DNA of 64,000 bases. Origin: Bradyrhizobium sp. CCBAU 53338 (GTDB taxonomy: Bacteria > Pseudomonadota > Alphaproteobacteria > Rhizobiales > Xanthobacteraceae). Below, piece after piece: positions 1 through 64,000 of this stretch (its first letter is position 1; each line of letters starts with the position of its first letter). The notes beneath the pieces were generated by a model. It worked only from the letters and a program-made list of their open reading frames with translations. It did not search any database and was not told where the DNA came from. Made by a program: the position numbers and the translations under genes. The DNA lies in assembly GCF_015291665.1 (NCBI RefSeq), contig NZ_CP030048.1, positions 1,116,001 through 1,180,000 of the forward strand. Direction: 5' to 3'.

Positions 1-652
1 TCACCAGCGCGTCGACCTTGCTGACGAGGTTTTCCAGGAGGTCGATCTTGGTCGAGACTTTTGCGCCGCCGATGATGGCGATGACGGGCTTGGTCGGCGA
101 ACCCAGCGCCTTCTCCAGCGCGTCGAGCTCGGCCTGCATGGTGCGGCCGGCATAGGCCGGCAGCTTGTGGCCGAGGCCTTCGGTCGAGGCATGGGCGCGG
201 TGCGCCGCCGAGAACGCGTCGCTGACCCAGATGTCGCCGAGCTTGGCGAGCTCCGCGACGAAGGCCGGATCGTTCTTTTCCTCTTCCTTGTGGAAGCGGG
301 TGTTTTCCAGACAGAGGATGTCGCCATCCTTCAGCGCCGCGACCGCCTTGGCTGCGGGCTCGCCGATGCAATCATCGGCGAAGGCGACCGGCTTCTTCAC
401 GACCTTCGACAGCGCTTCCGCAACGGGCTTGAGCGACTCCTTGGGGTCGCGTCCCTTCGGGCGGCCGAAATGCGCGAGCAGGATGACCTTGCCGCCCTTG
501 TCCGAGATTTCATTGATGGTCGGCGCGACGCGCTCGAGCCGGGTCGCGTCGGTGACGCGGCCATCGTCCATGGGCACGTTGAGATCGACGCGGAGCAGCA
601 CGCGCTTGCCCTTCACGTCGACGTCGTCGAGGGTGCGGAATTTGTTGGTCAT
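1..652 (-). CDS. pgk: phosphoglycerate kinase, N-terminal part (cut by window edge)
   Basis: Reverse-strand translation from the ATG at 652 starts [20 protein letters not shown] and continues with RVDLNVPM, the substrate-binding loop of phosphoglycerate kinases, then HFGRPKG and [14 protein letters not shown], all in family order. About 217 codons lie in the window; the C-terminal nucleotide-binding half is off the left edge. The enzyme is cytosolic and interconverts 1,3-bisphosphoglycerate and 3-phosphoglycerate in glycolysis, gluconeogenesis and the Calvin cycle. It follows gap on the same strand after a 132-base gap that holds a palindromic repeat, so the two are probably co-transcribed. 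The frame has no internal stop. Confidence 0.95.
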
Positions 653-660
653 CGGACGCT

Positions 661-781
661 TCCTTGTCCCGGGCGCCGCTGCGCAGAACCGGGACCCACC
701 TTACAGCGAGTCCCGCGGTTGAATGGGTCCCGGATCTGCGGAGCAGCGCAAGCGCTGCACCGCGTCCGGGACACGAGACCT
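661..781. repeat. palindromic intergenic repeat between gap and pgk
   Basis: Two arms rich in gtcccgg / ccgggac face each other: GTCCCGGGCGCCGCTGCGC near 665 and its imperfect complement near 740-775, with a nested GGGACCCA / TGGGTCCC pair (about 691-730). The unit fills almost the whole gap between two co-directional genes. Repeats of this style are scattered through Bradyrhizobium genomes. The transcript could fold into a long hairpin that stabilises or attenuates the gap-pgk message; that role is inference. Confidence 0.6.
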
Positions 782-784
782 TGC

Positions 785-1792
785 TTAGATCACCTTGCTC
801 ATCGCAACCGCGGTGTCGGCCATGCGGTTCGAGAAGCCCCACTCGTTGTCGTACCAGGACATCACGCGCACCAGCGTGCCGTTCTGCACCTTGGTCTGGT
901 CCTCGTGGAAGGTCGAGGAGTGCGGGTCATGGTTGAAGTCGATCGAGACGTTCGGCGCGGAGGTGTAGCCGAGCACGCCCTTGAGCTGTTGCTCGGAGGC
1001 GCGCTTCATCGCCGCGTTGATTTCCTTGGCGTCGGTGGCGCGCTTGGCGACGATCTTGAGGTCGACGACCGAGACGTTCGGGGTCGGCACGCGGATCGCG
1101 ACGCCGTCGAGCTTGCCCTTCAGCTCGGGCAGCACGAGGCCGATGGCCTTGGCAGCACCGGTCGAGGTCGGGATCATCGACATCGCCGCCGCACGGCCGC
1201 GGTAGAGATCCTTGTGCAGCGTGTCCAGCGTCGGCTGGTCGCCGGTGTAGGCGTGGATCGTGGTCATGAAGCCGGTCTCGATGCCGACGAGATCGTTCAG
1301 CACCTTGGCGACCGGCGCGAGGCAGTTGGTGGTGCAGCTTCCGTTGGAGACGACCAGGTGATCCCTGGTCAGCGTGTCGTGGTTGACGCCGTAGACGATG
1401 GTGGCGTCGGCGCCGTCGGCGGGCGCGGAGACCAGCACGCGCTTGGCGCCGGCGGTCAGATGCGCGGAGGCCTTGTCCTTCGCGGTGAAGATGCCGGTGC
1501 ATTCCAGCGCGATGTCGACGCCGAGATCCTTCCAGGGCAGCTTCGAGGGATCGCGCTCGGCGGTCACCTTGATCTTGCCGCCGCCGAGGCTGATCGAGTC
1601 GCCGTCGACGGTCACGGTGCCGGGAAAGCGGCCATGGACGCTGTCGTAGCGGAGCAGATGGGCGTTGGTCTCGACCGGGCCGAGATCGTTGATGCCGACG
1701 ACCTCGATGTCCTTGCGGCCGGACTCGGCGATAGCCCGCAGGACGTTGCGGCCGATGCGACCAAAACCGTTAATTCCAACGCGGACTGCCAT
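785..1792 (-). CDS. gap: type I glyceraldehyde-3-phosphate dehydrogenase
   Basis: A 335-residue protein of normal family length. It opens with the Rossmann motif [16 protein letters not shown] (residues 5-20), carries the catalytic cysteine in SNGSCTTNC (Cys153) and a catalytic-type histidine in [10 protein letters not shown] (His180), and ends with the conserved [12 protein letters not shown] segment. It converts glyceraldehyde-3-phosphate, phosphate and NAD(P) to 1,3-bisphosphoglycerate in the cytosol. It lies between tkt and pgk, an arrangement seen in Rhizobiales and fitting a shared glycolytic/Calvin-type operon. The ATG at 1792 is preceded on the coding strand by AAGGAGACGAAAC, a good ribosome binding site. 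Confidence 0.97.
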
Positions 1793-1962
1793 GTTTCGTC
1801 TCCTTATGACCGTTCAATGACGGCTGTTCAATAACCCCATCGTCCCGCACAACGCGCTTTGCGCGCCTGCGAGGGTTTTTTAGAGGCGGACGCCCGGTTC
1901 GGCCGGGCGATGCTTGATCATATGAGAGACTACGTAGTCCTTTTTTTTGGCAAGCTCAACTC
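1793..1962. other. tkt-gap intergenic region with small hairpins
   Basis: The 170 bases between the tkt stop and the gap start contain a hairpin CGCCCGG-ttcg-CCGGGCG-like element near 1889-1907, a perfect 12-base palindrome GACTACGTAGTC at 1928-1939 beside a run of eight T on the plus strand, and the gap ribosome binding site. No standard terminator (hairpin then U-run) is seen in the direction of transcription, so read-through from tkt into gap is plausible. Confidence 0.4.
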
Positions 1963-3948
1963 TCAGCTGACGCGCTTCAGCACGGCGTTGACCGCAGCCT
2001 CGGCGGTAATCCCGAAATGCTTGAAAAGGTCCTTCGCCGGCGCGCTCGCGCCGAACGAATGCATGCCCACGAATTCGCCATCCTGGCCGATCACGGCATC
2101 CCAGCCCCAGCGCACGGCGGCTTCGATCGCGACCTTCACCGGGGCGTTGCCGATGATCTCGGCGCGCTTGGCTTCTGGTTGCGCTAACAAAAGCTCGAGC
2201 GAGGGCACCGAGACCACCCGTGACGCGATGCCGCGCTCGGCGAGCTGCTTCTGGGCGGCTACCGCGATCTCGACCTCGGAGCCGGAGGCGAACAAGGTCG
2301 CCTTGGCTTCGCCCTGGGCCGCGACCAGCTCGTAGGCGCCGGCCGCGCACGGATTGTCGTTCGGTGCTGACGTGCGGAGCTGCGGCAGGTTCTGCCGCGT
2401 CAGCGCCAGCGTGGTCGGACCATCGATGCGGTTGAGCGCAAGCTCCCAGCACTCGGCAACCTCGATGGCGTCGCACGGGCGGAACACCCGCATGTTCGGA
2501 ATGGCGCGGAGCGCCGAGAGATGCTCGACCGGCTGATGGGTCGGACCGTCTTCGCCGAGGCCGATGGAATCATGCGTCATCACGTAGACGACGCCGGCGC
2601 CCATCAGCGCGGCGAGGCGCATCGCCGGACGCGCGTAGTCCGTGAAGACGAGGAAGGTCGCGCCGTTCGGCGCGAAGCCGCCGTGCAGGAAGATGCCGTT
2701 CATCGCAGCCGCCATGCCGTGCTCGCGGATGCCGTAATGGATGAAACGGCCCTTCGGCGTCTTCGCCGAGAACGCCGTCGCCGACTTCGCCTTGTTGTTG
2801 TTGGAGCCGGTGAGGTCGGCGGAGCCTGCGAGGAATTCCATCGGCATCGCGCCGGCGATGACCTCGATCACGGCTTCGGAGGACTTGCGGGTCGCCGCGT
2901 TCATCGGCTTTTCCAGCAGCTCCTTCTTGTAGGCCTTCACCGCCTTGGCGAGCGAAGCGGGGCGCTCGTGGCGCAGGCGCCGCTCGAACTCGGCGCGCTT
3001 GCGGCTGCCGAGCTCACCGAGCCGTCCCTCCCATTCCTGACGGGCCGTAGTGCCGCGGCTGCCGGCCGCGCGCCAGGCCTTCAGCACGTCGTCAGGCACC
3101 GAGAAGGCGTCCTGCGAGATGCCGAGATTTTCCTTGGCGGCCTTGAGCTCGTCGGCGCCAAGCGCTTCGCCGTGCGCCTTCGCGGTGCCGGCCTTGTGCG
3201 GCGCGCCGAAGCCGATGGTGGTGCGGCAGGCGATCAGCGTCGGCTTGTTGGATTTCTGCGCGCGGGTGATCGCAGCCGCGATCGCAGCCTGGTCGTGGCC
3301 GTCGATCTTCTCGGCGGCCCAGCCCGCGGACTTGAAGCGCTTCACCTGGTCGACGGAATCGGAGATCGAGGTCGGGCCGTCGATCGAGATGCCGTTGTCG
3401 TCGTAGAGCACGATCAGCTTGCCGAGCTTCCAGTGGCCGGCCATCGCGATGGCTTCCTGCGATACGCCTTCCATCAGGTCGCCGTCGGAGGCGAGCACGT
3501 AGGTGTGGTGGTCGACGATCTTCTTGCCGAACTCGGCGGCCAGCATCTTCTCGGCGAGCGCCATGCCGACCGCGGTCGAGATGCCCTGGCCGAGCGGACC
3601 GGTGGTGGTCTCGATGCCCTTGGTGTGGAAGTTCTCGGGATGACCCGGCGTCAGTGAGCCGAGCTGCCGGAAGTTCTTGAGCTGGTCCAGCGTCATCGCG
3701 GCGTTGCCGGTCAAATACAGCAGCGAATAGAGCAGCATCGAGCCGTGTCCGGCCGAGAGCACGAAGCGGTCGCGATCGGGCCAGTCGGTTGCCGCGGCGT
3801 CGTATTTCAGGAATTGCGTAAACAGCACCGTGGCGATGTCGGCGGCGCCCATCGGCAGGCCGGGATGGCCCGATTTCGCCTTCTCGACAGCGTCCATCGA
3901 GAGGCCACGGATCGCGTTGGCCATGCGGGTGTGGTCGACTTGCGTCAT
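1963..3948 (-). CDS. tkt: transketolase
   Basis: A 661-residue protein of the usual length. The ATG at 3948 gives [21 protein letters not shown], the typical N-terminus; a longer frame to 4221 adds 91 residues of non-homologous, Arg-rich sequence and is rejected. Thiamine-diphosphate features include [13 protein letters not shown], the [13 protein letters not shown]...DNGISIDG stretch of the TPP/Mg site, and the pyrimidine-domain IREHGM glutamate. It transfers two-carbon units between sugar phosphates in the pentose phosphate and Calvin pathways and is cytosolic. It is the first gene of the tkt-gap-pgk series. Confidence 0.97.
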
Positions 3949-4248
3949 GTCTGAAATCCGTCTGAAATGAGGCGCTTGGCGGTGGTGTGGGCCGCGTGGG
4001 AGGAGCCTGGCGGCCGCGAAAGGCAGGGCTGGGATAGCACCTCGGTTCCGGGAGTCCAAGGCAATCAAACGTCGGTTTGGCCGTAAAAGTTGCTTAGCAG
4101 TGCATAGTTTCGCGGCGGCGTTGCGCTTGGCTAGCTTGCCACGTAAATTTCTGCTTCTAACCGCTTGCCGAACCGAGTCTTTTGCCGGCCGGCAAGCTCT
4201 TGAGGTAAAGGCCACGGGCAAAGCCCACAGGGTTCCGCCGCTGACTGC
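3949..4248. other. divergent promoter region tkt / DUF4164 gene
   Basis: A 300-base gap between two outward-reading genes, so it should carry a promoter for each. No repeat, RNA gene or convincing regulator site could be recognised by eye. Short possible frames inside it are Arg-rich shadows. Confidence 0.4.
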
Positions 4249-4569
4249 ATGAACGATCGCGTTTCCAAAAGCTCTGCCATGACGGAGTCCTCGGCCGTCG
4301 AGATCGAGATCGCGACCCGCAGACTCACGGCGGCGCTCGACGCGCTCGAAAGCGCGGTCGAGCGGCGGCGCGATGCCGACCGCGACGAGAACGAGCTGGC
4401 GACGCGAATCCAGGCGCTGGGCGCGGACCGCTCACGCCTTGCCGACGAGCTCGACGGCGCGCTGGTGAAGGCGCGCAAGCTCGAGCGCGCCAACCGCGAG
4501 ATCTCCGATCGGCTGGATTCCGCGATCGTCACGATACGCTCGGTGCTCGATACCGGAGAGGACGGATGA
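4249..4569 (+). CDS. DUF4164-like coiled-coil protein preceding zapA
   Basis: A 106-residue acidic/basic heptad-rich protein with no signal peptide or membrane segment. Nearly all of it (residues about 15-95, [20 protein letters not shown]... to ...[16 protein letters not shown]) is predicted-looking coiled coil. It overlaps zapA by four bases (ATGA), so the two are translationally coupled. Small coiled-coil genes of the DUF4164 kind sit just before zapA in Rhizobiales. By position it may act with ZapA at the division ring, but that is inference; no catalytic motif is present. Confidence 0.75.
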
Positions 4570-4949
4570 GCCACATCAACGTCACCATCAATGCGCGGCA
4601 ATACCGCATGGCCTGCGAGGAGGGCCAGGAGGTGCGGCTGCTCAAGCTCGCCGAAAGCCTGGAGACGCGGATTCAGTCGCTGCGCGGAAAATTCGGCGAG
4701 ATCGGCGATGCGCGCCTCACCGTGATGGCGGCGCTGACCGTCTGCGACGAACTGGTCGACGCCGGCAACCGCATCCGCACCATGGAGCAGGAGCTGATCG
4801 AATTGCGGGATTTCCGCAACGCCGCCGTCGAGCGCGCGAGGCTGACCCAGACCGCCGTGGTGAATGCGCTGAACTCGGCAGCCGAACGTATCGAGAAGTC
4901 GACCCAGGTGCTGAACAGGACCGTCGGGAATGGGATTGCGATCGGCTGA
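4566..4949 (+). CDS. zapA: cell division protein ZapA
   Basis: A 127-residue protein beginning [22 protein letters not shown], the N-terminal beta-hairpin domain of ZapA, followed by KLAESLETRIQSLRGKFGEIGDARLTVMAAL and a long C-terminal coiled coil (about 70-120). ZapA is a cytosolic FtsZ-ring stabiliser. The context is diagnostic: zapA, 6S RNA and the 5-FCL gene are adjacent in many proteobacteria. The start overlaps the stop of the upstream coiled-coil gene. Confidence 0.9.
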   Translation: MSHINVTINARQYRMACEEGQEVRLLKLAESLETRIQSLRGKFGEIGDARLTVMAALTVCDELVDAGNRIRTMEQELIELRDFRNAAVERARLTQTAVVNALNSAAERIEKSTQVLNRTVGNGIAIG

Positions 4950-4989
4950 TAGCGGTTAGAACGAAGGGGCACGAGCCGGCGAAGGTGCC

Positions 4990-5014
4990 CACCTCTCCCC
5001 GTTGGGGAGAGGTG
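4990..5014. terminator. hairpin downstream of zapA
   Basis: CACCTCTCCCC and GGGGAGAGGTG form a perfect 11-base-pair stem with a 3-base loop 40 bases after the zapA stop. There is no T-run, so it may be a REP-like element or a mRNA 3' stabiliser rather than a classical intrinsic terminator. Confidence 0.5.
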
Positions 5015-5064
5015 AACACCGAGCCAGAGCCGGGCTGGCGATTCGTCAGTATCGTTGTTACATT

Positions 5065-5235
5065 GCGCAAGCGAGGCTGCGACGCGCGTCCGGAGCCATA
5101 TATCCCCGGGGCCTTATCGATCCTTTAGGGAACTGTCCCTGGCCGGGCCCGTGGGCCCGGACATATGGTGCCCACCTACTTTCGTAGGGAACTCCGGGAT
5201 CGAGTGCTTCAACGGCGTCCGCGGCTTCGCACTTT
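5065..5235 (+). ncRNA. ssrS: 6S RNA candidate
   Basis: This stretch between zapA and the 5-FCL gene folds as a long rod. GCGAGGCTGCG (5071-5081) pairs over 11 positions, with G-U pairs, with CGCGGCTTCGC (5220-5230), closing the ends. Inside, CGATCC near 5117 can pair with GGATCG near 5197, and CCGGGCCC-gt-GGGCCCGG-like pairing near 5143-5161 makes an apical stem, leaving a central open region. Length (about 165 nt), shape and synteny match 6S RNA, which binds the housekeeping RNA polymerase holoenzyme and mimics an open promoter. Exact ends are not defined by sequence alone. Confidence 0.8.
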
Positions 5236-5286
5236 GGTTTGCTTGGTTGTGCTTGTTGAAACGACTGCGGCCAATTCAACAGGTGT

Positions 5287-5408
5287 CATGCCCCGCCGAG
5301 TGCGCACTTGCGCACGGAGGACCGGGGCATCCAGTACGCCGCGGCCTTTGTGTGTGAATCACCATCGCCTCTGGAATACTGGATCACCCGCCTTCGCGGG
5401 TGATGACG
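5287..5408. repeat. composite palindromic intergenic repeat
   Basis: ATGCCCCG (about 5287) is mirrored by CGGGGCAT (about 5324) around a GTGCGCACTTGCGCAC core, and ATCCAGTACGCC is mirrored by an imperfect TCTGGAATACTGGAT further on, ending in the small hairpin CACCCGCC-ttc-GCGGGTG. This composite is of a type repeated many times in Bradyrhizobium chromosomes. It separates the 6S RNA from the 5-FCL gene. Confidence 0.6.
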
Positions 5409-5424
5409 AAGGGACCGGGCCCTT

Positions 5425-6021
5425 ATGACCAATACAAAATCCGAACTCCGCGCCAGAGCCCTCGCGGCGCGCGACGCGCTGAGCGAGAAGAAGCGCGCCG
5501 CCGCCGCCGCAAAACTCGCCAGGCGCGGGCTGCCGTTCGAGCTGCTGCCCGGCAGTATCGTCTCCGGCTATTCGCCGATCCGCAGCGAGATCGATCCGAT
5601 GCCGTTGATGGCGAAGCTCGCCGAACAGGGCGCCAGGCTGGCGCTGCCTTGCGTCACCGCACGTGGCCAGTCGCTGGTCTTCCGCGTCTTCCATCCGCAC
5701 GACCGTCTGATGCTCGGTCCGCTCGGCATTCCCGAGCCGTCGCCGGCGGCGGCCGAAGTCATTCCCGACGTCATGCTGACGCCGCTCGCGGCCTTCGACC
5801 GTCTCGGCCACCGCATCGGCTATGGTGCGGGGCACTACGACTTCACCTTCGCTCACTTGCGCAAGGCCAAGCAGATCGTCGGCATCGGGCTCGCGTTTGC
5901 AGCGCAGGAGATCAAGGCGGTTCCGGCATTGGCCCACGACGTGGCGCTGGATTATGTGCTAACGGAATCGGACGTGTTCGATTTCCGGAGTTCTGAAGTT
6001 GCGCATTCTCTTCGTGGGTGA
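5425..6021 (+). CDS. ygfA: 5-formyltetrahydrofolate cyclo-ligase
   Basis: A 198-residue protein of usual length. The N-terminus (KSELRARALAARDALSEKKR) is the basic nucleotide-binding helix of the family; SGYSPIRSEIDPMPLM and the C-terminal LTPLAAFDRLGHRIGYGAGHYD motif (about residues 120-140) are the folate/ATP signature. It converts 5-formyl-THF and ATP to 5,10-methenyl-THF in the cytosol. Its place just after 6S RNA is classic. The 3' end overlaps the next gene by 23 bases, suggesting an operon with the YmdB-type gene. Confidence 0.93.
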   Translation: MTNTKSELRARALAARDALSEKKRAAAAAKLARRGLPFELLPGSIVSGYSPIRSEIDPMPLMAKLAEQGARLALPCVTARGQSLVFRVFHPHDRLMLGPLGIPEPSPAAAEVIPDVMLTPLAAFDRLGHRIGYGAGHYDFTFAHLRKAKQIVGIGLAFAAQEIKAVPALAHDVALDYVLTESDVFDFRSSEVAHSLRG

Positions 6022-6823
6022 TGTCGTCGGCCGCAGCGGTCGCAATGCCATCGCCGAATATCTGCCCGGCATGGTCAGGGACTGGTCGCTCGATTTCGTC
6101 GTCGTCAACGGCGAGAACTCGGCCGGAGGCTTCGGCATCACGGAAGCGATCTACCAGGAGTTTCTCGACGCCGGCGCCGATGCGGTGACGCTCGGCAACC
6201 ACTCCTGGGACCAGCGCGAAGCCCTCGTCTTCATCGAGCGCGCCGAGCGCCTGGTGCGGCCGGCGAACTATCCGCGCGGCACGCCCGGCCGCGGCGCCGC
6301 CCTGGTCGAGACCAAGAACGGCAAGCATGCGCTGGTCGTCAACGCGCTCGGGCGCGTCTTCATGACCCCGTTCGACGATCCCTTCGCGGCGCTGGAGCGC
6401 GAACTCGGCGCCTGCCCGCTCGGTGTCGCCGCCGACGCCATCGTGGTCGATTTCCATTGCGAGGCGTCCAGCGAGAAGCAGGGCATCGGCTTCTTCTGCG
6501 ACGGCCGCGCCAGCCTCGTCGTCGGCACGCATACGCATGTGCCGACCGCCGATCACCAGATCCTCGCGGGCGGCACCGCCTACATGACCGACGCCGGCAT
6601 GACCGGCGACTACGACTCCATCATCGGCATGCAGAAGGAAGAGCCGCTGCGGCGGTTCACGTCGGGCATTCCGTCGGGCCGGTTCGAGCCGGCCGCGGGC
6701 GTTGCGACGCTCAGCGGCGTGGCGGTGGAGACGGATGATGCGACGGGCCTCGCACTGAAGGTTGCGCCGGTGCGTGTTGGCGGAAGGCTGGAGCCGGCGA
6801 CGCCGAAATTCTGGTTGAGTTGA
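5999..6823 (+). CDS. ymdB: YmdB-family metallophosphoesterase
   Basis: A 274-residue protein starting at a TTG (5999), read as MRILFVGDVVGRSGRNAI. Metal-binding motifs of the family are visible: GDVVG, VNGENSAGGFG, LGNHSWDQ, VDFHCEASSEKQ and GTHTHVPTAD. Members hydrolyse 2',3'-cyclic nucleotides and other phosphodiesters with a dinuclear metal centre in the cytosol. The start overlaps the 5-FCL coding end, so the genes are coupled. No signal peptide. Confidence 0.9.
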   Translation: MRILFVGDVVGRSGRNAIAEYLPGMVRDWSLDFVVVNGENSAGGFGITEAIYQEFLDAGADAVTLGNHSWDQREALVFIERAERLVRPANYPRGTPGRGAALVETKNGKHALVVNALGRVFMTPFDDPFAALERELGACPLGVAADAIVVDFHCEASSEKQGIGFFCDGRASLVVGTHTHVPTADHQILAGGTAYMTDAGMTGDYDSIIGMQKEEPLRRFTSGIPSGRFEPAAGVATLSGVAVETDDATGLALKVAPVRVGGRLEPATPKFWLS

Positions 6824-6849
6824 ACTTCTGTACGGCAAACGCCGCAGCC

Positions 6850-6991
6850 CCTTCTCCCCTTGTGGGAGAAGGTGGCGCGAAGCGCCGGATGAGGGGTTCT
6901 CTCCGCGCACTCAATTGAGAGTGGGACTCGCGGAGAGAACCCCTCACCCGGCTTCGCTTCGCGAAGCCACCCTCTCCCGCAAGGGGAGAGG
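6850..6991. repeat. long imperfect inverted repeat beside the insertion sequence
   Basis: The left arm (6850-6907, ccttctccccttgtgggag... to ...ctccgcg) is complementary with few mismatches to the right arm (6929-6991), leaving a 21-base loop; each arm also holds a short internal hairpin. Elements of this form lie at the 3' ends of many rhizobial genes. The right end stops 13 bases before the IS481-like element, so the insertion landed next to it or in its flank. Confidence 0.75.
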
Positions 6992-7004
6992 GTGCAGTGG
7001 TCCT

Positions 7005-8360
7005 AACCGGCTACATGGGTAACAGAATAGACCGGCGACATGGGTAACAGGTCAACTGTCGGCAGGGAGGACCCTGCCGATGGGTTGGAAGGAGACCTGT
7101 GCCGTGGAAGAGCGGATGCGCTTTATGGTGGCGGTTGAGAAGGGCGAGGAGTCGTTTGCCGCGATCTGCCGGCGGTTCGATGTAAGCCGCCGGATTGGAT
7201 ACAAGTGGCTGGCGCGCTTCGAAGAGGAAGGGGTTGCCGGTCTGCTCGACCGTTCGCGAGCGCCGGCGCATCATCCGCAAGCAATTGTCCCGAAGGTCGC
7301 GGAGCGCTGCCTCGAGGTGCGTCGGGCACATCCGACCTGGGGGCCGAGGAAGGTTCGGGCCTATTTGAAGCGCGCCGCGCCCAAAACGGCTTGGCCGGCG
7401 ACGAGCACGATCGGGGAGCTGTTCGACCGCGAGGGGTTGACGGTGAAGCGCAAGCTGCGCCGGCGTAGCCCGCCATCGAGTGCGCCGTTTGCCGGTTGCG
7501 AGGCCGCCAACGACGTCTGGTGCATCGACTTCAAGGGTTGGTTCCTGACCGGCGACGGCAAGCGGTGTGAACCGCTGACGTTGACCGACGCTCATAGCCG
7601 CTACCTGTTGCGCTGCCAGGCCCTCTCCCGGACGGATACCGACCATGTCTGGCCGGTGCTGGATGCGGCCTTCCGCGAGTTCGGGCTGCCCCGTTACCTG
7701 CGGTCGGACAACGGCTCTCCCTTTGCGTCGACCGGCGCGGGCGGGCTGTCGCAACTGTCGGTGAAACTGATCAAGGCCGGCGTGACGCCGGAACGCATTG
7801 CCCCGGGCAAGCCGCAGCAGAACGGCCGTCACGAGCGCATGCATCTCACTCTGTTGCAGGATGTGGCCAATCCGCCGGCGCACAGCATGCGCGAACAACT
7901 GAAGCGACTACGCAGCTTCCAGCGGCTCTACAACGAAGAACGTCCGCACCAGTCACTCGACGATGCGACGCCGGCCGAGCGCTATCGAGCTTCACCGCGA
8001 CGCTTCGACGGCATCCTGCGCTCGCCGGAGTATGGAGATCGGGAGGTGCGCCGGGTTCGGCACAACGGAGAGATCAAACTCGACGGCAAGTTCATCTACA
8101 TCACCGCAGCTCTGGCGGGTGAGCCGGTCGGCCTGGCTGAAGCTGAAGATGGCTGGATAGTCAGCTACGGCCCGATCACGCTCGGCACCATCGCTCACCA
8201 TGCAGACGAACTGCGACGCCCTAAACGCAAAGGCCGTGGACTTGGGGACAACGCTGCGCGTTGCCCCCAGGGTCCACAGCCCCAACAACAACAGACCTGA
8301 ACGAAACGAGAATTGTGTTACCCATGTCGTCGGTTTGATCTGTTACCTATGTCGCCGGTT
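7005..8360 (+). mobile_element. complete IS481-like insertion sequence (1356 bp)
   Basis: A single transposase gene is bounded by inverted ends beginning AACCGGC. Each end carries two copies of a 19-base motif like ACCGGCGACATGGGTAACA: 7006-7024 and 7031-7049 on the left, 8316-8334 and 8341-8359 inverted on the right. Spacing is 25 bases start to start on both sides. The transposase frame is intact, so the element may be active. No target duplication is evident in the flanks (ggtcct / gctcac). It lies between the YmdB gene and the cytochrome gene and breaks neither. Confidence 0.85.
7080..8300 (+). CDS. IS481 family transposase
   Basis: A 406-residue DDE transposase. The N-terminus has a helix-turn-helix (EESFAAICRRFDVSRRIGYKWLARFEEEG, about 22-50) and the linker typical of IS481. 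The rve core shows the acidic triad: Asp in WCIDFKGWF, Asp in YLRSDNGSPF and Glu in KPQQNGRHERMH, followed by YNEERPHQSLDDATPAERY. The C-terminal 80 residues form the beta-rich tail of this family, then a Gln-rich end. It should bind the paired end motifs and perform cut-and-paste or copy-out transposition. Reading frame complete. Confidence 0.93.
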   Translation: MGWKETCAVEERMRFMVAVEKGEESFAAICRRFDVSRRIGYKWLARFEEEGVAGLLDRSRAPAHHPQAIVPKVAERCLEVRRAHPTWGPRKVRAYLKRAAPKTAWPATSTIGELFDREGLTVKRKLRRRSPPSSAPFAGCEAANDVWCIDFKGWFLTGDGKRCEPLTLTDAHSRYLLRCQALSRTDTDHVWPVLDAAFREFGLPRYLRSDNGSPFASTGAGGLSQLSVKLIKAGVTPERIAPGKPQQNGRHERMHLTLLQDVANPPAHSMREQLKRLRSFQRLYNEERPHQSLDDATPAERYRASPRRFDGILRSPEYGDREVRRVRHNGEIKLDGKFIYITAALAGEPVGLAEAEDGWIVSYGPITLGTIAHHADELRRPKRKGRGLGDNAARCPQGPQPQQQQT

Positions 8361-8386
8361 GCTCACAGTGTTCGTCTGCGCGATAC

Positions 8387-9730
8387 CTACTCTGCCGTCT
8401 GCTCCCTCAACTCCGCCACGTCCTTCGCCGTCAGCTTCGAACCCTTGGTCCCGAACCGCGCCGTGACGTAGTTCGCCACCGCGGCGATCTCGTCGTCGGT
8501 ATAGGCATTGCCGAACGCCGGCATCGACAGCGCACCATCGGGCGTATGCCTGACGGTGCCTGAGATCACGATCTGCGCGACGTTCGTGGCGGCGGGGTCG
8601 TTGACGGCCCAGGTGCCGGTGAGCGTCGCCATCGGCGATACCGGGCTTTCGCCGCTCCAGCCGTGACAACTGGCGCAGGCGCTGGCGAAAACTTTCTTGC
8701 CGCGTGCGTCTGCCGTGACGCCGTCCTTGTGCGAGGCGGGCGCGACCGGCGCCGTGCCAGCGGCAAGGTCTGGCGAGGATACCGGAGGAACGCTACGCAA
8801 ATAGGCGACGATGGAACGGATATCCTCCGGCGCGAACTGACTGAAGCTGTGGTCGACGGCTTCGCCCATCGGACCCGAGGCCGAACCGTGACCCGATGCG
8901 TGGCCGAGTGAGAGATACGAGATCAGATCCGCATCGCTCCAGTTGCCGAGGCCGGTCGCCTTGTCGGAGGAGATGTTGAAGGCGCGCCAGCCGGCGGTGA
9001 TGGCGCCGGCGAACTTCTTGCGGTTGTCGAGCGCGAAGCCGAGATTGCGTGGCGTATGACACTCGCCGCAATGTGCCAGCGCTTCCGCCAGATATGCGCC
9101 GCGATTCCACTCCGGGCTTTCCGACGTATCGGGCGCAAAGCGCGTGTCCGGATTGAACACGGCCGACCAGACAATCATTGCCCAGCGCTGGTTGAACGGG
9201 AATGACAGCGTGTTGTCAGGCACTTTCGCGCGCACTGCCGGCAGGCTGAACAGATAGGCCTTCACCGCCAGCACGTCCTCGTCGCTCATGTAGGTGTAGG
9301 ACGTGTAGGGCATCGCCGGGTAGAGCCGGGCACCGTCACGGCGCTTGCCGCGCTGGACTGCGTCCAAAAAGTCCTGGTCGCTGTAATTGCCGATGCCGGT
9401 GTCCTTGTCCGGCGTGATGTTGGTCGAATACAGCGTGCCGAACGGCAGCTTGAAGGCGAGTCCGCCGGAATAGCCCTTCTCGCCCGGCTTGGTGTGGCAG
9501 ACCATGCAGTCGGCGGCCTTGGCAAGATATTCGCCGCGCTCGACAAGGCTCGCCTTCTCGAGCCTGGCCGGCACGCCGGTGGGCTTGCCGGCGCGGTAGT
9601 CCGCGAGCGCCACCTTGGTGCCGCCTGCGAAATCGAGCGGGCCGGGCCCGCGGATGATGAAGACGCCGAGCGCCACCGCGACGATGGCGATCACGACGAG
9701 GCTCGCAAGGATACGCATTGTCCTGATCAT
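8387..9730 (-). CDS. tri-heme membrane-anchored cytochrome c (electron acceptor of the Mo hydroxylase)
   Basis: A 447-residue protein with an N-terminal hydrophobic anchor (about 6-26) and three CXXCH heme c sites: CMVCH (75-79), CGECH (221-225) and CASCH (352-356), each at the start of a cytochrome domain. This matches the tri-heme subunits of periplasmic alcohol/aldehyde dehydrogenases. It is expected to face the periplasm and pass electrons from the molybdenum subunit to the respiratory chain. Its ATG overlaps the upstream stop by four bases (ATGA), so it is the last gene of the three-gene operon. Confidence 0.9.
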   Translation of the reverse strand: MIRTMRILASLVVIAIVAVALGVFIIRGPGPLDFAGGTKVALADYRAGKPTGVPARLEKASLVERGEYLAKAADCMVCHTKPGEKGYSGGLAFKLPFGTLYSTNITPDKDTGIGNYSDQDFLDAVQRGKRRDGARLYPAMPYTSYTYMSDEDVLAVKAYLFSLPAVRAKVPDNTLSFPFNQRWAMIVWSAVFNPDTRFAPDTSESPEWNRGAYLAEALAHCGECHTPRNLGFALDNRKKFAGAITAGWRAFNISSDKATGLGNWSDADLISYLSLGHASGHGSASGPMGEAVDHSFSQFAPEDIRSIVAYLRSVPPVSSPDLAAGTAPVAPASHKDGVTADARGKKVFASACASCHGWSGESPVSPMATLTGTWAVNDPAATNVAQIVISGTVRHTPDGALSMPAFGNAYTDDEIAAVANYVTARFGTKGSKLTAKDVAELREQTAE

Positions 9731-11892
9731 GCCTTCTTCCCCGCAGCCAGCAGTTTCCGATCGATGGGCAAGCGCCGCAGCGCTACGCCGGTAGCGGCGT
9801 AAATCGCGTTTCGGAGCGCCGGCGGTCCGGCGTTGACGCCGGCCTCACCGATGCCGCCGGGCGCTTCGCCGCTCTTGACCACGATGACCTCGACCTTCGG
9901 GGTCTCGTTGATGCGCATCATGCGGTAGTCGTGGAAGTTCGATTGCTGCACGCGGCCCTTGTCGATGGTGATCTCGCCGTAGAGCGCGGCGGTGAGACCG
10001 AAGATCAGTCCGCCCTCGATCTGCGCCTTCACCGTGTCGGGGTTGACCGCGATGCCGGTGTCGACCACGGAGGTGACGCGGCGAAGCACGATCTCGCCGA
10101 CGTCGTCGATCTCGGCTTCCACCACGGTCGCGATGAAGCTCGCGAATGACGGCTGCACGCAGACGCCGCGGCCGACGCGCGGCGGCAGCGGTTGGCCCCA
10201 GCCGGACTTTTCAGCCACCTGGTTGAGCACCGCGAGCATGCGCGGGTTCCTGGTCAGCATGGCCCGGCGGAATTCGATCGGGTCCTTGCCGGCCTTGCGC
10301 GCGAGCTCGTCCATGGCGCATTCGATCGCGAACACGTTGTTGTTCGGACCGACGCCGCGCCAGAAGCCGGTCGGCACCGCAGGCGGCTCGGCGCGGACAT
10401 ATTCGACGTGGAAATTGGCGAAGTCGTAGGGCGCGTCGACGGCGGCGTCGACTGCGTCGATGTCGATGCCCTTCTGAAAAGCCGGCGGCAGCCAGCGCGC
10501 AATCACGGCGGAGCCCGCGATCTTGTACTTCCAGGCTGCGACCTTGCCATCGACCAGCGACGCCGTGATCTGGTCGCGATAGACAGGCCGGTAGACGTCG
10601 TGCTGGATGTCCTCCTCGCGGGTCCAGATCACCTTGACGGGATAGTCGACCTGTTTTGCGATCTTCACGGCCGCGATCACCATGTCCGGCTCGAGCTTGC
10701 GGCCGAAGCCGCCGCCGAGCAGGTGCTGGTTGACGATCACCTTCTCGACGGGAAGGCCGGCGGCCTTTGCCGCTTCCGACTGCACCCGCGTCATGATCTG
10801 CGTGCCGGTCCAGATCTCGCAGGAGTCTTTCGTGACATGCACGGTGGCGTTGATCGGCTCCATCGAGGCATGTGCGAGGAACGGCAGCTCGTAAGCCGCC
10901 TCGAACTTGTCGCCGGTGGCGAGAGCCTTGGCGATGTCGCCGGTGGATTTGGCGACCGCGCCGTCTTTTGCGCTGGCATCGCGCAGGTTCTGCCAGATGT
11001 CGTTGGTGGTGATTTTGGCGTTCGGGCCTTCGTTCCACTCGATGTCGAGCGCTTCGAGACCTTTCTTCGCCGCCCACATGTGATCGCCGATCACCGCGAC
11101 GGCGTCGTCGAGCACGACGACCTTGCGCACGCCGGCGACCTTCATCGCGGCGCTGTCGTCGACCTTGCCGACCTTGCCGCCGAACACGGGACAATTGGCG
11201 ATCGCGGCGATCTTCATGTCGGGCAGGATCGCGTCGATGCCGTAGAGCGCCTTGCCATTGACCTTGTCGGGCGTGTCGAGCCGCTTCAGCGGCTGGCCGA
11301 TCAGGACGAAGTCCTTGGGATCCTTGATCGCGACGTCCTTCTGCGGCGTCTGGCCCTGCACGGCGAGCGCCAGCTCGCCATAGCCGAGCTTGCGGCCGCT
11401 GGCGGCATGGGTAACCTCGCCCTTCGAGGCCGTGCAGCTTGCGGGTTCGACGCCCCATTGGCTGGCAGCAGCCTGCACCAGCATCGCGCGCGCGGTGGCG
11501 CCGGCCTTGCGCAGCGGCAGCCACCAGGCGCGGATCGAGTTGGAATTGCCGGTGACCTGGAGGCCGAAGGTCGGGTTGGCGTAGAGCTTGTCGTTGGGCG
11601 GCGCGTGCTGCACCTCGACCTTGCTCCAGTCGGCATCCAGCTCTTCGGCGATCACGGCCGAGATCGAGGTGTAGGTGCCCTGGCCCATCTCGACCTGCGG
11701 CATCATCAGTACGGTGCGGCCGGTCTCGTCGATGCGGATGAAGGCGTTGGGCGCGAATTTGCCGTCGGTCGCATCCTTCTGCATCGGCTCGTTCGGAGCG
11801 GCGCGCAGCGGCAGATGGAAGGCGAGCAGGAAACCGGTGGCGAGGCCGCCGGTCAGAAGCGTGCGACGGGAAACGTTGTCGGGTGCATTCAT
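9727..11892 (-). CDS. molybdopterin-binding subunit of an aldehyde / isoquinoline oxidoreductase-type hydroxylase
   Basis: The chosen ATG at 11892 gives about 721 residues starting MNAPDNVSRRTLLTGG, a twin-arginine signal (SRRTLL then a hydrophobic stretch ending LPLRAAP). A GTG at 11904 overlapping the previous stop is the alternative. Xanthine-oxidase-family segments include MPQVEMGQGTYTSI, GGGFGRKLEPD, PTGFWRGVGPNNN and GEAPGGIGEAGVN, the last near the catalytic Glu of the molybdenum site. It oxidises an aldehyde or hydroxylates an N-heterocycle; the exact substrate cannot be read. Tat export with the bound cofactor fits a periplasmic enzyme paired with the cytochrome c. Confidence 0.9.
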   Translation of the reverse strand: MNAPDNVSRRTLLTGGLATGFLLAFHLPLRAAPNEPMQKDATDGKFAPNAFIRIDETGRTVLMMPQVEMGQGTYTSISAVIAEELDADWSKVEVQHAPPNDKLYANPTFGLQVTGNSNSIRAWWLPLRKAGATARAMLVQAAASQWGVEPASCTASKGEVTHAASGRKLGYGELALAVQGQTPQKDVAIKDPKDFVLIGQPLKRLDTPDKVNGKALYGIDAILPDMKIAAIANCPVFGGKVGKVDDSAAMKVAGVRKVVVLDDAVAVIGDHMWAAKKGLEALDIEWNEGPNAKITTNDIWQNLRDASAKDGAVAKSTGDIAKALATGDKFEAAYELPFLAHASMEPINATVHVTKDSCEIWTGTQIMTRVQSEAAKAAGLPVEKVIVNQHLLGGGFGRKLEPDMVIAAVKIAKQVDYPVKVIWTREEDIQHDVYRPVYRDQITASLVDGKVAAWKYKIAGSAVIARWLPPAFQKGIDIDAVDAAVDAPYDFANFHVEYVRAEPPAVPTGFWRGVGPNNNVFAIECAMDELARKAGKDPIEFRRAMLTRNPRMLAVLNQVAEKSGWGQPLPPRVGRGVCVQPSFASFIATVVEAEIDDVGEIVLRRVTSVVDTGIAVNPDTVKAQIEGGLIFGLTAALYGEITIDKGRVQQSNFHDYRMMRINETPKVEVIVVKSGEAPGGIGEAGVNAGPPALRNAIYAATGVALRRLPIDRKLLAAGKKA

Positions 11893-11900
11893 GGCTGATC

Positions 11901-12365
11901 TCACGACTGACGGCCGGACGCGGCGAGCTTGATGGCCTCGCGGATGCGCACATAGGTGCCGCAGCGGCAGATGTTGCCCGCCATCGCGGCGTCGATATCG
12001 GCGTCGTCAGGGTTGGGTGTTGCCGCCAGAAGGGCTGCGGCCGACATGATCTGGCCGGACTGGCAATAGCCGCACTGGATCACTTCGGCCTCCAGCCAGG
12101 CCTTCTGCACCTTGGCGCCCGCAGGTGTGCTGCCGACGTGCTCGATGGTGGTGATGGCGCGGTTCGCCACCGCGCTGACCGGCAGCACGCAGGAGCGCAC
12201 CGCCTTGCCGTCGACATGCACGGTGCAGGCGCCGCATTGCGCGATGCCGCAGCCGAATTTGGTGCCGGTCATTCCGAGGATGTCGCGCAGCACCCACAGC
12301 AGCGGCATTTCCGGTGGCGCGTCGAACGATTTCGTTTCGCCGTTGATGGTAAGAGTTGTTGCCAT
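11901..12365 (-). CDS. [2Fe-2S] subunit of the molybdenum hydroxylase
   Basis: A start at 12365 gives 154 residues ([14 protein letters not shown]), the family norm, with GAAGGGG six bases upstream; the longer frame to 12461 adds an unlikely leader. The N-terminal plant-type cluster uses Cys39, Cys44, Cys47 and Cys59 ([14 protein letters not shown]...SC), the C-terminal four-helix cluster Cys98, Cys101, Cys133 and Cys135 ([11 protein letters not shown]...NICRCGTY). It relays electrons from the Mo centre to heme. It has no signal of its own and probably crosses the membrane bound to the Tat-exported large subunit. First gene of the operon. Confidence 0.93.
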
Positions 12366-12895
12366 GTGCATCCCCTTCTTCGCCTGATCGCTGGCGGCGA
12401 TCCAGTCGGCGAACTCGCGCGCGACCATAATCATACCGATGCGAAACGATGAAGCTTTCAAATTCGCAGCAATGCATATCTGCGCAGCTGGTGCGTCAGG
12501 CCATGACGTTCACGAATTTGTGCGGCGATCCGTGCGAAGGTTTTGGGCTAATTGATATGATAAGCGTCATTTTCTGACGCATTTTCGTCATCCGCGCCGT
12601 CGACCGCCGCAGATGATCGTGCGAACGCGCAAGATCATGCGATGACGAAATTCGTGCGATTGGGAAATGGCGCGGTGAGCGCGATGCGTCCGACGGGATC
12701 ACTCGCATCGGCTCGCTCATGATTTCGGAATAATGGCACTATGCGCCTGTTTTGCCCGACGGGTCAACGTCTGCATTCAGTTCTTGGCAAGTCGAAGTCA
12801 GGATGACGCGGCGTCGGCAGGGACTGCCTCTCCCGTTTGCGGGGGAGGCAAAAAGTCCCGCGGCTACTGTGCATGGGTTGTTTTCGAGATTTGAC
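12366..12895. promoter_or_regulatory. 530-base non-coding region upstream of the Mo hydroxylase operon
   Basis: It contains the promoter side of the minus-strand Mo hydroxylase operon and the 3' flank of the minus-strand chemoreceptor. Visible elements are an AT-rich stretch with the inverted repeat GCGTCA-ttttc-TGACGC (12564-12580) and a third CGTCA half at 12586, which could be an operator, and a hairpin at 12825-12850 (TGCCTCTCCCG facing CGGGGGAGGCA). The only frame of note, 12496-12720 on the minus strand, is Arg/Ser-rich and lacks a ribosome binding site. Confidence 0.45.
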
Positions 12896-14320
12896 TCAGC
12901 TCTGCCGGAAACCCATCCGGAACGCGCCCCAGTGCTTGCCGCGGATCATGATCGGCGAGGACAGATCCTTCATCAGCACGAACTGCCCGCCGCCCATGTC
13001 GCGGCGATAGGTCTGGAGCAGGAAAGGCTTTGTGTTGGCCGCGACCTTCTTCACCGCGCGATCGGAGAACAGGCGGCGGTTCCGGCAATTGGCGTTGTTC
13101 CAGACCGGGTCCTTGCCTTGCGGCAGCCGGTAGTTCGGATTGTGCGTCGGAAGGTACCCGCCCTTGGCCCAGGCCACGCAGAACACGATGCGGGGGTCCG
13201 ACTTCTGGATCGGGTCCTGGATCGCGGGCAGCACGCGGTCGGTGAAGTCGACATAGGCGGTGGTGTACTGTCTTGGGTCGGTGCCCGAGATCTCCCGGTA
13301 ATTCTCGTCCATGAGCTTGTCGAGCGTGATCTCGCCGCGCTCGATCGCGGCCTCGAACTCGGCCGAGATCCGCTTGGCTGTGTCGACGACGACGCGGATC
13401 AGCGGCGCATCCGACGTCTCGACGCCGCTGTCGGCGATCAGCGCGATCAGGCCTTCGGAGGTGTCGAGCAGTTTCGTCACGCGCTGGTCGGCGCTCTTGA
13501 GATCGCGCGAGGAGAGGTCGACGCCCCTGGCGAGTTCGTTGAGCTCGCTGATCACGGTGTCGCAATGGCCGAGATTGGAGGTCGCCGCGCGGGTGACGCT
13601 GTCGATCTCCGCCTCCACCGAGGCGAAGCCCTGCTGGACGCGCGAGATGATGCCGGAGATCGCTTGCGCGCCTTCGCCCGCGGTCTTGGCGCGCTGCGAG
13701 GCGTCGCTGCTCTCGCCGATCAGGCCTTCGATCTGGCCGTCGAGATCGCGCACGGTGTCGGAGATCAGGTGCGTGGCCTGGCGGGTCGCCTCCGCGAGGT
13801 TCTTGACCTCGCTCGCGACCACGGCGAAGCCGCGGCCGGCATTGCCGGCACGCGCGGCTTCGATGGTTGCGTTGAGGGCCAGCAAATTGGTCTGCTTGGC
13901 GATCGCCTCGATCGAGCCGGAGACCTTTGCCACTTGCGCCAGCGCGGAGCCGACGGCGGAGAGGCGCGCCTCGATCCGCTCCACGGCCGCGACGAGTTCG
14001 GAGATGTGGCTGACCGCGGTATCGACGGCGCTGCGCGACTGCGCGATCTCGCCGACCGCGGCCGACGTGGTCGATTGCACCGCCTGCGAGGCGTTGGCGA
14101 TGTCGTGGTTGGCCGAGACCATGGTCTCCGCCGTCTTCTGGAGGTGATGGAACCGGTCCGACTGGTTGGCGACGCGGTTGGCGACCTCCTGGACGTTGCC
14201 GGCGATGTCGGCGAGCTCGACGCCGAGGCCGCCGATGCGGTCGGCGAGCTGGTCGATCAGCCGTTCGGCGAGCGTCCTGTTGGACGCGGTGTCCATGACG
14301 GCAAGTTGTGCGAGGGACAT
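12896..14320 (-). CDS. soluble methyl-accepting chemotaxis protein with C-terminal Cache-like sensor
   Basis: A 474-residue protein with no membrane segment or HAMP domain. The long helical signalling domain occupies roughly residues 25-270, with the highly conserved hairpin tip around 140-180 ([36 protein letters not shown]). After a linker, residues about 330-474 form a separate domain ([10 protein letters not shown]...[14 protein letters not shown]...[12 protein letters not shown]) shared with the next receptor. It should sit in the cytoplasm and signal to CheA/CheW encoded elsewhere. The order, signalling module first and sensor last, is the reverse of classical receptors. Confidence 0.88.
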
Positions 14321-14428
14321 GTTACGGGCTTTCTCAACTCGGGGCCGTCCATCGGCTCACCGCGGCATTCCCATTCCAATTTCGACGTTAGAGGATGATT
14401 CGCGCCCGGCGTCTTGCCTGAGCGCGCA

Positions 14429-16177
14429 CTACAGTTTGTAAGCCGTGCGGAACCCGCCCCAATGCCGACCCTGCACGCGGATCGGAACGTCGATCTCGCG
14501 CATCATCACCGTGTTGCCGTTGCCCATGTCGCGCGCATAGCTCTGGATCAGGTACGAGCGCTGGTTGTGCGCGGCCGCCAACCCCGCCGGATCGTTGAAT
14601 ATGCGGCGATTGCGGCTGTTGGCCGTGTTCCAGGCGATATCGCCCGGCCGCTGCGGATGCGAATAGATCTTGTTGTGGACGGGCAGGAAGCCGTTGCGGT
14701 CGACCATTGCGCAGAACGCCATGCGCGGCTCCCTGGCGAGAAAGGCTTCCTGGAACGGCGGCAGCGCGCGGTCGGCCCAATCGAGATATCTCGTGCGGTA
14801 TTGCTGAGGATTGGTGCCTGATATCTCGGCGTAGTCCGTGTCGAAGAGGTCATCCATCCTGACTTCGCCGCGGGCGACGGCCTGCTCGAAGATCTTTGTC
14901 AGCGCGTTGCCGGCTTCCATCGCGCGGGTGACGAACTCCGTGTTCTCCTCGTGGATCGACCAGAGCTTGTCCTCGATCTTTTCGCGCAGCTGGGCACTCG
15001 GGCTGACGAACTGCGTGCGGGCGCCGGCCTTGGACTGCTCGACCACGCGCAGGCGGCAGGCACCGACGTCTTCCAGCGTGCCGTCGATGATCGCCTGCGG
15101 CGCGAGCCGGCTTGCCTCCGTGCCGCCGATCAAGACGCCGTCCATCGCGATCTCGTAGACCGGTAGCAGGCCGCGTGCGCCCTCGAATTTGAGATGGCAG
15201 GGCAGCCGCTCGGTCTTGCGGCGGTCGTCGTGCTCGCTCTGTTTGAGCAGCACCGCGCAGCGCGATTTCAGCTTCTGCGCGAAGGTCGTCACCGCCTTGC
15301 CGGCGCTGGCGACGTTCTCGCCATGGGTCTCGGCCGCCTTGGTCGCGGCGTCGATCTCGGCTGCGCTCCGGCCGACCGAGATGATGAATTGCGATGCGCT
15401 GCTGGCGTTGCCGGAGACCTCGCTGGTGGTGGCGTTCTGCTCGGCCACCGCGCCGTTGACGGTGTCGAACACCGGGCGGATCGCCTCGATCGCCTGCGAG
15501 ATGCGATGCACCGCGTCCGCCGATCCGGCGGCGTCGCGCTGCAGCGCGTCGATCTTCTTGGAGATCTCTTCCGTCGCGCTCTGGGTCTGCACCGCGAGCG
15601 CCTTCACTTCGGTTGCGACGACGGCAAAGCCCTTGCCGGCGGCACCGGCGCGTGCGGCCTCGATGGTTGAGTTCAGCGCGAGCAGGGTGGTCTGCCGCGC
15701 GATCTGGGCGATCAGATTGACGACATTGCCGATCGCCGCGGAGGACTCGCGCAGGCGGTCGACGTTGTCGCGCGCCTCCTGCGCCGCGGCGCTGGCCTCG
15801 TCGGCGAGCTTGCCGGCCTCGCGGACCTGCGCACCGATGCCTTGCGCGGATTGGGTGAACTTGTCGGCGGCATCGGCAAAGCTCGAAGCGTTGGACTGTG
15901 CGGCATTGGTCCGCCCGGTCAGCGCGTCGGTGCGCTGGCGGATATCGGCGAGCGTCGCCGCGGTCGCCTCGGCGCCGCCCGCGACCGAATTGGCGGCACG
16001 CTCGAGCTGGCGGATCATGGCGCCGAGCTCGAGTTCCAGCAGTTCCAGGATCTCCCGGGCCGAATCGACCTCAGCGGCTGGAGCGGGCGCGGACTGGGCC
16101 GCCGGCCCCGCGGCCTGCAGGGAGGCCACTGGCGTGGCCATGTCTGGCAGGCGCTTCCGGAAAAATGCGAACGCCAT
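14429..16177 (-). CDS. soluble chemoreceptor with PilZ-like insert and C-terminal Cache-like sensor
   Basis: The start at 16177 ([13 protein letters not shown]) gives 582 residues; a frame to 16264 adds 29 non-conserved residues. The signalling domain tip ([36 protein letters not shown]) lies near 155-190. About residues 320-400 resemble a PilZ domain: [11 protein letters not shown] fits RxxxR, and [11 protein letters not shown] resembles DxSxxG with Val for Ser. The C-terminus repeats the neighbour's sensor ([10 protein letters not shown]...[14 protein letters not shown]...[11 protein letters not shown]). A cyclic-di-GMP input to chemotaxis is possible but the degenerate motif makes it uncertain. 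No membrane segments; tandem with its paralogue 108 bases downstream. Confidence 0.85.
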
Positions 16178-16385
16178 GGGGTCTACTCTTGTCGGGAGAT
16201 GGGCGGACGCTATTTTCGCAAGCTGGAATGAAATCAGGGTTAACGATGCCTGACTTCCGGGCACGGGCCACTACGTTATTACCTTAAAGTATGAGAGGCT
16301 CTTTCATTCCGATGGGTTGGCGGCCTATAAGGCCGCGCTTCCCCACGCTCACCTTTGACGCACGATTTCCTAGAGAAGATCACGC
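16178..16385. other. divergent promoter region chemoreceptor / yebC
   Basis: These 208 bases separate two outward-reading genes. The only structured element seen is a 7-base-pair hairpin GCGGCCT-ata-AGGCCGC at 16320-16336, about 50 bases before the yebC start, possibly in its 5' leader. Confidence 0.4.
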
Positions 16386-17132
16386 ATGGCCGGACATTCC
16401 CAATTCAAGAACATCATGCACCGCAAGGGACGGCAGGATGCGCAGAAGTCGAAGCTGTTCGGCAAGCTGGCGCGGGAAATCACCGTCGCCGCCAAGCTGG
16501 GCACGCCCGACCCCGCCATGAACCCCCGCCTGCGCGCCGCCGTGATCGCCGCGCGGCAGGAAAACATGCCGAAGGACAACATCGAGCGCGCCATCAAGAA
16601 GGCGCTCGGCAGCGACGGCGAGAACTACGACGAAATCCGCTACGAGGGCTACGGTCCGGGCGGCGTCGCCGTCATCGTCGAGGCGCTGACCGACAACCGC
16701 AACCGCGCGGCCTCCGACATCCGATCCTTCTTCACCAAATCCGGCGGCAATCTCGGCGAAACCGGCTCGGTCTCGTTCATGTTCGACCGCACCGGCGTCA
16801 TCGAGTACGACCGCAGCGTCGCCGATGACGATTCGGTGCTCGATGCCGCGATCGAGGCCGGCGCCGACGACGTGGTCTCGGGTGAAGGCGGCCACGAAAT
16901 CTACGCCTCGACCGAAAGCTATCGCGACGTCGCCAAGGCGCTGGAAGCCAAGTTCGGCGAGCCGCGCAAGGCCGCGCTGATCTGGAAGCCGCAGAACACG
17001 GTCGCGGTCGACGACGAGACCGGCGAGAAGCTCTTGAAGCTGATGGACCTGCTCAACGAGCACGACGACGTCCAGAACGTCTACGCCAATTTCGAGATCT
17101 CGGACGCGCTGGTCGCGAAGCTGGGCGGGTAG
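16386..17132 (+). CDS. yebC: YebC/PmpR family DNA-binding transcriptional regulator
   Basis: A 248-residue protein of exact family length beginning [32 protein letters not shown], the conserved N-terminus, with [32 protein letters not shown] and the acidic C-terminal domain. Members bind DNA and/or help translation of proline stretches; both roles are reported for the family. It directly precedes ruvC, the usual proteobacterial order, 79 bases upstream. Confidence 0.95.
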
Positions 17133-17164
17133 GGGCGCCCGGCCGCCTTTCTCCGGGGACTTCT

Positions 17165-17179
17165 GTTCTGTTTCTGTTT
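17165..17179 (+). promoter_or_regulatory. possible LexA (SOS) box before ruvC
   Basis: GTTC-TGTTTCT-GTTT matches the alphaproteobacterial LexA pattern GTTC-N7-GTTC at seven of eight fixed positions. It lies 33 bases before the ruvC start, a sensible place for repression of a Holliday-junction operon. One mismatch and the T-rich context leave doubt. Confidence 0.45.
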
Positions 17180-17211
17180 CGCTATCATGGGCCAACCGCT
17201 ATCACTGGCCC

Positions 17212-17739
17212 ATGACCGCGCTCCCGATTCGCCAACCCGTTCGCATCATCGGCATCGATCCCGGCCTGCGCCGCACCGGCTGGGGCGTGATCGAGGCCGA
17301 AGGCAACCGCCTGATCTATGTCGCCTGCGGTTCGGTGGAACCGCCGGACGATCTGCCTTTGTCGAGCCGTCTGCTCGCGATCCACGAGGGGCTCGCGGCC
17401 GTTCTGTCCGATTACAAGCCGATGGAAGCGGCGGTCGAGCAGACCTTCATCAACAAGGACGGGGCTGCGACGCTGAAACTCGGCCAGGCCCGCGGCGTCG
17501 CCATGTTGGCGCCGGCAATGTTCGGCATCAGCGTCGCCGAATATGCGCCGAACCAGGTCAAGAAGACCGTGGTGGGGGCCGGCCACGCCGACAAGCAACA
17601 GATCGCGATGATGCTGAAGATATTGCTGCCGAAGGCCGAGCCTCCGACCCCGGATGCTGCCGACGCGCTCGCGATCGCCATCACCCATGCTCATCACCGC
17701 CAGAGCACGGCGCTCAGGCTGAAGGTGGTGGGACTATGA
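17212..17739 (+). CDS. ruvC: Holliday junction endonuclease RuvC
   Basis: A 175-residue protein with the RNase H-like acidic residues: Asp16 in [15 protein letters not shown], Glu in [13 protein letters not shown], and [15 protein letters not shown] near the C-terminus. The [15 protein letters not shown] segment is also diagnostic. It resolves Holliday junctions by paired symmetric nicks on a RuvAB-bound junction. Its stop overlaps the ruvA start by four bases, so ruvC-ruvA-ruvB form one operon. Confidence 0.96.
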
Positions 17740-18353
17740 TCGGCAAGCTCAAGGGTTTGATCGATTCCTACGGCGAGGATTATGTCGTCCTCGACGTCGG
17801 CGGCGTCGGCTATCAGGTGCATTGCTCGGCGCGGACGTTGCAGCATCTGCCCGCGCCGGGCGAAGCCGCGGTGCTGTCGATCGAGACCTACGTCCGCGAG
17901 GATCAGATCAAGCTGTTCGGCTTCCGCACCGACCAGGAGCGCGAATGGTTCCGCCTGCTCCAGACCGTGCAGGGCGTCGGCGCCAAGGTCGCGCTTGCGG
18001 TGCTCGGCACCCTGGCGCCTTCCGAACTCGCCAACGCGATCGCGCTGCGCGACAAGGCCGCGGTGGCGCGCACCCCCGGCGTCGGTCCCAAGGTCGCCGA
18101 GCGCATCGTTACCGAGCTGAAGGACAAGGCGCCGGCCTTTGCCAGTGTCGATCCGGCCGTCGTGCATCTCGCCGGCGCCGTCGACGATCAGCGCGCGCCG
18201 CGACCGGTGGCCGACGCGATCTCCGCGCTGGTCAATCTCGGCTATGGCCAGCCGCAGGCGGCTGCAGCCATCGCCTCGGCCTCGCGCAATGCGGGTGAGA
18301 ATGCCGAAACGGCGCAGCTCATTCGCCTCGGCTTGAAGGAGCTCGCGAAGTGA
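17736..18353 (+). CDS. ruvA: Holliday junction branch migration protein RuvA
   Basis: The ATG at 17736 overlaps the ruvC stop and gives 205 residues starting [30 protein letters not shown], the OB-fold domain. Two helix-hairpin-helix units follow ([18 protein letters not shown] and [17 protein letters not shown]), then a C-terminal domain ([18 protein letters not shown]) that contacts RuvB. It tetramerises on four-way junctions. A longer same-frame reading from 17187 is not the gene. Confidence 0.96.
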
Positions 18354-19408
18354 GCGATCCCAAGGCCAACCGCATGGTGTCGCCCGAACGCCGCAGCGAT
18401 GATGTCGGCGACACCGCGCTGCGTCCGCAGTCGCTGTCCGATTTCGTCGGCCAGCAGCAGGCACGCAAGAATCTCTCGATCTTCATCGAGGCGGCACGCA
18501 AGCGCGGCGAGGCGCTGGACCACGTGCTGTTCGTCGGTCCGCCCGGCCTTGGCAAGACCACGCTGGCGCAGATCGTGGCGAAGGAACTCGGCGTCGGCTT
18601 TCGCGCCACGTCGGGCCCGGTGATTGCCAAGGCCGGCGATCTCGCGGCCCTCTTGACCAATCTCGAAGAGCGCGACGTGCTCTTCATCGACGAGATCCAT
18701 CGCCTCAATCCCGCGGTGGAAGAAGTGCTCTATCCCGCGATGGAAGACTTCCAGCTCGACCTCATCATCGGCGAGGGGCCGGCGGCGAGATCGGTGAAGA
18801 TCGAGCTGTCGAAGTTCACCCTCGTCGGCGCCACCACGCGCGCCGGCCTGCTCACCAATCCGTTGCGAGATCGCTTCGGCATTCCGGTCCGCCTCAACTT
18901 CTATACGATCGAGGAGCTCGAGAGCATCGTCACCCGCGGCGCGCGCGTGCTCAATGTCGGCATGAGCGCGGACGGCGCCAACGAGATCGCGCGCCGCGCC
19001 CGCGGCACGCCGCGCATCGCCGGTCGCCTGCTGCGCCGCGTGCGCGATTTCGCCTCGGCCGCGAATGCCGACAAGATCGACCGCAAGATCGCCGATCATG
19101 CGCTCAGCGCGCTCGAGGTCGACGCCGCCGGTCTTGATGCCATGGACCGCCGCTACCTGACGACGATCGCGACGAATTACGGTGGCGGCCCGGTCGGCGT
19201 GGAAACGATGGCAGCGGCTCTGTCGGAGCCGCGCGATGCGATCGAGGACATCATCGAGCCCTATCTCATTCAGTGCGGCTATCTCCAGCGCACCCCGCGC
19301 GGCCGTCTGCTCACCTCGCACGCCTTCCGGCATCTCGGCATTGCGGAACCCTCGCGCGATGCGGCGGCCCAGTTCGGCCTGTTCGGCACCGACGACAGCG
19401 ACGAGTGA
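18350..19408 (+). CDS. ruvB: Holliday junction DNA helicase RuvB
   Basis: A 352-residue AAA+ ATPase with GTG start at 18350 overlapping the ruvA stop. Walker A is GPPGLGKTT (63-71), Walker B is [15 protein letters not shown], sensor 1 is [11 protein letters not shown] with arginine finger LRDRFGI, and the C-terminal winged helix ends [13 protein letters not shown]. It forms hexameric rings that drive branch migration with RuvA. Confidence 0.97.
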
Positions 19409-19538
19409 TCTGCGCAATCGCGAATTGTCGTCGCTGTCATGAACTTTCGGTGATCTCCGTGCAGATGAACTGCACGAGCGCACCCCAATTCCGCTCCAAT
19501 CGGATCGCATCACGGAAGCGCATCAGAAGCGGGCTTCC

Positions 19539-20462
19539 ATGATCTCTCGGCGTCATCTCATCCGTTCTGTCGGCGGCCTTTCCGCTCTCGGCATCTCGAC
19601 GGCCGCCTACGGCGTCGGCGTCGAGCCGGAACTGCGGCCGCGCATCACCCGCTATCATCCGACGCCGCGGCAATGGCCTGCGGATTTGCCGCTGAAGATT
19701 GCCGTCATCGCCGACATCCACGCCTGCGACCCCTGGATGTCGCTGGAGCGGATCGAGGCCATCGTCGACCAGGCCAATGCGCTCAGGCCCGATCTCATCG
19801 TCCTGCTCGGCGACTATGTCGCCGGTCACCATTACGTCACGCGGCTCATTCCGGCCGATGAATGGGCCAGGGTGTTGATGGGCCTCAAGGCTCCGCTCGG
19901 CGTTCACGCGGTCATGGGCAATCACGACTATTGGGACGACAAGGTCGTGCAGCGGGCCGGACAGGGGACGACGGTTGCCCATCGCGCGCTTCAGGCTGCC
20001 GGCATTCCCGTCTACGAGAATAACGTCGTACGTCTCGTCAAGGATGGTCGCTCGTTCTGGCTCGCCGGTCTCGGCGATCAACTCGCATATGCGCCTGCGC
20101 AACGTTACGGCCGCGCACGTCGCTTTGGTGCGGACGATCTCGCCGCTGCACTCGCAAAGGTCACCGACGATGCGCCCGTGATCCTGCTCGCGCATGAGCC
20201 AAATATCGCCTGGCGCGTGCCCGCGCGCGTCACGCTACAGCTCTCCGGCCACACTCATGGCGGCCAGATTCGACTGTTTGGCTGGTCGCCCGCGCTTCCG
20301 CAGCAATATGCCGTGCAACTCGCCTATGGTCACTTTCAGCTGAAATGCGACGTCATTGTTTCCGGCGGTCTCGGTTGCAGCATCCTCCCTGTCCGCGTCG
20401 GGGTGCCGCCTGAAATCGTCGAGGTCACGCTGGGGCGGGCGCCGGTGGCAGCCGTGTCCTAG
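19539..20462 (+). CDS. Tat-exported metallophosphoesterase (YaeI/LpxG-like)
   Basis: A 307-residue protein with a twin-arginine-like leader (MISRRHLIRSVGGLSALGI). All calcineurin-type metal motifs are in order: VIADIHACD, LLGDYVAG, VMGNHDYWDD, LAHEPN and SGHTHGGQIRLFG. Relatives include membrane-associated phosphodiesterases acting on UDP-diacylglucosamine in lipid A synthesis, or on other phosphodiesters; the substrate here is not determined. It sits between ruvB and ybgC with a 130-base gap after ruvB. Confidence 0.88.
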   Translation: MISRRHLIRSVGGLSALGISTAAYGVGVEPELRPRITRYHPTPRQWPADLPLKIAVIADIHACDPWMSLERIEAIVDQANALRPDLIVLLGDYVAGHHYVTRLIPADEWARVLMGLKAPLGVHAVMGNHDYWDDKVVQRAGQGTTVAHRALQAAGIPVYENNVVRLVKDGRSFWLAGLGDQLAYAPAQRYGRARRFGADDLAAALAKVTDDAPVILLAHEPNIAWRVPARVTLQLSGHTHGGQIRLFGWSPALPQQYAVQLAYGHFQLKCDVIVSGGLGCSILPVRVGVPPEIVEVTLGRAPVAAVS

Positions 20463-20530
20463 CCGCGCTTGCGCTGCCGGCCGTTTTTGCGCAAAACGGG
20501 CCTGTAGCGACAAGCGAAGAGGCTCGCGAC

Positions 20531-20980
20531 GTGACAGCTCATCTCGACGGCGAGATCCGCGACGGCCGCCACCACATGCAGGTCCGCGTCTATTACGAGG
20601 ACACGGATTTCTCCGGCATCGTCTATCACGCTAATTACCTGCGCTACATGGAGCGCGGGCGCACCAATCATCTGCGGCTGATGGGCGCCGAGCAGCAGGC
20701 GCTGTTCGACCAAGTCGAGACCGAAGGCGACGGCTTCGCCTTCGTCGTGCGCTCGATGCATCTGGATTTTCTCAAGCCTGCGCGGATGGACGACGTGCTC
20801 GATGTCGTGACCTGGCCGGTCGCGGTGAAGGGGGCGTCGATCATGCTGGCGCAGGAGGTGCGGCGCGGTGAGGACGTGCTGGTCAAGGCCGAGGTGCGCG
20901 TCGCCTTCATCAGCGGCGGCCGGGCGCAACCGATCCCGAAATCGATCCGCGCGTTGATGAAGGCCGATTTGATTTCCTGA
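20531..20980 (+). CDS. ybgC: YbgC-type acyl-CoA thioesterase
   Basis: A 149-residue hot-dog-fold protein with a GTG start. The catalytic region reads VRVYYEDTDFSGIVYHANYLRYMERGR, with the Asp of DTDFSGIVYH as expected, followed by FVVRSMHLDFLKPARMDDVLDV. YbgC hydrolyses short or long acyl-CoA and is linked to the Tol-Pal envelope system. In many proteobacteria tolQ comes next; here it does not. Confidence 0.9.
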   Translation: MTAHLDGEIRDGRHHMQVRVYYEDTDFSGIVYHANYLRYMERGRTNHLRLMGAEQQALFDQVETEGDGFAFVVRSMHLDFLKPARMDDVLDVVTWPVAVKGASIMLAQEVRRGEDVLVKAEVRVAFISGGRAQPIPKSIRALMKADLIS

Positions 20981-21000
20981 TCGCCCGATAAGTGATCGAC

Positions 21001-21020
21001 CGATAGGTCGCGGCCTATCG
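21001..21020. terminator. hairpin after ybgC
   Basis: CGATAGG-tcgcgg-CCTATCG is a perfect 7-base-pair stem with a 6-base loop, 20 bases after the ybgC stop. It lacks a T-run, so it may end or protect the ybgC transcript or act as an operator for the next gene. Confidence 0.35.
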
Positions 21021-21073
21021 ACTCCACCGATCGCGGCGATAGATTGCGGCCTCGACCAACCGATGAGGTCACC

Positions 21074-21541
21074 ATGTCGCGCCCACCGCTTCCGCCCTTC
21101 ACCCGTGAGACCGCCGCGCAGAAGGCGCGCATGGCCGAGGACGCCTGGAATTCACGCGATCCGGTGCGGGTATCGCTCGCCTACACCGAAGACAGCCGCT
21201 GGCGCAATCGCTCGGAAGTGTTTCAGGGCCGCGAGGCCATCGTCGCCTTCCTGACCCGCAAATGGGAGAAGGAGCAGGACTATCGCCTGATCAAGGATCT
21301 CTGGGCTTTCGACCAGAACCGCATCGCGGTGCGCTTCCAGTACGAATGGCACGATACCAGCGGGCAGTGGTTTCGTTCCTACGGCAACGAGCAGTGGGAG
21401 TTCGACGAGCACGGCCTGATGCGACGGCGCGAGGCCTCGATCAACGATATCATGATTGCGGAGAAGGACCGCCGGTTTCATTGGGCCGCGCCCGGGCCGC
21501 GGCCTGCGGATGTGCCTGGGTTGGGACAGGATCCGTTCTGA
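21074..21541 (+). CDS. DUF1348 / nuclear transport factor 2-like (SnoaL fold) protein
   Basis: A 155-residue protein from the ATG at 21074 ([30 protein letters not shown]); a frame extending to 21044 is less likely. The motifs [46 protein letters not shown] and [36 protein letters not shown] are hallmarks of DUF1348. The NTF2-like fold usually binds a small hydrophobic ligand; no enzyme activity is assigned. It stands alone between ybgC and a convergent amidotransferase gene. Confidence 0.85.
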
Positions 21542-21584
21542 TATCCTTTCTGTCCCTCTCCCCGTCCTTATGGGCGAGGTGAAA

Positions 21585-22289
21585 TCAGCGCCGTGCCAGG
21601 AACCTCGTAATCGCGCCACCAAGCTTCGCGCTGTCCATCGGCTCCGCCAGCGATGCCCTCGCCATGGCCACAAGCTCATCCGGCGCCTTGCCGTCGCGCA
21701 GTTCGCAGCACACTTGCGCAAATTCAACGTCGAATTCCGGATGCGGCTGCACCGTCAGCGTCGCACCGTTGGCGTAGAGCAGGCCGGCATGCGGCGTGAA
21801 TTCGGACGAGAGGATCGTCAGCGCATCGTCAGGCGCCTCGATCACCTGATCCTGATGCGAGCAGGCGATCGCGACCGCTTCGCCGTCGATGACGCCGTTC
21901 TCCGGCAGCACCTGATAGACGTGCCGGCCGATGCCCCAACCCTTTTCCGACTTGCGCACGGTGCCGCCGAGCGCCTGAGCGATCAATTGATGGCCGAAGC
22001 AGACGCCGACCATCGGCGTCTTGCGGGCGTAGGCGGTGCGGACGAAATCTTCCAGCGGCGCAATCCAGTCGAGCCCGTCATAGACGCCGGCGGCAGCGCC
22101 GGTGATCAGCACGGCTTCGAGCTTGCTCGGATCAGGCAGCGCATCGCCATTCGGAATGCTGACGACGTCGACCGTCGCCGTCGGATCCTCGGCGCGGACC
22201 ATGCGCTCGAACATGTCCGGAAACGAGCCATGCCGCTCGCGGTACTTTTGCGGGACCCGTCCGGTCTCGATGATGGTGATGCGTGCCAC
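21585..22289 (-). CDS. class I glutamine amidotransferase-like protein
   Basis: A 234-residue stand-alone GATase1. The nucleophile is the Cys of PMVGVCFGHQLIAQALGG (about residue 97), and the His/Glu pair is in LTVQPHPEFDVEF. Such proteins release ammonia from glutamine or hydrolyse gamma-glutamyl amides; no synthase partner is adjacent, so the acceptor is unknown. It is separated from the LysR gene upstream by only 28 bases on the same strand, suggesting co-transcription with that regulator. Confidence 0.88.
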   Translation of the reverse strand: MARITIIETGRVPQKYRERHGSFPDMFERMVRAEDPTATVDVVSIPNGDALPDPSKLEAVLITGAAAGVYDGLDWIAPLEDFVRTAYARKTPMVGVCFGHQLIAQALGGTVRKSEKGWGIGRHVYQVLPENGVIDGEAVAIACSHQDQVIEAPDDALTILSSEFTPHAGLLYANGATLTVQPHPEFDVEFAQVCCELRDGKAPDELVAMARASLAEPMDSAKLGGAITRFLARR

Positions 22290-22317
22290 GTACCCCTCAG
22301 GTCATCGGTTGCGAAGC

Positions 22318-23244
22318 CTAGTCGCTTCCAGCGCCGTGTTGCTGGTGCAGCGCTTTGCGCTCCAGCAGCGCACTCTCCTTGCGGATCTCGCCGAGAAAGG
22401 CCTTTGCCAGGCGCGACAGCGGTTCGGCCTCCGACCATAACATGTAGGCGACCGCGCGGGTCGTCGGCGTGAATGGCCGGACCACGAGGCCGTGTCCGCC
22501 GTTCTGGCGCGGCGAGAAGGGATCGACCACCGCCGCGCCGACGCCGGCGGCTGCGAGCACGCAGGCCGTGTTGCAGTAGCGCACCTCCACCGTCGGCTGG
22601 AACGGCGCGCCGGCGCGGGCAAAGCTGTCGCGTACGGCTTCGCCCAGCCGCGTGCCGCGTTCGAGTCCGATGAAGGGCAGGCCGGAGAGATCGGTGGCCG
22701 AGATCACGGGCTTGGCTGCGAGCGGGTGCTGCGGCGGCAACACGCAAACCATCTCGCCGGTGTGCACCACCTCATGCGCGATGCCGGGATGATGCGTCAG
22801 GCCGAGCGCGAATCCGAGCTCGGCGACGCGGCTGAGCACGCCTTCGATGATGCCCTCGTAACGCCGGACATCGAAGAACACGCGTGTCTCCGGACGGCGG
22901 CGCAGGAAGCCTGACAGTGCGGAGGGGATGATGCTGTAAGCCAGCGGCGGTGTCGCCACGATCGCAAGATGTCCGGCGCGGTTCTCGCGCAGATCACGCA
23001 CGCGGTTCTCGAGCTTGGTGTGAAGCGCGAAGATCGCCTCGCTCTCCTTGTAGAGCGCCATCGCCTCCGCTGTCGGAAACAGCCGGTTGTTGACACGCTC
23101 GAACAACGCAAAGCCCGCCTGCGCTTCCATCGTCTTCAGCGCGTTGCTGACCGCAGGCTGTGACAGCGCGAGTTCGTCGGCCGCCGCCACCGTGGTGCGG
23201 TGGCGGATGACGGCACGCAGGATCTCGAGCTGGCGCAGGTTCAT
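22318..23244 (-). CDS. LysR family regulator of the N-carbamoylase / amino acid transporter unit
   Basis: The start at 23244 gives 308 residues beginning MNLRQLEILRAVIRHRTTVAAADELALSQPAVSNALKTMEAQAG, a standard LysR winged helix-turn-helix. An open frame running to 23886 crosses the divergent gene and is rejected. The C-terminal part is a two-lobed effector-binding domain (HLAIVATPPLAYSIIPSALSGFL...). It lies divergent to the N-carbamoylase gene, the classical position for a LysR activator responding to a pathway metabolite. Confidence 0.9.
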   Translation of the reverse strand: MNLRQLEILRAVIRHRTTVAAADELALSQPAVSNALKTMEAQAGFALFERVNNRLFPTAEAMALYKESEAIFALHTKLENRVRDLRENRAGHLAIVATPPLAYSIIPSALSGFLRRRPETRVFFDVRRYEGIIEGVLSRVAELGFALGLTHHPGIAHEVVHTGEMVCVLPPQHPLAAKPVISATDLSGLPFIGLERGTRLGEAVRDSFARAGAPFQPTVEVRYCNTACVLAAAGVGAAVVDPFSPRQNGGHGLVVRPFTPTTRAVAYMLWSEAEPLSRLAKAFLGEIRKESALLERKALHQQHGAGSD

Positions 23245-23394
23245 ATCACCGCCTGTTATACTCTGGGCCAAAACATCATAGCACGATGAATTGCTTTTGC
23301 AGCCCGCCTTGCGCCTAATGCTCGCGGATTTGCACGCTTGATCAAAGGGTTCTTTCGCCCATTGAGGCAGCATGCGCACAGATTGGAGGCAATC
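23245..23394. promoter_or_regulatory. divergent LysR / N-carbamoylase promoter region
   Basis: 150 bases between two outward genes. An AT-rich stretch (tgttatactctgggccaaaa) at the LysR side is a likely promoter or LysR target. A clear GGAGG at 23385-23389 lies five bases before the TTG start at 23395, which fixes that start. Confidence 0.5.
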
Positions 23395-24351
23395 TTGGTT
23401 CGTGTCCTTCGCGCCGCCGCCGCCCAAATGGGGCCGACGCAAAAAGCCGATAGGCGTGAACATACGCTGTCGCGGATGCTGGCCATGCTGGAGGAAGCGG
23501 CGAGCCGCGGCGCGAGCCTCGTGGTGTTTCCCGAACTCGCCTTCACCACATTCTTTCCGCGCTGGCTGCTCGAGGGCGAGGCGCTCGACCGCTATTTCGA
23601 GCACGGCATGCCCAACCCGGCCGTGGCCAGATTGTTCGACCGTGCGCGAGCGCTGCGTGTCGGCTTCTATGTCGGTTACGCCGAACAGACCCCGGAGGGC
23701 CGCCGTTACAATTGCGCCATCCTGGTCGATCGCGACGGCGAGATTCTCGGCCGCTATCGCAAGGTGCATCTGCCGGGGTCGGTCGAGCCGCGGGAAGGTG
23801 CGCGCTACCAGCAGCTCGAGAAGCGCTATTTCGAATATGGCGATCTCGGCTTTCCCGCCTTTCGCGCCGGCTCGGCCTGGGCGCATGCGATCATGGGCAT
23901 GATGATCTGCAACGATCGCCGCTGGCCGGAATCCTGGCGCGTGCTCGGCCTGCAGGGCGTCGAGCTTGTCTGCATCGGCTACAATTCAGCCGCCTATGAT
24001 CCCAACGGCGGCACCACGGAGGATGCCTCCTTGCGCACCTTCCACTCGACGCTGGTGACGCAGGCCAACGCCTACATGAACGCCACCTGGGCGATCTCGG
24101 TTGCCAAGGCCGGCGACGAGGACGGATCGGGCCTGATCGGAGGCTCCTGCATCGTCGATCCCAACGGCCGCGTCGTCGCGCAGGCCGCGACGCTGACCGA
24201 CGAGGTGATCGTTGCCGACATCGATCTCGACCTCTGCCGGCAGGGCAAGGACAAGATGTTCAATTTCGCCGCCCACCGGCGGCCCGAGCAATACCGGGTG
24301 ATCACCGAGCGCGCTGGCGTCATCGAGCCGGCCGTGCTCGACGCGGACTGA
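23395..24351 (+). CDS. N-carbamoyl-D-amino-acid hydrolase (nitrilase superfamily)
   Basis: From the TTG at 23395 the protein has 318 residues. The catalytic triad is at Glu47 (VVFPELAF), Lys123 (YRKVHLPG) and Cys172 (MMICNDRRWPES); the Cys number matches that of characterised D-carbamoylases. TTFFPRW, QLEKRYFEYGDLGFP, VLGLQGVELVCIGYN and FNFAAHRRPEQY also follow that subfamily. It cleaves N-carbamoyl-D-amino acids to the D-amino acid, CO2 and ammonia, the last step of D-hydantoin breakdown, in the cytosol. It heads the plus-strand operon with the amino acid transporter. Confidence 0.88.
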   Translation: MVRVLRAAAAQMGPTQKADRREHTLSRMLAMLEEAASRGASLVVFPELAFTTFFPRWLLEGEALDRYFEHGMPNPAVARLFDRARALRVGFYVGYAEQTPEGRRYNCAILVDRDGEILGRYRKVHLPGSVEPREGARYQQLEKRYFEYGDLGFPAFRAGSAWAHAIMGMMICNDRRWPESWRVLGLQGVELVCIGYNSAAYDPNGGTTEDASLRTFHSTLVTQANAYMNATWAISVAKAGDEDGSGLIGGSCIVDPNGRVVAQAATLTDEVIVADIDLDLCRQGKDKMFNFAAHRRPEQYRVITERAGVIEPAVLDAD

Positions 24352-24424
24352 CTCTGGCATGGTGCTGGCAAAGGATCGTCAGAAGAAAAGATCGGCAAAG
24401 CAAAGGGTTGGCAAAGGAGCTGAC

Positions 24425-25252
24425 ATGACACGCCTCTCGTACTTCCTCGCCTTTACCGCACTGGCTGCCGTGACATCGACGCAGGCGGCAGAGCTTCCGG
24501 CGGAGATCAAGCAGGCGGGCATGCTGAAGCTCACGGTCAACTCCACCTACGCGCCGATGGAATATCGCGATCCCGCCAGCAATGAGCTGGTCGGACTCGA
24601 CATCGATCTGGCCAATGAGCTCGCCACGCGGCTCGGTGGTCTCAAGATCATCTGGAGCGAAACGCCATTCGCCGAGCTGATCCCCTCGCTCCAGACCAAG
24701 CGCGCCGATTTCATCATTTCCGGCATCTCCGACCGCGCCTCGCGGCGTGAGACTGCCGATTTCGTCGATTACCTCACGACCGGCCCGCAGTTCTTCGTGA
24801 TGGCAGAGAGCGAGGCGAAAGTCGCGACCGATCTCTGCGGCAAGAAGGTCGGCACCACCCGTAGCACCAGCTTCCCGGTCGAGATCGAGAAATGGAGCAA
24901 GCAGAATTGCGAGGCGGCCGGCAAGGCGGCGATCCAATACGTGCCCGGCGAGAACTCGATCGACGTCCGCAACCAGCTCAAGCAGGGCCGTATCGATGCT
25001 GCCGTACAGGGCAGCGAGACGCTGCCTTATGCCCAGACGCAGGAGCCCGGCAAATATCGCGTCGTCGGCGAGGCCTTTTCAAAAGGCTATCAGGGCATCA
25101 TGTTCCGCAAGGACGATGCCGCGCTGCGTGAAATCGTGACGGAGAAGCTCGCGGCGATGATCGCCGACGGGTCCTACAAGGCGGTTCTCGACAAATGGGG
25201 CCTGGGCGCGAACGCGGTCGCACAGCCCATGCTGAACGCGGCGCCGCAATGA
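24425..25252 (+). CDS. polar amino acid ABC transporter, substrate-binding protein 1
   Basis: 275 residues from the ATG at 24425, preceded by AAAGGAGC. The Sec signal peptide (MTRLSYFLAFTALAAVTSTQA) is followed by a family 3 binding fold: LTVNSTYAPMEYRDPASNELVGLDIDLANELA, SLQTKRADFIISGISD and ALREIVTEKLAAMIADGSYKAVLDKWG. It catches a polar amino acid-like ligand in the periplasm. Its stop overlaps the permease start by four bases. It is related to the second binding protein in the same operon. Confidence 0.92.
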   Translation: MTRLSYFLAFTALAAVTSTQAAELPAEIKQAGMLKLTVNSTYAPMEYRDPASNELVGLDIDLANELATRLGGLKIIWSETPFAELIPSLQTKRADFIISGISDRASRRETADFVDYLTTGPQFFVMAESEAKVATDLCGKKVGTTRSTSFPVEIEKWSKQNCEAAGKAAIQYVPGENSIDVRNQLKQGRIDAAVQGSETLPYAQTQEPGKYRVVGEAFSKGYQGIMFRKDDAALREIVTEKLAAMIADGSYKAVLDKWGLGANAVAQPMLNAAPQ

Positions 25253-26106
25253 AGCCGGCGCCGGCACTCGCGGAGGGTTTCCCTGATTTGTCGGGGATGC
25301 AGATCGCGCGCGAGCCGCACTGGTTCCGCTGGTTCAGCGCGGCCCTGATCGTCCTCATACTGGCGGCGATCGCGCGGGCCTTCGCCAATGGCCAGATCGA
25401 ATGGTCCTATGTCAGTCGTTTCATCACCACCAAGGTGATTCTCGAAGGCATCGTCAACACCATGGTGATGGCGGTGCTGGCGATGGCGCTCGGCATCGTG
25501 CTCGGCATCGTCGTGGCGATCATGCGGCTGTCGCCCAATCCGGTGCTGAAGACGGTCGCCGCCGGCTACACCTGGCTGTTTCGCGGCACGCCGCTCATCC
25601 TGCAGTTGCTGCTGTGGTTCAATCTCGCGCTGGTGTTTCCGACCATCGGCATTCCCGGCCTGTGGAGCGCGCGCGCCGTTGACGTCATGACGCCGTTCCT
25701 CGCCGCGCTGCTCGGGCTCGGCATCAACCAGGGCGCCTATACATCCGAAGTGATGCGCGCCGGCATGCTGTCAGTCGATATCGGGCAATATGAGGCGGCG
25801 GAGGCAATCGGAATGGGTCGGCTGCGTGCGTTGCGGCGGATCGTGCTGCCGCAGGCGATGCGCGTCGTGATTCCGCCACTCGGCAACGAGTTCATCAGCA
25901 TGGTGAAGGCGACCTCGCTCGCGAGCGTTATCCAGTACCCTGAATTGCTGCACAACGCCGAGAATATCTATTACGCCAATTCCCGCGTGATCGAGCTCCT
26001 GATCGTCGCCGGGCTCTGGTATCTGCTGGTCGTCTCGATCCTGACGCCGCTCCAGATGTTGCTCGAACGCCGCTTTGCACGCGGCACATTGCGGCTCGCG
26101 CGATGA
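25249..26106 (+). CDS. polar amino acid ABC transporter permease
   Basis: 285 residues from the ATG at 25249. Hydrophobic helices near 30-45, 75-100, 110-135, 155-175 and 250-275 and the EAA loop ([37 protein letters not shown]) mark a HisM/GlnP-type inner membrane permease. An N-terminal extension of about 25 residues precedes the first helix. It probably homodimerises, since only one permease is in the operon. Start and stop overlap both neighbours by four bases. Confidence 0.92.
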
Positions 26107-26867
26107 CAAAACCCCTCGTCGCGATCCGCTCCGTCAGCAAAAACTTTGGAGAGTTCCAGGCTCTCAGAAACGTCTCGCTCGACGTCTGGCCCGGCGAGGT
26201 GATGTGCCTGATCGGCGCTTCCGGCTCCGGCAAGACCACGCTGCTCCGTTGCATCAATCAGCTCACGGTCATCGACAGCGGCGGCATCTGGCTCGACGGT
26301 GAGCTCCTGGGCGTGCGCGAGCAGAGCGGGCGGCTGCATCGCCTCAGTGAACGCGAGATCGGGCGGCAGCGGTTGAAGACCGGCATGGTGTTCCAGCGCT
26401 TCAACCTGTTTCCGCACCGGACGGCGCTGGAAAACATCATCGAAGGTCCGTTCCAGGTGCAGGGGCGCAAGTTAGACGAGGTGCGCGTCGAGGCGCTGGA
26501 GCTGCTGCGGCGCGTCGGCTTGTCAACCAAGGCCAATTCGTATCCCGCGCAGCTGTCCGGCGGCCAGCAGCAGCGTGTCGCGATTGCCCGTGCGCTCGCC
26601 ATGAAGCCGATGCTGATGCTGTTCGACGAGCCGACCAGTGCGCTCGATCCGGAACTCGTTGGCGAGGTCCTGGCGGTGATGAAGGAGCTGGCGAAGAGCG
26701 GCATGACCATGATGGTGGTGACTCACGAGCTCGGCTTCGCCCGTGAGGTCGCCGACCGCGTCGTCTACATGGATCAGGGTGTGATCGTCGAGCAGGGCCG
26801 CGCTACGGACGTGCTGGGCGCGCCGCGTGAGGAGCGGACCAAGGCATTTCTTTCGGCAGTGATCTGA
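26103..26867 (+). CDS. polar amino acid ABC transporter ATPase
   Basis: A 254-residue GlnQ/HisP-type ATPase: Walker [15 protein letters not shown]-loop [11 protein letters not shown], signature LSGGQQQR, Walker [14 protein letters not shown] and H-loop VVTHELGFA. It energises the adjacent permease on the cytosolic face. The gene overlaps the permease stop by four bases. Confidence 0.95.
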
Positions 26868-26882
26868 CATGAGGGTGAATTG

Positions 26883-27698
26883 ATGAAGAGAGTTTTGGTT
26901 GCGACGGCGTTGTTCGGTGCGTTGAGTGCATCTGTGATGGCGGTCGAGCTACCGACGGAGATCGCCAAGCGCGGCAGCATCAAGGTGGCCGTGGTGCCGA
27001 ATTATCCACCAATGGAGTTCCGCGATCCCGCGACCAACGCGCTGGCCGGCTTCGACATCGAACTCGGCGAGGCGATCGGCCGCAAGCTGGGTGTCAAGAT
27101 CGAGTGGCAGGAAACCAGCTTTGCCGAGTTCATGCCCTCGATCCAGACGGGCCGGGTCGACGCCGTCCTGTCGGGCTTCACCGACTACGCGAGCCGGCAT
27201 GACATTGCGACGTTCGTCGATTATCTCCGGAGTGGTCCGCGCTTCTTCGTGCAGCAGTCACGCGGAGCGGAGTTCAAGGATATGGCGGCTCTCTGCGGCA
27301 AGAAGGCCGGTGCCAGCCGCCGCACCAAGTTCCCGGACCAGATCGCGGCCTGGAGCGGGAAGCACTGCGGCAGCAATCCAGTCGTCTTCGTTGGCACCGA
27401 CGGCTCGGCCGATGCCCGCACCCAGCTCAAGCAGGGGCGCATCGACGCCGCCCTTCAAGGCGACGAGACGCTGCCCTACATCATGGATCAGGAGCCCGGC
27501 ACCTATGCGCCAGTCGGCGAGGTTATCGCGCAGCAATTCACCGGCATTGCCCTGCCGGTCAAGGAGAAGGGGCTTCAGCAGGTAATGCTGGAGGCGGTCG
27601 ATGCGCTGATTGCCGACGGCACCTACAAGTCCCTGCTTGCCAAGTGGAAGCTGAGCGACAACGCAATGGAGAAGGCGACCGTCAATGCTGGACAGTAA
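26883..27698 (+). CDS. polar amino acid ABC transporter, substrate-binding protein 2
   Basis: 271 residues from the ATG at 26883 (an in-frame TTG precedes it directly). The signal peptide is MKRVLVATALFGALSASVMA. The mature part parallels binding protein 1: VAVVPNYPPMEFRDPATNALAGFDIELGEAIG, SIQTGRVDAVLSGFTDYASR, RTQLKQGRIDAALQGDETLPYIM. A Cys pair (CGKK and KHCGSN) occurs in both proteins. Two binding proteins for one permease/ATPase set widen the ligand range. The 3' end overlaps the next gene by 14 bases. Confidence 0.92.
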   Translation: MKRVLVATALFGALSASVMAVELPTEIAKRGSIKVAVVPNYPPMEFRDPATNALAGFDIELGEAIGRKLGVKIEWQETSFAEFMPSIQTGRVDAVLSGFTDYASRHDIATFVDYLRSGPRFFVQQSRGAEFKDMAALCGKKAGASRRTKFPDQIAAWSGKHCGSNPVVFVGTDGSADARTQLKQGRIDAALQGDETLPYIMDQEPGTYAPVGEVIAQQFTGIALPVKEKGLQQVMLEAVDALIADGTYKSLLAKWKLSDNAMEKATVNAGQ

Positions 27699-28569
27699 GG
27701 CACTTCAGAGCATCCCGCTCACCCCAGCCAACACCGCGGATCCCGCGCCGGAATATCCCTGGCCGAAGCCATTCAAGTCCGCGATGTTCCTCTCGTTCGA
27801 CGTCGACGCTGAGAGCGCGTGGACCAGCAAGGACGCGGTGCACGCGCAGCGGCTCATCACCATGAGCTATGGCGGCTATGAGGCGCGCGTCGGTACGCCG
27901 AAGCTTCTGGAGCTGCTCGACCAGCTCGATCTCAAGGCGACATTCTTCGTCACCGGCTGGTCGGTCGATGCGCATCCGGCGATGGCCGAATCCATTCTCA
28001 AGGCCGGCCACGAGATCGGCCATCATGGTTATCACCATCTGCTGCCAGATCCTGGCGATCCCTGGATCGAAGAGGAGCTCGAGCGCGGCTTCGAGGCGCT
28101 GAAGCGCAGGCTTGGCGTCAGGCCGACCGGATACCGGGCGCCGTATGGCGAATTCACCGAGGAGCTGCGCGTCGCCCTGGTGCGCCACGGCATCGTCTAT
28201 ACATCCTCGTTCCGCGACGACGTGCGGCCCTATCGTCATCGTCTCGCCAACGGCAAGCCCGGTACGATCGAGCTGCCGGTGACTGCGAGCTATGACGACT
28301 GGATGCACGGCTTGTCGGCGCGCTTCAGCCCGCGCTCGATCTTCCCCAAGGAGCACGTGCTCTCGATCTGGAAGGACGAGCTGGATGAGGTCCGCGACTG
28401 GGGTGCGATGGTAACCACGGTGCTGCATCCGCAATGCAGCGGCCGGCCGATGCGGCTGCGCCTGCTGCGCGAGTTCCTCGCTTACGCAAAGTCCTGCCCG
28501 GACGTCTGGATCACGACCGGCGAGAAGATCGCGGACAACTTCCTGCGCCACGAGGCCGCCAACCGTTGA
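27685..28569 (+). CDS. polysaccharide-deacetylase-fold hydrolase, possible cyclic imide hydrolase
   Basis: A 294-residue NodB-like protein without a signal peptide, so cytosolic. The metal site is visible as SFDVDAE (about 37-43) and GHEIGHHGYHH (about 112-122); PTGYRAPYGEFTEELR is the third family motif. It resembles the PuuE/HpPgdA subgroup, whose members include allantoinase and cyclic imidase activities besides deacetylases. Its place between an amino acid transporter and a hydantoin-type racemase, with an N-carbamoylase upstream, argues for a cyclic amide or imide substrate rather than a polysaccharide; that is inference. Confidence 0.75.
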   Translation: MLDSKALQSIPLTPANTADPAPEYPWPKPFKSAMFLSFDVDAESAWTSKDAVHAQRLITMSYGGYEARVGTPKLLELLDQLDLKATFFVTGWSVDAHPAMAESILKAGHEIGHHGYHHLLPDPGDPWIEEELERGFEALKRRLGVRPTGYRAPYGEFTEELRVALVRHGIVYTSSFRDDVRPYRHRLANGKPGTIELPVTASYDDWMHGLSARFSPRSIFPKEHVLSIWKDELDEVRDWGAMVTTVLHPQCSGRPMRLRLLREFLAYAKSCPDVWITTGEKIADNFLRHEAANR

Positions 28570-28572
28570 GCC

Positions 28573-29247
28573 ATGCCAGTGAGCCTTGCCATGACCCGTC
28601 GCCGCATCCTCGTCATCAACCCCAACTCCTCGGCGTCGGTGACGGCGGCGATCGACGATGCGGTCGCGCCGCTGCGGATGTCGGGTGGGCCCGAGATCGA
28701 GGTGATCGGTCTCGCCGAAGGGCCGCCGGGCATCAGCTTTCAGCGCGACGCAGACAGCGTCGTGATGCCGCTGGTGAATCGTGTCTCACGTGACGATGCC
28801 GATGCCTTCGTGCTCGCCTGCTTCAGCGATCCCGGCCTGCATGCGGTGCGCGAGGCGGCCGGTGGTCGCCCGGTGATGGGCATCGCCGAATGCGGCATCT
28901 TTCGCGCGCTGATGCTGGGCGAACGTTTCGGCATCATTGCGCTGTCGCCGTCGAGCATCCGTCGCCAGCAACGCATGGCGCGGGTGATGGGCGTCGACAG
29001 TCGCTACGCCGGAAGCTGGTCGGTCGGCGCGAGCGCGGCCGAGACAGCAGGCGTGGATATCCGCGGACGGCTGATCGAGGCCGGCCGCGCGCTGGTCACC
29101 CAATGCCGCGCCGATGTCGTGGTGATGGGTTGCGCCGGCATGGCCTCGCATCGCGCGGCGATTGCGGAAGCGATCGGCGTGCCCGTCGTTGAACCGGCGC
29201 AGCAGGCGGTCGCGGCTGCGATCGGCGCGGTCTTGTTGAATACGTGA
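28573..29247 (+). CDS. Asp/Glu/hydantoin racemase family protein
   Basis: A 224-residue protein of the HyuE-like racemase family. It starts RRILVINPNSSASVTAAI and has the two catalytic-type cysteines, Cys83 in VLACFSDPG and Cys187 in VVMGCAGMASH. Such enzymes racemise 5-substituted hydantoins, aspartate or related acids by two-base proton transfer, without cofactor. It lies three bases after the deacetylase-fold gene. An alternative ATG at 28591 removes six residues. The end overlaps the next frame region only slightly. Confidence 0.88.
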   Translation: MPVSLAMTRRRILVINPNSSASVTAAIDDAVAPLRMSGGPEIEVIGLAEGPPGISFQRDADSVVMPLVNRVSRDDADAFVLACFSDPGLHAVREAAGGRPVMGIAECGIFRALMLGERFGIIALSPSSIRRQQRMARVMGVDSRYAGSWSVGASAAETAGVDIRGRLIEAGRALVTQCRADVVVMGCAGMASHRAAIAEAIGVPVVEPAQQAVAAAIGAVLLNT

Positions 29248-29270
29248 AGTCTCTTGAGGAGCCTCTTGTA

Positions 29271-30854
29271 ATGCCCATCTCCCGCCGCTCGCTCCTCAAG
29301 GCCGCTGCAACAGTACCGGCATTGTCGCTGCCAGGCATCGTACGTGCTGAATCCCAGTCGACGCTCCGCTTCATCCCAGTCATCGACCTCGCCTTCGTCG
29401 ATCCGATCTACTCGACCGCGCAGGTGTCGCGAAACCACGGCTTCATGGTCTACGATACGCTCTACGGCATGAGCGCTTCGCTTCAGGTCTCGCCGCAGAT
29501 GCTGTCGGGCCACGTCATCTCCGGCGACGAGCTCCAGTGGGACCTCAGCTTGCGTGACGGGCTGTTCTGGCACGACGGCGAGCGCGTGCTCGCGCGCGAC
29601 TGTGTTGCCAGCATCCGCCGCTGGGCCGCGCGTGACGGCTTTGGTGGTGAGCTGATGGAGGCGACCAATGAGCTTTCAGCCGCCGACGACCGCACCATCC
29701 GCTTTCGCCTCAAGCGTCCGTTCCCGCTGCTGCCGCAGGCGCTCGGCAAGGCCGCGATCAATGCCTGCTTCATGATGCCTGAGCGGCTGGCGAGCCAGGA
29801 CCCGTTCAAGCCTTTGACCGAAGTGATTGGTAGCGGCCCGTTCCGCTATCTCGCCGACGAACGCGTGCAGGGCGCCCGCAACGCCTATGCCAAGTTCGAT
29901 CGCTACCAGCCGCGCACCGACGGCAAGCCGGATTGGACCGCGGGCCCGAAGATCGTGCACTACGACCGCGTGGTCTGGACCACGACGCCCGATGCCGGCA
30001 CCGGCGTCGCCGCCCTGCAGACCGGCGAGCAGGACTGGCAGGAGACCACCCCGCACGATCTGCTCCCGATCATCAAGGCCGCCGGCGACATCGAGACCCG
30101 CATCCTCGATCCCAGAGGCTACGCCTGCATGCTGCGGCTCAATCATCTGCAGCCGCCGTTCGACAATCCCGCGATCCGTCGCGCGCTGCTTGGCGCGATC
30201 GACCAGTCCGCCTTCATGACGGCGGTGGCCGGCACCGATCCGGCCTTCCAGGTGTCGCCGATCGGCTTCTTTGCCCCGGGGACGCCGATGGCGAGCGACG
30301 TCGGCCTCGGCGTGTTCCGCGGCCCGCGCAACTACGACAAGGTGAAGGCCGATCTAACGGCCGCCGGCTACAATGGCGAGAAGATCGTGGTGCTGGTCCC
30401 CACCAATTCGCTGGCGCAGAAGCCGCTCGGCGAGATCGCGGTGGACAGCCTGCGCAAGGCCGGCCTGAACGTCGAATACGCTGGACTCGATTTCGCTGTC
30501 GTGCTGCAGCGCCAGCTCAAGAAGGATCCGGTCGGGCAGGGCGGCTGGAGCGCCGCCGTCGGCAACTGGCAGGGCATCGACTGGCTCAATCCCGCCGGCA
30601 ACACCAACATCCGCGGCGAGGGCAAGGTCGCCGGCTGGTACAAGAGCGAGAAGATGGGGCCGTTGCGCAGCCAGTGGCTGGCCGCCTCCGAGCTCGCCGA
30701 GCAGCAGCGCATCTGCCGCGAGATCCAGGCGGTCGCCTTCGAGGAAATCCCCTATATTCCGATCGGCCTCTACAAGCAGCCGACCGCCTATCGCAAAGAC
30801 ATCACCGGCATTCTCGACGGCACCGCCGTCTTCTGGAACGTACGCCCCGCATGA
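29271..30854 (+). CDS. ABC transporter substrate-binding protein, family 5 (orphan)
   Basis: 527 residues from the ATG at 29271, with GAGGAG upstream. The Tat-type leader MPISRRSLLKAAATVPALSL is followed by the dipeptide/oligopeptide-binding fold: DLSLRDGLFWHDGERVLARDCVASIRRW, IGSGPFRY, DNPAIRRALLGAIDQ and EEIPYIPIGLYKQ. It should bind a peptide-like or larger solute in the periplasm. No family 5 permease or ATPase follows, so it either uses one encoded elsewhere or has a sensing role. Its stop overlaps the amidohydrolase start. Confidence 0.9.
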   Translation: MPISRRSLLKAAATVPALSLPGIVRAESQSTLRFIPVIDLAFVDPIYSTAQVSRNHGFMVYDTLYGMSASLQVSPQMLSGHVISGDELQWDLSLRDGLFWHDGERVLARDCVASIRRWAARDGFGGELMEATNELSAADDRTIRFRLKRPFPLLPQALGKAAINACFMMPERLASQDPFKPLTEVIGSGPFRYLADERVQGARNAYAKFDRYQPRTDGKPDWTAGPKIVHYDRVVWTTTPDAGTGVAALQTGEQDWQETTPHDLLPIIKAAGDIETRILDPRGYACMLRLNHLQPPFDNPAIRRALLGAIDQSAFMTAVAGTDPAFQVSPIGFFAPGTPMASDVGLGVFRGPRNYDKVKADLTAAGYNGEKIVVLVPTNSLAQKPLGEIAVDSLRKAGLNVEYAGLDFAVVLQRQLKKDPVGQGGWSAAVGNWQGIDWLNPAGNTNIRGEGKVAGWYKSEKMGPLRSQWLAASELAEQQRICREIQAVAFEEIPYIPIGLYKQPTAYRKDITGILDGTAVFWNVRPA

Positions 30855-32224
30855 GCACCACGGCAATCTTCGGCAGCCATGTGCTGTCACGCAAAGATGG
30901 CGCGCAGCACGTGTTGCGTGACCATTGGGTCCTGGTCGAAGGCCAGAGGATCGCCGCGATCACCCGCGACAAGCCGAGCGCCGACGCCGTCTACGATCGT
31001 CCCGGCCGCTTCGTCCTGCCGGGCCTCTTGAACCTGCACAATCACTGCTTCTCTGAAGCCGTCGCGCGCAGTCACAGTGAGGACGGTAACGGCCGCAAGA
31101 ACAACCAGAGCATCGTCTATACGGTGCTGTTGCCGCTGACCAAACGCGGCGCCGATGTCCTGTCGGCGGAAGAGCGCCTGGCCGTCGCGCGGCTCGGCAT
31201 CCTCCAACTCCTGAAGGGCGGTGCGACTACGGTGATGGAGCCGTTCCGCAACTCGATTCCGGAGATGTTCGACGCGGCCGAAGAGATGGGAATCCGCTTC
31301 TATGGCGCGCCCTATCTGTTCTCGACGTCCGACGCCAAGGCCGGACCCGATGGTGTGGTCCGCTATTCCGGCGACGATGGCGCTGCCGACATGGCGACAT
31401 GGGATGCGCTCTATCAGCGCTGGAACAATCGTGGCGATGGCCGCATCTCACTTGCGATGAGCCCGCACGCCACCGATACCTGCGGCCCCGATCTGCTGAA
31501 GGCCTGCGCCATGCGGGCACGCGAGCTCGGCGTGCCCATCACGACGCACATGGCGCAGAGCCGTGCAGAGGTCGATACCATCGGCAAGCGCTATGGCGGC
31601 CGCACGCCAGCGGAGTATCTCGACTGGCTCGGTCTGCTTGCACCCGACCTGATGGCGGCGCACTGCATGTTCAGCAGCGACGATGACCTCAAGCTGATGG
31701 CTGCGCGCGGCATGACGGTGCTCAATTGTCCGCGCGTGTTCGCGCGCGCCGGCGTTACCGCGGCGTTCAGCCGGTTCGCGGAGCATGGCGTGCGCACCGT
31801 GGTCGGTACCGACGGCTACAACATGGATTTGCTCGGCGAACTCAATGCGGCGTCGCTGATCTCGAAGGTCACGTCGCAGCGCGCCGATGTCGCGAACTCG
31901 CCGGAGCTGATCGAGGCGAACACCGCCGTCGCCGCCGACGTCATCAAGCGGCCGGACCTCGGCCGGATCGAGCCGGGCGCCACCGCCGACCTCACCGTGG
32001 TCGACCTCACCCATCCGCATCTTCAGCCGCTGTTCGATCCGCGCCGCGCGCTGATCGCGCTCGCCAACCGCGCCAATATCGATCAGGTCATGGTCGATGG
32101 CCGCGTGCTGGTCGATGAGGGACGCTATCTCGGCGCGGATGAGGCGGCGATCACGGCAGCAGGTGCGGCTGCGATTGGCAAGATCTGGGACCTGCCGGAA
32201 GCGCAGGCGGCGTTCAACGGCTAG
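30851..32224 (+). CDS. metal-dependent amidohydrolase (deaminase / TrzA-AtzA-like)
   Basis: 457 residues from the ATG at 30851, overlapping the previous stop. Metal ligands follow the subtype III pattern: His63 and His65 in LPGLLNLHNHCF, His in PITTHMAQS, His in MAAHCMFSSDD and Asp in VVGTDGYNMD. Family members deaminate or dechlorinate N-heterocycles (guanine, cytosine, S-adenosylhomocysteine, triazines, creatinine). The exact ring is not readable. It ends the operon; its stop TAG and the TAG of the convergent LysR gene share the same CTAG. Confidence 0.88.
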   Translation: MSTTAIFGSHVLSRKDGAQHVLRDHWVLVEGQRIAAITRDKPSADAVYDRPGRFVLPGLLNLHNHCFSEAVARSHSEDGNGRKNNQSIVYTVLLPLTKRGADVLSAEERLAVARLGILQLLKGGATTVMEPFRNSIPEMFDAAEEMGIRFYGAPYLFSTSDAKAGPDGVVRYSGDDGAADMATWDALYQRWNNRGDGRISLAMSPHATDTCGPDLLKACAMRARELGVPITTHMAQSRAEVDTIGKRYGGRTPAEYLDWLGLLAPDLMAAHCMFSSDDDLKLMAARGMTVLNCPRVFARAGVTAAFSRFAEHGVRTVVGTDGYNMDLLGELNAASLISKVTSQRADVANSPELIEANTAVAADVIKRPDLGRIEPGATADLTVVDLTHPHLQPLFDPRRALIALANRANIDQVMVDGRVLVDEGRYLGADEAAITAAGAAAIGKIWDLPEAQAAFNG

Positions 32225-33120
32225 CTCTCGAACTCGACGAGCGACTTGCGCATCATCTCGACGAGATCGAGCGCCACCGGCGAGGGGCTGCGCTGCGCGG
32301 GAAACACGGCGGAGAATTCGAAGTCGATGCGCGGCAGGAAGCGGCGCACGACGACGCCGCGGGTCGCAAATTCCTGCGCGGTGAAGGGATCGCAGATCGC
32401 AACGCCAAGCCCCGACGAGACCATGCCGCACATGATCTCCGATAGCGCGGTCTCCACGCGCAGCACGCGGCGGACATCGTGGCGATGGAAGATCTGGTCG
32501 ACGAGGTGCCGGCTCGATGACCCCGCCGAGAGCGAGATGAACGTCTCGCCCTCGAAGTCGCGCGGCTCCAGAACTTGCTTCTCCGCGAGACGATGACCCG
32601 TCGGCAGTACAGCGACCCGCGCGGGCGACGGCAGGCGCATGCTCGGCAGGCCGGAATGCGCGATCGGCACCTCGGCAAAGCCGACGTCGCATTGATTGTT
32701 CAGCACCCAATCGACCACGATCGGCGAGATCACGCCGAAGAAGGCGAGGTTGAGATTCGGCCGCTCTTTCAGGAAATGCCCGGTGAGCCGCGGCAGATAG
32801 CCGTTCGACAACGCCGGCAGTGCCGCGATGCGCAAAGAGCCGGTGCGGCGACCGCGAATTTCTTCCGCCGCGGCAGTGATACGTTCGAGGCCGACGAAGG
32901 AACGTTCCACCTCGGTGTAGAGCGCCATCGCTGCGGCAGTGGGCACGAGGCCGGTGCCGCGCCGCTCGAACAGCTCCATTTTCAACAGCGCCTGGAAGTC
33001 GCGCAGCAACCTGCTGACCGCCGGCTGCGTGACCGTCATCAGCGCCGCTGCCTCGGTGACGCTGCCGGTCAGCATCATCGCACGGAAGGCTTCCACCTGC
33101 CGCGAATTGATCCGCGCCAT
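32221..33120 (-). CDS. LysR family regulator of the oxidase/PotFGHI-like unit
   Basis: 299 residues from the ATG at 33120 (MARINSRQVEAFRAMMLTGSVTEAAALMTVTQPAVSRLLRDFQ), with GGAA eight bases upstream; a start at 33132 would add four residues. N-terminal winged helix-turn-helix, C-terminal effector domain. It is divergent to the ABC-dehydrogenase operon (33398 onward), so it most likely controls that unit. Confidence 0.9.
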   Translation of the reverse strand: MARINSRQVEAFRAMMLTGSVTEAAALMTVTQPAVSRLLRDFQALLKMELFERRGTGLVPTAAAMALYTEVERSFVGLERITAAAEEIRGRRTGSLRIAALPALSNGYLPRLTGHFLKERPNLNLAFFGVISPIVVDWVLNNQCDVGFAEVPIAHSGLPSMRLPSPARVAVLPTGHRLAEKQVLEPRDFEGETFISLSAGSSSRHLVDQIFHRHDVRRVLRVETALSEIMCGMVSSGLGVAICDPFTAQEFATRGVVVRRFLPRIDFEFSAVFPAQRSPSPVALDLVEMMRKSLVEFES

Positions 33121-33397
33121 CCCAAATTCCATTCATAACATTTTTGCATGCAGAGGGTGCCATTATTCATTGGACGATGGAAGGCGGGGTTTGCGATCTT
33201 TTTCATCAAGGCTGGAGACAGCCCGCTTTTTCGGCACCTTGGAGGCGTTCAAACCTCCAAATCGCGCCCAAATCCGCTGAGCAGAGGCCGGATCCCTGCT
33301 TCCAGACGGATCCGGCGCGGAAGGAAATGCGGCAACGCGCTTCAGCCAGGGATTTTGTCGGCACGTCACCTCATTCCGGTATTGGAGATCGGTCCAC
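33121..33397. promoter_or_regulatory. divergent LysR / ABC-dehydrogenase promoter region
   Basis: 277 bases between outward genes. Near the LysR gene the sequence is AT-rich (attcataacatttttgcatg). A further element is the small inverted pair CCGGATCC / GGATCCGG around 33288 and 33310 (hairpin in the leader). A ribosome site (TTGGAGATCGG) precedes the ATG at 33398. Confidence 0.45.
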
Positions 33398-34435
33398 ATG
33401 AAAACTCTTCGCCTTCTCACTGCGGTCAGCATCGCAGCGCTCATCGCCATCCCGACGGCCGTCTCGGCCCAGCAAAAAACGCTCTATGTCGCCGGCTACG
33501 GCGGCTCGTTCGAGAAGACCATCCGCGACGAGGTGATTCCGAGCTTCGAGAAGGAGAACAACGTCAAGGTCGAGTACGTTGCCGGCAATTCCACCGACAC
33601 GCTGGCCAAGCTCCAGGCGCAGAAGGGCAACCAGCAGATCGACGTCGCCATCGTCGATGACGGTCCGATGTATCAGGCGATCCAGCTCGGCTTCTGCGGC
33701 AAGCTCGACGGCCTGCCCGCCGCCGACCTCTACGACACCGCGCGCTTCAAGGACGACCGCGCCGTCGCGATCGGCATTGTCGCCACCGGGTTGATGTACA
33801 ACACCAAGGTGTTCAAAGAGAAAGGCTGGGCGCCGCCGACCTCGTGGAATGATCTGAAGGACACGAAATACGCCAAGCAACTCGTGATCCCGCCGATCAA
33901 CAACACCTATGGTCTCGAAGCGCTGGTGATGCTGTCGAAGATGAATGGCGGTAGCGAATCCAACGTCGACTCCGGCTTCAAGATATTCAAGGAAGAGATC
34001 AATCCGAACGTGCTCGCCTACGAGCCGTCGCCGGGCAAGATGACCGAGCTGTTCCAGTCCGGTCAGGCCGTCATCGCGGTGTGGGGTACCGGGCGCGTGC
34101 AGAGCTTTGCCAACACCGGCTTCCCCGTCGACTTCGTCTACCCCAAGGAAGGCGCGGCGACGCTGCTGACGACGGCGTGTCCGATCGCCAAGCCGAATGC
34201 GTCACCGCTGGCGTCCAGCTTCGTGAAGATGCTGCTCGATCCCAAGATCCAGCTCGTGATGCTGAAGGACTACGGCTACGGCCCCGTGCTGAAATCGCTG
34301 AAGGTGCCGCCCGATCTCGGCAAGATGGCCCCGATCGGCGAGCGCGCGGCAAAACTGTATAATCCGGACTGGGCCACGATCAACGAGAAGCGCGAGGAGT
34401 GGACCAAGCGCTGGAACCGCGAGGTCGAGCGCTGA
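33398..34435 (+). CDS. PotD/PotF-like ABC transporter substrate-binding protein
   Basis: A 345-residue protein with a Sec signal (MKTLRLLTAVSIAALIAIPTAVSA) and a polyamine/Fe-type binding fold: LYVAGYGGSFEKTIRDEVIPSFEKEN, QQIDVAIVDDGPMYQAIQ, GLMYNTKVFKEKGWAPPTSWNDL and VWGTGRVQSFAN. It catches the ligand, probably a small cationic or zwitterionic amine compound, in the periplasm. First gene of a nine-gene run ending at ridA. Confidence 0.92.
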   Translation: MKTLRLLTAVSIAALIAIPTAVSAQQKTLYVAGYGGSFEKTIRDEVIPSFEKENNVKVEYVAGNSTDTLAKLQAQKGNQQIDVAIVDDGPMYQAIQLGFCGKLDGLPAADLYDTARFKDDRAVAIGIVATGLMYNTKVFKEKGWAPPTSWNDLKDTKYAKQLVIPPINNTYGLEALVMLSKMNGGSESNVDSGFKIFKEEINPNVLAYEPSPGKMTELFQSGQAVIAVWGTGRVQSFANTGFPVDFVYPKEGAATLLTTACPIAKPNASPLASSFVKMLLDPKIQLVMLKDYGYGPVLKSLKVPPDLGKMAPIGERAAKLYNPDWATINEKREEWTKRWNREVER

Positions 34436-34461
34436 TCTGACCGTCGCGGCGGAGGCAGCCT

Positions 34462-35502
34462 ATGGCCTATCTCGAGCTCGATCGGGTCGCAAAGCAATTC
34501 GGCGCACAGACTGTGGTCGACGACTTCAGTCTCGCGGTGGGCAAGGGGGAGTTCATCTCCTTCCTCGGCCCCTCCGGCTGCGGCAAGACCACGACGTTGC
34601 AGATGATCGCGGGTTTCCTCGATCCCACGCGCGGCGCGATCCGCCTGGAGGACAAGGACCTGTCTGCGATCCATCCGGCCAAGCGCGGCCTCGGGATCGT
34701 GTTCCAGAGCTACGCGCTGTTTCCGCACATGACCGCGGCGGAGAACGTCGCGTTCGGCCTCGAGATGCGCAACGTGCCGCGCGCCGAAAGGGCCGAGCGT
34801 GTTCGTTCTGCGCTCGCGATGGTGGGCCTGGCCGGTTACGAGGACCGCCATCCCCGCCGGATGTCCGGCGGACAGCAACAGCGCGTCGCGCTGGCGCGTG
34901 CACTGGTGATCAAGCCGAGCGTGCTGCTGCTCGACGAGCCGCTCTCGAACCTCGATGCCAAACTGCGCGAGGAGATGCAGATCGAGCTGCGCCAGATCCA
35001 GCGCACCATCGGTACCACCACGATCCTGGTCACCCACGACCAGAACGAGGCGATGTCGCTGTCCGACCGGATCGTGGTGATGAGCCAGGGCAAGATCGAG
35101 CAGATCGGCACGCCGCAGGAGACGTATGAGAAGCCTGCCTCGGCCTTTGTTTCGCAATTCCTCGGCAAGACCAATGATTTCGCTGGAACGATCGATCGAA
35201 CCGCGGCCCCGGGTTGGCTGGTCGTGGGCTCGTGGAGCGCGCCGGCCCCGGCTGGGCTCAATGGCCCCGTCACGGTCAGTATCCGTCCTGAAAGAGTCGG
35301 CTTCGGCGAGGCTGGTCTCAGCGCAAAGATCGTCACCCGCATCTTCCAGGGCAATCACTGGCTGTTCCAGTGCGACAGCGAATGCGGCCCGGCGATCGTG
35401 ATCCGCCAGAATGACGGCACGGCGCAGCCGGCCGAAGGCGAGGCGGTCCGTCTTGCCTGGCGGCCGGAAGATATGAGCTTGCGCGCGAGGAGCGTCGCAT
35501 GA
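34462..35502 (+). CDS. PotA-like ABC transporter ATPase
   Basis: A 346-residue ATPase: Walker A GPSGCGKTTTLQM, Q-loop FQSYALFPHMTA, signature MSGGQQQR, Walker B LLLDEPLSNLDAK, H-loop LVTHDQNEAMSLSDR. The C-terminal 100 residues form a TOBE-type regulatory domain as in spermidine/putrescine importers. Overlaps the following permease gene by four bases. Confidence 0.94.
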   Translation: MAYLELDRVAKQFGAQTVVDDFSLAVGKGEFISFLGPSGCGKTTTLQMIAGFLDPTRGAIRLEDKDLSAIHPAKRGLGIVFQSYALFPHMTAAENVAFGLEMRNVPRAERAERVRSALAMVGLAGYEDRHPRRMSGGQQQRVALARALVIKPSVLLLDEPLSNLDAKLREEMQIELRQIQRTIGTTTILVTHDQNEAMSLSDRIVVMSQGKIEQIGTPQETYEKPASAFVSQFLGKTNDFAGTIDRTAAPGWLVVGSWSAPAPAGLNGPVTVSIRPERVGFGEAGLSAKIVTRIFQGNHWLFQCDSECGPAIVIRQNDGTAQPAEGEAVRLAWRPEDMSLRARSVA

Positions 35503-36374
35503 GCGCGGTCGCCGAGGAGCACGGTGCGCGTGCGCCGTGGGCGCTGACGGCGCCCGCCTTGATGCTGTTCGTCGGCGTGCTGCTGATCCCGCTGGCGATG
35601 ACGGTGATGCTGTCGTTCCACGACTGGGGCCAGTACAAGGGCATCGAGCCGGTGTTCATCCTCAAGAACTGGCGGGAGATCGCGACCGATCCCTATTACG
35701 CGGAAATGTTCTGGCGGACGTTTCGCATCGCCATCCTGACCACGCTGCTCACGGCCTTGCTCGGTGCACCCGAGGCCTACATCCTCAACCGCATGAACGG
35801 CCGCTGGAAGAGCCTCTTCCTGCTGGTCATCCTCGGGCCGCTGCTGATCTCCGTGGTGGCGCGCACGCTCGGCTGGGCGCTGCTGTTCGGCGGCAACAAC
35901 GGCCTCGTCAACAAGCTTCTGATGTCGCTGGGCGTGATTCGCTCGCCCATTCCCTTCATGTTCACCGAAACAGGCATGGTGGTCGCGCTTGCGCATGTGA
36001 TGATGCCGTTCATGGTGCTGTCGGTCTGGGCCGCGCTGCAGCGGGTCGATCCGCAGATCGAGAATGCCGCGATGTCGCTCGGCGCCGGCCCTGTCACCAT
36101 CATCCGCCGCATCATCATGCCGCAGATCATGCCGGGCGTGCTGTCGGGTGCGATCATCGTGTTCTCGCTCTCGGCCAGTGCCTTCGCGACGCCCGCGATC
36201 ATCGGCGGCCGTCGGCTCAAGGTCGCGGCGACGCTGGCCTATGACGAATTTCTCAACACGCTGAACTGGCCGCTCGGTGCTGCCGTGGCGACACTGCTGC
36301 TGGTCGCGCTGGTCTTGATCGTCGTAGGCAGCAACGCGCTGATCGAGCGGCGCTATGCGGAGGTGTTCCGATGA
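35499..36374 (+). CDS. PotB/PotH-like ABC permease
   Basis: A 291-residue inner membrane protein with about six hydrophobic helices (first at about 13-38) and the EAA loop ENAAMSLGAGPVTIIRRIIMPQIMPG. It pairs with the next permease to form the channel. Overlaps both neighbours by four bases. Confidence 0.93.
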   Translation: MSAVAEEHGARAPWALTAPALMLFVGVLLIPLAMTVMLSFHDWGQYKGIEPVFILKNWREIATDPYYAEMFWRTFRIAILTTLLTALLGAPEAYILNRMNGRWKSLFLLVILGPLLISVVARTLGWALLFGGNNGLVNKLLMSLGVIRSPIPFMFTETGMVVALAHVMMPFMVLSVWAALQRVDPQIENAAMSLGAGPVTIIRRIIMPQIMPGVLSGAIIVFSLSASAFATPAIIGGRRLKVAATLAYDEFLNTLNWPLGAAVATLLLVALVLIVVGSNALIERRYAEVFR

Positions 36375-37177
36375 GACGGAACGGCCCGCTGGCGCTGATC
36401 TTCCACACTATCTTCGTCATCGTCATGGTGGCGCCGATCCTGGTGGTCTGCCTCGTCGCCTTCACGCCGGAGGGTTTTCTGTCGCTGCCGACCAACGGCT
36501 TCTCGCTGCGCTGGTTTAGGGAGATCGGAAATTATCCCGAATTCATCCACGCCTTCTGGGTCAGCCTCGGGCTCGGCGCACTGTCGTCGTTCGTGGCGCT
36601 GCTGTTCGCAGTGCCAGCGGCGCTGGCGATCGCGCGTCATCGTTTCCGTGGTCGCGATGCGCTGGCGGCGTTGTTCCTGTCGCCGTTGATGATCCCCCAT
36701 GTCGTGCTCGGCATCGCTTTCCTGCGCTTCTTCACCTCGGCGGGGCTCGGCGGCAGCTTCGCCGCACTGATCATCGCGCATGTCATCATCGTGTTTCCGT
36801 TCGCATTGCGGCTGACACTGGCGGCGGCGACCGGCATGGACCGCACGGTCGAGATGGCCGCGGTCTCGCTCGGCGCCGGCGGCTGGACGCTGTTTCGCCG
36901 CGTGACCCTGCCGCTCATCTTGCCCGGCGTCATCAGCGGCTGGGCGCTCGCCTTCATCCAGTCCTTCGATGATCTCACCATGACCGTCTTCCTCGCTGCA
37001 CCCGGCACCGAGACATTGCCGGTGCGCATGTTCCTTTATATCCAGGACAACATCGATCCGCTGGTGACGTCGGTCTCGGCCTGCGTGATCGCTGTGACCA
37101 TGACCGCCCTCATTGTGCTCGACCGCTTCTACGGGCTCGACCGCGTGCTCGCCGGCAAGGGCGATACGGGACGATAG
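36371..37177 (+). CDS. PotC/PotI-like ABC permease
   Basis: A 268-residue inner membrane protein with six probable helices (first about 9-31) and EAA loop EMAAVSLGAGGWTLFRRVTLPLILPG. Second half of the permease heterodimer. It starts inside the stop of the previous permease and is eight bases before the oxidoreductase gene, tying import to oxidation. Confidence 0.93.
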   Translation: MRRNGPLALIFHTIFVIVMVAPILVVCLVAFTPEGFLSLPTNGFSLRWFREIGNYPEFIHAFWVSLGLGALSSFVALLFAVPAALAIARHRFRGRDALAALFLSPLMIPHVVLGIAFLRFFTSAGLGGSFAALIIAHVIIVFPFALRLTLAAATGMDRTVEMAAVSLGAGGWTLFRRVTLPLILPGVISGWALAFIQSFDDLTMTVFLAAPGTETLPVRMFLYIQDNIDPLVTSVSACVIAVTMTALIVLDRFYGLDRVLAGKGDTGR

Positions 37178-37185
37178 GAGAACCC

Positions 37186-38322
37186 ATGTCCAGGGACTAC
37201 GACGTCGCCGTTGTCGGCGGCGGATTGCTCGGCTCCGCGATTGCCTGGGGCCTCGGCCGGCTCGGCAAGAGCGTCGCCGTGCTCGACGAAGGCGATATCA
37301 CCAAGCGCGCCTCGCGCGCGAACTTTGCGCTGGTCTGGGTTCAGAGCAAAGGGCTCGGCATGCCCGCCTATACGGTCTGGACGGTTCAGGCCTCGCAGGC
37401 CTGGGCCCGGCTTGCCTCGGAGTTGAAGCAGCAGACCGGCCTCGACGTCGCGCTCCAGCAGAACGGCGGTTTCCACCTCACCTTGGGCGACGCCGAATTC
37501 GGCCAGCGCGTCGAGCTTGTCAAGCGCATGCACAATCAGGCGGGCGCGGCCGACTACAAGATGGAGATGCTCTCGGCCTCCGAGGTGAAGAAGTCGCTGC
37601 CCCTGATCGGGCCGCAAGTGTCCGGCGGCAGCTATTGTCCGCTCGACGGACACGTCAATTCGCTGCGCACGTTTCGTGCCTTTCACACCGGCTTCAGGGA
37701 ATTCGGCATCGACTACCTCCCTGAGCAGCCGGTGTCGGCGATCAGCAAGAGCGGCGGCGAATTCCGCCTGACAACGCCGAAGGGCGAGCTGCGCGCGGCC
37801 AAGGTCGTGCTCGCCGCCGGCAATGCCAATCAGACGCTGGCGCCGATGGTCGGACTCTACGCCCCGATGGGCCCGACGCGCGGCCAGGTCGTCGTGACCG
37901 AGCGTACCATGCCGTTCCTGCCGCATCCGCTGACCACGATCCGCCAGACTGACGAAGGCACGGTGATGATCGGCGACAGCAAGGAAGACGAGCTGGATGA
38001 TCGCACGTTGAAACCTTCAATCAGCGGCGTGATGGCCGATCGCGCGCAGCGCATGTTCCCGCATCTGTCGCGGCTCAATGTCGTCAGAAGCTGGTCCGGC
38101 ATCCGCGTCATGCCGCAGGACGGCTTTCCGATCTACGATCAGTCGGAGACGCATCCCGGCGCCTTCGTCGCCTGCTGCCATTCCGGCGTGACGCTCGCCT
38201 CCAACCACGCGTTCGAGATCGCGCGCATGGTCGCGCAGGGCGCGCTCGAGCCCGAGCTGGTCGGCGCGTTCTCCGCAAGCCGCTTCGGCGGCGCTGGCGC
38301 AGCGAACAACAGCGGCTATTAG
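37186..38322 (+). CDS. DadA/SoxB-like FAD-dependent oxidoreductase (beta-type subunit 1)
   Basis: A 378-residue glycine/D-amino acid oxidase-fold protein. The FAD-binding Rossmann motif is YDVAVVGGGLLGSAIAWGLG at the N-terminus; VVLAAGNANQ and the C-terminal GAFVACCHSGVTLASNHAFEIARMVAQG region complete the fold. Relatives oxidise sarcosine, D-amino acids, hydroxyproline or opines. With the next two genes it fits the heteromeric octopine/nopaline oxidase or D-hydroxyproline dehydrogenase plan. It is cytosolic or membrane-attached. Confidence 0.88.
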   Translation: MSRDYDVAVVGGGLLGSAIAWGLGRLGKSVAVLDEGDITKRASRANFALVWVQSKGLGMPAYTVWTVQASQAWARLASELKQQTGLDVALQQNGGFHLTLGDAEFGQRVELVKRMHNQAGAADYKMEMLSASEVKKSLPLIGPQVSGGSYCPLDGHVNSLRTFRAFHTGFREFGIDYLPEQPVSAISKSGGEFRLTTPKGELRAAKVVLAAGNANQTLAPMVGLYAPMGPTRGQVVVTERTMPFLPHPLTTIRQTDEGTVMIGDSKEDELDDRTLKPSISGVMADRAQRMFPHLSRLNVVRSWSGIRVMPQDGFPIYDQSETHPGAFVACCHSGVTLASNHAFEIARMVAQGALEPELVGAFSASRFGGAGAANNSGY

Positions 38323-38349
38323 AGATTCTGAAGGAGCCAAGAGGCACCC

Positions 38350-38646
38350 ATGTTTAGACGATCCGAACAGGACAAGCGTCCGCAGGTGCAGATCTTCGTC
38401 GACGGCGTCGCCGTCGCGGCGCGCCAGGGCGATACCGTCTCCGCCGCATTGTTGGCATCCGCTCAGGACGTGCGGCGCTCGACCGCGGTGAGCGGCGCGG
38501 CGCGGCTGCCCTACTGCATGATGGGCGTGTGCTTCGATTGCCTCGTCACCGTCGACGGGGTCGGCAACCGCCAGGGCTGCCTCGTGCCTGTCGCCGAGGG
38601 CATGCAGATCGAGATCCAGAAGGGCAAGCGGGAGATCGGAAGATGA
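38350..38646 (+). CDS. [2Fe-2S]-binding small subunit of the dehydrogenase
   Basis: A 98-residue Fer2_4-type protein with Cys ligands in LPYCMMGVCFDCLVTVDG...NRQGCL (about residues 56-78). It corresponds to the N-terminal domain of sarcosine oxidase alpha, here a separate gene, as in gamma subunits of hydroxyproline dehydrogenase and HcnA-type proteins. Its stop overlaps the next start by four bases. Confidence 0.88.
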   Translation: MFRRSEQDKRPQVQIFVDGVAVAARQGDTVSAALLASAQDVRRSTAVSGAARLPYCMMGVCFDCLVTVDGVGNRQGCLVPVAEGMQIEIQKGKREIGR

Positions 38647-40061
38647 GCGTCGCTCCCAAGCGCGAAGATTATGACGTCGTGGTGATCGGCGCCGGGCCCG
38701 CGGGCCTTGCGGCTGCCGCGACTTCGGCCGAAGCAGGTCTCACGACGCTGCTGCTCGACGAGAACATCGGTCCCGGCGGTCAGGTGTTCCGTGCGATTTC
38801 CTCGACGCCGGTGACCGACCGCAGTCAGCTCGGCGCCGATTACTGGGTCGGGGCCGATCTCGTGCAATCGCTGCGGGCAAGCAATGCCGAGGTCATCCAC
38901 CGCGCCACGGTCTGGAGCCTCGATCGCAATCTCGAGATTGCCGTCTCCATCGGCGGCGCGTCCGCCTTCGTCAGGGCCAAGCGCGTGATCCTTGCGACCG
39001 GTGCGCTGGAGCGGCCGTTCCCGATTCCCGGCTGGACGCTTCCGGGCGTGATGACCGCGGGCGCCGCACAGACGATGCTGAAGTCGTCGGCGCTGGTGCC
39101 TGACGGCCGCACTGTTATCGCAGGGCAGGGGCCGCTGCTCTGGCTGCTCGCCGCGCAGATTTTGCGCCTCGGTGGCCGCATCGACCGCATCCTCGACACC
39201 ACCGAGCGCGGCAATTATTTCGCCGCGTTGCCCCACGCTTTCGCCTTCCTGACTTCGCCCTATTTCACCAAGGGGCTGTCGATGATGCGCGAAGTGAAGG
39301 CCAAAGTGCAGGTCGTCTCCGGCGTCACCGAGCTCGCGGCATCCGGCGACGGCCAGCTCGCGAGCGTCAGCTATGTCGCTGGCGGCAAGCGCGAGACCAT
39401 TCCTGCCGATCTGTTGCTGCTGCATCAGGGCGTCGTGCCCAACGTCAATCTGGCGATGTCCGCAGGCGTCGAGCATCGCTGGGACGATCTGCAATTGTGC
39501 TGGTCGCCCGTGCTCGATGCGAGCGGCAATTCCTCGGTTGCGGGCATCGCGATTGCGGGCGACGGCGCCGGGATCGGCGGCGCCAATGCCGCCGCTGTCC
39601 GCGGCCGCATCGCCGCGCGCGCGGCAGTGGAGGCCCTGGCGCCGGCGGCGGCGGCGAGGCTCGTCCCGATGGCGACGCTCCGCGCCGATCTCGCCAAGGC
39701 CGAACGCGGCCGCGTCTTCCTCGACACGCTGTTCCGTCCCGCGCCGCAGTTTCGCATTCCCTCCGGCGATACCATCGTCTGCCGCTGCGAAGAGGTCACT
39801 GCGAAGGACGTGCTCGATTCCGTCGCGATCGGTGCGACCGGGCCGAACCAGCTCAAGGCCTATCGCCGCACCGGCATGGGCCCGTGCCAGGGCCGGCTTT
39901 GCGGCCTCACGGTCACGGAGCTGATGGCGCAGGCGCGCGGCAAGGCCCCGCAGGAGATCGGCTATTACCGGCTGCGCGCGCCGGTGAAGCCGATCACGCT
40001 CGCCGAACTCGCGGCCGTCCCGAAAACGGAAGAAGACGTCAAGGCGGTGGTGCGCGGATGA
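38643..40061 (+). CDS. FAD/NAD-binding alpha-type subunit with BFD-like [2Fe-2S] end
   Basis: 472 residues from the ATG at 38643. It has the dinucleotide motif DVVVIGAGPAGLAAAATSAEAG, GPGGQVFR, ILATGALERPFPIPGWTLPGV, and a second nucleotide-binding segment (TVIAGQGPLLWLLAAQ). The C-terminus has four Cys, VCRCEEVT and GPCQGRLCG, typical of a bacterioferritin-associated ferredoxin-like cluster domain. It corresponds to OoxA/HcnB or the alpha part of sarcosine oxidase. Both ends overlap neighbours by four bases. Confidence 0.9.
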   Translation: MSVAPKREDYDVVVIGAGPAGLAAAATSAEAGLTTLLLDENIGPGGQVFRAISSTPVTDRSQLGADYWVGADLVQSLRASNAEVIHRATVWSLDRNLEIAVSIGGASAFVRAKRVILATGALERPFPIPGWTLPGVMTAGAAQTMLKSSALVPDGRTVIAGQGPLLWLLAAQILRLGGRIDRILDTTERGNYFAALPHAFAFLTSPYFTKGLSMMREVKAKVQVVSGVTELAASGDGQLASVSYVAGGKRETIPADLLLLHQGVVPNVNLAMSAGVEHRWDDLQLCWSPVLDASGNSSVAGIAIAGDGAGIGGANAAAVRGRIAARAAVEALAPAAAARLVPMATLRADLAKAERGRVFLDTLFRPAPQFRIPSGDTIVCRCEEVTAKDVLDSVAIGATGPNQLKAYRRTGMGPCQGRLCGLTVTELMAQARGKAPQEIGYYRLRAPVKPITLAELAAVPKTEEDVKAVVRG

Positions 40062-41179
40062 CACGAAACGTGGATGCGATCGTCATAGGCGGCGGCATCC
40101 ACGGATGCTCGACCACCTTGCATCTGTGCCTTGCCGGCCTGAAACCGGTGCTGATCGAGAAGGACTATGCCGGCCGCCACGCTTCCGGCGTCAACGCTGG
40201 CGGCGTCCGTCAGCTTGCGCGGCATATTCCCGAGATCCCGCTTTCGATCCGTTCGATGGGGATATGGGAGAAGATCAACGATCTCCTCGACGACGATTGC
40301 AGCTTCGAGAGCCACGGTCAGGTGCTGGTCGCGGAGAACGAGGAGGAGCTTGCAGCCTGCCGCGCGCGCGTCGCCGAGCTCAATGCGCTCGGCTTCACCC
40401 ATGAAGAGCTGATCGACGCCGCTGAGCTGCGCCGCCTCGTGCCGGCGGTCGCAGAGACCTGTCCCGGCGGCATCGTCTCGCGTCGTGACGGCGCCGCGAA
40501 CCCGGCGCAGACGACGACGGCGTTCCGCCGCAAGGCCGAGCAGCTCGGCGCTACCGTGCGCGAAGGCGTTGCCGCCAGCAATATCAGATACAGCGACGGG
40601 CTCTGGCACGTCGACGTCGGCACCGAGACCTTTGCCGCGCCGGTGCTGGTCAATGCTGCCGGCGCCTGGGCCGGGAAGATTGCCGACGCGCTCGGCGAGC
40701 CCGTGCCGGTCGACACCGTGGCGCCGATGCTGATGATCACCTCGCGCGTGCCGCATTTCATCGACCCCGTCGTGATCCTTCGCGGACGAAAGCTCTCGTT
40801 CAAGCAGTTCTCCAATGGCACCGTGCTGATCGGCGGCGGCCATCTGGCAACGCCCTATCAGGATCGCAACGAGACGGTGCTGGACTGGAAGAGTCTTGCG
40901 ATCAGCGCGCGAACCGTGTTCGAGCTGTTTCCGGTGATGCGCAGCGCCACCATCGTGCGCGCCTGGGCCGGCATCGAGGCCAAGATGAAGGACGACATAC
41001 CTGTGTTCGGCCCGAGCAGCCGCCACAAGGGCCTCTATCACCAGTTCGGCTTCTCGCTGCATGGCTTCCAGCTCGGCCCCGGCGCCGGCGCCGTGATGGC
41101 GGAGCTGATCGTCAATGGCGGCACCCAGACCCGAATCAGCGATCTCGGCATCGATCGCTTCCACCCTTCCACTTTCTAA
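40058..41179 (+). CDS. second DadA/SoxB-like FAD-dependent oxidoreductase (beta-type subunit 2)
   Basis: 373 residues from the ATG at 40058. FAD motif DAIVIGGGIHGCSTTLHLCLAG, then HASGVNAGGVRQLARHIPEIPLSIRSM and VRAWAGIEAKMKDDIPVFGPSS, C-terminal HGFQLGPGAGAVMAELI. It is a distant paralogue of the 37186 product. The operon thus has two beta-like subunits for one alpha/gamma pair. It may be the true beta subunit, as it is directly coupled to the alpha gene, while the other acts on a related substrate. Confidence 0.88.
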   Translation: MTRNVDAIVIGGGIHGCSTTLHLCLAGLKPVLIEKDYAGRHASGVNAGGVRQLARHIPEIPLSIRSMGIWEKINDLLDDDCSFESHGQVLVAENEEELAACRARVAELNALGFTHEELIDAAELRRLVPAVAETCPGGIVSRRDGAANPAQTTTAFRRKAEQLGATVREGVAASNIRYSDGLWHVDVGTETFAAPVLVNAAGAWAGKIADALGEPVPVDTVAPMLMITSRVPHFIDPVVILRGRKLSFKQFSNGTVLIGGGHLATPYQDRNETVLDWKSLAISARTVFELFPVMRSATIVRAWAGIEAKMKDDIPVFGPSSRHKGLYHQFGFSLHGFQLGPGAGAVMAELIVNGGTQTRISDLGIDRFHPSTF

Positions 41180-41192
41180 GAACAGGGACATC

Positions 41193-41540
41193 ATGAGCAT
41201 CACCCGCAGCATCCGCACGCCCATCATGCATCGCGCCGTCGAGGCCAACGGCTTCGTCTTCGTCGGCGGTACCATCGCCGACGACACCTCGGTCTCGATG
41301 GGCGACCAGACCCGCAACATCCTCGGCAAGATCGCGGGTTATCTGAAGGAAGCCGGCACGGACAAGAGCCGCGTCGTCAGCACCTCGATCTTCGTCACCG
41401 ATCTCTCGAAGAAGAAAGAGATGGACGCAGCCTGGACCGAGTTCTTCGGCGACAATCTGCCGACCCGCGCCACCGTCGGCGTCGCCGATCTCGGCGGCGG
41501 CGCGCTGATCGAGGTGGTGGTCACTGCGGTCAAGGGCTGA
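41193..41540 (+). CDS. ridA: RidA family reactive-imine deaminase
   Basis: 115 residues from the ATG at 41193, in the usual YjgF/RidA size. GFVFVGGTIADDTSVSMGDQTRNILGKI and RVVSTSIFVTDLSKKKEMDAAWTEFFGDNLPTRATVGVADLGGGALIEVVVTA are family segments; the Arg of PTRATVGV binds carboxylate. It hydrolyses enamine/imine intermediates to keto acids. After the imino/D-amino acid dehydrogenase genes it would clear the imines they release. Confidence 0.93.
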   Translation: MSITRSIRTPIMHRAVEANGFVFVGGTIADDTSVSMGDQTRNILGKIAGYLKEAGTDKSRVVSTSIFVTDLSKKKEMDAAWTEFFGDNLPTRATVGVADLGGGALIEVVVTAVKG

Positions 41541-41755
41541 GCGCGCCGCCCGGGCCGCGCAATCGTCAACGGAACCGTCGGGCTCCTGCGCCAGGACGCC
41601 CAGCTCCGTGCCTGCGCGAGGGTTGTCGATCTCTTCAGCGCGCGCGATGCCCTGGATTTGCTTCGCCGGGCGGAGCGTGGCGATGCCTCGGCCGAGGAGG
41701 TCCCTGGGTCAGGTGCTGCGTGCCAATGGCGGGATCATCTGATCCCGTCATGCAC

Positions 41756-43084
41756 CTACGCGGCGCCGCCAGGTTCCAGCGCTTCACCCATCTCCAGCGG
41801 ATGCGCCATGGTCTCATGCAGTGCCTCGCGATCGAGCTCGCCCTCGGAGATGCTGATGACGACGCAAGCGACGCCGTTACCGATCAGATTGGTCAGCGCG
41901 CGGCACTCGCTCATGAACTTGTCGATGCCGACCAGGATCGCGATCGACTGGATCGGAATGTCTGGCACGATCGACAGAGTCGCAGCGAGCGTGATGAAGC
42001 CGGCGCCGGTCACGCCGGAGGCGCCCTTCGACGTGATCATGGCGATGCCCAGGATACCGAGCTCCTGCCAGATCGTCAGATGCGTGTTGGTCGCCTGCGC
42101 CAGGAACAGCGTCGCCAGCGTCATGTAGATGTTGGTGCCATCGAGGTTGAAGCTGTAGCCGGTCGGAACCACGAGGCCGACCACCGAGCGCGAGGCGCCG
42201 AGATGCTCCATCTTCTGGATCATCTGCGGCAGCACCGTCTCCGACGACGAGGTGCCGAGCACGATCAAGAGCTCGTCCTTGATGTAGGCGATGAAGCGAA
42301 TGATGGAGAAGCCGGCGAGCCGCGCGATCGAGCCCAGCACGATCAGCACGAACAGAATGCTGGTGAGATAGAACGTGCCGATCAGCGCGGCGAGGTTGAG
42401 CAGCGAGCCGAGGCCGTAGGCGCCGACGGTGAACGCCATCGCGCCAAATGCGCCGATCGGGGCCACGCGCACGATGATGCGGATGATGCCGAAGAACATC
42501 CTTGCGGCCTTGTCGATCGCATCCGCAATGGGCTCGCCGGCCTTGCCGAGGAAGGCGATGGCAAAGCCCGAGAGGATCGAGACCAGCAGCACCTGCAGGA
42601 GATCGCCGCGCGCGATCGCACCCACATAGCTGTCCGGGATGATCGCCATCAGATGGGCGACGATGCCGTCCTCATGAGCCTTGGTGACGTAGGTCGCCAC
42701 TGATTTCGGATCGATGGTGGCGGGATCGATGTTGAAGCCGCGCCCGGGCTGGAGAATTTCGCCGACCAAGAGGCCAATGGCGAGGGCGACGGTCGAGACC
42801 GTCTCGAAATAGATCAGCGACTTCAGCCCGACCCGGCCGACGCGCTTGAGGTCGCCCATCGACGAGATGCCGTGCACCACGGTGCAGAAGATCACCGGCG
42901 CGATCATCATCTTGATCAACGCGATGAAAGCGTCACCGAGCGGCTTCAGGGCCTTGCCGAGGTCCGGATAGAGATAGCCGATAAGCACGCCGATCGCGAT
43001 CGCGATCAGCACCTGGACATAGAGGATCTTGTACCAGGGCTGGTGCCGGCGGTGGACGGCTGGCTGGATCGCAATCTGTGTCAT
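41756..43084 (-). CDS. dctA: C4-dicarboxylate:cation symporter DctA
   Basis: A 442-residue membrane carrier with N-terminal [22 protein letters not shown] and the conserved reentrant regions: [17 protein letters not shown] (serine-rich loop), [13 protein letters not shown] and [14 protein letters not shown]. It takes up succinate, fumarate and malate; in rhizobia it feeds bacteroids. No dctBD genes are nearby. Its promoter faces that of the NCS2 permease. Confidence 0.94.
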
Positions 43085-43119
43085 AAGCTAAGTCCCGGAA
43101 CGCATTGATCTTGCATGAT

Positions 43120-43132
43120 TCACATCATGTGA
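43120..43132. promoter_or_regulatory. palindrome in the dctA / NCS2 divergent region
   Basis: TCACATCATGTGA is a 13-base perfect palindrome around a central C, 36 bases upstream of dctA and 77 upstream of the permease gene. It looks like an operator for a dimeric regulator; none is encoded next to it. Confidence 0.45.
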
Positions 43133-43208
43133 TGATGTCGGTATAAGCAACAATCACGTTTTTGTCGGATCGCACGAAGATCAATCGCTGCATCGCAATG
43201 GGGGGAAC

Positions 43209-44528
43209 ATGTCGAACGCAACGGGCGCGGACGAGCAGGCGCGTAGCTATTTTCCGCGTTGGACGCTGAAGACCTCGGGCGTGATCATGCCGGAGGAACG
43301 ACTGCCATGGGGGCAGACCGTTGTCTCCGGTCTCCAGCATTGCGTTGCAATGTCGGGGTCGACGATCATCGCGCCGTTGCTGATGGGATTCGATCCCAAT
43401 GTTGCGGTCCTGTTCTCCGGCATCGGCACGCTGATCTTCTTCGTCATCGTTGCCGGGCGCGTGCCAAGCTATCTCGGCTCGAGCTTCGCGTTCATCGCCG
43501 TCGTTCTCGCCGCAACAGGCTATGCCGGGCAGGGACCGAATCCGAACATCTCCGTTGCGCTCGGCGGCATCGTCGGCGCCGGCGTGCTGTACGGCCTGAT
43601 TGCGCTGGTCGTCATGTGGTCGGGAAGCGGCTGGGTCGAACGCTTGATGCCGCCGGCGGTCACCGGCGCCGTGGTCGCCGCGATCGGCCTCAACCTCGCG
43701 CCCGTGGCGGTCAAGGCGGTGAGCGCGAACGCGTTCGAGACCTGGATCGGGCTCGCGACCGTCTTGATGATCGGCGTGGTCGCCGTGGCCGCTCCCGGCC
43801 TGTGGCGCCGCCTGCCGATCATTCTCGGCGCGATCGGCGGATATCTGTTGTACCTGCTGTTCGCGAACGGTCTCGGCTTCGGCAAGCCGATCGACTTCGC
43901 GCAGCTCTCGGCCGCGCCGTGGCTCGGCCTGCCGCATTTCACCACGCCGACCTTCAAGGCCGATGCCATCTTCCTGATCGCGCCGGTTGCGGTCATCCTC
44001 GTCGCCGAGAACCTCGGTCACATCAAGGCCGTCGGGGCCATGACGGGCCGCAGCCTCGATGCCTATCTCGGTCGGGCCTTGTTCGCCGACAGCCTCGCGA
44101 CGATCGTGGCGGCCTGCGGCGGCGGCACCGGCGTCACCACCTATGCCGAGAACATCGGCGTCATGGCGGCGACGAAGGTGTATTCGACCCTGCTGTTTGC
44201 CTTCGCTGCCACGGTGTCGATCCTGCTCGGCTTCTCGCCGAAATTCGGCGCGCTGATCCTGTCGATCCCGGGTCCCGTCATCGGCGGCCTCTCGATCGTG
44301 CTGTTCGGATTGATCGCGGCGATGGCGGGCCGGATCTGGGTCGAGAACAAGGTCGATTTCGCCAACCCGGCGAACCTGATCACCGTTGCCGTGGCGCTGA
44401 CCGCGGGCGCCGGCGACCTCACGCTCAAATTCGGCGCCTTCACGATCGGCGGAATCGGCACCGCGACCTTCGGCGCGATTATCCTGTATCAGATCCTGAC
44501 CTCGCCGATTGCGCGCGGCGCAGAATGA
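43209..44528 (+). CDS. NCS2 family uracil/xanthine permease
   Basis: A 439-residue membrane protein with about twelve to fourteen hydrophobic segments. NCS2 signatures include LPWGQTVVSGLQHCVAMSGSTIIAPLLMGFDP, LVAENLGHIKAVGAMTGRSLD and GGGTGVTTYAENIGVMAATKVYS (the QH and NxGxxxxT-type regions). It imports uracil, xanthine or a similar ring. Its place in the hydantoin/cyclic amide region suggests a ring-compound substrate. Preceded by GGGGGGAAC, a strong ribosome site. Confidence 0.92.
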   Translation: MSNATGADEQARSYFPRWTLKTSGVIMPEERLPWGQTVVSGLQHCVAMSGSTIIAPLLMGFDPNVAVLFSGIGTLIFFVIVAGRVPSYLGSSFAFIAVVLAATGYAGQGPNPNISVALGGIVGAGVLYGLIALVVMWSGSGWVERLMPPAVTGAVVAAIGLNLAPVAVKAVSANAFETWIGLATVLMIGVVAVAAPGLWRRLPIILGAIGGYLLYLLFANGLGFGKPIDFAQLSAAPWLGLPHFTTPTFKADAIFLIAPVAVILVAENLGHIKAVGAMTGRSLDAYLGRALFADSLATIVAACGGGTGVTTYAENIGVMAATKVYSTLLFAFAATVSILLGFSPKFGALILSIPGPVIGGLSIVLFGLIAAMAGRIWVENKVDFANPANLITVAVALTAGAGDLTLKFGAFTIGGIGTATFGAIILYQILTSPIARGAE

Positions 44529-44601
44529 ATCGCAGAGCTGCGCCAGAGGGATGGAACAAAATCCCGGTTCCATCCATGATGAGGCATCCCGGAGAATCCC
44601 C

Positions 44602-45438
44602 ATGCCTCAGACCAATCTCTCGACCGCCTTCCCTTCACGTCTCAGTGGCCGCCATGCGCTTGTGACCGGTGCCTCCCAAGGCATCGGCCGCGCCGTTGCC
44701 GTGAGGCTCGCACAAGAGGGGGCGACCGTCGCTATCAACTATGTCGATCATCCCGGGAAAGCGGAGGAAACGCTGGCGCTGGCAAGGACCGGGTCGAGCG
44801 ATCGCGGCCACGGCAAGCTCGATCACGTCATCGTCAAGGCCGACGTCAGCAATGAGCAGGACGTCGCCGCGATGTTCGAGACCATCCTGGCGCGCTGGAA
44901 GCGCCTCGATTGTCTGGTCAACAATGCCGGTTTCCAGCGGGAATCGCCGAGCGAGGCGCTCGACATCGAAACCTATCGCCGTATCATCGACGTCAATCTC
45001 AACGGCGCCGTGCTCTGCGCGCAGAAGGCGCTGGCGCATTTCGTCGCCCGCGGCGGAGGCGGCAGCATCATCAACTGCTCCAGCGTCCACCAGATCATCC
45101 CGAAGCCCGGCTATCTCGCTTATTCGATCAGCAAGGGCGGCATGGCCAATCTGACCCGCACGCTGGCGCTGGAGTTTGCTGGCCGCGGCATTCGCGTCAA
45201 TGCAGTTGGTCCCGGCGCGATCGACACACCGATCAACGCGGCCTGGACCGGCGATGCCGAAAAGCGCGACCTCGTCACCAGCCATATTCCGCTCGGCCGC
45301 GTCGGAACGCCGGAAGAGATGGCCGCCGTGTTCGCGTTCCTCGCCTCTGATGACGCCAGCTACATCACCGGGCAGACCATCTACGCCTGCGGCGGGCTGA
45401 CGCTGTTTCCGGAGTTTCGGGACAACTGGGCGAGCTAG
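44602..45438 (+). CDS. short-chain dehydrogenase (glucose 1-dehydrogenase-like)
   Basis: 278 residues from the ATG at 44602 with GGAGAA upstream. SDR motifs: ALVTGASQGIGRAVAV (NAD(P) binding), LVNNAGFQRESP, IINCSSVHQ with catalytic Ser, LAYSISKGGM (Tyr and Lys), and GPGAIDTPIN. The likely cofactor is NADP or NAD; the sugar or alcohol substrate is not certain. 74 bases after the permease gene, possibly the same transcript. Confidence 0.9.
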   Translation: MPQTNLSTAFPSRLSGRHALVTGASQGIGRAVAVRLAQEGATVAINYVDHPGKAEETLALARTGSSDRGHGKLDHVIVKADVSNEQDVAAMFETILARWKRLDCLVNNAGFQRESPSEALDIETYRRIIDVNLNGAVLCAQKALAHFVARGGGGSIINCSSVHQIIPKPGYLAYSISKGGMANLTRTLALEFAGRGIRVNAVGPGAIDTPINAAWTGDAEKRDLVTSHIPLGRVGTPEEMAAVFAFLASDDASYITGQTIYACGGLTLFPEFRDNWAS

Positions 45439-45483
45439 AGGCGTGATCTGGCAAAATGCCGCGGCGCAGACTACATCTGCGCC

Positions 45484-46287
45484 ATGACAAGCCCATCGCT
45501 CCAGGATTTCGTCGGCCGGCACCGAAAACTGTTCGTGCTGACCGGCGCCGGCTGCAGCACCAATTCGGGCATTCCCGATTATCGCGACAGCCAGGGCAAC
45601 TGGAAGCGGACCCAACCGGTCAATTTCCAGGCCTTCATGTCGGACGAGCATACGCGGCAGCGCTACTGGGCGCGCAGCCTGATCGGCTGGCGGCGCTTCG
45701 GCCAGGCGAGGCCGAACGATGCGCATCATGCGCTCGCCCGGCTCGAGGCCGGCGGCCGCTGCGAAATGCTGCTGACGCAAAATGTCGACCGGCTGCATCA
45801 ATCTGCCGGGCATCGGCAAGTGATCGATCTGCACGGGCGGCTCGACCTCGTGCGCTGCATGGGCTGCGGCCGCAAGACTCCGCGCAACGAATTCCAGGAG
45901 GCGCTCGGCCGCGTCAATGCCGAGTGGCTGACGCTCGATGCCGCGGATGCACCCGACGGCGACGCCGATCTGGAGCACGATTTCTCGTCGTTCAAGGTGC
46001 CGGCTTGCGAAGCCTGCGGCGGCATCCTCAAGCCCGACGTGGTGTTCTTCGGCGAGAACGTCCCGCGTGACGTCGTCGCGACGGCGCAGGACCATCTGGC
46101 GCAGGCTGATGCCATGCTGATCGTCGGCTCGTCGCTGATGGTCTATTCGGGCTTTCGCTTCGTGCAGGCCGCGGCCGTCAGGCAAATCCCGATCGCGGCG
46201 GTCAATCTCGGACGTACCCGCGCCGACGATCTCCTGACGCTGAAAGTCGAGGAGCGCTGCGAGGCGGCGCTTGCATTCCTGCTCTGA
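45484..46287 (+). CDS. sirtuin (class II Sir2-like NAD-dependent deacylase)
   Basis: A 267-residue protein with Sir2 motifs: VLTGAGCSTNSGIPDYRD, LTQNVDRLHQSAG, DLHGRLDLVRC with catalytic His, Zn-binding pairs CMGCG and CEACGG, and VGSSLMVYSGFRF. The sequence resembles SIRT4-type class II. It removes acyl groups from Lys using NAD. It lies 45 bases after the SDR stop and before the hydantoinase pair; a role in acylation control of the nearby enzymes is speculation. Confidence 0.92.
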   Translation: MTSPSLQDFVGRHRKLFVLTGAGCSTNSGIPDYRDSQGNWKRTQPVNFQAFMSDEHTRQRYWARSLIGWRRFGQARPNDAHHALARLEAGGRCEMLLTQNVDRLHQSAGHRQVIDLHGRLDLVRCMGCGRKTPRNEFQEALGRVNAEWLTLDAADAPDGDADLEHDFSSFKVPACEACGGILKPDVVFFGENVPRDVVATAQDHLAQADAMLIVGSSLMVYSGFRFVQAAAVRQIPIAAVNLGRTRADDLLTLKVEERCEAALAFLL

Positions 46288-46326
46288 TTTGACGCCGGGC
46301 GAACAAATCTTGCCTATTGCATAGGT

Positions 46327-46346
46327 GCCAAGCAGAATAGCTTGGC
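46327..46346. promoter_or_regulatory. hairpin / operator-like inverted repeat before hyuA
   Basis: GCCAAGC-agaata-GCTTGGC is a perfect 7-base-pair stem, 82 bases before the hyuA start. A smaller CCTAT-tgc-ATAGG pair precedes it at about 46313-46325. It may terminate the sirtuin transcript or serve as a regulator site. Confidence 0.4.
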
Positions 46347-46428
46347 GCGGTGTTTTCGGTGTGCTCGATGGCACGGAAATTGCTGCATTTTTGCCTTCAG
46401 TCCTGAAGGTCAGCCGGAGAATTTTGGA

Positions 46429-48513
46429 ATGCTTGAAGGAGCCGAAGTACGGCTTGCCGTTGATATCGGTGGCACGTTCACCGACATCGTGCTGGACGTG
46501 GGCGAGGTGCGCAAGACCCGCAAGGTGCTGACGACGCCGCAGCGGCCCGAACAGGCCGTGCTGGACGGGATGCGTCTCATTCTGACCGACGCGCGTGCGC
46601 ATATCAGCGACATCGACGTCTTCATTCACGGCACGACGCTCGCGACCAACGCCATCATCGAGCGGCGCGGCGCAAAAACGGCGCTGATTGCGACCGACGG
46701 CTTTCGCGATGTGCTCGATATCGGCACCGAGAGCCGCTACGACCAGTACGACCTCACCATCGACAAGCCGAAGCCGCTGGCGCCGCGCAGTCTGCGCTTC
46801 ACCGTGCCGGAGCGTATCGACGCGCATGGTGCCGTCCGTCTCCCGCTCGACGAAGCCGCCGTGCGCGCGCTCGCGCCGAAATTGCGCGAATTGAAGGTCG
46901 AGAGCGTCGCGATCGCCTTCCTGCATTCCTACGCCAATCCCGACCATGAGCGCCGTGCGGCGGCGATCATCGCTGAGGAAATGCCGGGCATTTCGGTGAC
47001 GGTGTCGTCGGCCGTGTGCCCGGAGATCCGCGAATATGAGCGCACGTCGACGGCGGTTGCGAATGCCTATGTGCAGCCGCTGATCGACGGCTATCTCGCG
47101 CGGATGGCGGACGCCTTGCAGGTCGAGCAGTTCCGCGGCGCCATCTATCTCGTCACGTCGGGTGGCGGCGTTACCTCGATCGAGACGGCGCGGCGCTTCC
47201 CGGTGCGCCTCGTCGAGTCCGGTCCTGCCGGCGGCGCGATCTTCTCGGCGCAGATCGCAGCGCGTCTCGGCGAGAGCAAGGTGCTCTCGTTCGACATGGG
47301 CGGCACCACCGCAAAAATCTGCCTGATCGAAAAATACCAGCCCGAGACCTCGCGCGTGTTCGAGGTCGATCGCGCTGCGCGCTTCCTCAAGGGCTCCGGT
47401 CTGCCGGTCCGCATTCCCGTGATCGAGATGGTCGAGATCGGCGCCGGCGGCGGCTCGATCGCGCATGTCGACGCGATGAAGCGCGTCACGGTCGGCCCCG
47501 AAAGCGCCTCGTCGGAGCCGGGCCCCGCCTGCTACGGTCGTGGCGGCGAGCGTCCGGCGGTGACGGATGCGGACGTTGCCCTCGGCATGATCGATCCCGA
47601 CGCCTTTGCCGGCGGCACGATCAAGCTCGACCCGGAGCTGTCGAAACAGGCTCTGCTGAGCAACGTCGGCGAGCCGCTGGGCCTGTCGGCGGAAACCGCG
47701 GCCTATGCGGTTCACGAGGTGGTCTGCGAGAACATGGCGAGCGCGGCGCGCGTGCATGCGGTGGAACGCGGCGAGATCGTCGGCCAGCACACGCTGATCG
47801 CGTTCGGTGGTGCGGCGCCGCTGCATGCGGCGCGTGTCGCCGAGAAGATCGGCGTGTCCAGGGTGATCGTGCCATCGAATGCCGGCGTCGGCTCGGCGGT
47901 TGGCTTCCTTGCGGCGCCCATCGCCTATGAGCTGGTGCGCAGCCGTCACGTCCGGCTCGATGACTTCGACACCGCGGCGGTATCCGATCTCTTGGAGGAG
48001 ATGGTGACCGAGGCGCGTGCGCTGGTCGAGCCCGGTGCAGCCGGCGCGCCGGTGCGTGAGCGCCGCGCCGCGTTCATGCGCTATGTCGGCCAGGGCCACG
48101 AGATCACGGTCGAGCTGCCGAACCGGCCGCTGACGACGGCCGATCTCGCCGGCCTCCGCCAGAAGTTCGAGGCGGATTATTCCGCGATGTTCGAGCGCCC
48201 GATACCGGGCGCGGCGATCGAGGTGTTGAGCTGGTCGGTGCTGGCGACCACTGAAGCGCGCAATCCGCCCAAGGTTGCAGCCGTCGCGCGCAAGCCCGCG
48301 GGCAAGGCGTCAGGCAGCCGAAAATTCTTCGACGGCCGCGCGGGCGAGGTGATCGAGATTCCGCTGTACCGCCGGGAGGACATGGCGCCCGGCGCGACGA
48401 TAGCGGGTCCGGCGGTGATCGCGGAGGACGAGACCTCGACCTTCGTCTCCACCAGTTTTGACGCCCATATCGACGGTGCCGGCAGCATCGTCATGGAACG
48501 GAAGGCAGCCTGA
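46429..48513 (+). CDS. hyuA: hydantoinase A / oxoprolinase-type subunit
   Basis: 694 residues from the ATG at 46429; an open frame to 46342 adds 29 residues without homologous look. It begins with the ATP-binding motif EVRLAVDIGGTFTDIVLD, then FIHGTTLATNAIIERRGAKTALIATDGFRDVL, LSFDMGGTTAKICLI and FGGAAPLHAARVAEKIG, the actin-like HyuA/acetophenone carboxylase family. With HyuB it forms an ATP-dependent hydantoinase, N-methylhydantoinase or 5-oxoprolinase. The operon has only these two genes. Confidence 0.92.
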   Translation: MLEGAEVRLAVDIGGTFTDIVLDVGEVRKTRKVLTTPQRPEQAVLDGMRLILTDARAHISDIDVFIHGTTLATNAIIERRGAKTALIATDGFRDVLDIGTESRYDQYDLTIDKPKPLAPRSLRFTVPERIDAHGAVRLPLDEAAVRALAPKLRELKVESVAIAFLHSYANPDHERRAAAIIAEEMPGISVTVSSAVCPEIREYERTSTAVANAYVQPLIDGYLARMADALQVEQFRGAIYLVTSGGGVTSIETARRFPVRLVESGPAGGAIFSAQIAARLGESKVLSFDMGGTTAKICLIEKYQPETSRVFEVDRAARFLKGSGLPVRIPVIEMVEIGAGGGSIAHVDAMKRVTVGPESASSEPGPACYGRGGERPAVTDADVALGMIDPDAFAGGTIKLDPELSKQALLSNVGEPLGLSAETAAYAVHEVVCENMASAARVHAVERGEIVGQHTLIAFGGAAPLHAARVAEKIGVSRVIVPSNAGVGSAVGFLAAPIAYELVRSRHVRLDDFDTAAVSDLLEEMVTEARALVEPGAAGAPVRERRAAFMRYVGQGHEITVELPNRPLTTADLAGLRQKFEADYSAMFERPIPGAAIEVLSWSVLATTEARNPPKVAAVARKPAGKASGSRKFFDGRAGEVIEIPLYRREDMAPGATIAGPAVIAEDETSTFVSTSFDAHIDGAGSIVMERKAA

Positions 48514-48515
48514 TC

Positions 48516-50174
48516 ATGAGCAAGGTAAAAGGCGCGAGCCTGATCGACCTCCAGATCATGTGGCACCGGCTGATCGCCGTGGTCGAGGAGCAGGCGCAGG
48601 TGCTGCTGCGCACGGCGTTCAGCCCGATCGTGCGCGAATGTGGCGACCTCTCGGCCGGCGTGTTCGACCTCAGGGGGCGGATGCTGGCGCAGGCGGTGAC
48701 CGGCACGCCCGGCCACGTCAACTCGATGGCGGAATCGGTCAAGCACTTCATCGATCACTTCCCGCTCGCGACGATGAAGGCGGGCGATGCCTACATCACC
48801 AACGATCCGTGGATGGGGACCGGCCATCTCAACGATTTCGTCGTCACCACGCCCTGCTTCAAGGACGGCAAGGTCGTCGCGCTGTTCTCCTGCACCAGCC
48901 ATTTGATGGACATCGGCGGCATCGGCTTCGGGCCTGATGCCACCGACGTGTTCATGGAGGGGCTCTACATCCCCATGCTGAAGCTGATCGACCAGGGCGT
49001 CGTCAACGAGACGTTGATGGCGATGATCCGAACCAACACGCGGCTGCCGATCGACACCGAGGGCGACACCTATTCGCTCGCGGGCTGCAACGACGTCGGC
49101 TGCGAGCGGCTCGTGGAGATGATGACCGAGTTCGGCATCGACACGCTGGACGAACTCGGCGACTACATCTGCGACCGCTCGCGCGAGGCCGTGCTCGCCG
49201 AAATCGCCAAGCTGCCGAAGGGCAGCTGGCGCAACACCATGGTGGTCGACGGCTATGATGCGCCGGTGACGCTGGCCGCGACGCTGACGATCTCCGATCA
49301 AGGCATCCACGTCGATTTCGACGGCACGTCGGTCGCTTCAAAGTTCGGCATCAACGTGCCGCTGTCCTACACCACGGCCTACACCGTGTTCGGCCTCGGT
49401 TGCGTCGTCGCCTCGCAGATCCCGAACAATGCCGGCTCGCTTTCGCCGCTGACGGTGTCGGCGCCTGCGGGCGCGATCCTCAATGCGCCCAAGCCCGCGC
49501 CGGTCGCCTCGCGCCACATCATCGGCCAGATGCTGCCGGACGTCGTGTTCGGCTGCCTGCGCCAGATCATTCCCGAGCGCGCGCCGGCGGAAGGCACCTC
49601 GTGCCTGTGGAATCTCAACGTGCGTGGCCAGACCCGCTCGGGAGTCGGCGGCAATTACGGGTTCTCGATGGCGGTCACCAGCAATGGCGGCACTGGCGCG
49701 CGCTTTGCGAAAGACGGTCTGTCGGCGACGGCCTATCCCAGCGGCGTGCGCGGCACGCCGGTCGAGATCGCGGAGACGCAGACGCCGTTGATCTTCTGGC
49801 GCAAGGAGTTGCGCCCGGATTCCGGCGGGGCAGGGCGCACTCGCGGCGGCCTCGGCCAGATCATCGAGGTCGGCAGCGGCGTCGATGCGCCGTTCGACAT
49901 TCTCGCCGCATTCGACCGCATCGAGCATCCGCCGCGCGGCCGCGATGGCGGCAAGAACGGCGAGGCCGGCTATGTCGGTTTGAAATCCGGCAAGAAGCTG
50001 CGCGGCAAGGGCTTCCAGCAGGTCCCGCCGGACGACCGCCTGGTGGTGCACACGCCCGGTGGCGCCGGCATCGGCGCGCCGACGGAGCGGGATCGCGCTG
50101 CGGTCAGGGACGATGTCGAGAGCGGTCTCGTGTCGTCGGACAATGCGGCCGCAGTGTATGGCTATGCGCAGTGA
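48516..50174 (+). CDS. hyuB: hydantoinase B / oxoprolinase-type subunit
   Basis: A 552-residue HyuB protein of normal length: LQIMWHRLIAVVEEQAQVLLRTAFSPIVRECGDLSAGVFD, TGTPGHVNSM, AYITNDPWMGTGHLNDFVVTTP, HLMDIGGIG and C-terminal VVHTPGGAGIGAPTERD. It lies two bases after hyuA and is translated with it. It completes the ATP-dependent amidohydrolase, which opens cyclic amides such as hydantoins, N-methylhydantoin or 5-oxoproline. Confidence 0.93.
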   Translation: MSKVKGASLIDLQIMWHRLIAVVEEQAQVLLRTAFSPIVRECGDLSAGVFDLRGRMLAQAVTGTPGHVNSMAESVKHFIDHFPLATMKAGDAYITNDPWMGTGHLNDFVVTTPCFKDGKVVALFSCTSHLMDIGGIGFGPDATDVFMEGLYIPMLKLIDQGVVNETLMAMIRTNTRLPIDTEGDTYSLAGCNDVGCERLVEMMTEFGIDTLDELGDYICDRSREAVLAEIAKLPKGSWRNTMVVDGYDAPVTLAATLTISDQGIHVDFDGTSVASKFGINVPLSYTTAYTVFGLGCVVASQIPNNAGSLSPLTVSAPAGAILNAPKPAPVASRHIIGQMLPDVVFGCLRQIIPERAPAEGTSCLWNLNVRGQTRSGVGGNYGFSMAVTSNGGTGARFAKDGLSATAYPSGVRGTPVEIAETQTPLIFWRKELRPDSGGAGRTRGGLGQIIEVGSGVDAPFDILAAFDRIEHPPRGRDGGKNGEAGYVGLKSGKKLRGKGFQQVPPDDRLVVHTPGGAGIGAPTERDRAAVRDDVESGLVSSDNAAAVYGYAQ

Positions 50175-50189
50175 GCCGCTGAAACAATT

Positions 50190-50214
50190 CGTCCCGGCCT
50201 CACCGGCCGGGACG
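50190..50214. terminator. bidirectional hairpin between hyuB and the GST gene
   Basis: CGTCCCGGCC-tcacc-GGCCGGGACG forms a perfect 10-base-pair stem between two convergent genes. It is well placed as a shared transcription end although no T-run follows. Confidence 0.6.
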
Positions 50215-50233
50215 ACGCCTTGATGCTTTGAAC

Positions 50234-50878
50234 TTACGCCGCCGCCTTCTTCCGCGCCTGCTCGGCCTTGTACAACTCGAACTCCTCCGCGACAGCCTTC
50301 GCGATCGAAGGTCGCTGGCGCAGGCGCTCGTAATACGCCTTCACGTTCGGCCATTTCGAAAGCTCGATCGGCGGCGTCGCCATGGTCCAGTTGATGACCG
50401 TGACGAGATAGGCATCGGCCACGCTGAAATGGTCGAGCAGGAACTCGCGGCCGTCGAGGAAATTGTCGAGATAGTCGAGCCGCGACAGGTTTTTCTCCAG
50501 GGCGTAAGCCTTGGTCTCCTGAGGCGCCTTGCGATCGAGCACGGGGATGAATAGCCCCTTGTGCAACTCGGTGCCGATGAAGCAGAGCCATTGGTGCAGC
50601 CGCGTGCGGTCGATGCCTTGTGTTGCGCCGAGTCCGGATTGCGGGAAACGGTCGGCGACATATTGCAGAATCGCCGCGTTCTCGGTCAGCACGACGCCTT
50701 CGTCGGTGCGCAGCGTCGGCACCAGGCCGATCGGATTGACGGTGCGGAAGTCGGAGCCGTCCTTGAGCACTGTCTTGGTCGGTGAATCGACTTCGAGATA
50801 GTTCGCATCAGCGCCGGCCTCATAGAGCGCGACGCGCGTCGCCATGGAGCAGGCGAGCGGCGAGAAATAAAGATCCAT
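50234..50878 (-). CDS. glutathione S-transferase
   Basis: 214 residues from the ATG at 50878, with AAGGAGG upstream. Thioredoxin-like N-terminal domain (MDLYFSPLACSMATRVALYEAG, LVPTLRTDEGVVLTENAAILQYVAD) and helical C-terminal domain (FLLDHFSVADAYLVTVINW). The SPLACS stretch carries the N-terminal Ser/Cys of the beta-class-like active site. It conjugates or reduces with glutathione in the cytosol. Divergent from a TetR gene. Confidence 0.92.
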   Translation of the reverse strand: MDLYFSPLACSMATRVALYEAGADANYLEVDSPTKTVLKDGSDFRTVNPIGLVPTLRTDEGVVLTENAAILQYVADRFPQSGLGATQGIDRTRLHQWLCFIGTELHKGLFIPVLDRKAPQETKAYALEKNLSRLDYLDNFLDGREFLLDHFSVADAYLVTVINWTMATPPIELSKWPNVKAYYERLRQRPSIAKAVAEEFELYKAEQARKKAAA

Positions 50879-50932
50879 CTGGTGCCTCCTTGGGCAGTTC
50901 CTCTCGTGAGTATCGCTCAACCTGGCCAGATT

Positions 50933-50999
50933 GATTTTTGTACTGTCCTGCATAATATGGGATGGGTCAAGGATTAATTTGCGATATGGTACAAAAATC
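50933..50999. promoter_or_regulatory. GST / TetR divergent operator region
   Basis: Two perfect inverted 11-mers, GATTTTTGTAC at 50933-50943 and GTACAAAAATC at 50989-50999, are 45 bases apart. The right copy covers codons 1-5 of the TetR gene if it starts at 50986. They are likely half-sites for the TetR repressor controlling both genes. Confidence 0.55.
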
Positions 51000-51645
51000 G
51001 AAGCCGCCAGCTGCTGTCAATGAACCCGAGCGCCCCAAGCGCCGCGGCCGCCCGCGCGCCTATGAGCCCGATGTCGCCCTCGGCAAGGCGCTCGATCTGT
51101 TCCGCAAGCAGGGTTTTGCCGCGACGTCGCTCGACGATCTCAGCGAAGCCACCGGGATGAACCGGCCGAGCCTTTACGGTGCCTTCGGCGACAAGCGCGA
51201 ACTCTACATCAAGAGTTACCAGCGCTACCGAGAGGACGCCCGCGCATCGATGATCGAGATCTTTCGCCAGGAGATGCCGGTGCGCCAGCGGCTGGAGCGC
51301 ATCTATGCCGCCGCGCTGAACATCTATCTCTCGGGCGAGACCGGCCCGCGCGGCTGCTTCACGGTGGTAACGGCCGCGTCAGAGGCGGTGGGCGATCCCG
51401 AGATTCGCGCCATGGTGCTGGAGGGGCTCACCGACCTCGACAAGGCCTTTGCAAATTGCTTCCGCCGCGCCAAGGAGAAGGGCGAGCTGCCTGCGAGTGC
51501 GGATCCCGCGGCGCTCGCGCAACTCGCCTCCGCCACCATCCACACCATCGCCATCCGCTCCCGCGCGCGCGTGCCGCGCAAGGAGCTGGAAGCGATCGTC
51601 AAGGGCGCGATCGATGTGATGGTGGGGGCAGGCGCGAAGGCATGA
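50986..51645 (+). CDS. TetR/AcrR family repressor
   Basis: 219 residues from the ATG at 50986 (an ATG at 50962 would add eight). DNA-binding domain GKALDLFRKQGFAATSLDDLSEATGMNRPSLYGAFGDKRELYIKSY, preceded by a basic RRGRPRAYEP arm. The C-terminal ligand pocket is helical (RGCFTVVTAASEAVGDPEIR). It is divergent from the GST gene and probably represses both. Confidence 0.9.
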   Translation: MVQKSKPPAAVNEPERPKRRGRPRAYEPDVALGKALDLFRKQGFAATSLDDLSEATGMNRPSLYGAFGDKRELYIKSYQRYREDARASMIEIFRQEMPVRQRLERIYAAALNIYLSGETGPRGCFTVVTAASEAVGDPEIRAMVLEGLTDLDKAFANCFRRAKEKGELPASADPAALAQLASATIHTIAIRSRARVPRKELEAIVKGAIDVMVGAGAKA

Positions 51646-51689
51646 GCTGTCGTCGGGACGACATCGTATTTGTAATGCGAGCTATCTCC

Positions 51690-51719
51690 CCAACGTCGTC
51701 CTGGCGAAAGCCAGGATGA
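51690..51719. repeat. short palindromic repeat (cgtcctggcgaaagccaggatg)
   Basis: GTCCTGGC-gaaa-GCCAGGAT (about 51698-51718) is a small hairpin with a GAAA tetraloop, a common dispersed unit in this group. It lies between the convergent TetR and chemoreceptor genes, so it can also end transcription. Confidence 0.5.
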
Positions 51720-51736
51720 GGCGCGACCCCACCCGA

Positions 51737-53704
51737 CTACGCCGCGCGGATCTGCGCGAGGAAGCGGTCCACTTCGTCGCGCAGGCGCTGCGACTGTTTT
51801 GACAGTTCGACGGCGGAGGCCAGCACCTCTTCCGCGGCCGTGCCGGTCGCCGCGATGCCGTCGGTGACGCCGGCGATGTTCTGCGAGACCTCGCCGGTGC
51901 GCGCAGCAGCCTGCTGGACGTTCTGGGCGATCTCCTGCGTCGCCGTGCCCTGCTGGCCGACGGCCGCCGCGATCGCGGCGGAGATCTCGTCGACTTCCCT
52001 GATCGTCGCGCAGATCGACTGGATGCCTTCGACCGCGCCTGATGTCTCGCCCTGAACCGCGGTCACCTGCGCGCCGATCTCTTCCGTCGCCTTCGCGGTC
52101 TGGGTCGCGAGCGCCTTCACCTCGGAGGCGACCACGGCAAAGCCGCGGCCGGCTTCGCCCGCGCGCGCCGCCTCGATCGTCGCATTCAGCGCCAGCAGGT
52201 TGGTCTGGCCGGCGATGCCGTTGATGAAGGAGACGACGTCGCCGATCTTTTGCGCGGCATCTGCGAGGCTCCGGACGCGCGCATTCGATGCCTGTCCGTC
52301 GCTCGCGGCCTTGCCCACCACTTCGGTTGCATGCGCCAGCCGCCGGCTGATCTCGCCCATCGACGAGGACAATTCTTCCGCCGCGGCCGCGACCGTCTGC
52401 ACGTTCTCCGAGGCGAGCGCGGAAGCCGACGACACTGTGCGGGTCTGCTGCCGCGATTGCTCGACGATGTCAGACATCGAGCGTGCAGTGTGCTCCATCT
52501 CGACCGCCGCCGCCGACACCGTGGTAACGACATCGCGGATGCTGGCTTCGAAATTGTCGGCCAGCGCGGCGAAGGCGCGCCGCTTCTCCGTCTCGGATTG
52601 TGCCTTGGCCTCGAGCTGACCGGCCTGGAGCTTGCCGAAGTTGACGGCGTTGTCGCGGAACACCGCGACCGCCTTCACCATCGCGCCGACCTCGTCGTTG
52701 GCACTGCTCTCGGGAACTATAACGTCGAGCCGGCCATCTGCGAGCTCGCGCATCACATTGGTGATGGAGAGGATCGGCCGCGAGATACTGCGGGCAATGA
52801 GATAGCCGGTGATAGCGGCGAGCGCGAGCCCGAGCGCGGCGATGCCGATTGCGAGTATCCAGGCGCGATCGGCCGAGGCCACGTAATCGGCGTTGTCCAT
52901 GACCAGCTCGACGGCGCCGAGCGGCTTGCCCGAAAAGTCCTTGATCGGCCCGAGCAACGCAGCGACCGGCGTCGTATCCAGCTTCGCTTGCCGCACCGTG
53001 AACTCGCCGCCGGCGGCGCGGCCATAGTCGGCCGCGTCGAAGAAGCTCCTGCCCTTCAGCGTGCCACCGAACAGCTTGAAGCCTGCGCCGTCGGCGAGAT
53101 GGAAGGCGATATCGACATGGCGATTGAGCTTGAAATCGTCGAGAAAGGACTGGCCGAAGGTCAGGCCGAATTCGACCGAGCCCAGATGTTTGCCGGCTTG
53201 CGCGATCGGCACCACGCCGCGGATGCCGAGCCCGGCCACGCCGCCTTCGAGGCCGACGACGACCTTGTGCGCCTGATTGGCGTCAACGACGGTCTTGCGG
53301 AAGCTCGAGAGGTCGTCACCGAACTTCGCTGGCTGGTGTACGCGCAGGAAGGACGTCGCGGGTGGTGTATGGAACTGGAACTGTTCGACGCCGTATTCCG
53401 ACTTGGTCGCTGCAAAGACCGGCCCGAACAGCCGCACCAGCGCCTCGCGGTCCTGCCTGGCCATCGCGTCCTGCGTCGCCGGCATGGCCGCCACGACCGT
53501 GCTCATGGCGGCGGCACGATGGGATTCTTCCGCGATCCGCGACAGCAGCGCATCATAATGGCTGCGCAGTTCGCGCTGGTCGGCGCGGTCGATGATCCCC
53601 CCAATGATCCACATCGCGCCGAGCACCGCGATTAGCGCAGTCGCCGCCGCCGTCACGGCCAGCGCCACTGTGATCCGCATCCTGAGGCCGAGGCTGGTTC
53701 GCAT
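51737..53704 (-). CDS. membrane methyl-accepting chemotaxis protein with dCache-type sensor
   Basis: 655 residues from the ATG at 53704. TM1 spans about 11-36; the periplasmic domain (about 40-265) contains [32 protein letters not shown] and [10 protein letters not shown], typical of dCache_3. TM2 is [23 protein letters not shown], then a HAMP domain ([20 protein letters not shown]) and the signalling helix with tip [35 protein letters not shown]. No C-terminal receptor-modification pentapeptide is seen. Confidence 0.93.
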
Positions 53705-53809
53705 GTCCGACTCGTTCGTTGAGCGTTGATTAACAACGCCTATCAACTTCTCGCTAAGAGAGGATGAACGAGGAAGGTGCAGCGGGGGTTGTGCGGGGAG
53801 CGGGGAGCC

Positions 53810-54775
53810 CTAATACCCCCTGCCGCGATCCACCACATTCTCCAGCGCCCCACCGGCCTCGAACCTTGCGATTTGTTCGGCGACATAGGCCGAGATCGCG
53901 TCCGCGTCGGTGTCGGCGGCGTTGTGCGGGGTCAGCACCACCTTGGGGTGGGTCCAGAACCGGCTGTCCTTTGGCTGCGGCTCCTGCACGAAGACGTCGA
54001 GCGATGCGGCGCCGAGCGTGCCGTCGTCGAGGCAAGCCAGGATGTCGGCTTCGTTCTGCAGGCCGCCGCGGCCGGCATTGATCAGCACCGGCGCGCCGAG
54101 TGGGCTCGTGCGGTTGAGCTTGGTGAAGACATCGCGATTGAGGATGCCGTGTGTGTCAGGCGTCAGCGGCAGCAGCGACACCAGGATATCGGTCTTGCGC
54201 AGGAACGCATCCATGCCGGCGGTGCCGTGGAAGCATTCGACGCCCGCGATGGTGCGCGGGCTGCGGCTCCAGCCGGCGACGCGGAAGCCGAGCCGCCGCA
54301 GCACGTCGGCGGCATCGGCGCCGAGCGTGCCGAGGCCCATGACGCCAACCGTGACGGCGCTCGCAGGCCACTGATATTTCGGCTCCCAGCGCCTGGCGCG
54401 TTGCGAGTCCCGCAAATAGAGCTCCTGGCGGTGGTGCATCAACACGTGCAGCACGACATATTCGGTCATGCGGTTGGTGAGGTCGGGCACGGCCACGCGC
54501 ACCAGCGGCACGTTGGGCAGGCTCTTGTCGGCCATCAGGGCGTCGACGCCGGCGCCCAGATTGAAGATCGCGCGCAGATTGGGGAAGGAGCCGAGGTCGC
54601 CCTGCACCGGCTTCCACACCGCGGCATAGTGCACCTCGGCCGGATCGAGCCCCGCATCCGGCAGCAGCACCACGCGGCGGCCGCCACAGACCGCATCGAA
54701 CCGGGCCTTCCAGCGCTCCGGCAGCCAGTTCTGCTGCGTGCTGTTGATCAGGACGGCCAGTGTGCCTTTGGTCAT
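53810..54775 (-). CDS. GhrA-like D-2-hydroxyacid dehydrogenase (glyoxylate/hydroxypyruvate reductase)
   Basis: 321 residues from the ATG at 54775; the frame to 54844 is rejected. NAD(P) motif VGVMGLGTLGADAADVLRRLGF, and catalytic Arg in INAGRGGLQ, Glu in FVQEPQPKDS and His in TPHNAADTD. The N-terminus (LAVLINSTQQNWLPERWKARFDAV) is GhrA-like. It reduces glyoxylate or hydroxypyruvate with NADPH in the cytosol. It is the minus-strand neighbour of the ECF operon. Confidence 0.9.
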   Translation of the reverse strand: MTKGTLAVLINSTQQNWLPERWKARFDAVCGGRRVVLLPDAGLDPAEVHYAAVWKPVQGDLGSFPNLRAIFNLGAGVDALMADKSLPNVPLVRVAVPDLTNRMTEYVVLHVLMHHRQELYLRDSQRARRWEPKYQWPASAVTVGVMGLGTLGADAADVLRRLGFRVAGWSRSPRTIAGVECFHGTAGMDAFLRKTDILVSLLPLTPDTHGILNRDVFTKLNRTSPLGAPVLINAGRGGLQNEADILACLDDGTLGAASLDVFVQEPQPKDSRFWTHPKVVLTPHNAADTDADAISAYVAEQIARFEAGGALENVVDRGRGY

Positions 54776-54860
54776 TCGAAGTGCCTCATGAGGTTCCGCT
54801 CTTGGAGGCCCTCCTTGGCACGATCCGACGGATTTTTCTCGCAAATTATTTCCGCAGCCC

Positions 54861-54887
54861 TGTCGGGGCAGGGCATAGTGGATCGTC
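54861..54887 (+). promoter_or_regulatory. ECF42-type promoter P1 (YCII-ecf42 operon)
   Basis: TGTCGG (54861-54866) and CGTC (54884-54887) are separated by exactly 17 bases, then TTT. The predicted start of transcription is about 25 bases before the YCII gene. The same motif and spacing occur at 56736-56762 and 62995-63021. Confidence 0.65.
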
Positions 54888-54919
54888 TTTAAAACAAGCG
54901 TTCAGGGAAGGTGCTGCCC

Positions 54920-55288
54920 ATGCTTTATGCGATACTTTGCTATCATGACGAAGACTTCGTCGGCTCCTGGAGCAAGGACCAGGACGAGGCCGTGATGAAG
55001 AAGCTCGCCGTGGTGCAGGAGAAGCTCACGAGCCAGGGCCGGCTCGGGCCGGTGGCGCGGCTGCTGCCGACCACCGCGGCGGCGACCCTGCGCAAGGAAG
55101 ATCCGCCGCTGGTGCTGGACGGTCCCTATGCCGAGACCAAGGAGCAGCTGCTCGGCTTCTACATCGTCGACTGCAAGAACCTCGACGATGCGCTCGACGT
55201 CGCGCGCGACCTTGGCGCTGCCAATCCCGGCGGCGCCTATGAAGTGCGTCCCGTCGGCGTGTTCCGGCCCGGAGGAATTTCGGCGTGA
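54920..55288 (+). CDS. YCII-related (DGPF-type) protein, partner of ECF42 sigma
   Basis: 122 residues from the ATG at 54920; a GTG at 54911 is poorly placed. YCII fold: LYAILCYHDEDFVGSW, and LVLDGPYAETKEQLLGFYIVDC, where DGPY replaces DGPF. Such genes are paired with ECF42 sigma factors. The stop overlaps the sigma gene start by four bases. Function is unknown; cytosolic. Confidence 0.88.
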   Translation: MLYAILCYHDEDFVGSWSKDQDEAVMKKLAVVQEKLTSQGRLGPVARLLPTTAAATLRKEDPPLVLDGPYAETKEQLLGFYIVDCKNLDDALDVARDLGAANPGGAYEVRPVGVFRPGGISA

Positions 55289-56580
55289 GCGACACTGATA
55301 CCGCCTGGATCGAGACCGCGCTGACCTCGGCGCGTCCGCAGGCGGTCGGCGCGCTGCTGCGCTATTTCCGCGATCTCGACACGGCTGAGGAGGCGTTCCA
55401 GAACGCCTGCCTGCGCGCGCTGAAGAGCTGGCCGCAGAACGGGCCGCCGCGCGATCCTGCGGCCTGGCTGATCATGGTCGGCCGCAACGTTGCCATCGAT
55501 GAGGTTCGCCGCACCCGCAAACAGCAGCCGCTGCCGGAGGACGACCAGGCGATCTCCGATCTCGACGACGCCGAGGGCGCGATCGCCGAGCGGCTCGACG
55601 GCTCGCACTACCGCGACGACATTTTGCGGCTGATGTTCATCTGCTGCCATCCGCAGCTGCCCGCGACACAGCAGATCGCGCTGGCGCTGCGCATCGTCTC
55701 CGGTCTCACCGTGAAGCAGATCGCGCGCGCCTTCCTGGTTTCGGATGCCGCGATGGAGCAGCGCATCACCCGCGCCAAGGCGAGGGTTGCGGAAGCCGGG
55801 ACGCCGTTCGAATCGCCCGGCGCGATCGAGCGCTCCGAGCGGCTCGCGGGCGTCGCGGCGATGATCTATCTGATCTTCAACGAGGGTTATTCGGCGAGCG
55901 GCGACACCGCCGAGATCAGGAAGCCGCTCTGCGAGGAAGCAATCCGGTTGGCGCGGCTGCTGTTGCGGCTGTTCCAGAGCGAGCCGGAAATCATGGGGCT
56001 CACGGCCCTGATCCTGTTGCAGCATGCACGCAGCGCCGCGCGCTTTGCCGAAGACGGCTCGCTGATCCTGCTCGACGATCAGGACCGCTCGCTGTGGAAC
56101 CGCACGATGATCGCGGAAGGCCTCGCTTTGATCGACAAGGCGATGCGCCACCGCCGCAGCGGGCCCTATCAGATCCAGGCTGCGGTCGCCGCGCTGCATG
56201 CGCGCGCCGCGACGCCCGACGAGACGGACTGGGCGCAGATCGACCTGCTCTACGGCGCGCTCGAAGTGGTACAGCCTTCACCGGTAGTGACCCTCAACCG
56301 CGCGGTTGCCGTCTCCAAGGTGCGCGGGCCGCAGGCTGCGCTCGATCTGATCGAGCCTCTGGCGCCCAAACTTGCCAACTATTTTCATTTCTACGGCGTG
56401 CGCGGCGCCTTCCTGATGCAGCTCGGCCGCAACGACGAAGCGCGAATCGCTTTCGATCGCGCCATTGCGCTCGCCAACACGTCGGCCGAAGCCGCCCACA
56501 TCCGAATGCACATCGATCGCCTGATCCGGGACAGCCAGCCGAAGAGCGGCGGTGCCCGGCAGGGTGCCAAGGCGAAATAG
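55285..56580 (+). CDS. ECF42-type RNA polymerase sigma factor with C-terminal TPR-like extension
   Basis: A 431-residue protein, more than twice the size of a plain ECF sigma factor. Region 2 (LRYFRDLDTAEEAFQNACLRALKSWPQNGPPRDPAAWLIMVGRNVAIDEVRR), region 4 (PATQQIALALRIVSGLTVKQIARAFLVSDAAMEQRITRAKARV), then a 250-residue helical C-terminal extension (LIFNEGYSASGD..., PSPVVTLNRAVAVSKVRGPQAAL, repeat-like tail) that is the ECF42 hallmark. GTG start with GGAGG nine bases upstream. It has no anti-sigma partner; the extension is thought to control activity. Likely autoregulated from P1. Confidence 0.9.
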   Translation: MSDTDTAWIETALTSARPQAVGALLRYFRDLDTAEEAFQNACLRALKSWPQNGPPRDPAAWLIMVGRNVAIDEVRRTRKQQPLPEDDQAISDLDDAEGAIAERLDGSHYRDDILRLMFICCHPQLPATQQIALALRIVSGLTVKQIARAFLVSDAAMEQRITRAKARVAEAGTPFESPGAIERSERLAGVAAMIYLIFNEGYSASGDTAEIRKPLCEEAIRLARLLLRLFQSEPEIMGLTALILLQHARSAARFAEDGSLILLDDQDRSLWNRTMIAEGLALIDKAMRHRRSGPYQIQAAVAALHARAATPDETDWAQIDLLYGALEVVQPSPVVTLNRAVAVSKVRGPQAALDLIEPLAPKLANYFHFYGVRGAFLMQLGRNDEARIAFDRAIALANTSAEAAHIRMHIDRLIRDSQPKSGGARQGAKAK

Positions 56581-56595
56581 AGCCCAGCTGTTTCC

Positions 56596-56720
56596 GCACC
56601 GTCATGGCCGGGCCAAACACTTGTCCCGGCCGTCCACGTTCTGTCGTGCTGTCCAAGTCCGCGGCTGCCCCGGTCGAGCCTGTCGAGCCCGGTCATGACG
56701 CTGGGTGGACGGGTGCCAAA
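56596..56720. repeat. dispersed repeat between ecf42 and the SRPBCC operon
   Basis: The stretch cgtcatggccgggcc ... gtcccggccgtccac ... gagcccggtcatgacg has facing arms CGTCATGGCCGGGC / GCCCGGTCATGACG. It is a palindromic unit of a kind repeated in these genomes and may separate the sigma transcript from the next promoter. Confidence 0.5.
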
Positions 56721-56735
56721 AATTCGCTTTCCGAG

Positions 56736-56762
56736 TGTCGGCTCCCTCAGTTCCCCTTCGTC
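56736..56762 (+). promoter_or_regulatory. ECF42-type promoter P2 (SRPBCC-VOC operon)
   Basis: TGTCGG (56736-56741), 17 bases, CGTC (56759-56762), then TTA. It is 26 bases upstream of the SRPBCC start and has the same bases and spacing as P1 and P3. Confidence 0.65.
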
Positions 56763-56787
56763 TTAATCCCGTATCCAGGAGTCATCC

Positions 56788-57324
56788 ATGCTGAAAGCTA
56801 TTGCCATTGTCGCTGCCGTGCTCGCGATCGGGATCGCGGGGATCCTCGTTCTTGCTCTGACCAAACCCGACACGTTCCATGTCGAACGCTCGCTCGCGAT
56901 GAAGGTGCCGGCCGAGGCCATCTATCCGCTCGTCTCCGATTTCCACTTCTGGACCGGCTGGTCGCCCTATGAGAACCGAGATCCCGCCATGAAGCGCACC
57001 TATGGCGGAGCCATGGCAGGCAAGGGCGCGACCTATGCCTGGGACGGGAACAACAATGTCGGTGCCGGCCACATGGAGATCCTCGAGGCGAACGCGTCAT
57101 CGAAACTTCGCATCAAGCTCGATTTCGAGCGGCCGTTCGAGGGCCACAACACGGCAGAGTTCACCTTTGTGCCGCAAGGCGATGCCACACTGGTCACATG
57201 GGCGATGTACGGTCCGGCGCCCTTGATGTCCAAGGTGATGCAGGTCTTCATCAACATGGACACCATGATCGGCAAGGATTTCGAGGCTGGCCTGGTCAGT
57301 CTGAAGAAGCTCAGCGAGAAGTAG
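56788..57324 (+). CDS. SRPBCC (START-like) family protein with N-terminal membrane anchor
   Basis: A 178-residue protein with an N-terminal hydrophobic helix (about 3-25) and then a helix-grip domain: FHVERSLAMKVPAEAIYPLVSDFHFWTGWSPYENRDPAMKRTYGG...YAWDGNNNVGAGHMEI...TLVTWAMYGPAP. Such proteins bind small hydrophobic ligands. It follows P2 at 26 bases and starts an operon with the VOC gene. Confidence 0.85.
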   Translation: MLKAIAIVAAVLAIGIAGILVLALTKPDTFHVERSLAMKVPAEAIYPLVSDFHFWTGWSPYENRDPAMKRTYGGAMAGKGATYAWDGNNNVGAGHMEILEANASSKLRIKLDFERPFEGHNTAEFTFVPQGDATLVTWAMYGPAPLMSKVMQVFINMDTMIGKDFEAGLVSLKKLSEK

Positions 57325-57328
57325 CGCG

Positions 57329-57376
57329 GGAAACCGCCAAGGAAACCGCCAAGGAAGCGGTCAAGGAAGCGAAGAG
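57329..57376 (+). repeat. four 12-base tandem units before the VOC gene
   Basis: Units at 57329-57340, 57341-57352 (identical, GGAAACCGCCAA), 57353-57364 (GGAAGCGGTCAA) and 57365-57376 (GGAAGCGAAGAG). In the VOC gene frame they would read ETAKETAKEAVKEAK-like, but no start codon precedes them close by. Confidence 0.6.
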
Positions 57377-57386
57377 GAGAGAAACG

Positions 57387-57806
57387 ATGCTCAGTGCCTA
57401 TCTGTTCTATCAGGACACCTGCGAAGCTGCGTTCAACTATTACGCCAAGGTCCTCGGCGGCAAGATCGACGCCATGATGCGCCTCTCGGAAGCGCCACCA
57501 TCGGACATGCCCCCGGGGCCGGCTGGCCGCGAGAAAACGATCATGCATGCGCGGATGACGCTGCCCGGCGGCGCTGTGCTGATGGCCTCGGACACGCCGC
57601 CAGAACATTTTCACAAGCCGCAGGGCTTTTCGATCTCGCTCACCGTCATGGACCCTGCGGAGGGTGAGAAAAAATTCAATGCACTCGCCGACGGCGGAAC
57701 CGTCACCATGCCGTTCAGCAAGACGTTCTGGGCCAAGGGGTTTGGCATGTGCGTCGACAAGTTCGGCATTCCCTGGATGGTGAATTGCCCGGCCGAAGGC
57801 ATGTGA
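57387..57806 (+). CDS. VOC (PhnB-like/glyoxalase fold) protein
   Basis: 139 residues from the ATG at 57387 with AGGAGAG upstream; the longer frame to 57198 covers the SRPBCC gene. Fold motifs: LSAYLFYQDTCEAAFNYYAKVLGGKI, KTIMHARMTLPGGAVLMASD, and FWAKGFGMCVDKFGIPWMVNCPAEGM. It is a PhnB/DUF899-type single-domain VOC protein of unknown substrate. VOC genes often accompany ECF42/YCII systems. Confidence 0.85.
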   Translation: MLSAYLFYQDTCEAAFNYYAKVLGGKIDAMMRLSEAPPSDMPPGPAGREKTIMHARMTLPGGAVLMASDTPPEHFHKPQGFSISLTVMDPAEGEKKFNALADGGTVTMPFSKTFWAKGFGMCVDKFGIPWMVNCPAEGM

Positions 57807-57840
57807 GCGTAACGTCCCGCTGATATGTTGGGCTGCGGTC

Positions 57841-57867
57841 TCCTCTCTCCGTTGTCGCGAGAGAGGA
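57841..57867. terminator. bidirectional hairpin between VOC and lipoprotein genes
   Basis: TCCTCTCTC (57841-57849) pairs with GAGAGAGGA (57859-57867) over 9 bases, with a 9-base loop, between convergent genes. No U-run. Confidence 0.5.
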
Positions 57868-57878
57868 GGCGCGGCACG

Positions 57879-58226
57879 TCAGCGGATCGATCCCGTCACG
57901 TCCGCGCCCGGTGGCTGCGCCACGCAGCCGCGGCAAATCACGAGCTTCGAGCCGAGTTGCCTGTCGTTCTCGGCTTCGATCTCGTCCTCGACCGCCCACC
58001 ACGCGTCGGAATAGGGGCGCAGCGTGGCCAGCACCCTTTGCCGCTCCACATTGGGATCGCTCTCTGGTGCTGCGTGACTTGCCGCGTGGCGTTTTGTGAC
58101 GGCAGGACGATTGGGATCCTGACCGAGTCCGTCCCACGCGATCGGGCGCCGCTCCGCCGCCGGCGCACTTGCGCATCCCGCGAGCGCTGCGCAAAAACTG
58201 AGCAAGACGAGAATGTGTCGAGCCAT
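57879..58226 (-). CDS. small putative lipoprotein
   Basis: A 115-residue protein with a lipoprotein signal (MARHILVLLSFCAALAGCASAP; lipobox LAGC, Cys18). The mature part is charged (RQRVLATLRPYSDAWWAVEDEIEAENDRQLGSKLVICRGC) with a CRGC pair near the end. No family recognised. It is presumably anchored to the outer or inner membrane. Confidence 0.7.
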   Translation of the reverse strand: MARHILVLLSFCAALAGCASAPAAERRPIAWDGLGQDPNRPAVTKRHAASHAAPESDPNVERQRVLATLRPYSDAWWAVEDEIEAENDRQLGSKLVICRGCVAQPPGADVTGSIR

Positions 58227-58508
58227 GTCGAACCTGTCGTGCGCTGTGCCACGCGAATCTGCGTGGAAAAATTTGCACCGCGACGTTTACCCGTGACTTG
58301 AGGGAAAACGACGTCGACGACATGGCCGAAAGGAGATTCGTGCGCTCGATTCACTTTGCGCAAGCGTTCGAGCGGGTTCGTGACACCACGCGAATTGCAT
58401 CGCACAACAACTGGCGCAAGATTAGGCTGTGCACTTCGCGCCAGAATCGATAACACTATTCATAATATCTACAAATTAGGGTGGGCGTGACTTGGAAGGG
58501 AGCGACCG
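58227..58508. other. non-coding region upstream of the lipoprotein and small-protein genes
   Basis: 282 bases with promoter potential both ways. An AT-rich run (aacactattcataatatctacaaatt, about 58450-58476) lies upstream of the 31-residue gene and may hold its -10 region. Nothing else was recognised. Confidence 0.35.
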
Positions 58509-58604
58509 ATGGCGGCGGCGCTACAAATCAACTTTGCTCTGTGGGGAATGCTCATCTGCGCAAGCATGAAGCTTGTGCCGATGGTTGAGATTGTCCTCCA
58601 CTAG
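58509..58604 (+). CDS. 31-residue small membrane-like protein
   Basis: The ATG at 58509 follows a good ribosome site (GGAAGGGAGCGACCG). The reading is MAAALQINFALWGMLICASM followed by KLVPMVEIVLH, a single hydrophobic stretch. The TAG at 58602-58604 shares CTAG with the TAG of the convergent small gene. It is too short to be recognised by similarity and no function is proposed. Confidence 0.45.
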   Translation: MAAALQINFALWGMLICASMKLVPMVEIVLH

Positions 58605-58780
58605 AACAGCAGCCAGTTTGTGACGGCTACGGCGCCCTGAGCAAGGACGTAGAGCCAGCCGACCGTCGCGACCGCGCTTGTGACGAGGAGCGTCAGGGTG
58701 AAGACCTGATCGCTTCCTTTCCGATGAAGTGATGACCGAGCTTGCGAACCGGCATGTCCGTCGCTGCCGACGCTTGTCAT
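58601..58780 (-). CDS. 59-residue small protein with C-terminal membrane segment
   Basis: The ATG at 58780 follows GCGGGGGAATTC, a strong ribosome site; an upstream start at 58816 would give 71 residues. The N-terminus is polar (MTSVGSDGHAGSQARSSLHR) and residues about 28-57 are hydrophobic (LTLLVTSAVATVGWLYVLAQ...). It is a tail-anchored-like membrane protein without known family. Confidence 0.45.
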   Translation of the reverse strand: MTSVGSDGHAGSQARSSLHRKGSDQVFTLTLLVTSAVATVGWLYVLAQGAVAVTNWLLF

Positions 58781-58885
58781 GAATTCCCCCGCGGACATCG
58801 GTGTCGCCGTGTTCATCTATGCCAGCTCAACCTTGGCTTTAGTGTGACGCGACTCACGCGGTGCTTGCGAACGCAGCACCGTGCG

Positions 58886-59227
58886 TCAGCTGATGAACAG
58901 CGCGATCAGCATGAAGCTCCTGCTCATCACGACAATCATGGGAACCACGAGGTTGCGCTGTCGCGACTGGCGACGCGGCGGAAGCCTTTGTCGCGGTGAC
59001 TCGCTCGCATGCGACGCCGGCTCCGAAGGTGCGAGCGAAACCCTGGCGTCCGAACCGATGTACTTCACGTACAACTCGAGCAGCCGCAGTTCGGACGTCA
59101 GGTCGATCAGTCCCTCGCGGTCTCGCCGCGTCAACTCCTCGAACTCGAGAGTTTCTTCCGAGCTCAACGGGCCGTGGACGATCCGTCCCTGATCCGACAT
59201 ACGGTAGCGAAGATCGATGGACTCCAT
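58886..59227 (-). CDS. hypothetical protein with C-terminal membrane segment
   Basis: 113 residues from the ATG at 59227 (MESIDLRYRMSDQGRIVHGPLSSEETLEF). An acidic helical N-terminal part (LTRRDREGLIDLTSELRLLELYVKYIG) is followed by a basic linker (RQRLPPRRQSRQR) and a final hydrophobic helix (NLVVPMIVVMSRSFMLIALFIS). The positive-inside pattern fits a tail anchor with the N-terminal part in the cytosol. No family recognised. Confidence 0.55.
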   Translation of the reverse strand: MESIDLRYRMSDQGRIVHGPLSSEETLEFEELTRRDREGLIDLTSELRLLELYVKYIGSDARVSLAPSEPASHASESPRQRLPPRRQSRQRNLVVPMIVVMSRSFMLIALFIS

Positions 59228-59511
59228 ATGCGTCCCATTTGAAAATGACTGATCTTGAAAATGTGGAACCATTGTAGTCCGCGGCCGCTGCTGAGATGTG
59301 ACGGTCGCGCAATCATCGCGATGCGCGACGGCCCGGTCTGGCCAGCAGCATCATAAACGCCGGGGCAAGGCTGCAAATCGCGTAAATTGTGCACGCATTG
59401 CGGAGCGCTTGAGCGGATTTCGCGCCGCAAGGGGCGGAATCGCAGGGTGGTGCCTAATCGTCGGACAGCGGAGGATTTGTCGCAGTCATATCGTAGCCCG
59501 ACGCCGAGACG

Positions 59512-59949
59512 TCACCGGCAGCGCGGATAGATCGCGGCGAGGTCGCGCCCCTTCAACAAGAGCAGCCGTGAGGTGAGGCCGCCGCGGCGGCTGATCCAGT
59601 CGCGGACCGGGCCGGGATAGGCCGCAAGCACGGCTTCGGATGCTTCCGGCTCGGCATAAAAGCGCCCGCGCCGGTCGACCGAACGGGCGGCATGAAAGCC
59701 GAGCACGGCGCGTCTTGTGACGCAGATGCGCTCGCCCGGCACGATGCTGAGCACCAGCGTACAGGCGGACAGGCAGGGGCCGTCGATCACCACGCGCTCA
59801 CCGCTCTCGCGCACCTTCTCGAACAAATCGAGGAACGGTCCGACCTGGCCGCCGGGACTCTGGATGATGCGGATCTCGGCCCTGGCGGGTAAGGAGGCGA
59901 GCAGGGCGGCGGCGAGCAGCAAGGCTGTGGTCGATGTGATGCGTCGCAT
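59512..59949 (-). CDS. secreted ClpP/crotonase-fold-like small protein
   Basis: 145 residues from the ATG at 59949 with a Sec signal (MRRITSTTALLLAAALLASLPARA). The mature part reads IRIIQSPGGQVGPFLDLFEKV, VVIDGPCLSACTLVLSIVP and RAVLGFHAAR, an SppA/COG3904-like pattern in which a Ser or Cys lies in CLSAC. It would be periplasmic. Substrate is unknown, and activity is not assured. Confidence 0.65.
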   Translation of the reverse strand: MRRITSTTALLLAAALLASLPARAEIRIIQSPGGQVGPFLDLFEKVRESGERVVIDGPCLSACTLVLSIVPGERICVTRRAVLGFHAARSVDRRGRFYAEPEASEAVLAAYPGPVRDWISRRGGLTSRLLLLKGRDLAAIYPRCR

Positions 59950-60031
59950 GAAGCACTCCACAAAGCCGGTCCGTAGGGTAAGTCAGCTGCAGTCTTAACC
60001 CACCATCTTTCGCGCCGCACGAAAAGAGGTT

Positions 60032-60820
60032 CTAGCCGTTCCGGCGCTGGCCGCGCAGCGTCGGCAGGCCGATGCCTGCCGCATCGAAGCCGCCATCGAC
60101 GGCCAAAATCTGGCCGGTGATGTAGCTCGAACGATCCGAGCACAGGAAGAAGATCGCCTCCGCGAGTTCCTCCTCCAGGCCGTAACGATTGAGCGGGATG
60201 GCGTCGTGATAGTCGGCGCGAATCTCCTTGGTGTGCACCTGCTTCGCCATCGCGGTGTCGACCGGACCCGGCGCGACGGCGTTGACGCGGATGTTGAGCG
60301 AGGCGAGCTCGACCGCGAGCTGCTTGGTGAGATGCGCGAGCCCGGCCTTGCTGGTGCCGTAGGCCGAGCGCAGCGTCGAGGCGCGCACGGCCGAAATCGA
60401 GGTGATGTTGACGATGGCGCCGCCATCGCCGTCGCGCATGAGCGGCACCGCCGCCCTGGTGCAGAGGAACGGACCGGTGAGGTTGACCTCGAGCACGCGG
60501 CGCCAGTCGGCTTCCGACGTCTCCATCAGCGGTGCGAACACCGCAATGCCGGCATTGTTGACCAGCGCGTCGAGCCGGCCGAAGCGCTGCGCGACCGCCG
60601 TCATGGCGGCGCCGACCGCGGTGCTGTCCGAGACGTCGCAGCTGAGCGCCAGCGTGTCGTCGCTCCTGCCGATGTCGGCGACCGCCCTGGCGAGCAGCTC
60701 GCCCTCGATATCGAGCAACGCGACCCGCCAGCCCTCGGCGAGAAACTTCTTCGCAGCCGCAAGTCCGATGCCGCGCGCGGCGCCGGTGACGAGGGCGATC
60801 TTCGGCTGGGCTGACGGCAT
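60032..60820 (-). CDS. short-chain dehydrogenase/reductase
   Basis: 262 residues from the ATG at 60820 (MPSAQPKIALVTGAARGIGLAAAKK); an ATG at 60859 adds 13 residues. SDR motifs: TGAARGIG, CDVSD, LVNNAGIAV, ITSISAVRAS with catalytic Ser, SAYGTSKAGL and PGPVDTAMAK. Cytosolic NAD(P) oxidoreductase, substrate unknown. Confidence 0.9.
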   Translation of the reverse strand: MPSAQPKIALVTGAARGIGLAAAKKFLAEGWRVALLDIEGELLARAVADIGRSDDTLALSCDVSDSTAVGAAMTAVAQRFGRLDALVNNAGIAVFAPLMETSEADWRRVLEVNLTGPFLCTRAAVPLMRDGDGGAIVNITSISAVRASTLRSAYGTSKAGLAHLTKQLAVELASLNIRVNAVAPGPVDTAMAKQVHTKEIRADYHDAIPLNRYGLEEELAEAIFFLCSDRSSYITGQILAVDGGFDAAGIGLPTLRGQRRNG

Positions 60821-60970
60821 CTGGGGGCTGTCCTTCTGGCTCGGATCTGGCGGTGGCATTGCGGCCAGCGTCCCTTACTGCGCCAGAAAGACCCCAGATG
60901 CAATCAAGGCCCGGCATCACGGGATGCAGGGCCTTGGTAAGGGGAGTCGAATGGTTCCGTGGAGGAACGC

Positions 60971-62635
60971 CTAGGACAGCTCCGCCGCTGCGCGCTGCAT
61001 GTTCGCCGACATGTCCGCGGTCACGGCGCTCTGTTCCTCGACCGCGGCGGCGGTGGTGGCGATGAACTCGTTGACGCCGGCGATCGCGGCCTTGATCGCG
61101 GTCAGCGAGTTCGCGACGTCGCCCGAGATCACGTTCAGCGCGTCGATTTCGGAGGTGATCGTGTCCGTCGCCTGCTTGGCCTGATTGGCGAGATTCTTCA
61201 CCTCCGAGGCGACCACCGCAAAGCCGCGGCCGGCTTCGCCGGCACGGGCGGATTCGATCGTGGCGTTGAGCGCGAGCAGATTGATCTGGCTGGTGATGCC
61301 GGAGATCATTTCGACGATGCCACTCATGGCTTGCGCCGCGGTCGCCAATTTCTGCGCCTGGCTGTCCGCGGATTCGACCCTCGTCGCCGCAGTCTTGGAA
61401 TTCTCGCGCGACTTCGCCATGGTTTCGGAAATCTCGCGGATCGACGCACTCATTTCTTCGCTGCCCGCCGCGACAGCCTCGATCAGTCCGCGCGCGGCCT
61501 CGGCCTTCTTGCGGCCGATCGCCTGCGCTGTGATGTCGGTGGCGTATTTCACCACCTTGTAGGGCTTGCCGTTGAGGTCGAAGATCGGGTTGTAGGACGC
61601 CTGGATCCAGATCTCGCGGCCGCCCTTGGCGATCCGCTTGTATTCGGCGGCCTGGTATTCGCCGCGATTGAGGGTCTCCCAGAACTGGCGGTAGGCGGCC
61701 GAGTTCTTCTCGTTCGGGTCGACGAACATGCCGTGATGCTGGCCCTTGATCTCGGCGAGCGAATAACCCATCGCCTTGAGGAAATTTTCGTTCGCGGTGC
61801 GGATCGTGCCGTCCATGTTGAACTCGATCACCGCCTGCGACTTCTGGATCGCGGCGAGCTGGCCGTCATTGTCGGCGGACTTCATCTTCTGGGCGGTGAT
61901 GTCGGTCGCGAACTTCACCACCTTGAACGGCTTGCCGCTCTCGTCGAGGATCGGATTGTAGCTCGCGAGAATCCAGATCTCGCGGCCGCCCTTGGCGATC
62001 CGCTTGAACTCGGCAGCCTCGAACTCGCCGCGGTTCAGCTTGGCCCACAGCGCGCCATAGGCCGCGCCGGCGCGGTCCTCCGGCGTCACGAACATGCTGT
62101 GGTGCTTGCCCTTGATCTCGTCCAGCGTATAGCCCATCGCACCGAGAAAATTCTCGTTGGCGGTGATGATGGTGCCGTCCGTCTGGAACTCGATCACGGC
62201 CTGGGCGCGGTTGATGGCGGCGATCTTGCCGGAATCTTCCATCGCCTTGATCTTCTCGGCCGTGATGTCGGTGGCGAGCTTGATGACGCCAGTCGGCTTG
62301 CCGTTCTTGTCAATGATCGGATTGTAGGAGGCCTGAATCCAAACGGGCTGGCCCCCCTTGGCGAAGCGCTTGTATTGCGCAGCCTGGTACTCCCCGCGAT
62401 TGAGCCGCGCCCAGAACTCGCGATAGACGGCGCTCTCGCGTTCGGCCGGATCGACGAAAATGCCGTGATGCCTGCCCTTGATCTCGCTGAGCGAATAGCC
62501 CATCGCCTTCAGGAAGTTCTCGTTTGCGGTGACGATGGTGCCGTCGAGACCGAACTCGATCACCGCCTGCGACCGGTCGAGCGCCTCGACCTCTGCGACG
62601 GCGTGCCTGACTTTCTTGTTCTGGAAATTGAACAC
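60971..62635 (-). CDS. soluble chemoreceptor with three tandem PAS domains
   Basis: The GTG at 62635 is chosen (GCGGAG six bases before; [22 protein letters not shown]), giving 554 residues; a start at 62677 adds 14. Three PAS repeats of about 122 residues share [28 protein letters not shown] and [11 protein letters not shown], and end in a PAC segment ([10 protein letters not shown]). The signalling tip is [37 protein letters not shown]. No membrane segments. The repeats (about 60% identical by eye) suggest recent duplication. Confidence 0.93.
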
Positions 62636-62994
62636 GTGATGCTCCGCAATGATCTGGCGGCGGATCGGCGGGATCACCGTATCGCCGCATTAGCGGAAAA
62701 GTTGCATGGTCTTGTTGAGCAACTGTAAACCCGTGCATAAACCTGAGTTAGCTCCGTATTTCCACGTGTGATGTCGATGTCGTTCAGTTGGCGAGCTTTC
62801 TGGCTTCATAAGCACTGTGCAATTCATACGAGCTGGCCGTAGTTTTACTGAGCCGTGCCGAAAAATATTCCCGTTCGGCGCATGGCGTCGGCTGCGACAG
62901 ATTGCCGGCGCTGCCGCGACTGCTTCGTCTTGCGGAGGTTCCCACACGCTGCCCGCGCGCCTCGCAATGACTTCCGAAATAATTTCCTCGGTCG
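62636..62994. other. non-coding region between the PAS chemoreceptor and promoter P3
   Basis: 359 bases upstream of both genes. The left part is AT-richer and includes the chemoreceptor promoter. The right part (about 62900-62975) contains the repeat-like stretch ctgccgcgactgcttcgtcttgcgg ... gcccgcgcgcctcgc. No gene was recognised. Confidence 0.35.
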
Positions 62995-63021
62995 TGTCGG
63001 CCTTGTAGCGGTTCGTTCGTC
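62995..63021 (+). promoter_or_regulatory. ECF42-type promoter P3 (second YCII operon)
   Basis: TGTCGG (62995-63000), 17 bases, CGTC (63018-63021), then TTG. It lies 47 bases before the YCII gene at 63068 and matches P1 and P2. A small hairpin (GCGGGCC-aga-AGGCCCGC) lies in the leader at about 63034-63051. Confidence 0.65.
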
Positions 63022-63067
63022 TTGGAAGTGAGCGCGGGCCAGAAGGCCCGCCTGAGTGAGGAACCGC

Positions 63068-63472
63068 ATGCGATTCATGATGCTGATGATCCCGCTCGGC
63101 TATGAGACTGCGCCGGCGGACGTCCAACTCGGTCCCGAACGCGTTGCCGCGATGATGCGCTACAACGAGGCACTGAAGGACGCCGGCGTGCTGATCACGC
63201 TGGACGGCCTGCATCCGCCGTCGATGGGCGCGCGCGTCTCGTTTTCGACCGGTGTGCCCGTCGTGACCGACGGGCCCTTCGCGGAGGCCAAGGAAGTGCT
63301 GGGCGGCTACTGGATGATCGAGGTCGGCTCGCGCGAGGAGGCGATCGCCTGGGCCAGGCAATGCCCGGCCTCGGCCAATGAGATCATCGAGATCCGCCAG
63401 GTGCAGGAAATGACCGATTTTCCGCCCGACGTGCAGGCCGCTGCCGCCGGTTTCGAGGACCTGAAGAGCTAG
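63068..63472 (+). CDS. YCII-related DGPF-motif protein
   Basis: 134 residues from the ATG at 63068 with GAGGA upstream; a GTG at 63056 is less likely. MRFMMLMIPLGYE, GVLITLDGLHPPS and VVTDGPFAEAKEVLGGYWMIEV carry the DGPF motif, the marker of proteins tied to ECF42 sigma factors. Cytosolic; function unknown. Confidence 0.9.
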   Translation: MRFMMLMIPLGYETAPADVQLGPERVAAMMRYNEALKDAGVLITLDGLHPPSMGARVSFSTGVPVVTDGPFAEAKEVLGGYWMIEVGSREEAIAWARQCPASANEIIEIRQVQEMTDFPPDVQAAAAGFEDLKS

Positions 63473-63489
63473 CAAGGGAGAAACGACCG

Positions 63490-63852
63490 ATGAGCAACGA
63501 CACCTATCTTGCCGTCTTCCTCGGTAGCAAGACCAGTCCGAAATGGGCCGCATGGAATGCGATGTCCGACGCCGAGCGCAAGGCGAGGGAGATCGAGGGC
63601 ATCGCGGCCTGGAAGGGGTGGGTCGAGAAGCACCAGGGGGCGATCCAGGCCATGGGCGGCCCACTGGGCAAGACCAAGAAGGTCGATGCCAAGGGTGTCG
63701 TCGACATCGCCAACGAGATGGGCGCCTTCACGGTGGTTCGCGCCACTTCGCACGAGGCGGCCGCCAAGATGTTCGAGAACCATCCGCATTTCGCGATCTT
63801 CCCCGGCGAGCGCGTCGAGATCATGCCGGTGCTGCCGATCCCGGGCGGCTAG
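63490..63852 (+). CDS. YCII-like family protein
   Basis: A 120-residue protein, AAGGGAG upstream of the ATG at 63490. Dimeric alpha/beta YCII-like fold: YLAVFLGSKTSPKWAAWNAMSDAER, AAWKGWVEKHQGAIQAMGGPLGKTKKV, MGAFTVVRATSHEAAAKMFENHPHF. It follows the DGPF gene at 17 bases, same transcript. No catalytic residues can be assigned. Confidence 0.82.
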   Translation: MSNDTYLAVFLGSKTSPKWAAWNAMSDAERKAREIEGIAAWKGWVEKHQGAIQAMGGPLGKTKKVDAKGVVDIANEMGAFTVVRATSHEAAAKMFENHPHFAIFPGERVEIMPVLPIPGG

Positions 63853-63914
63853 GAGCCGATCGGAACGTCCGACACGTGGAAGTACGGGTTCACCAAAACC
63901 CGTTGCCGCTAGTG

Positions 63915-63941
63915 ACCTTCACGCGCCGCTCATGTAAAGGT
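63915..63941. promoter_or_regulatory. inverted repeat before the terminal TetR gene
   Basis: ACCTTCAC-gcgccgctcat-GTAAAGGT forms an 8-base inverted repeat with one mismatch, immediately upstream of the TetR start at 63949. It is a likely autoregulatory operator. Confidence 0.5.
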
Positions 63942-63948
63942 CGTTCAC

Positions 63949-64000
63949 ATGAGCTGGCGCAAGGAGCAGCGCCGCGCCGAGCGCGGCTATCACCACGGCA
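63949..64000 (+). CDS. TetR family regulator, N-terminal fragment (cut by window edge)
   Basis: Only 17 codons are present: MSWRKEQRRAERGYHHG. The ERGYHHG sequence just after a basic stretch is the usual lead into the helix-turn-helix of a TetR subgroup. The rest lies off the right edge. The start follows an operator-like inverted repeat. Confidence 0.6.
   Translation, partial: MSWRKEQRRAERGYHHG

Follow-up and report, generated by a model that had tools for sequence, protein, structure and literature searches.

In a stretch of Bradyrhizobium DNA 64,000 nucleotides long (the 64-kb window), the same bipartite motif stands before three operons, the first of which encodes an ECF42 sigma factor. 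Are these sites promoters that the sigma factor reads, and do they make up its regulon? The original prediction proposed just that: an ECF42 regulon of three promoters, each TGTCGG-N17-CGTC. All three sites were found where they had been placed, with spacers of exactly 17 bases, and they lie as far from the gene starts (54920, 56788, and 63068) as had been claimed, the operons beginning about 25-46 bases 3' of their sites. We add that CGTC is followed by TT (CGTCTT) in every case. The features of the locus are as follows.

54861..54887, forward strand: site 1, TGTCGG-N17-CGTC(TT), putative promoter of the YCII-ECF42 operon by sequence; exact in 80/80 relatives' loci
54920..55288, forward strand: YCII-family gene (PF03795, E 1.1e-19), overlapping at its stop with the ECF42 gene's GTG
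55285..56580, forward strand: ECF42 sigma factor, 431 aa (Sigma70_r2, Sigma70_r4_2, DUF6596)
56736..56762, forward strand: site 2, TGTCGG-N17-CGTC(TT), putative promoter of the SRPBCC-VOC operon by sequence; exact in 72/80 loci
56788..57324, forward strand: SRPBCC protein (Polyketide_cyc2 PF10604, E 2.2e-11)
57387..57806, forward strand: VOC protein (PF06983 and PF00903; sequence)
62995..63021, forward strand: site 3, TGTCGG-N17-CGTC(TT), putative promoter of the second YCII operon by sequence and by counts in relatives
63068..63472, forward strand: second YCII gene (PF03795, E 1.3e-21)
63490..63852, forward strand: small protein, presumed operon member from its position directly 3' of the second YCII gene

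Several features support assignment of the 55285-56580 product to ECF42. Its only sigma domains are Sigma70_r2 (residues 17-79) and Sigma70_r4_2 (116-167), and they are followed by a long C-terminal extension with DUF6596 at 186-287 of 431 residues; such extensions are TPR-rich in this group, and in the same domain scan no TPR family reached E 0.001. A YCII/DGPF gene (PF03795) overlaps the sigma start, and the putative promoters carry a TGTCG[AG]-like -35 element and a CG[AT]C -10 element. A sequence search of the PDB with the sigma domains gave no match at 1e-5. Pfam domains also identified the YCII, SRPBCC, and VOC families behind the sites, and the ECF42-linked, promoter-like arrangement that had been described was borne out. 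The small protein at 63490..63852 had no Pfam or NCBIfam match; a relative of it is present in 75/80 loci and lies directly behind the motif in one of them (L127). A C-terminal extension and a nearby YCII gene also characterize the Streptomyces venezuelae ECF42 and Pseudomonas putida ECF-10 factors, according to the part of PMC8999054 drawn on here.

The closest parallel is RpoE10, the ECF42 factor of S. meliloti, as described in the portions of PMC6180224 used here. There, the order YCII, sigma factor, hydrophobic-ligand protein, and glyoxalase is the same as in the window, and Table 1 holds three TGTCGG-N17-CGTC sites (SMc01149, SMb20475, and SMc01151; spacers counted in this analysis), which bears out the earlier claim that the window motif agrees with reported ECF42 promoters. 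Overexpression of RpoE10 raised two operons, and the count of raised genes was six.

Could a short, GC-rich pattern simply have matched by chance? The claim that the three matches are far beyond chance fared poorly on raw window counts: TGTCGG-N16-18-CGTC matched four times, the fourth at 31161 with an N16 spacer, against a mean of 0.94, and four matches were reached in 1/100 shuffles. Across the genome, TGTCGG-N17-CGTC occurred 38 times compared with 24 for the reversed pattern, again a modest excess. Adding YT sharpened the pattern (TGTCGG-N17-CGTCYT, 13 sites versus 3 for the reversed control). A looser form, TGTCGN-N17-CGWCYT, gave 27 matches versus 17 for its control and was discarded as not specific. 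As for spacing, TGTCGG-Nk-CGTCYT had 247 matches at k=17, and with k set to another value in the range 12-23 the matches numbered 19 at most; the reversed pattern gave 2 matches versus 257 in the forward direction. Position before a few gene families, the fixed spacer, and conservation at fixed places make the case against chance decisive, and on these grounds the claim stands; spacer, footprint, and gene-centred counts leave chance with a probability close to nil.

Conservation was assessed in 80 relatives' loci, 79 of them titled Bradyrhizobium. Sites 1 and 2 are conserved across these relatives, the outcome named as refuting chance. Site 2 is inexact in eight loci; six differ in the sixth -35 base only (five TGTCGA, one TGTCGC), and in the other two there was no site within two mismatches. 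We also counted by gene, seeking the exact site within 170 bases upstream of each relative. By this measure it precedes 79/79 relatives of the first YCII gene, 71/78 of the SRPBCC gene, 56/75 of the second YCII gene, 27/31 SnoaL-like genes, and 3/3 GST genes. The 19 of 75 second-YCII relatives in which no exact site was found within 170 bases count against a promoter there. At several of these 19 loci, another YCII gene that does bear a site lies further upstream.

Within the spacer of site 1, each letter of GGCATA is conserved in at least 90% of the 80 loci, which suggests that the spacer may also be bound by another protein and gives some support to the view that the sites are operators for a repressor or activator and not sigma promoters. 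The 17-base spacing is promoter-like, however, the core lacks an inverted repeat as judged by eye, and transcription of S. meliloti SMc01149 starts 9 bases after CGTC (mapped start, from the portion of PMC6180224 consulted). We consider operators a very improbable explanation.

As a local set of three, the proposed regulon did not hold. The window's genome (G000) contains 13 TGTCGG-N17-CGTCYT sites, all 10-98 bases upstream of an ORF, and the ORFs encode YCII (3), SRPBCC (4), VOC (2), GST (2), MFS (1), and Ku (1) proteins. The YCII, SRPBCC, and VOC membership thus survives, now joined by GST, MFS, and Ku, and a regulon larger than first envisaged, with most of the added genes from detoxification-type families, looks real from sequence. 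Compared with the six genes raised in S. meliloti (PMC6180224, in part), the novelty is one of scale, namely 13 predicted sites including those at GST, MFS, and ku genes; a regulon of this kind is already known from RpoE10. Less favourably, some motif matches in other genomes fall inside coding sequence or lack a clear ORF behind them (no ORF scored at 7/79 and 2/44 sites), and part of the ORFs that did score are evident background.

Which sigma factor reads the sites? We compared 150 genomes of the order, counting the motif and a control according to the identity of each genome's best sigma factor to the window's ECF42. The motif was enriched where the sigma factor reached 58% identity, a cut set after the identities had been seen (30 genomes, 251 sites versus 34 for the control; 1.46/Mb). 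It was hardly enriched in the 7 genomes at 48-57% (15 versus 12; 0.46/Mb, control 0.37), and no clear enrichment was evident in genomes lacking a sigma factor of at least 48% identity (0.14-0.27/Mb), whether they carried only other ECF42s (31 genomes, 17 sites versus 32) or had no match (82 genomes, 80 sites versus 64). The form of the motif divides at 48% identity: TGTCGG-N17-CGTC accompanies ECF42s of at least 48% identity in 34/34 labelled loci, and other forms accompany those below in 48/48. Counting against ECF42 as the reader, seven of the 36 ECF42 loci at 58% or above (two of the 36 being the window gene itself) lacked the exact N17 site before YCII; an N18 site stood there in two of these seven. 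The proposed link between the sites and the window's ECF42 withstood footprinting, the spacer control, and this presence/absence comparison.

These results bear directly on the possibility that another sigma factor (EcfG/ECF15, ECF41, or an ECF42 paralogue) reads the sites and that the nearby ECF42 is a mere neighbour. The genome does encode three further ECF42s (L007, L009, and L010), 36-42% identical to the window's, each with a YCII gene directly upstream, as in the window; at two of the three, an N17 site precedes YCII and is a close variant of the window motif (TGTCGT-N17-CGAC and TGTCGA-N17-CGTC). Three of the sites, moreover, those of ku, a GST gene, and a VOC gene, read TGTCGGAAC, which contains GGAAC. 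The EcfG (ECF15) promoter consensus is GGAAC-N16/17-CGTT, with GGAAC as its -35 element. GGAAC is found in only 3/13 sites of the window's genome, and the strict form GGAAC-N16/17-[CG]GTT occurred in 0/20 Ku loci, a looser one ending in [CG][GT]TT in 1/30. Together with the order-wide counts and the split of motif forms, this makes another reader of the sites improbable.

The ku site deserves separate consideration. It recurs in 26/30 Bradyrhizobium loci, and all 26 recurring sites retain GGAAC. EcfG as the sole reader was rejected for want of the strict form; a still looser form, GGAAC-N15-18-[CG]TT, fits 11/11 motif-bearing ku loci read in gene orientation, and with GGAAC conserved a dual promoter at ku is possible. 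No link between ku and ECF42 appeared among the titles of the matches listed in our literature searches.

Weighing sites, domains, footprint, spacer, genome distribution, order-wide co-occurrence, and likeness to S. meliloti, we assign a probability of roughly 0.88 to the reading that the three sites are promoters for the 55285-56580 ECF42, with some ten further single promoters elsewhere in the genome. The sites, their spacing, conservation, and genome-wide distribution, and their co-occurrence with the sigma factor were observed directly; we infer transcription, autoregulation, an inducing signal, and a function in countering reactive small molecules. TGTCGG would be the -35 element and CGTC the -10 element, recognized across 17 bases by RNA polymerase carrying ECF42, and transcription would be expected to start about 9 bases after CGTC by analogy with SMc01149. 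Once switched on, probably via its C-terminal extension as the literature on the group suggests, ECF42 would activate the YCII-ECF42, SRPBCC-VOC, and second YCII operons and about ten more promoters before SRPBCC, VOC, YCII, GST, MFS, and Ku genes. Control through the extension, with no anti-sigma factor, is a trait ascribed to the ECF42 group. Autoregulation through site 1 is only a prediction. Overexpressing RpoE10 in S. meliloti brought no increase in the YCII-rpoE10 operon despite a nearly identical motif, a result that counts against promoter function and autoregulation; the motif there overlaps the mapped start (both from the part of PMC6180224 used).

How might four ECF42 paralogues be kept apart? 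Residue 158, in the sigma4 recognition helix, is Glu in 41/42 ECF42s of at least 48% identity and in 1/77 below. As a code for the sixth -35 base, E158 was set aside, because only two changes on the tree make it indistinguishable from descent. A further caution about such a code comes from the five Bradyrhizobium loci whose site 2 reads TGTCGA. That base is G in the window sites; the S. venezuelae -35 element is reportedly TGTCGA, with A. For the third -10 base (CGTC or CGAC), no residue code reached significance: columns 63 and 64 of sigma2 are among the best, with only four independent pairs on supported branches.

Taken jointly, the fuller picture is tentative, and we hold it at somewhat less than even odds: one Bradyrhizobium ECF42 may serve about a dozen dispersed promoters that couple detoxification (YCII, SRPBCC, VOC, GST, and MFS efflux) to ku double-strand-break repair, the ku promoter may be a composite also readable by EcfG, and a clade-specific E158 may read the sixth -35 G, helping to separate the four paralogues. 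ECF42 is a widespread sigma group, and the parts of the literature on it that we drew upon identify no inducing signal. With its many independent promoters, a regulon defined by sequence shows what this group may govern, and its promoters offer reporters for finding that signal. Through the ku site, one can test directly whether small-molecule stress is linked to end-joining repair, and the paralogue-specific motif variants make sigma factor insulation amenable to study.

The sequence TGTCGG-N17-CGTC, read as the -35 and -10 elements of predicted ECF42 promoters, is present on the + strand at 54861, 56736, and 62995, as the original prediction stated, and TT directly follows CGTC at all three sites. 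The nearest named relatives of the window's ECF42 protein in a protein search are held by Bradyrhizobium. The genes at these sites are as follows.

54920-55288, +, YCII, behind site 1 (54861), overlapping the ECF42 gene
55285-56580, +, ECF42 sigma-factor gene, overlapped by YCII
56788-57324, +, SRPBCC, behind site 2 (56736) together with VOC
57387-57806, +, VOC, with SRPBCC behind site 2
63068-63472, +, second YCII, behind site 3 (62995)
63490-63852, +, small protein, with the second YCII; no match in Pfam or NCBIfam

An A/T-rich AAATWATTTCC stands just upstream of the -35 elements of sites 1 and 3 (54843-54853 and 62977-62987), is partly conserved in relatives, and is perhaps an UP-element. 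By eye, imperfect direct repeats of ~12 bases (GGAAACCGCCAA-like) were seen in the SRPBCC-VOC gap (57325-57386), and a protein whose three repeats resemble one another and whose end looks like that of a methyl-accepting chemotaxis protein was named on the - strand between the promoter groups (60971-62677).

The matches had been held to lie far beyond chance, a weak claim when judged by raw counts. With spacers of 16-18 bases, the window contains 4 matches; 100 shuffles averaged 0.94, and one of them also reached 4. Throughout the genome (8.28 Mb in two contigs; counts from pattern and protein searches and fetched stretches), TGTCGG-N17-CGTC occurs 38 times and the same letters reversed 24 times, and thus the ten-letter core alone is not specific. 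When YT was required after CGTC, these counts became 13 and 3, and 122 and 19 when summed over nine genomes of the genus. In 1.63 Mb of DNA from 80 relatives' loci, the core was found 257 times and its reversed control twice. By spacer length, matches in this DNA with YT numbered 247 at 17 bases, 19 at 13, 5 at 15, and 0-3 at others, and without it 257 at 17 versus 64 at 13 and 40 at 15.

Motif counts in 150 genomes of the order were compared with each genome's top match to the ECF42 of the window. In the 30 genomes with at least 58% identity, a cut chosen after the identities were seen and a group including the window's genome, there were 251 sites (control 34; 1.46 per Mb). Seven genomes at 48-57% identity had 15 sites (control 12), 31 with other ECF42s only had 17 (control 32; 0.14 per Mb), and 82 with no match at 1e-30 had 80 (control 64; 0.27 per Mb). 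With the window's family left out, the top group (25 genomes) differed from the last two with p = 8e-15 (Mann-Whitney, uncorrected for relatedness). Once intermediate genomes were set aside, carriers exceeded non-carriers in sites per Mb in every one of the 11 families that contain both. In one genome, the ECF42 gene matches in two pieces (G009:C1:6104633-6105921) and may be interrupted; 12 motif sites persist there.

The sixth -35 base divides the ECF42 loci. Among 121 loci compared (a total that counts the window's gene twice, as L008 and L321, and includes one locus lacking a clear ORF), an N17 site with CGTC or CGAC is present in 82 and absent from 39. At 48% identity or more to the window's ECF42, all 34 loci with a site have TGTCGG-CGTC; below 48%, the 48 loci comprise 31 TGTCGA-CGTC, 10 TGTCGA-CGAC, 4 TGTCGT-CGAC, and 3 others (one TGTCAG). 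Three ECF42 paralogues share the window's genome: L009 has its own TGTCGA-N17-CGTC before YCII, and L007 has TGTCGT-N17-CGAC before YCII. The sequence of the third, L010, has none of these sites before its YCII gene, TGTCGA-N17-CGAC before a downstream VOC frame, and TGTCGG-N17-CGTC at the divergent GST gene beside it. By analogy with E. coli sigma-E, we place residue 158 in the sigma4 helix expected to recognise the -35 element. Glu occupies this position in 41 of 42 ECF42s with at least 48% identity and in 1 of 77 below, a distribution that coincides with one clade.

Conservation was followed in the best 80 of 362 loci from an ECF42 protein scan of named genomes, titled Bradyrhizobium in 79 cases and Frankia in one. 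In the latter contig (L056, Frankia sp. RB7), the ECF42 locus is Bradyrhizobium-like at 95% identity, and the contig's name or assembly looks wrong. Sites were chosen by exact match, so that their cores are conserved by construction and the denominators carry the weight. Exact site 1 occurs in 80 of 80 loci and exact site 2 in 72; the other eight have TGTCGA (5), TGTCGC (1), or nothing within two mismatches (2). GGCATA in the site 1 spacer (54867-54883) is kept, every base being present in 90% or more of the 80 loci, with the remaining spacer more variable, and a further DNA-binding protein may act at this stretch. Beyond 3 kb downstream, 69 loci have a site, and 4 of the other 11 are cut off no further than 4.5 kb from the sigma gene. 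The distance from the sigma gene start to the last far site varies from 3.4 to 10.3 kb, and therefore the promoter travels with its gene and not with the neighbourhood.

Counted by gene (relatives with at least 50% identity across 60% or more), the fraction with an exact site no more than 170 bases upstream is 79/79 for first YCII, 71/78 for SRPBCC, 56/75 for second YCII, 27/31 for SnoaL-like, and 3/3 for GST. For relatives of the 63490 gene the count is 1/75, as expected for the second gene of an operon. In several loci with a siteless second YCII, another YCII gene carrying the site stands ahead. The far regions hold 30 further sites, 27 SnoaL-like by position and frame and 3 before GST. The extra SnoaL-like gene is present in 31 of the 80 loci (L054, L059, and L066 among them), 27 with their own promoter copy, in many loci ~460 bases upstream of the site that follows; a motif scan of the window found no site at this place.

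Each of the 13 sites in the window's genome is followed after 10-98 bases by an ORF picked by a simple codon score, and the Pfam families of these ORFs are YCII (3), SRPBCC (4), VOC (2), GST (2), MFS (1), and Ku (1). The YCII, SRPBCC, and VOC families of the original prediction recur among these genes, and the predicted regulon is larger than the proposed local set of three promoters. Adding 65 of 75 sites from another five genomes in the genus (all but 7 Ku sites and 3 sites belonging to the G007 sigma locus) and 1 of 12 from G001 gave a scoring ORF at 72 of 79; in other families of the order (G240, G268, G260, G247, and G265; 44 of 52 counted sites examined), the figure was 42 of 44. Clustering of these 114 proteins, named by Pfam matches of single members, gave YCII (21), three SRPBCC types (11, 5, and 5), three VOC types (10, 6, and 3), GST (8), MFS (7), a small protein with an export-like start and no Pfam match (5), DUF1428 (4), DUF899 (3), RibD_C (3), pairs of SnoaL, SDR, and SMP-30, and 17 singletons including Ku. 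Part of the singletons is evident background, such as the L276 match inside a frame named by eye as rpoB-like.

The Ku site (1935890) precedes a Ku gene (PF02735) by 36 bases. A Ku relative was found in all 40 genomes of the genus searched, as was window-type ECF42, which in two is partial or in two pieces. Of these genomes, 30 each contributed their best Ku locus, and 26 of the 30 loci have TGTCGGAAC-N14-CGTCT at -58 to -66; of the four without the motif, one is near a contig end, one belongs to another Ku class, and two are unexplained. Of 20 further Ku loci (3 from the window's genome), 13 have the exact motif, and the other seven are a paralogue in the window's genome one -35 base off, one with at least two changes, and five more distant classes. 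The site also contains GGAAC, the -35 element of the EcfG consensus; strict and loose EcfG patterns disagree, and dual control of ku, by EcfG as well, is possible from the sequence.

The predicted regulon belongs to a known kind, because S. meliloti RpoE10 shares both its gene order and TGTCGG-N17-CGTC, which is found in three promoters of Table 1 of the RpoE10 study (PMC6180224). In the overexpression results drawn from that study, RpoE10 raised SMc01149-SMc01148 and SMb20475-SMb20474, with no rise of the YCII-rpoE10 operon. A C-terminal extension likely holds or activates the sigma factor, as the literature suggests (PMC8999054); a signal would then likely release it to turn on a set of proteins that handle small molecules. 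Beyond RpoE10, our analysis adds how large the predicted regulon is and which gene families it comprises, together with the ku site and the division of ECF42 clades by the sixth -35 base, and from the GST, VOC, and MFS families we infer a role for the regulon against reactive electrophiles.
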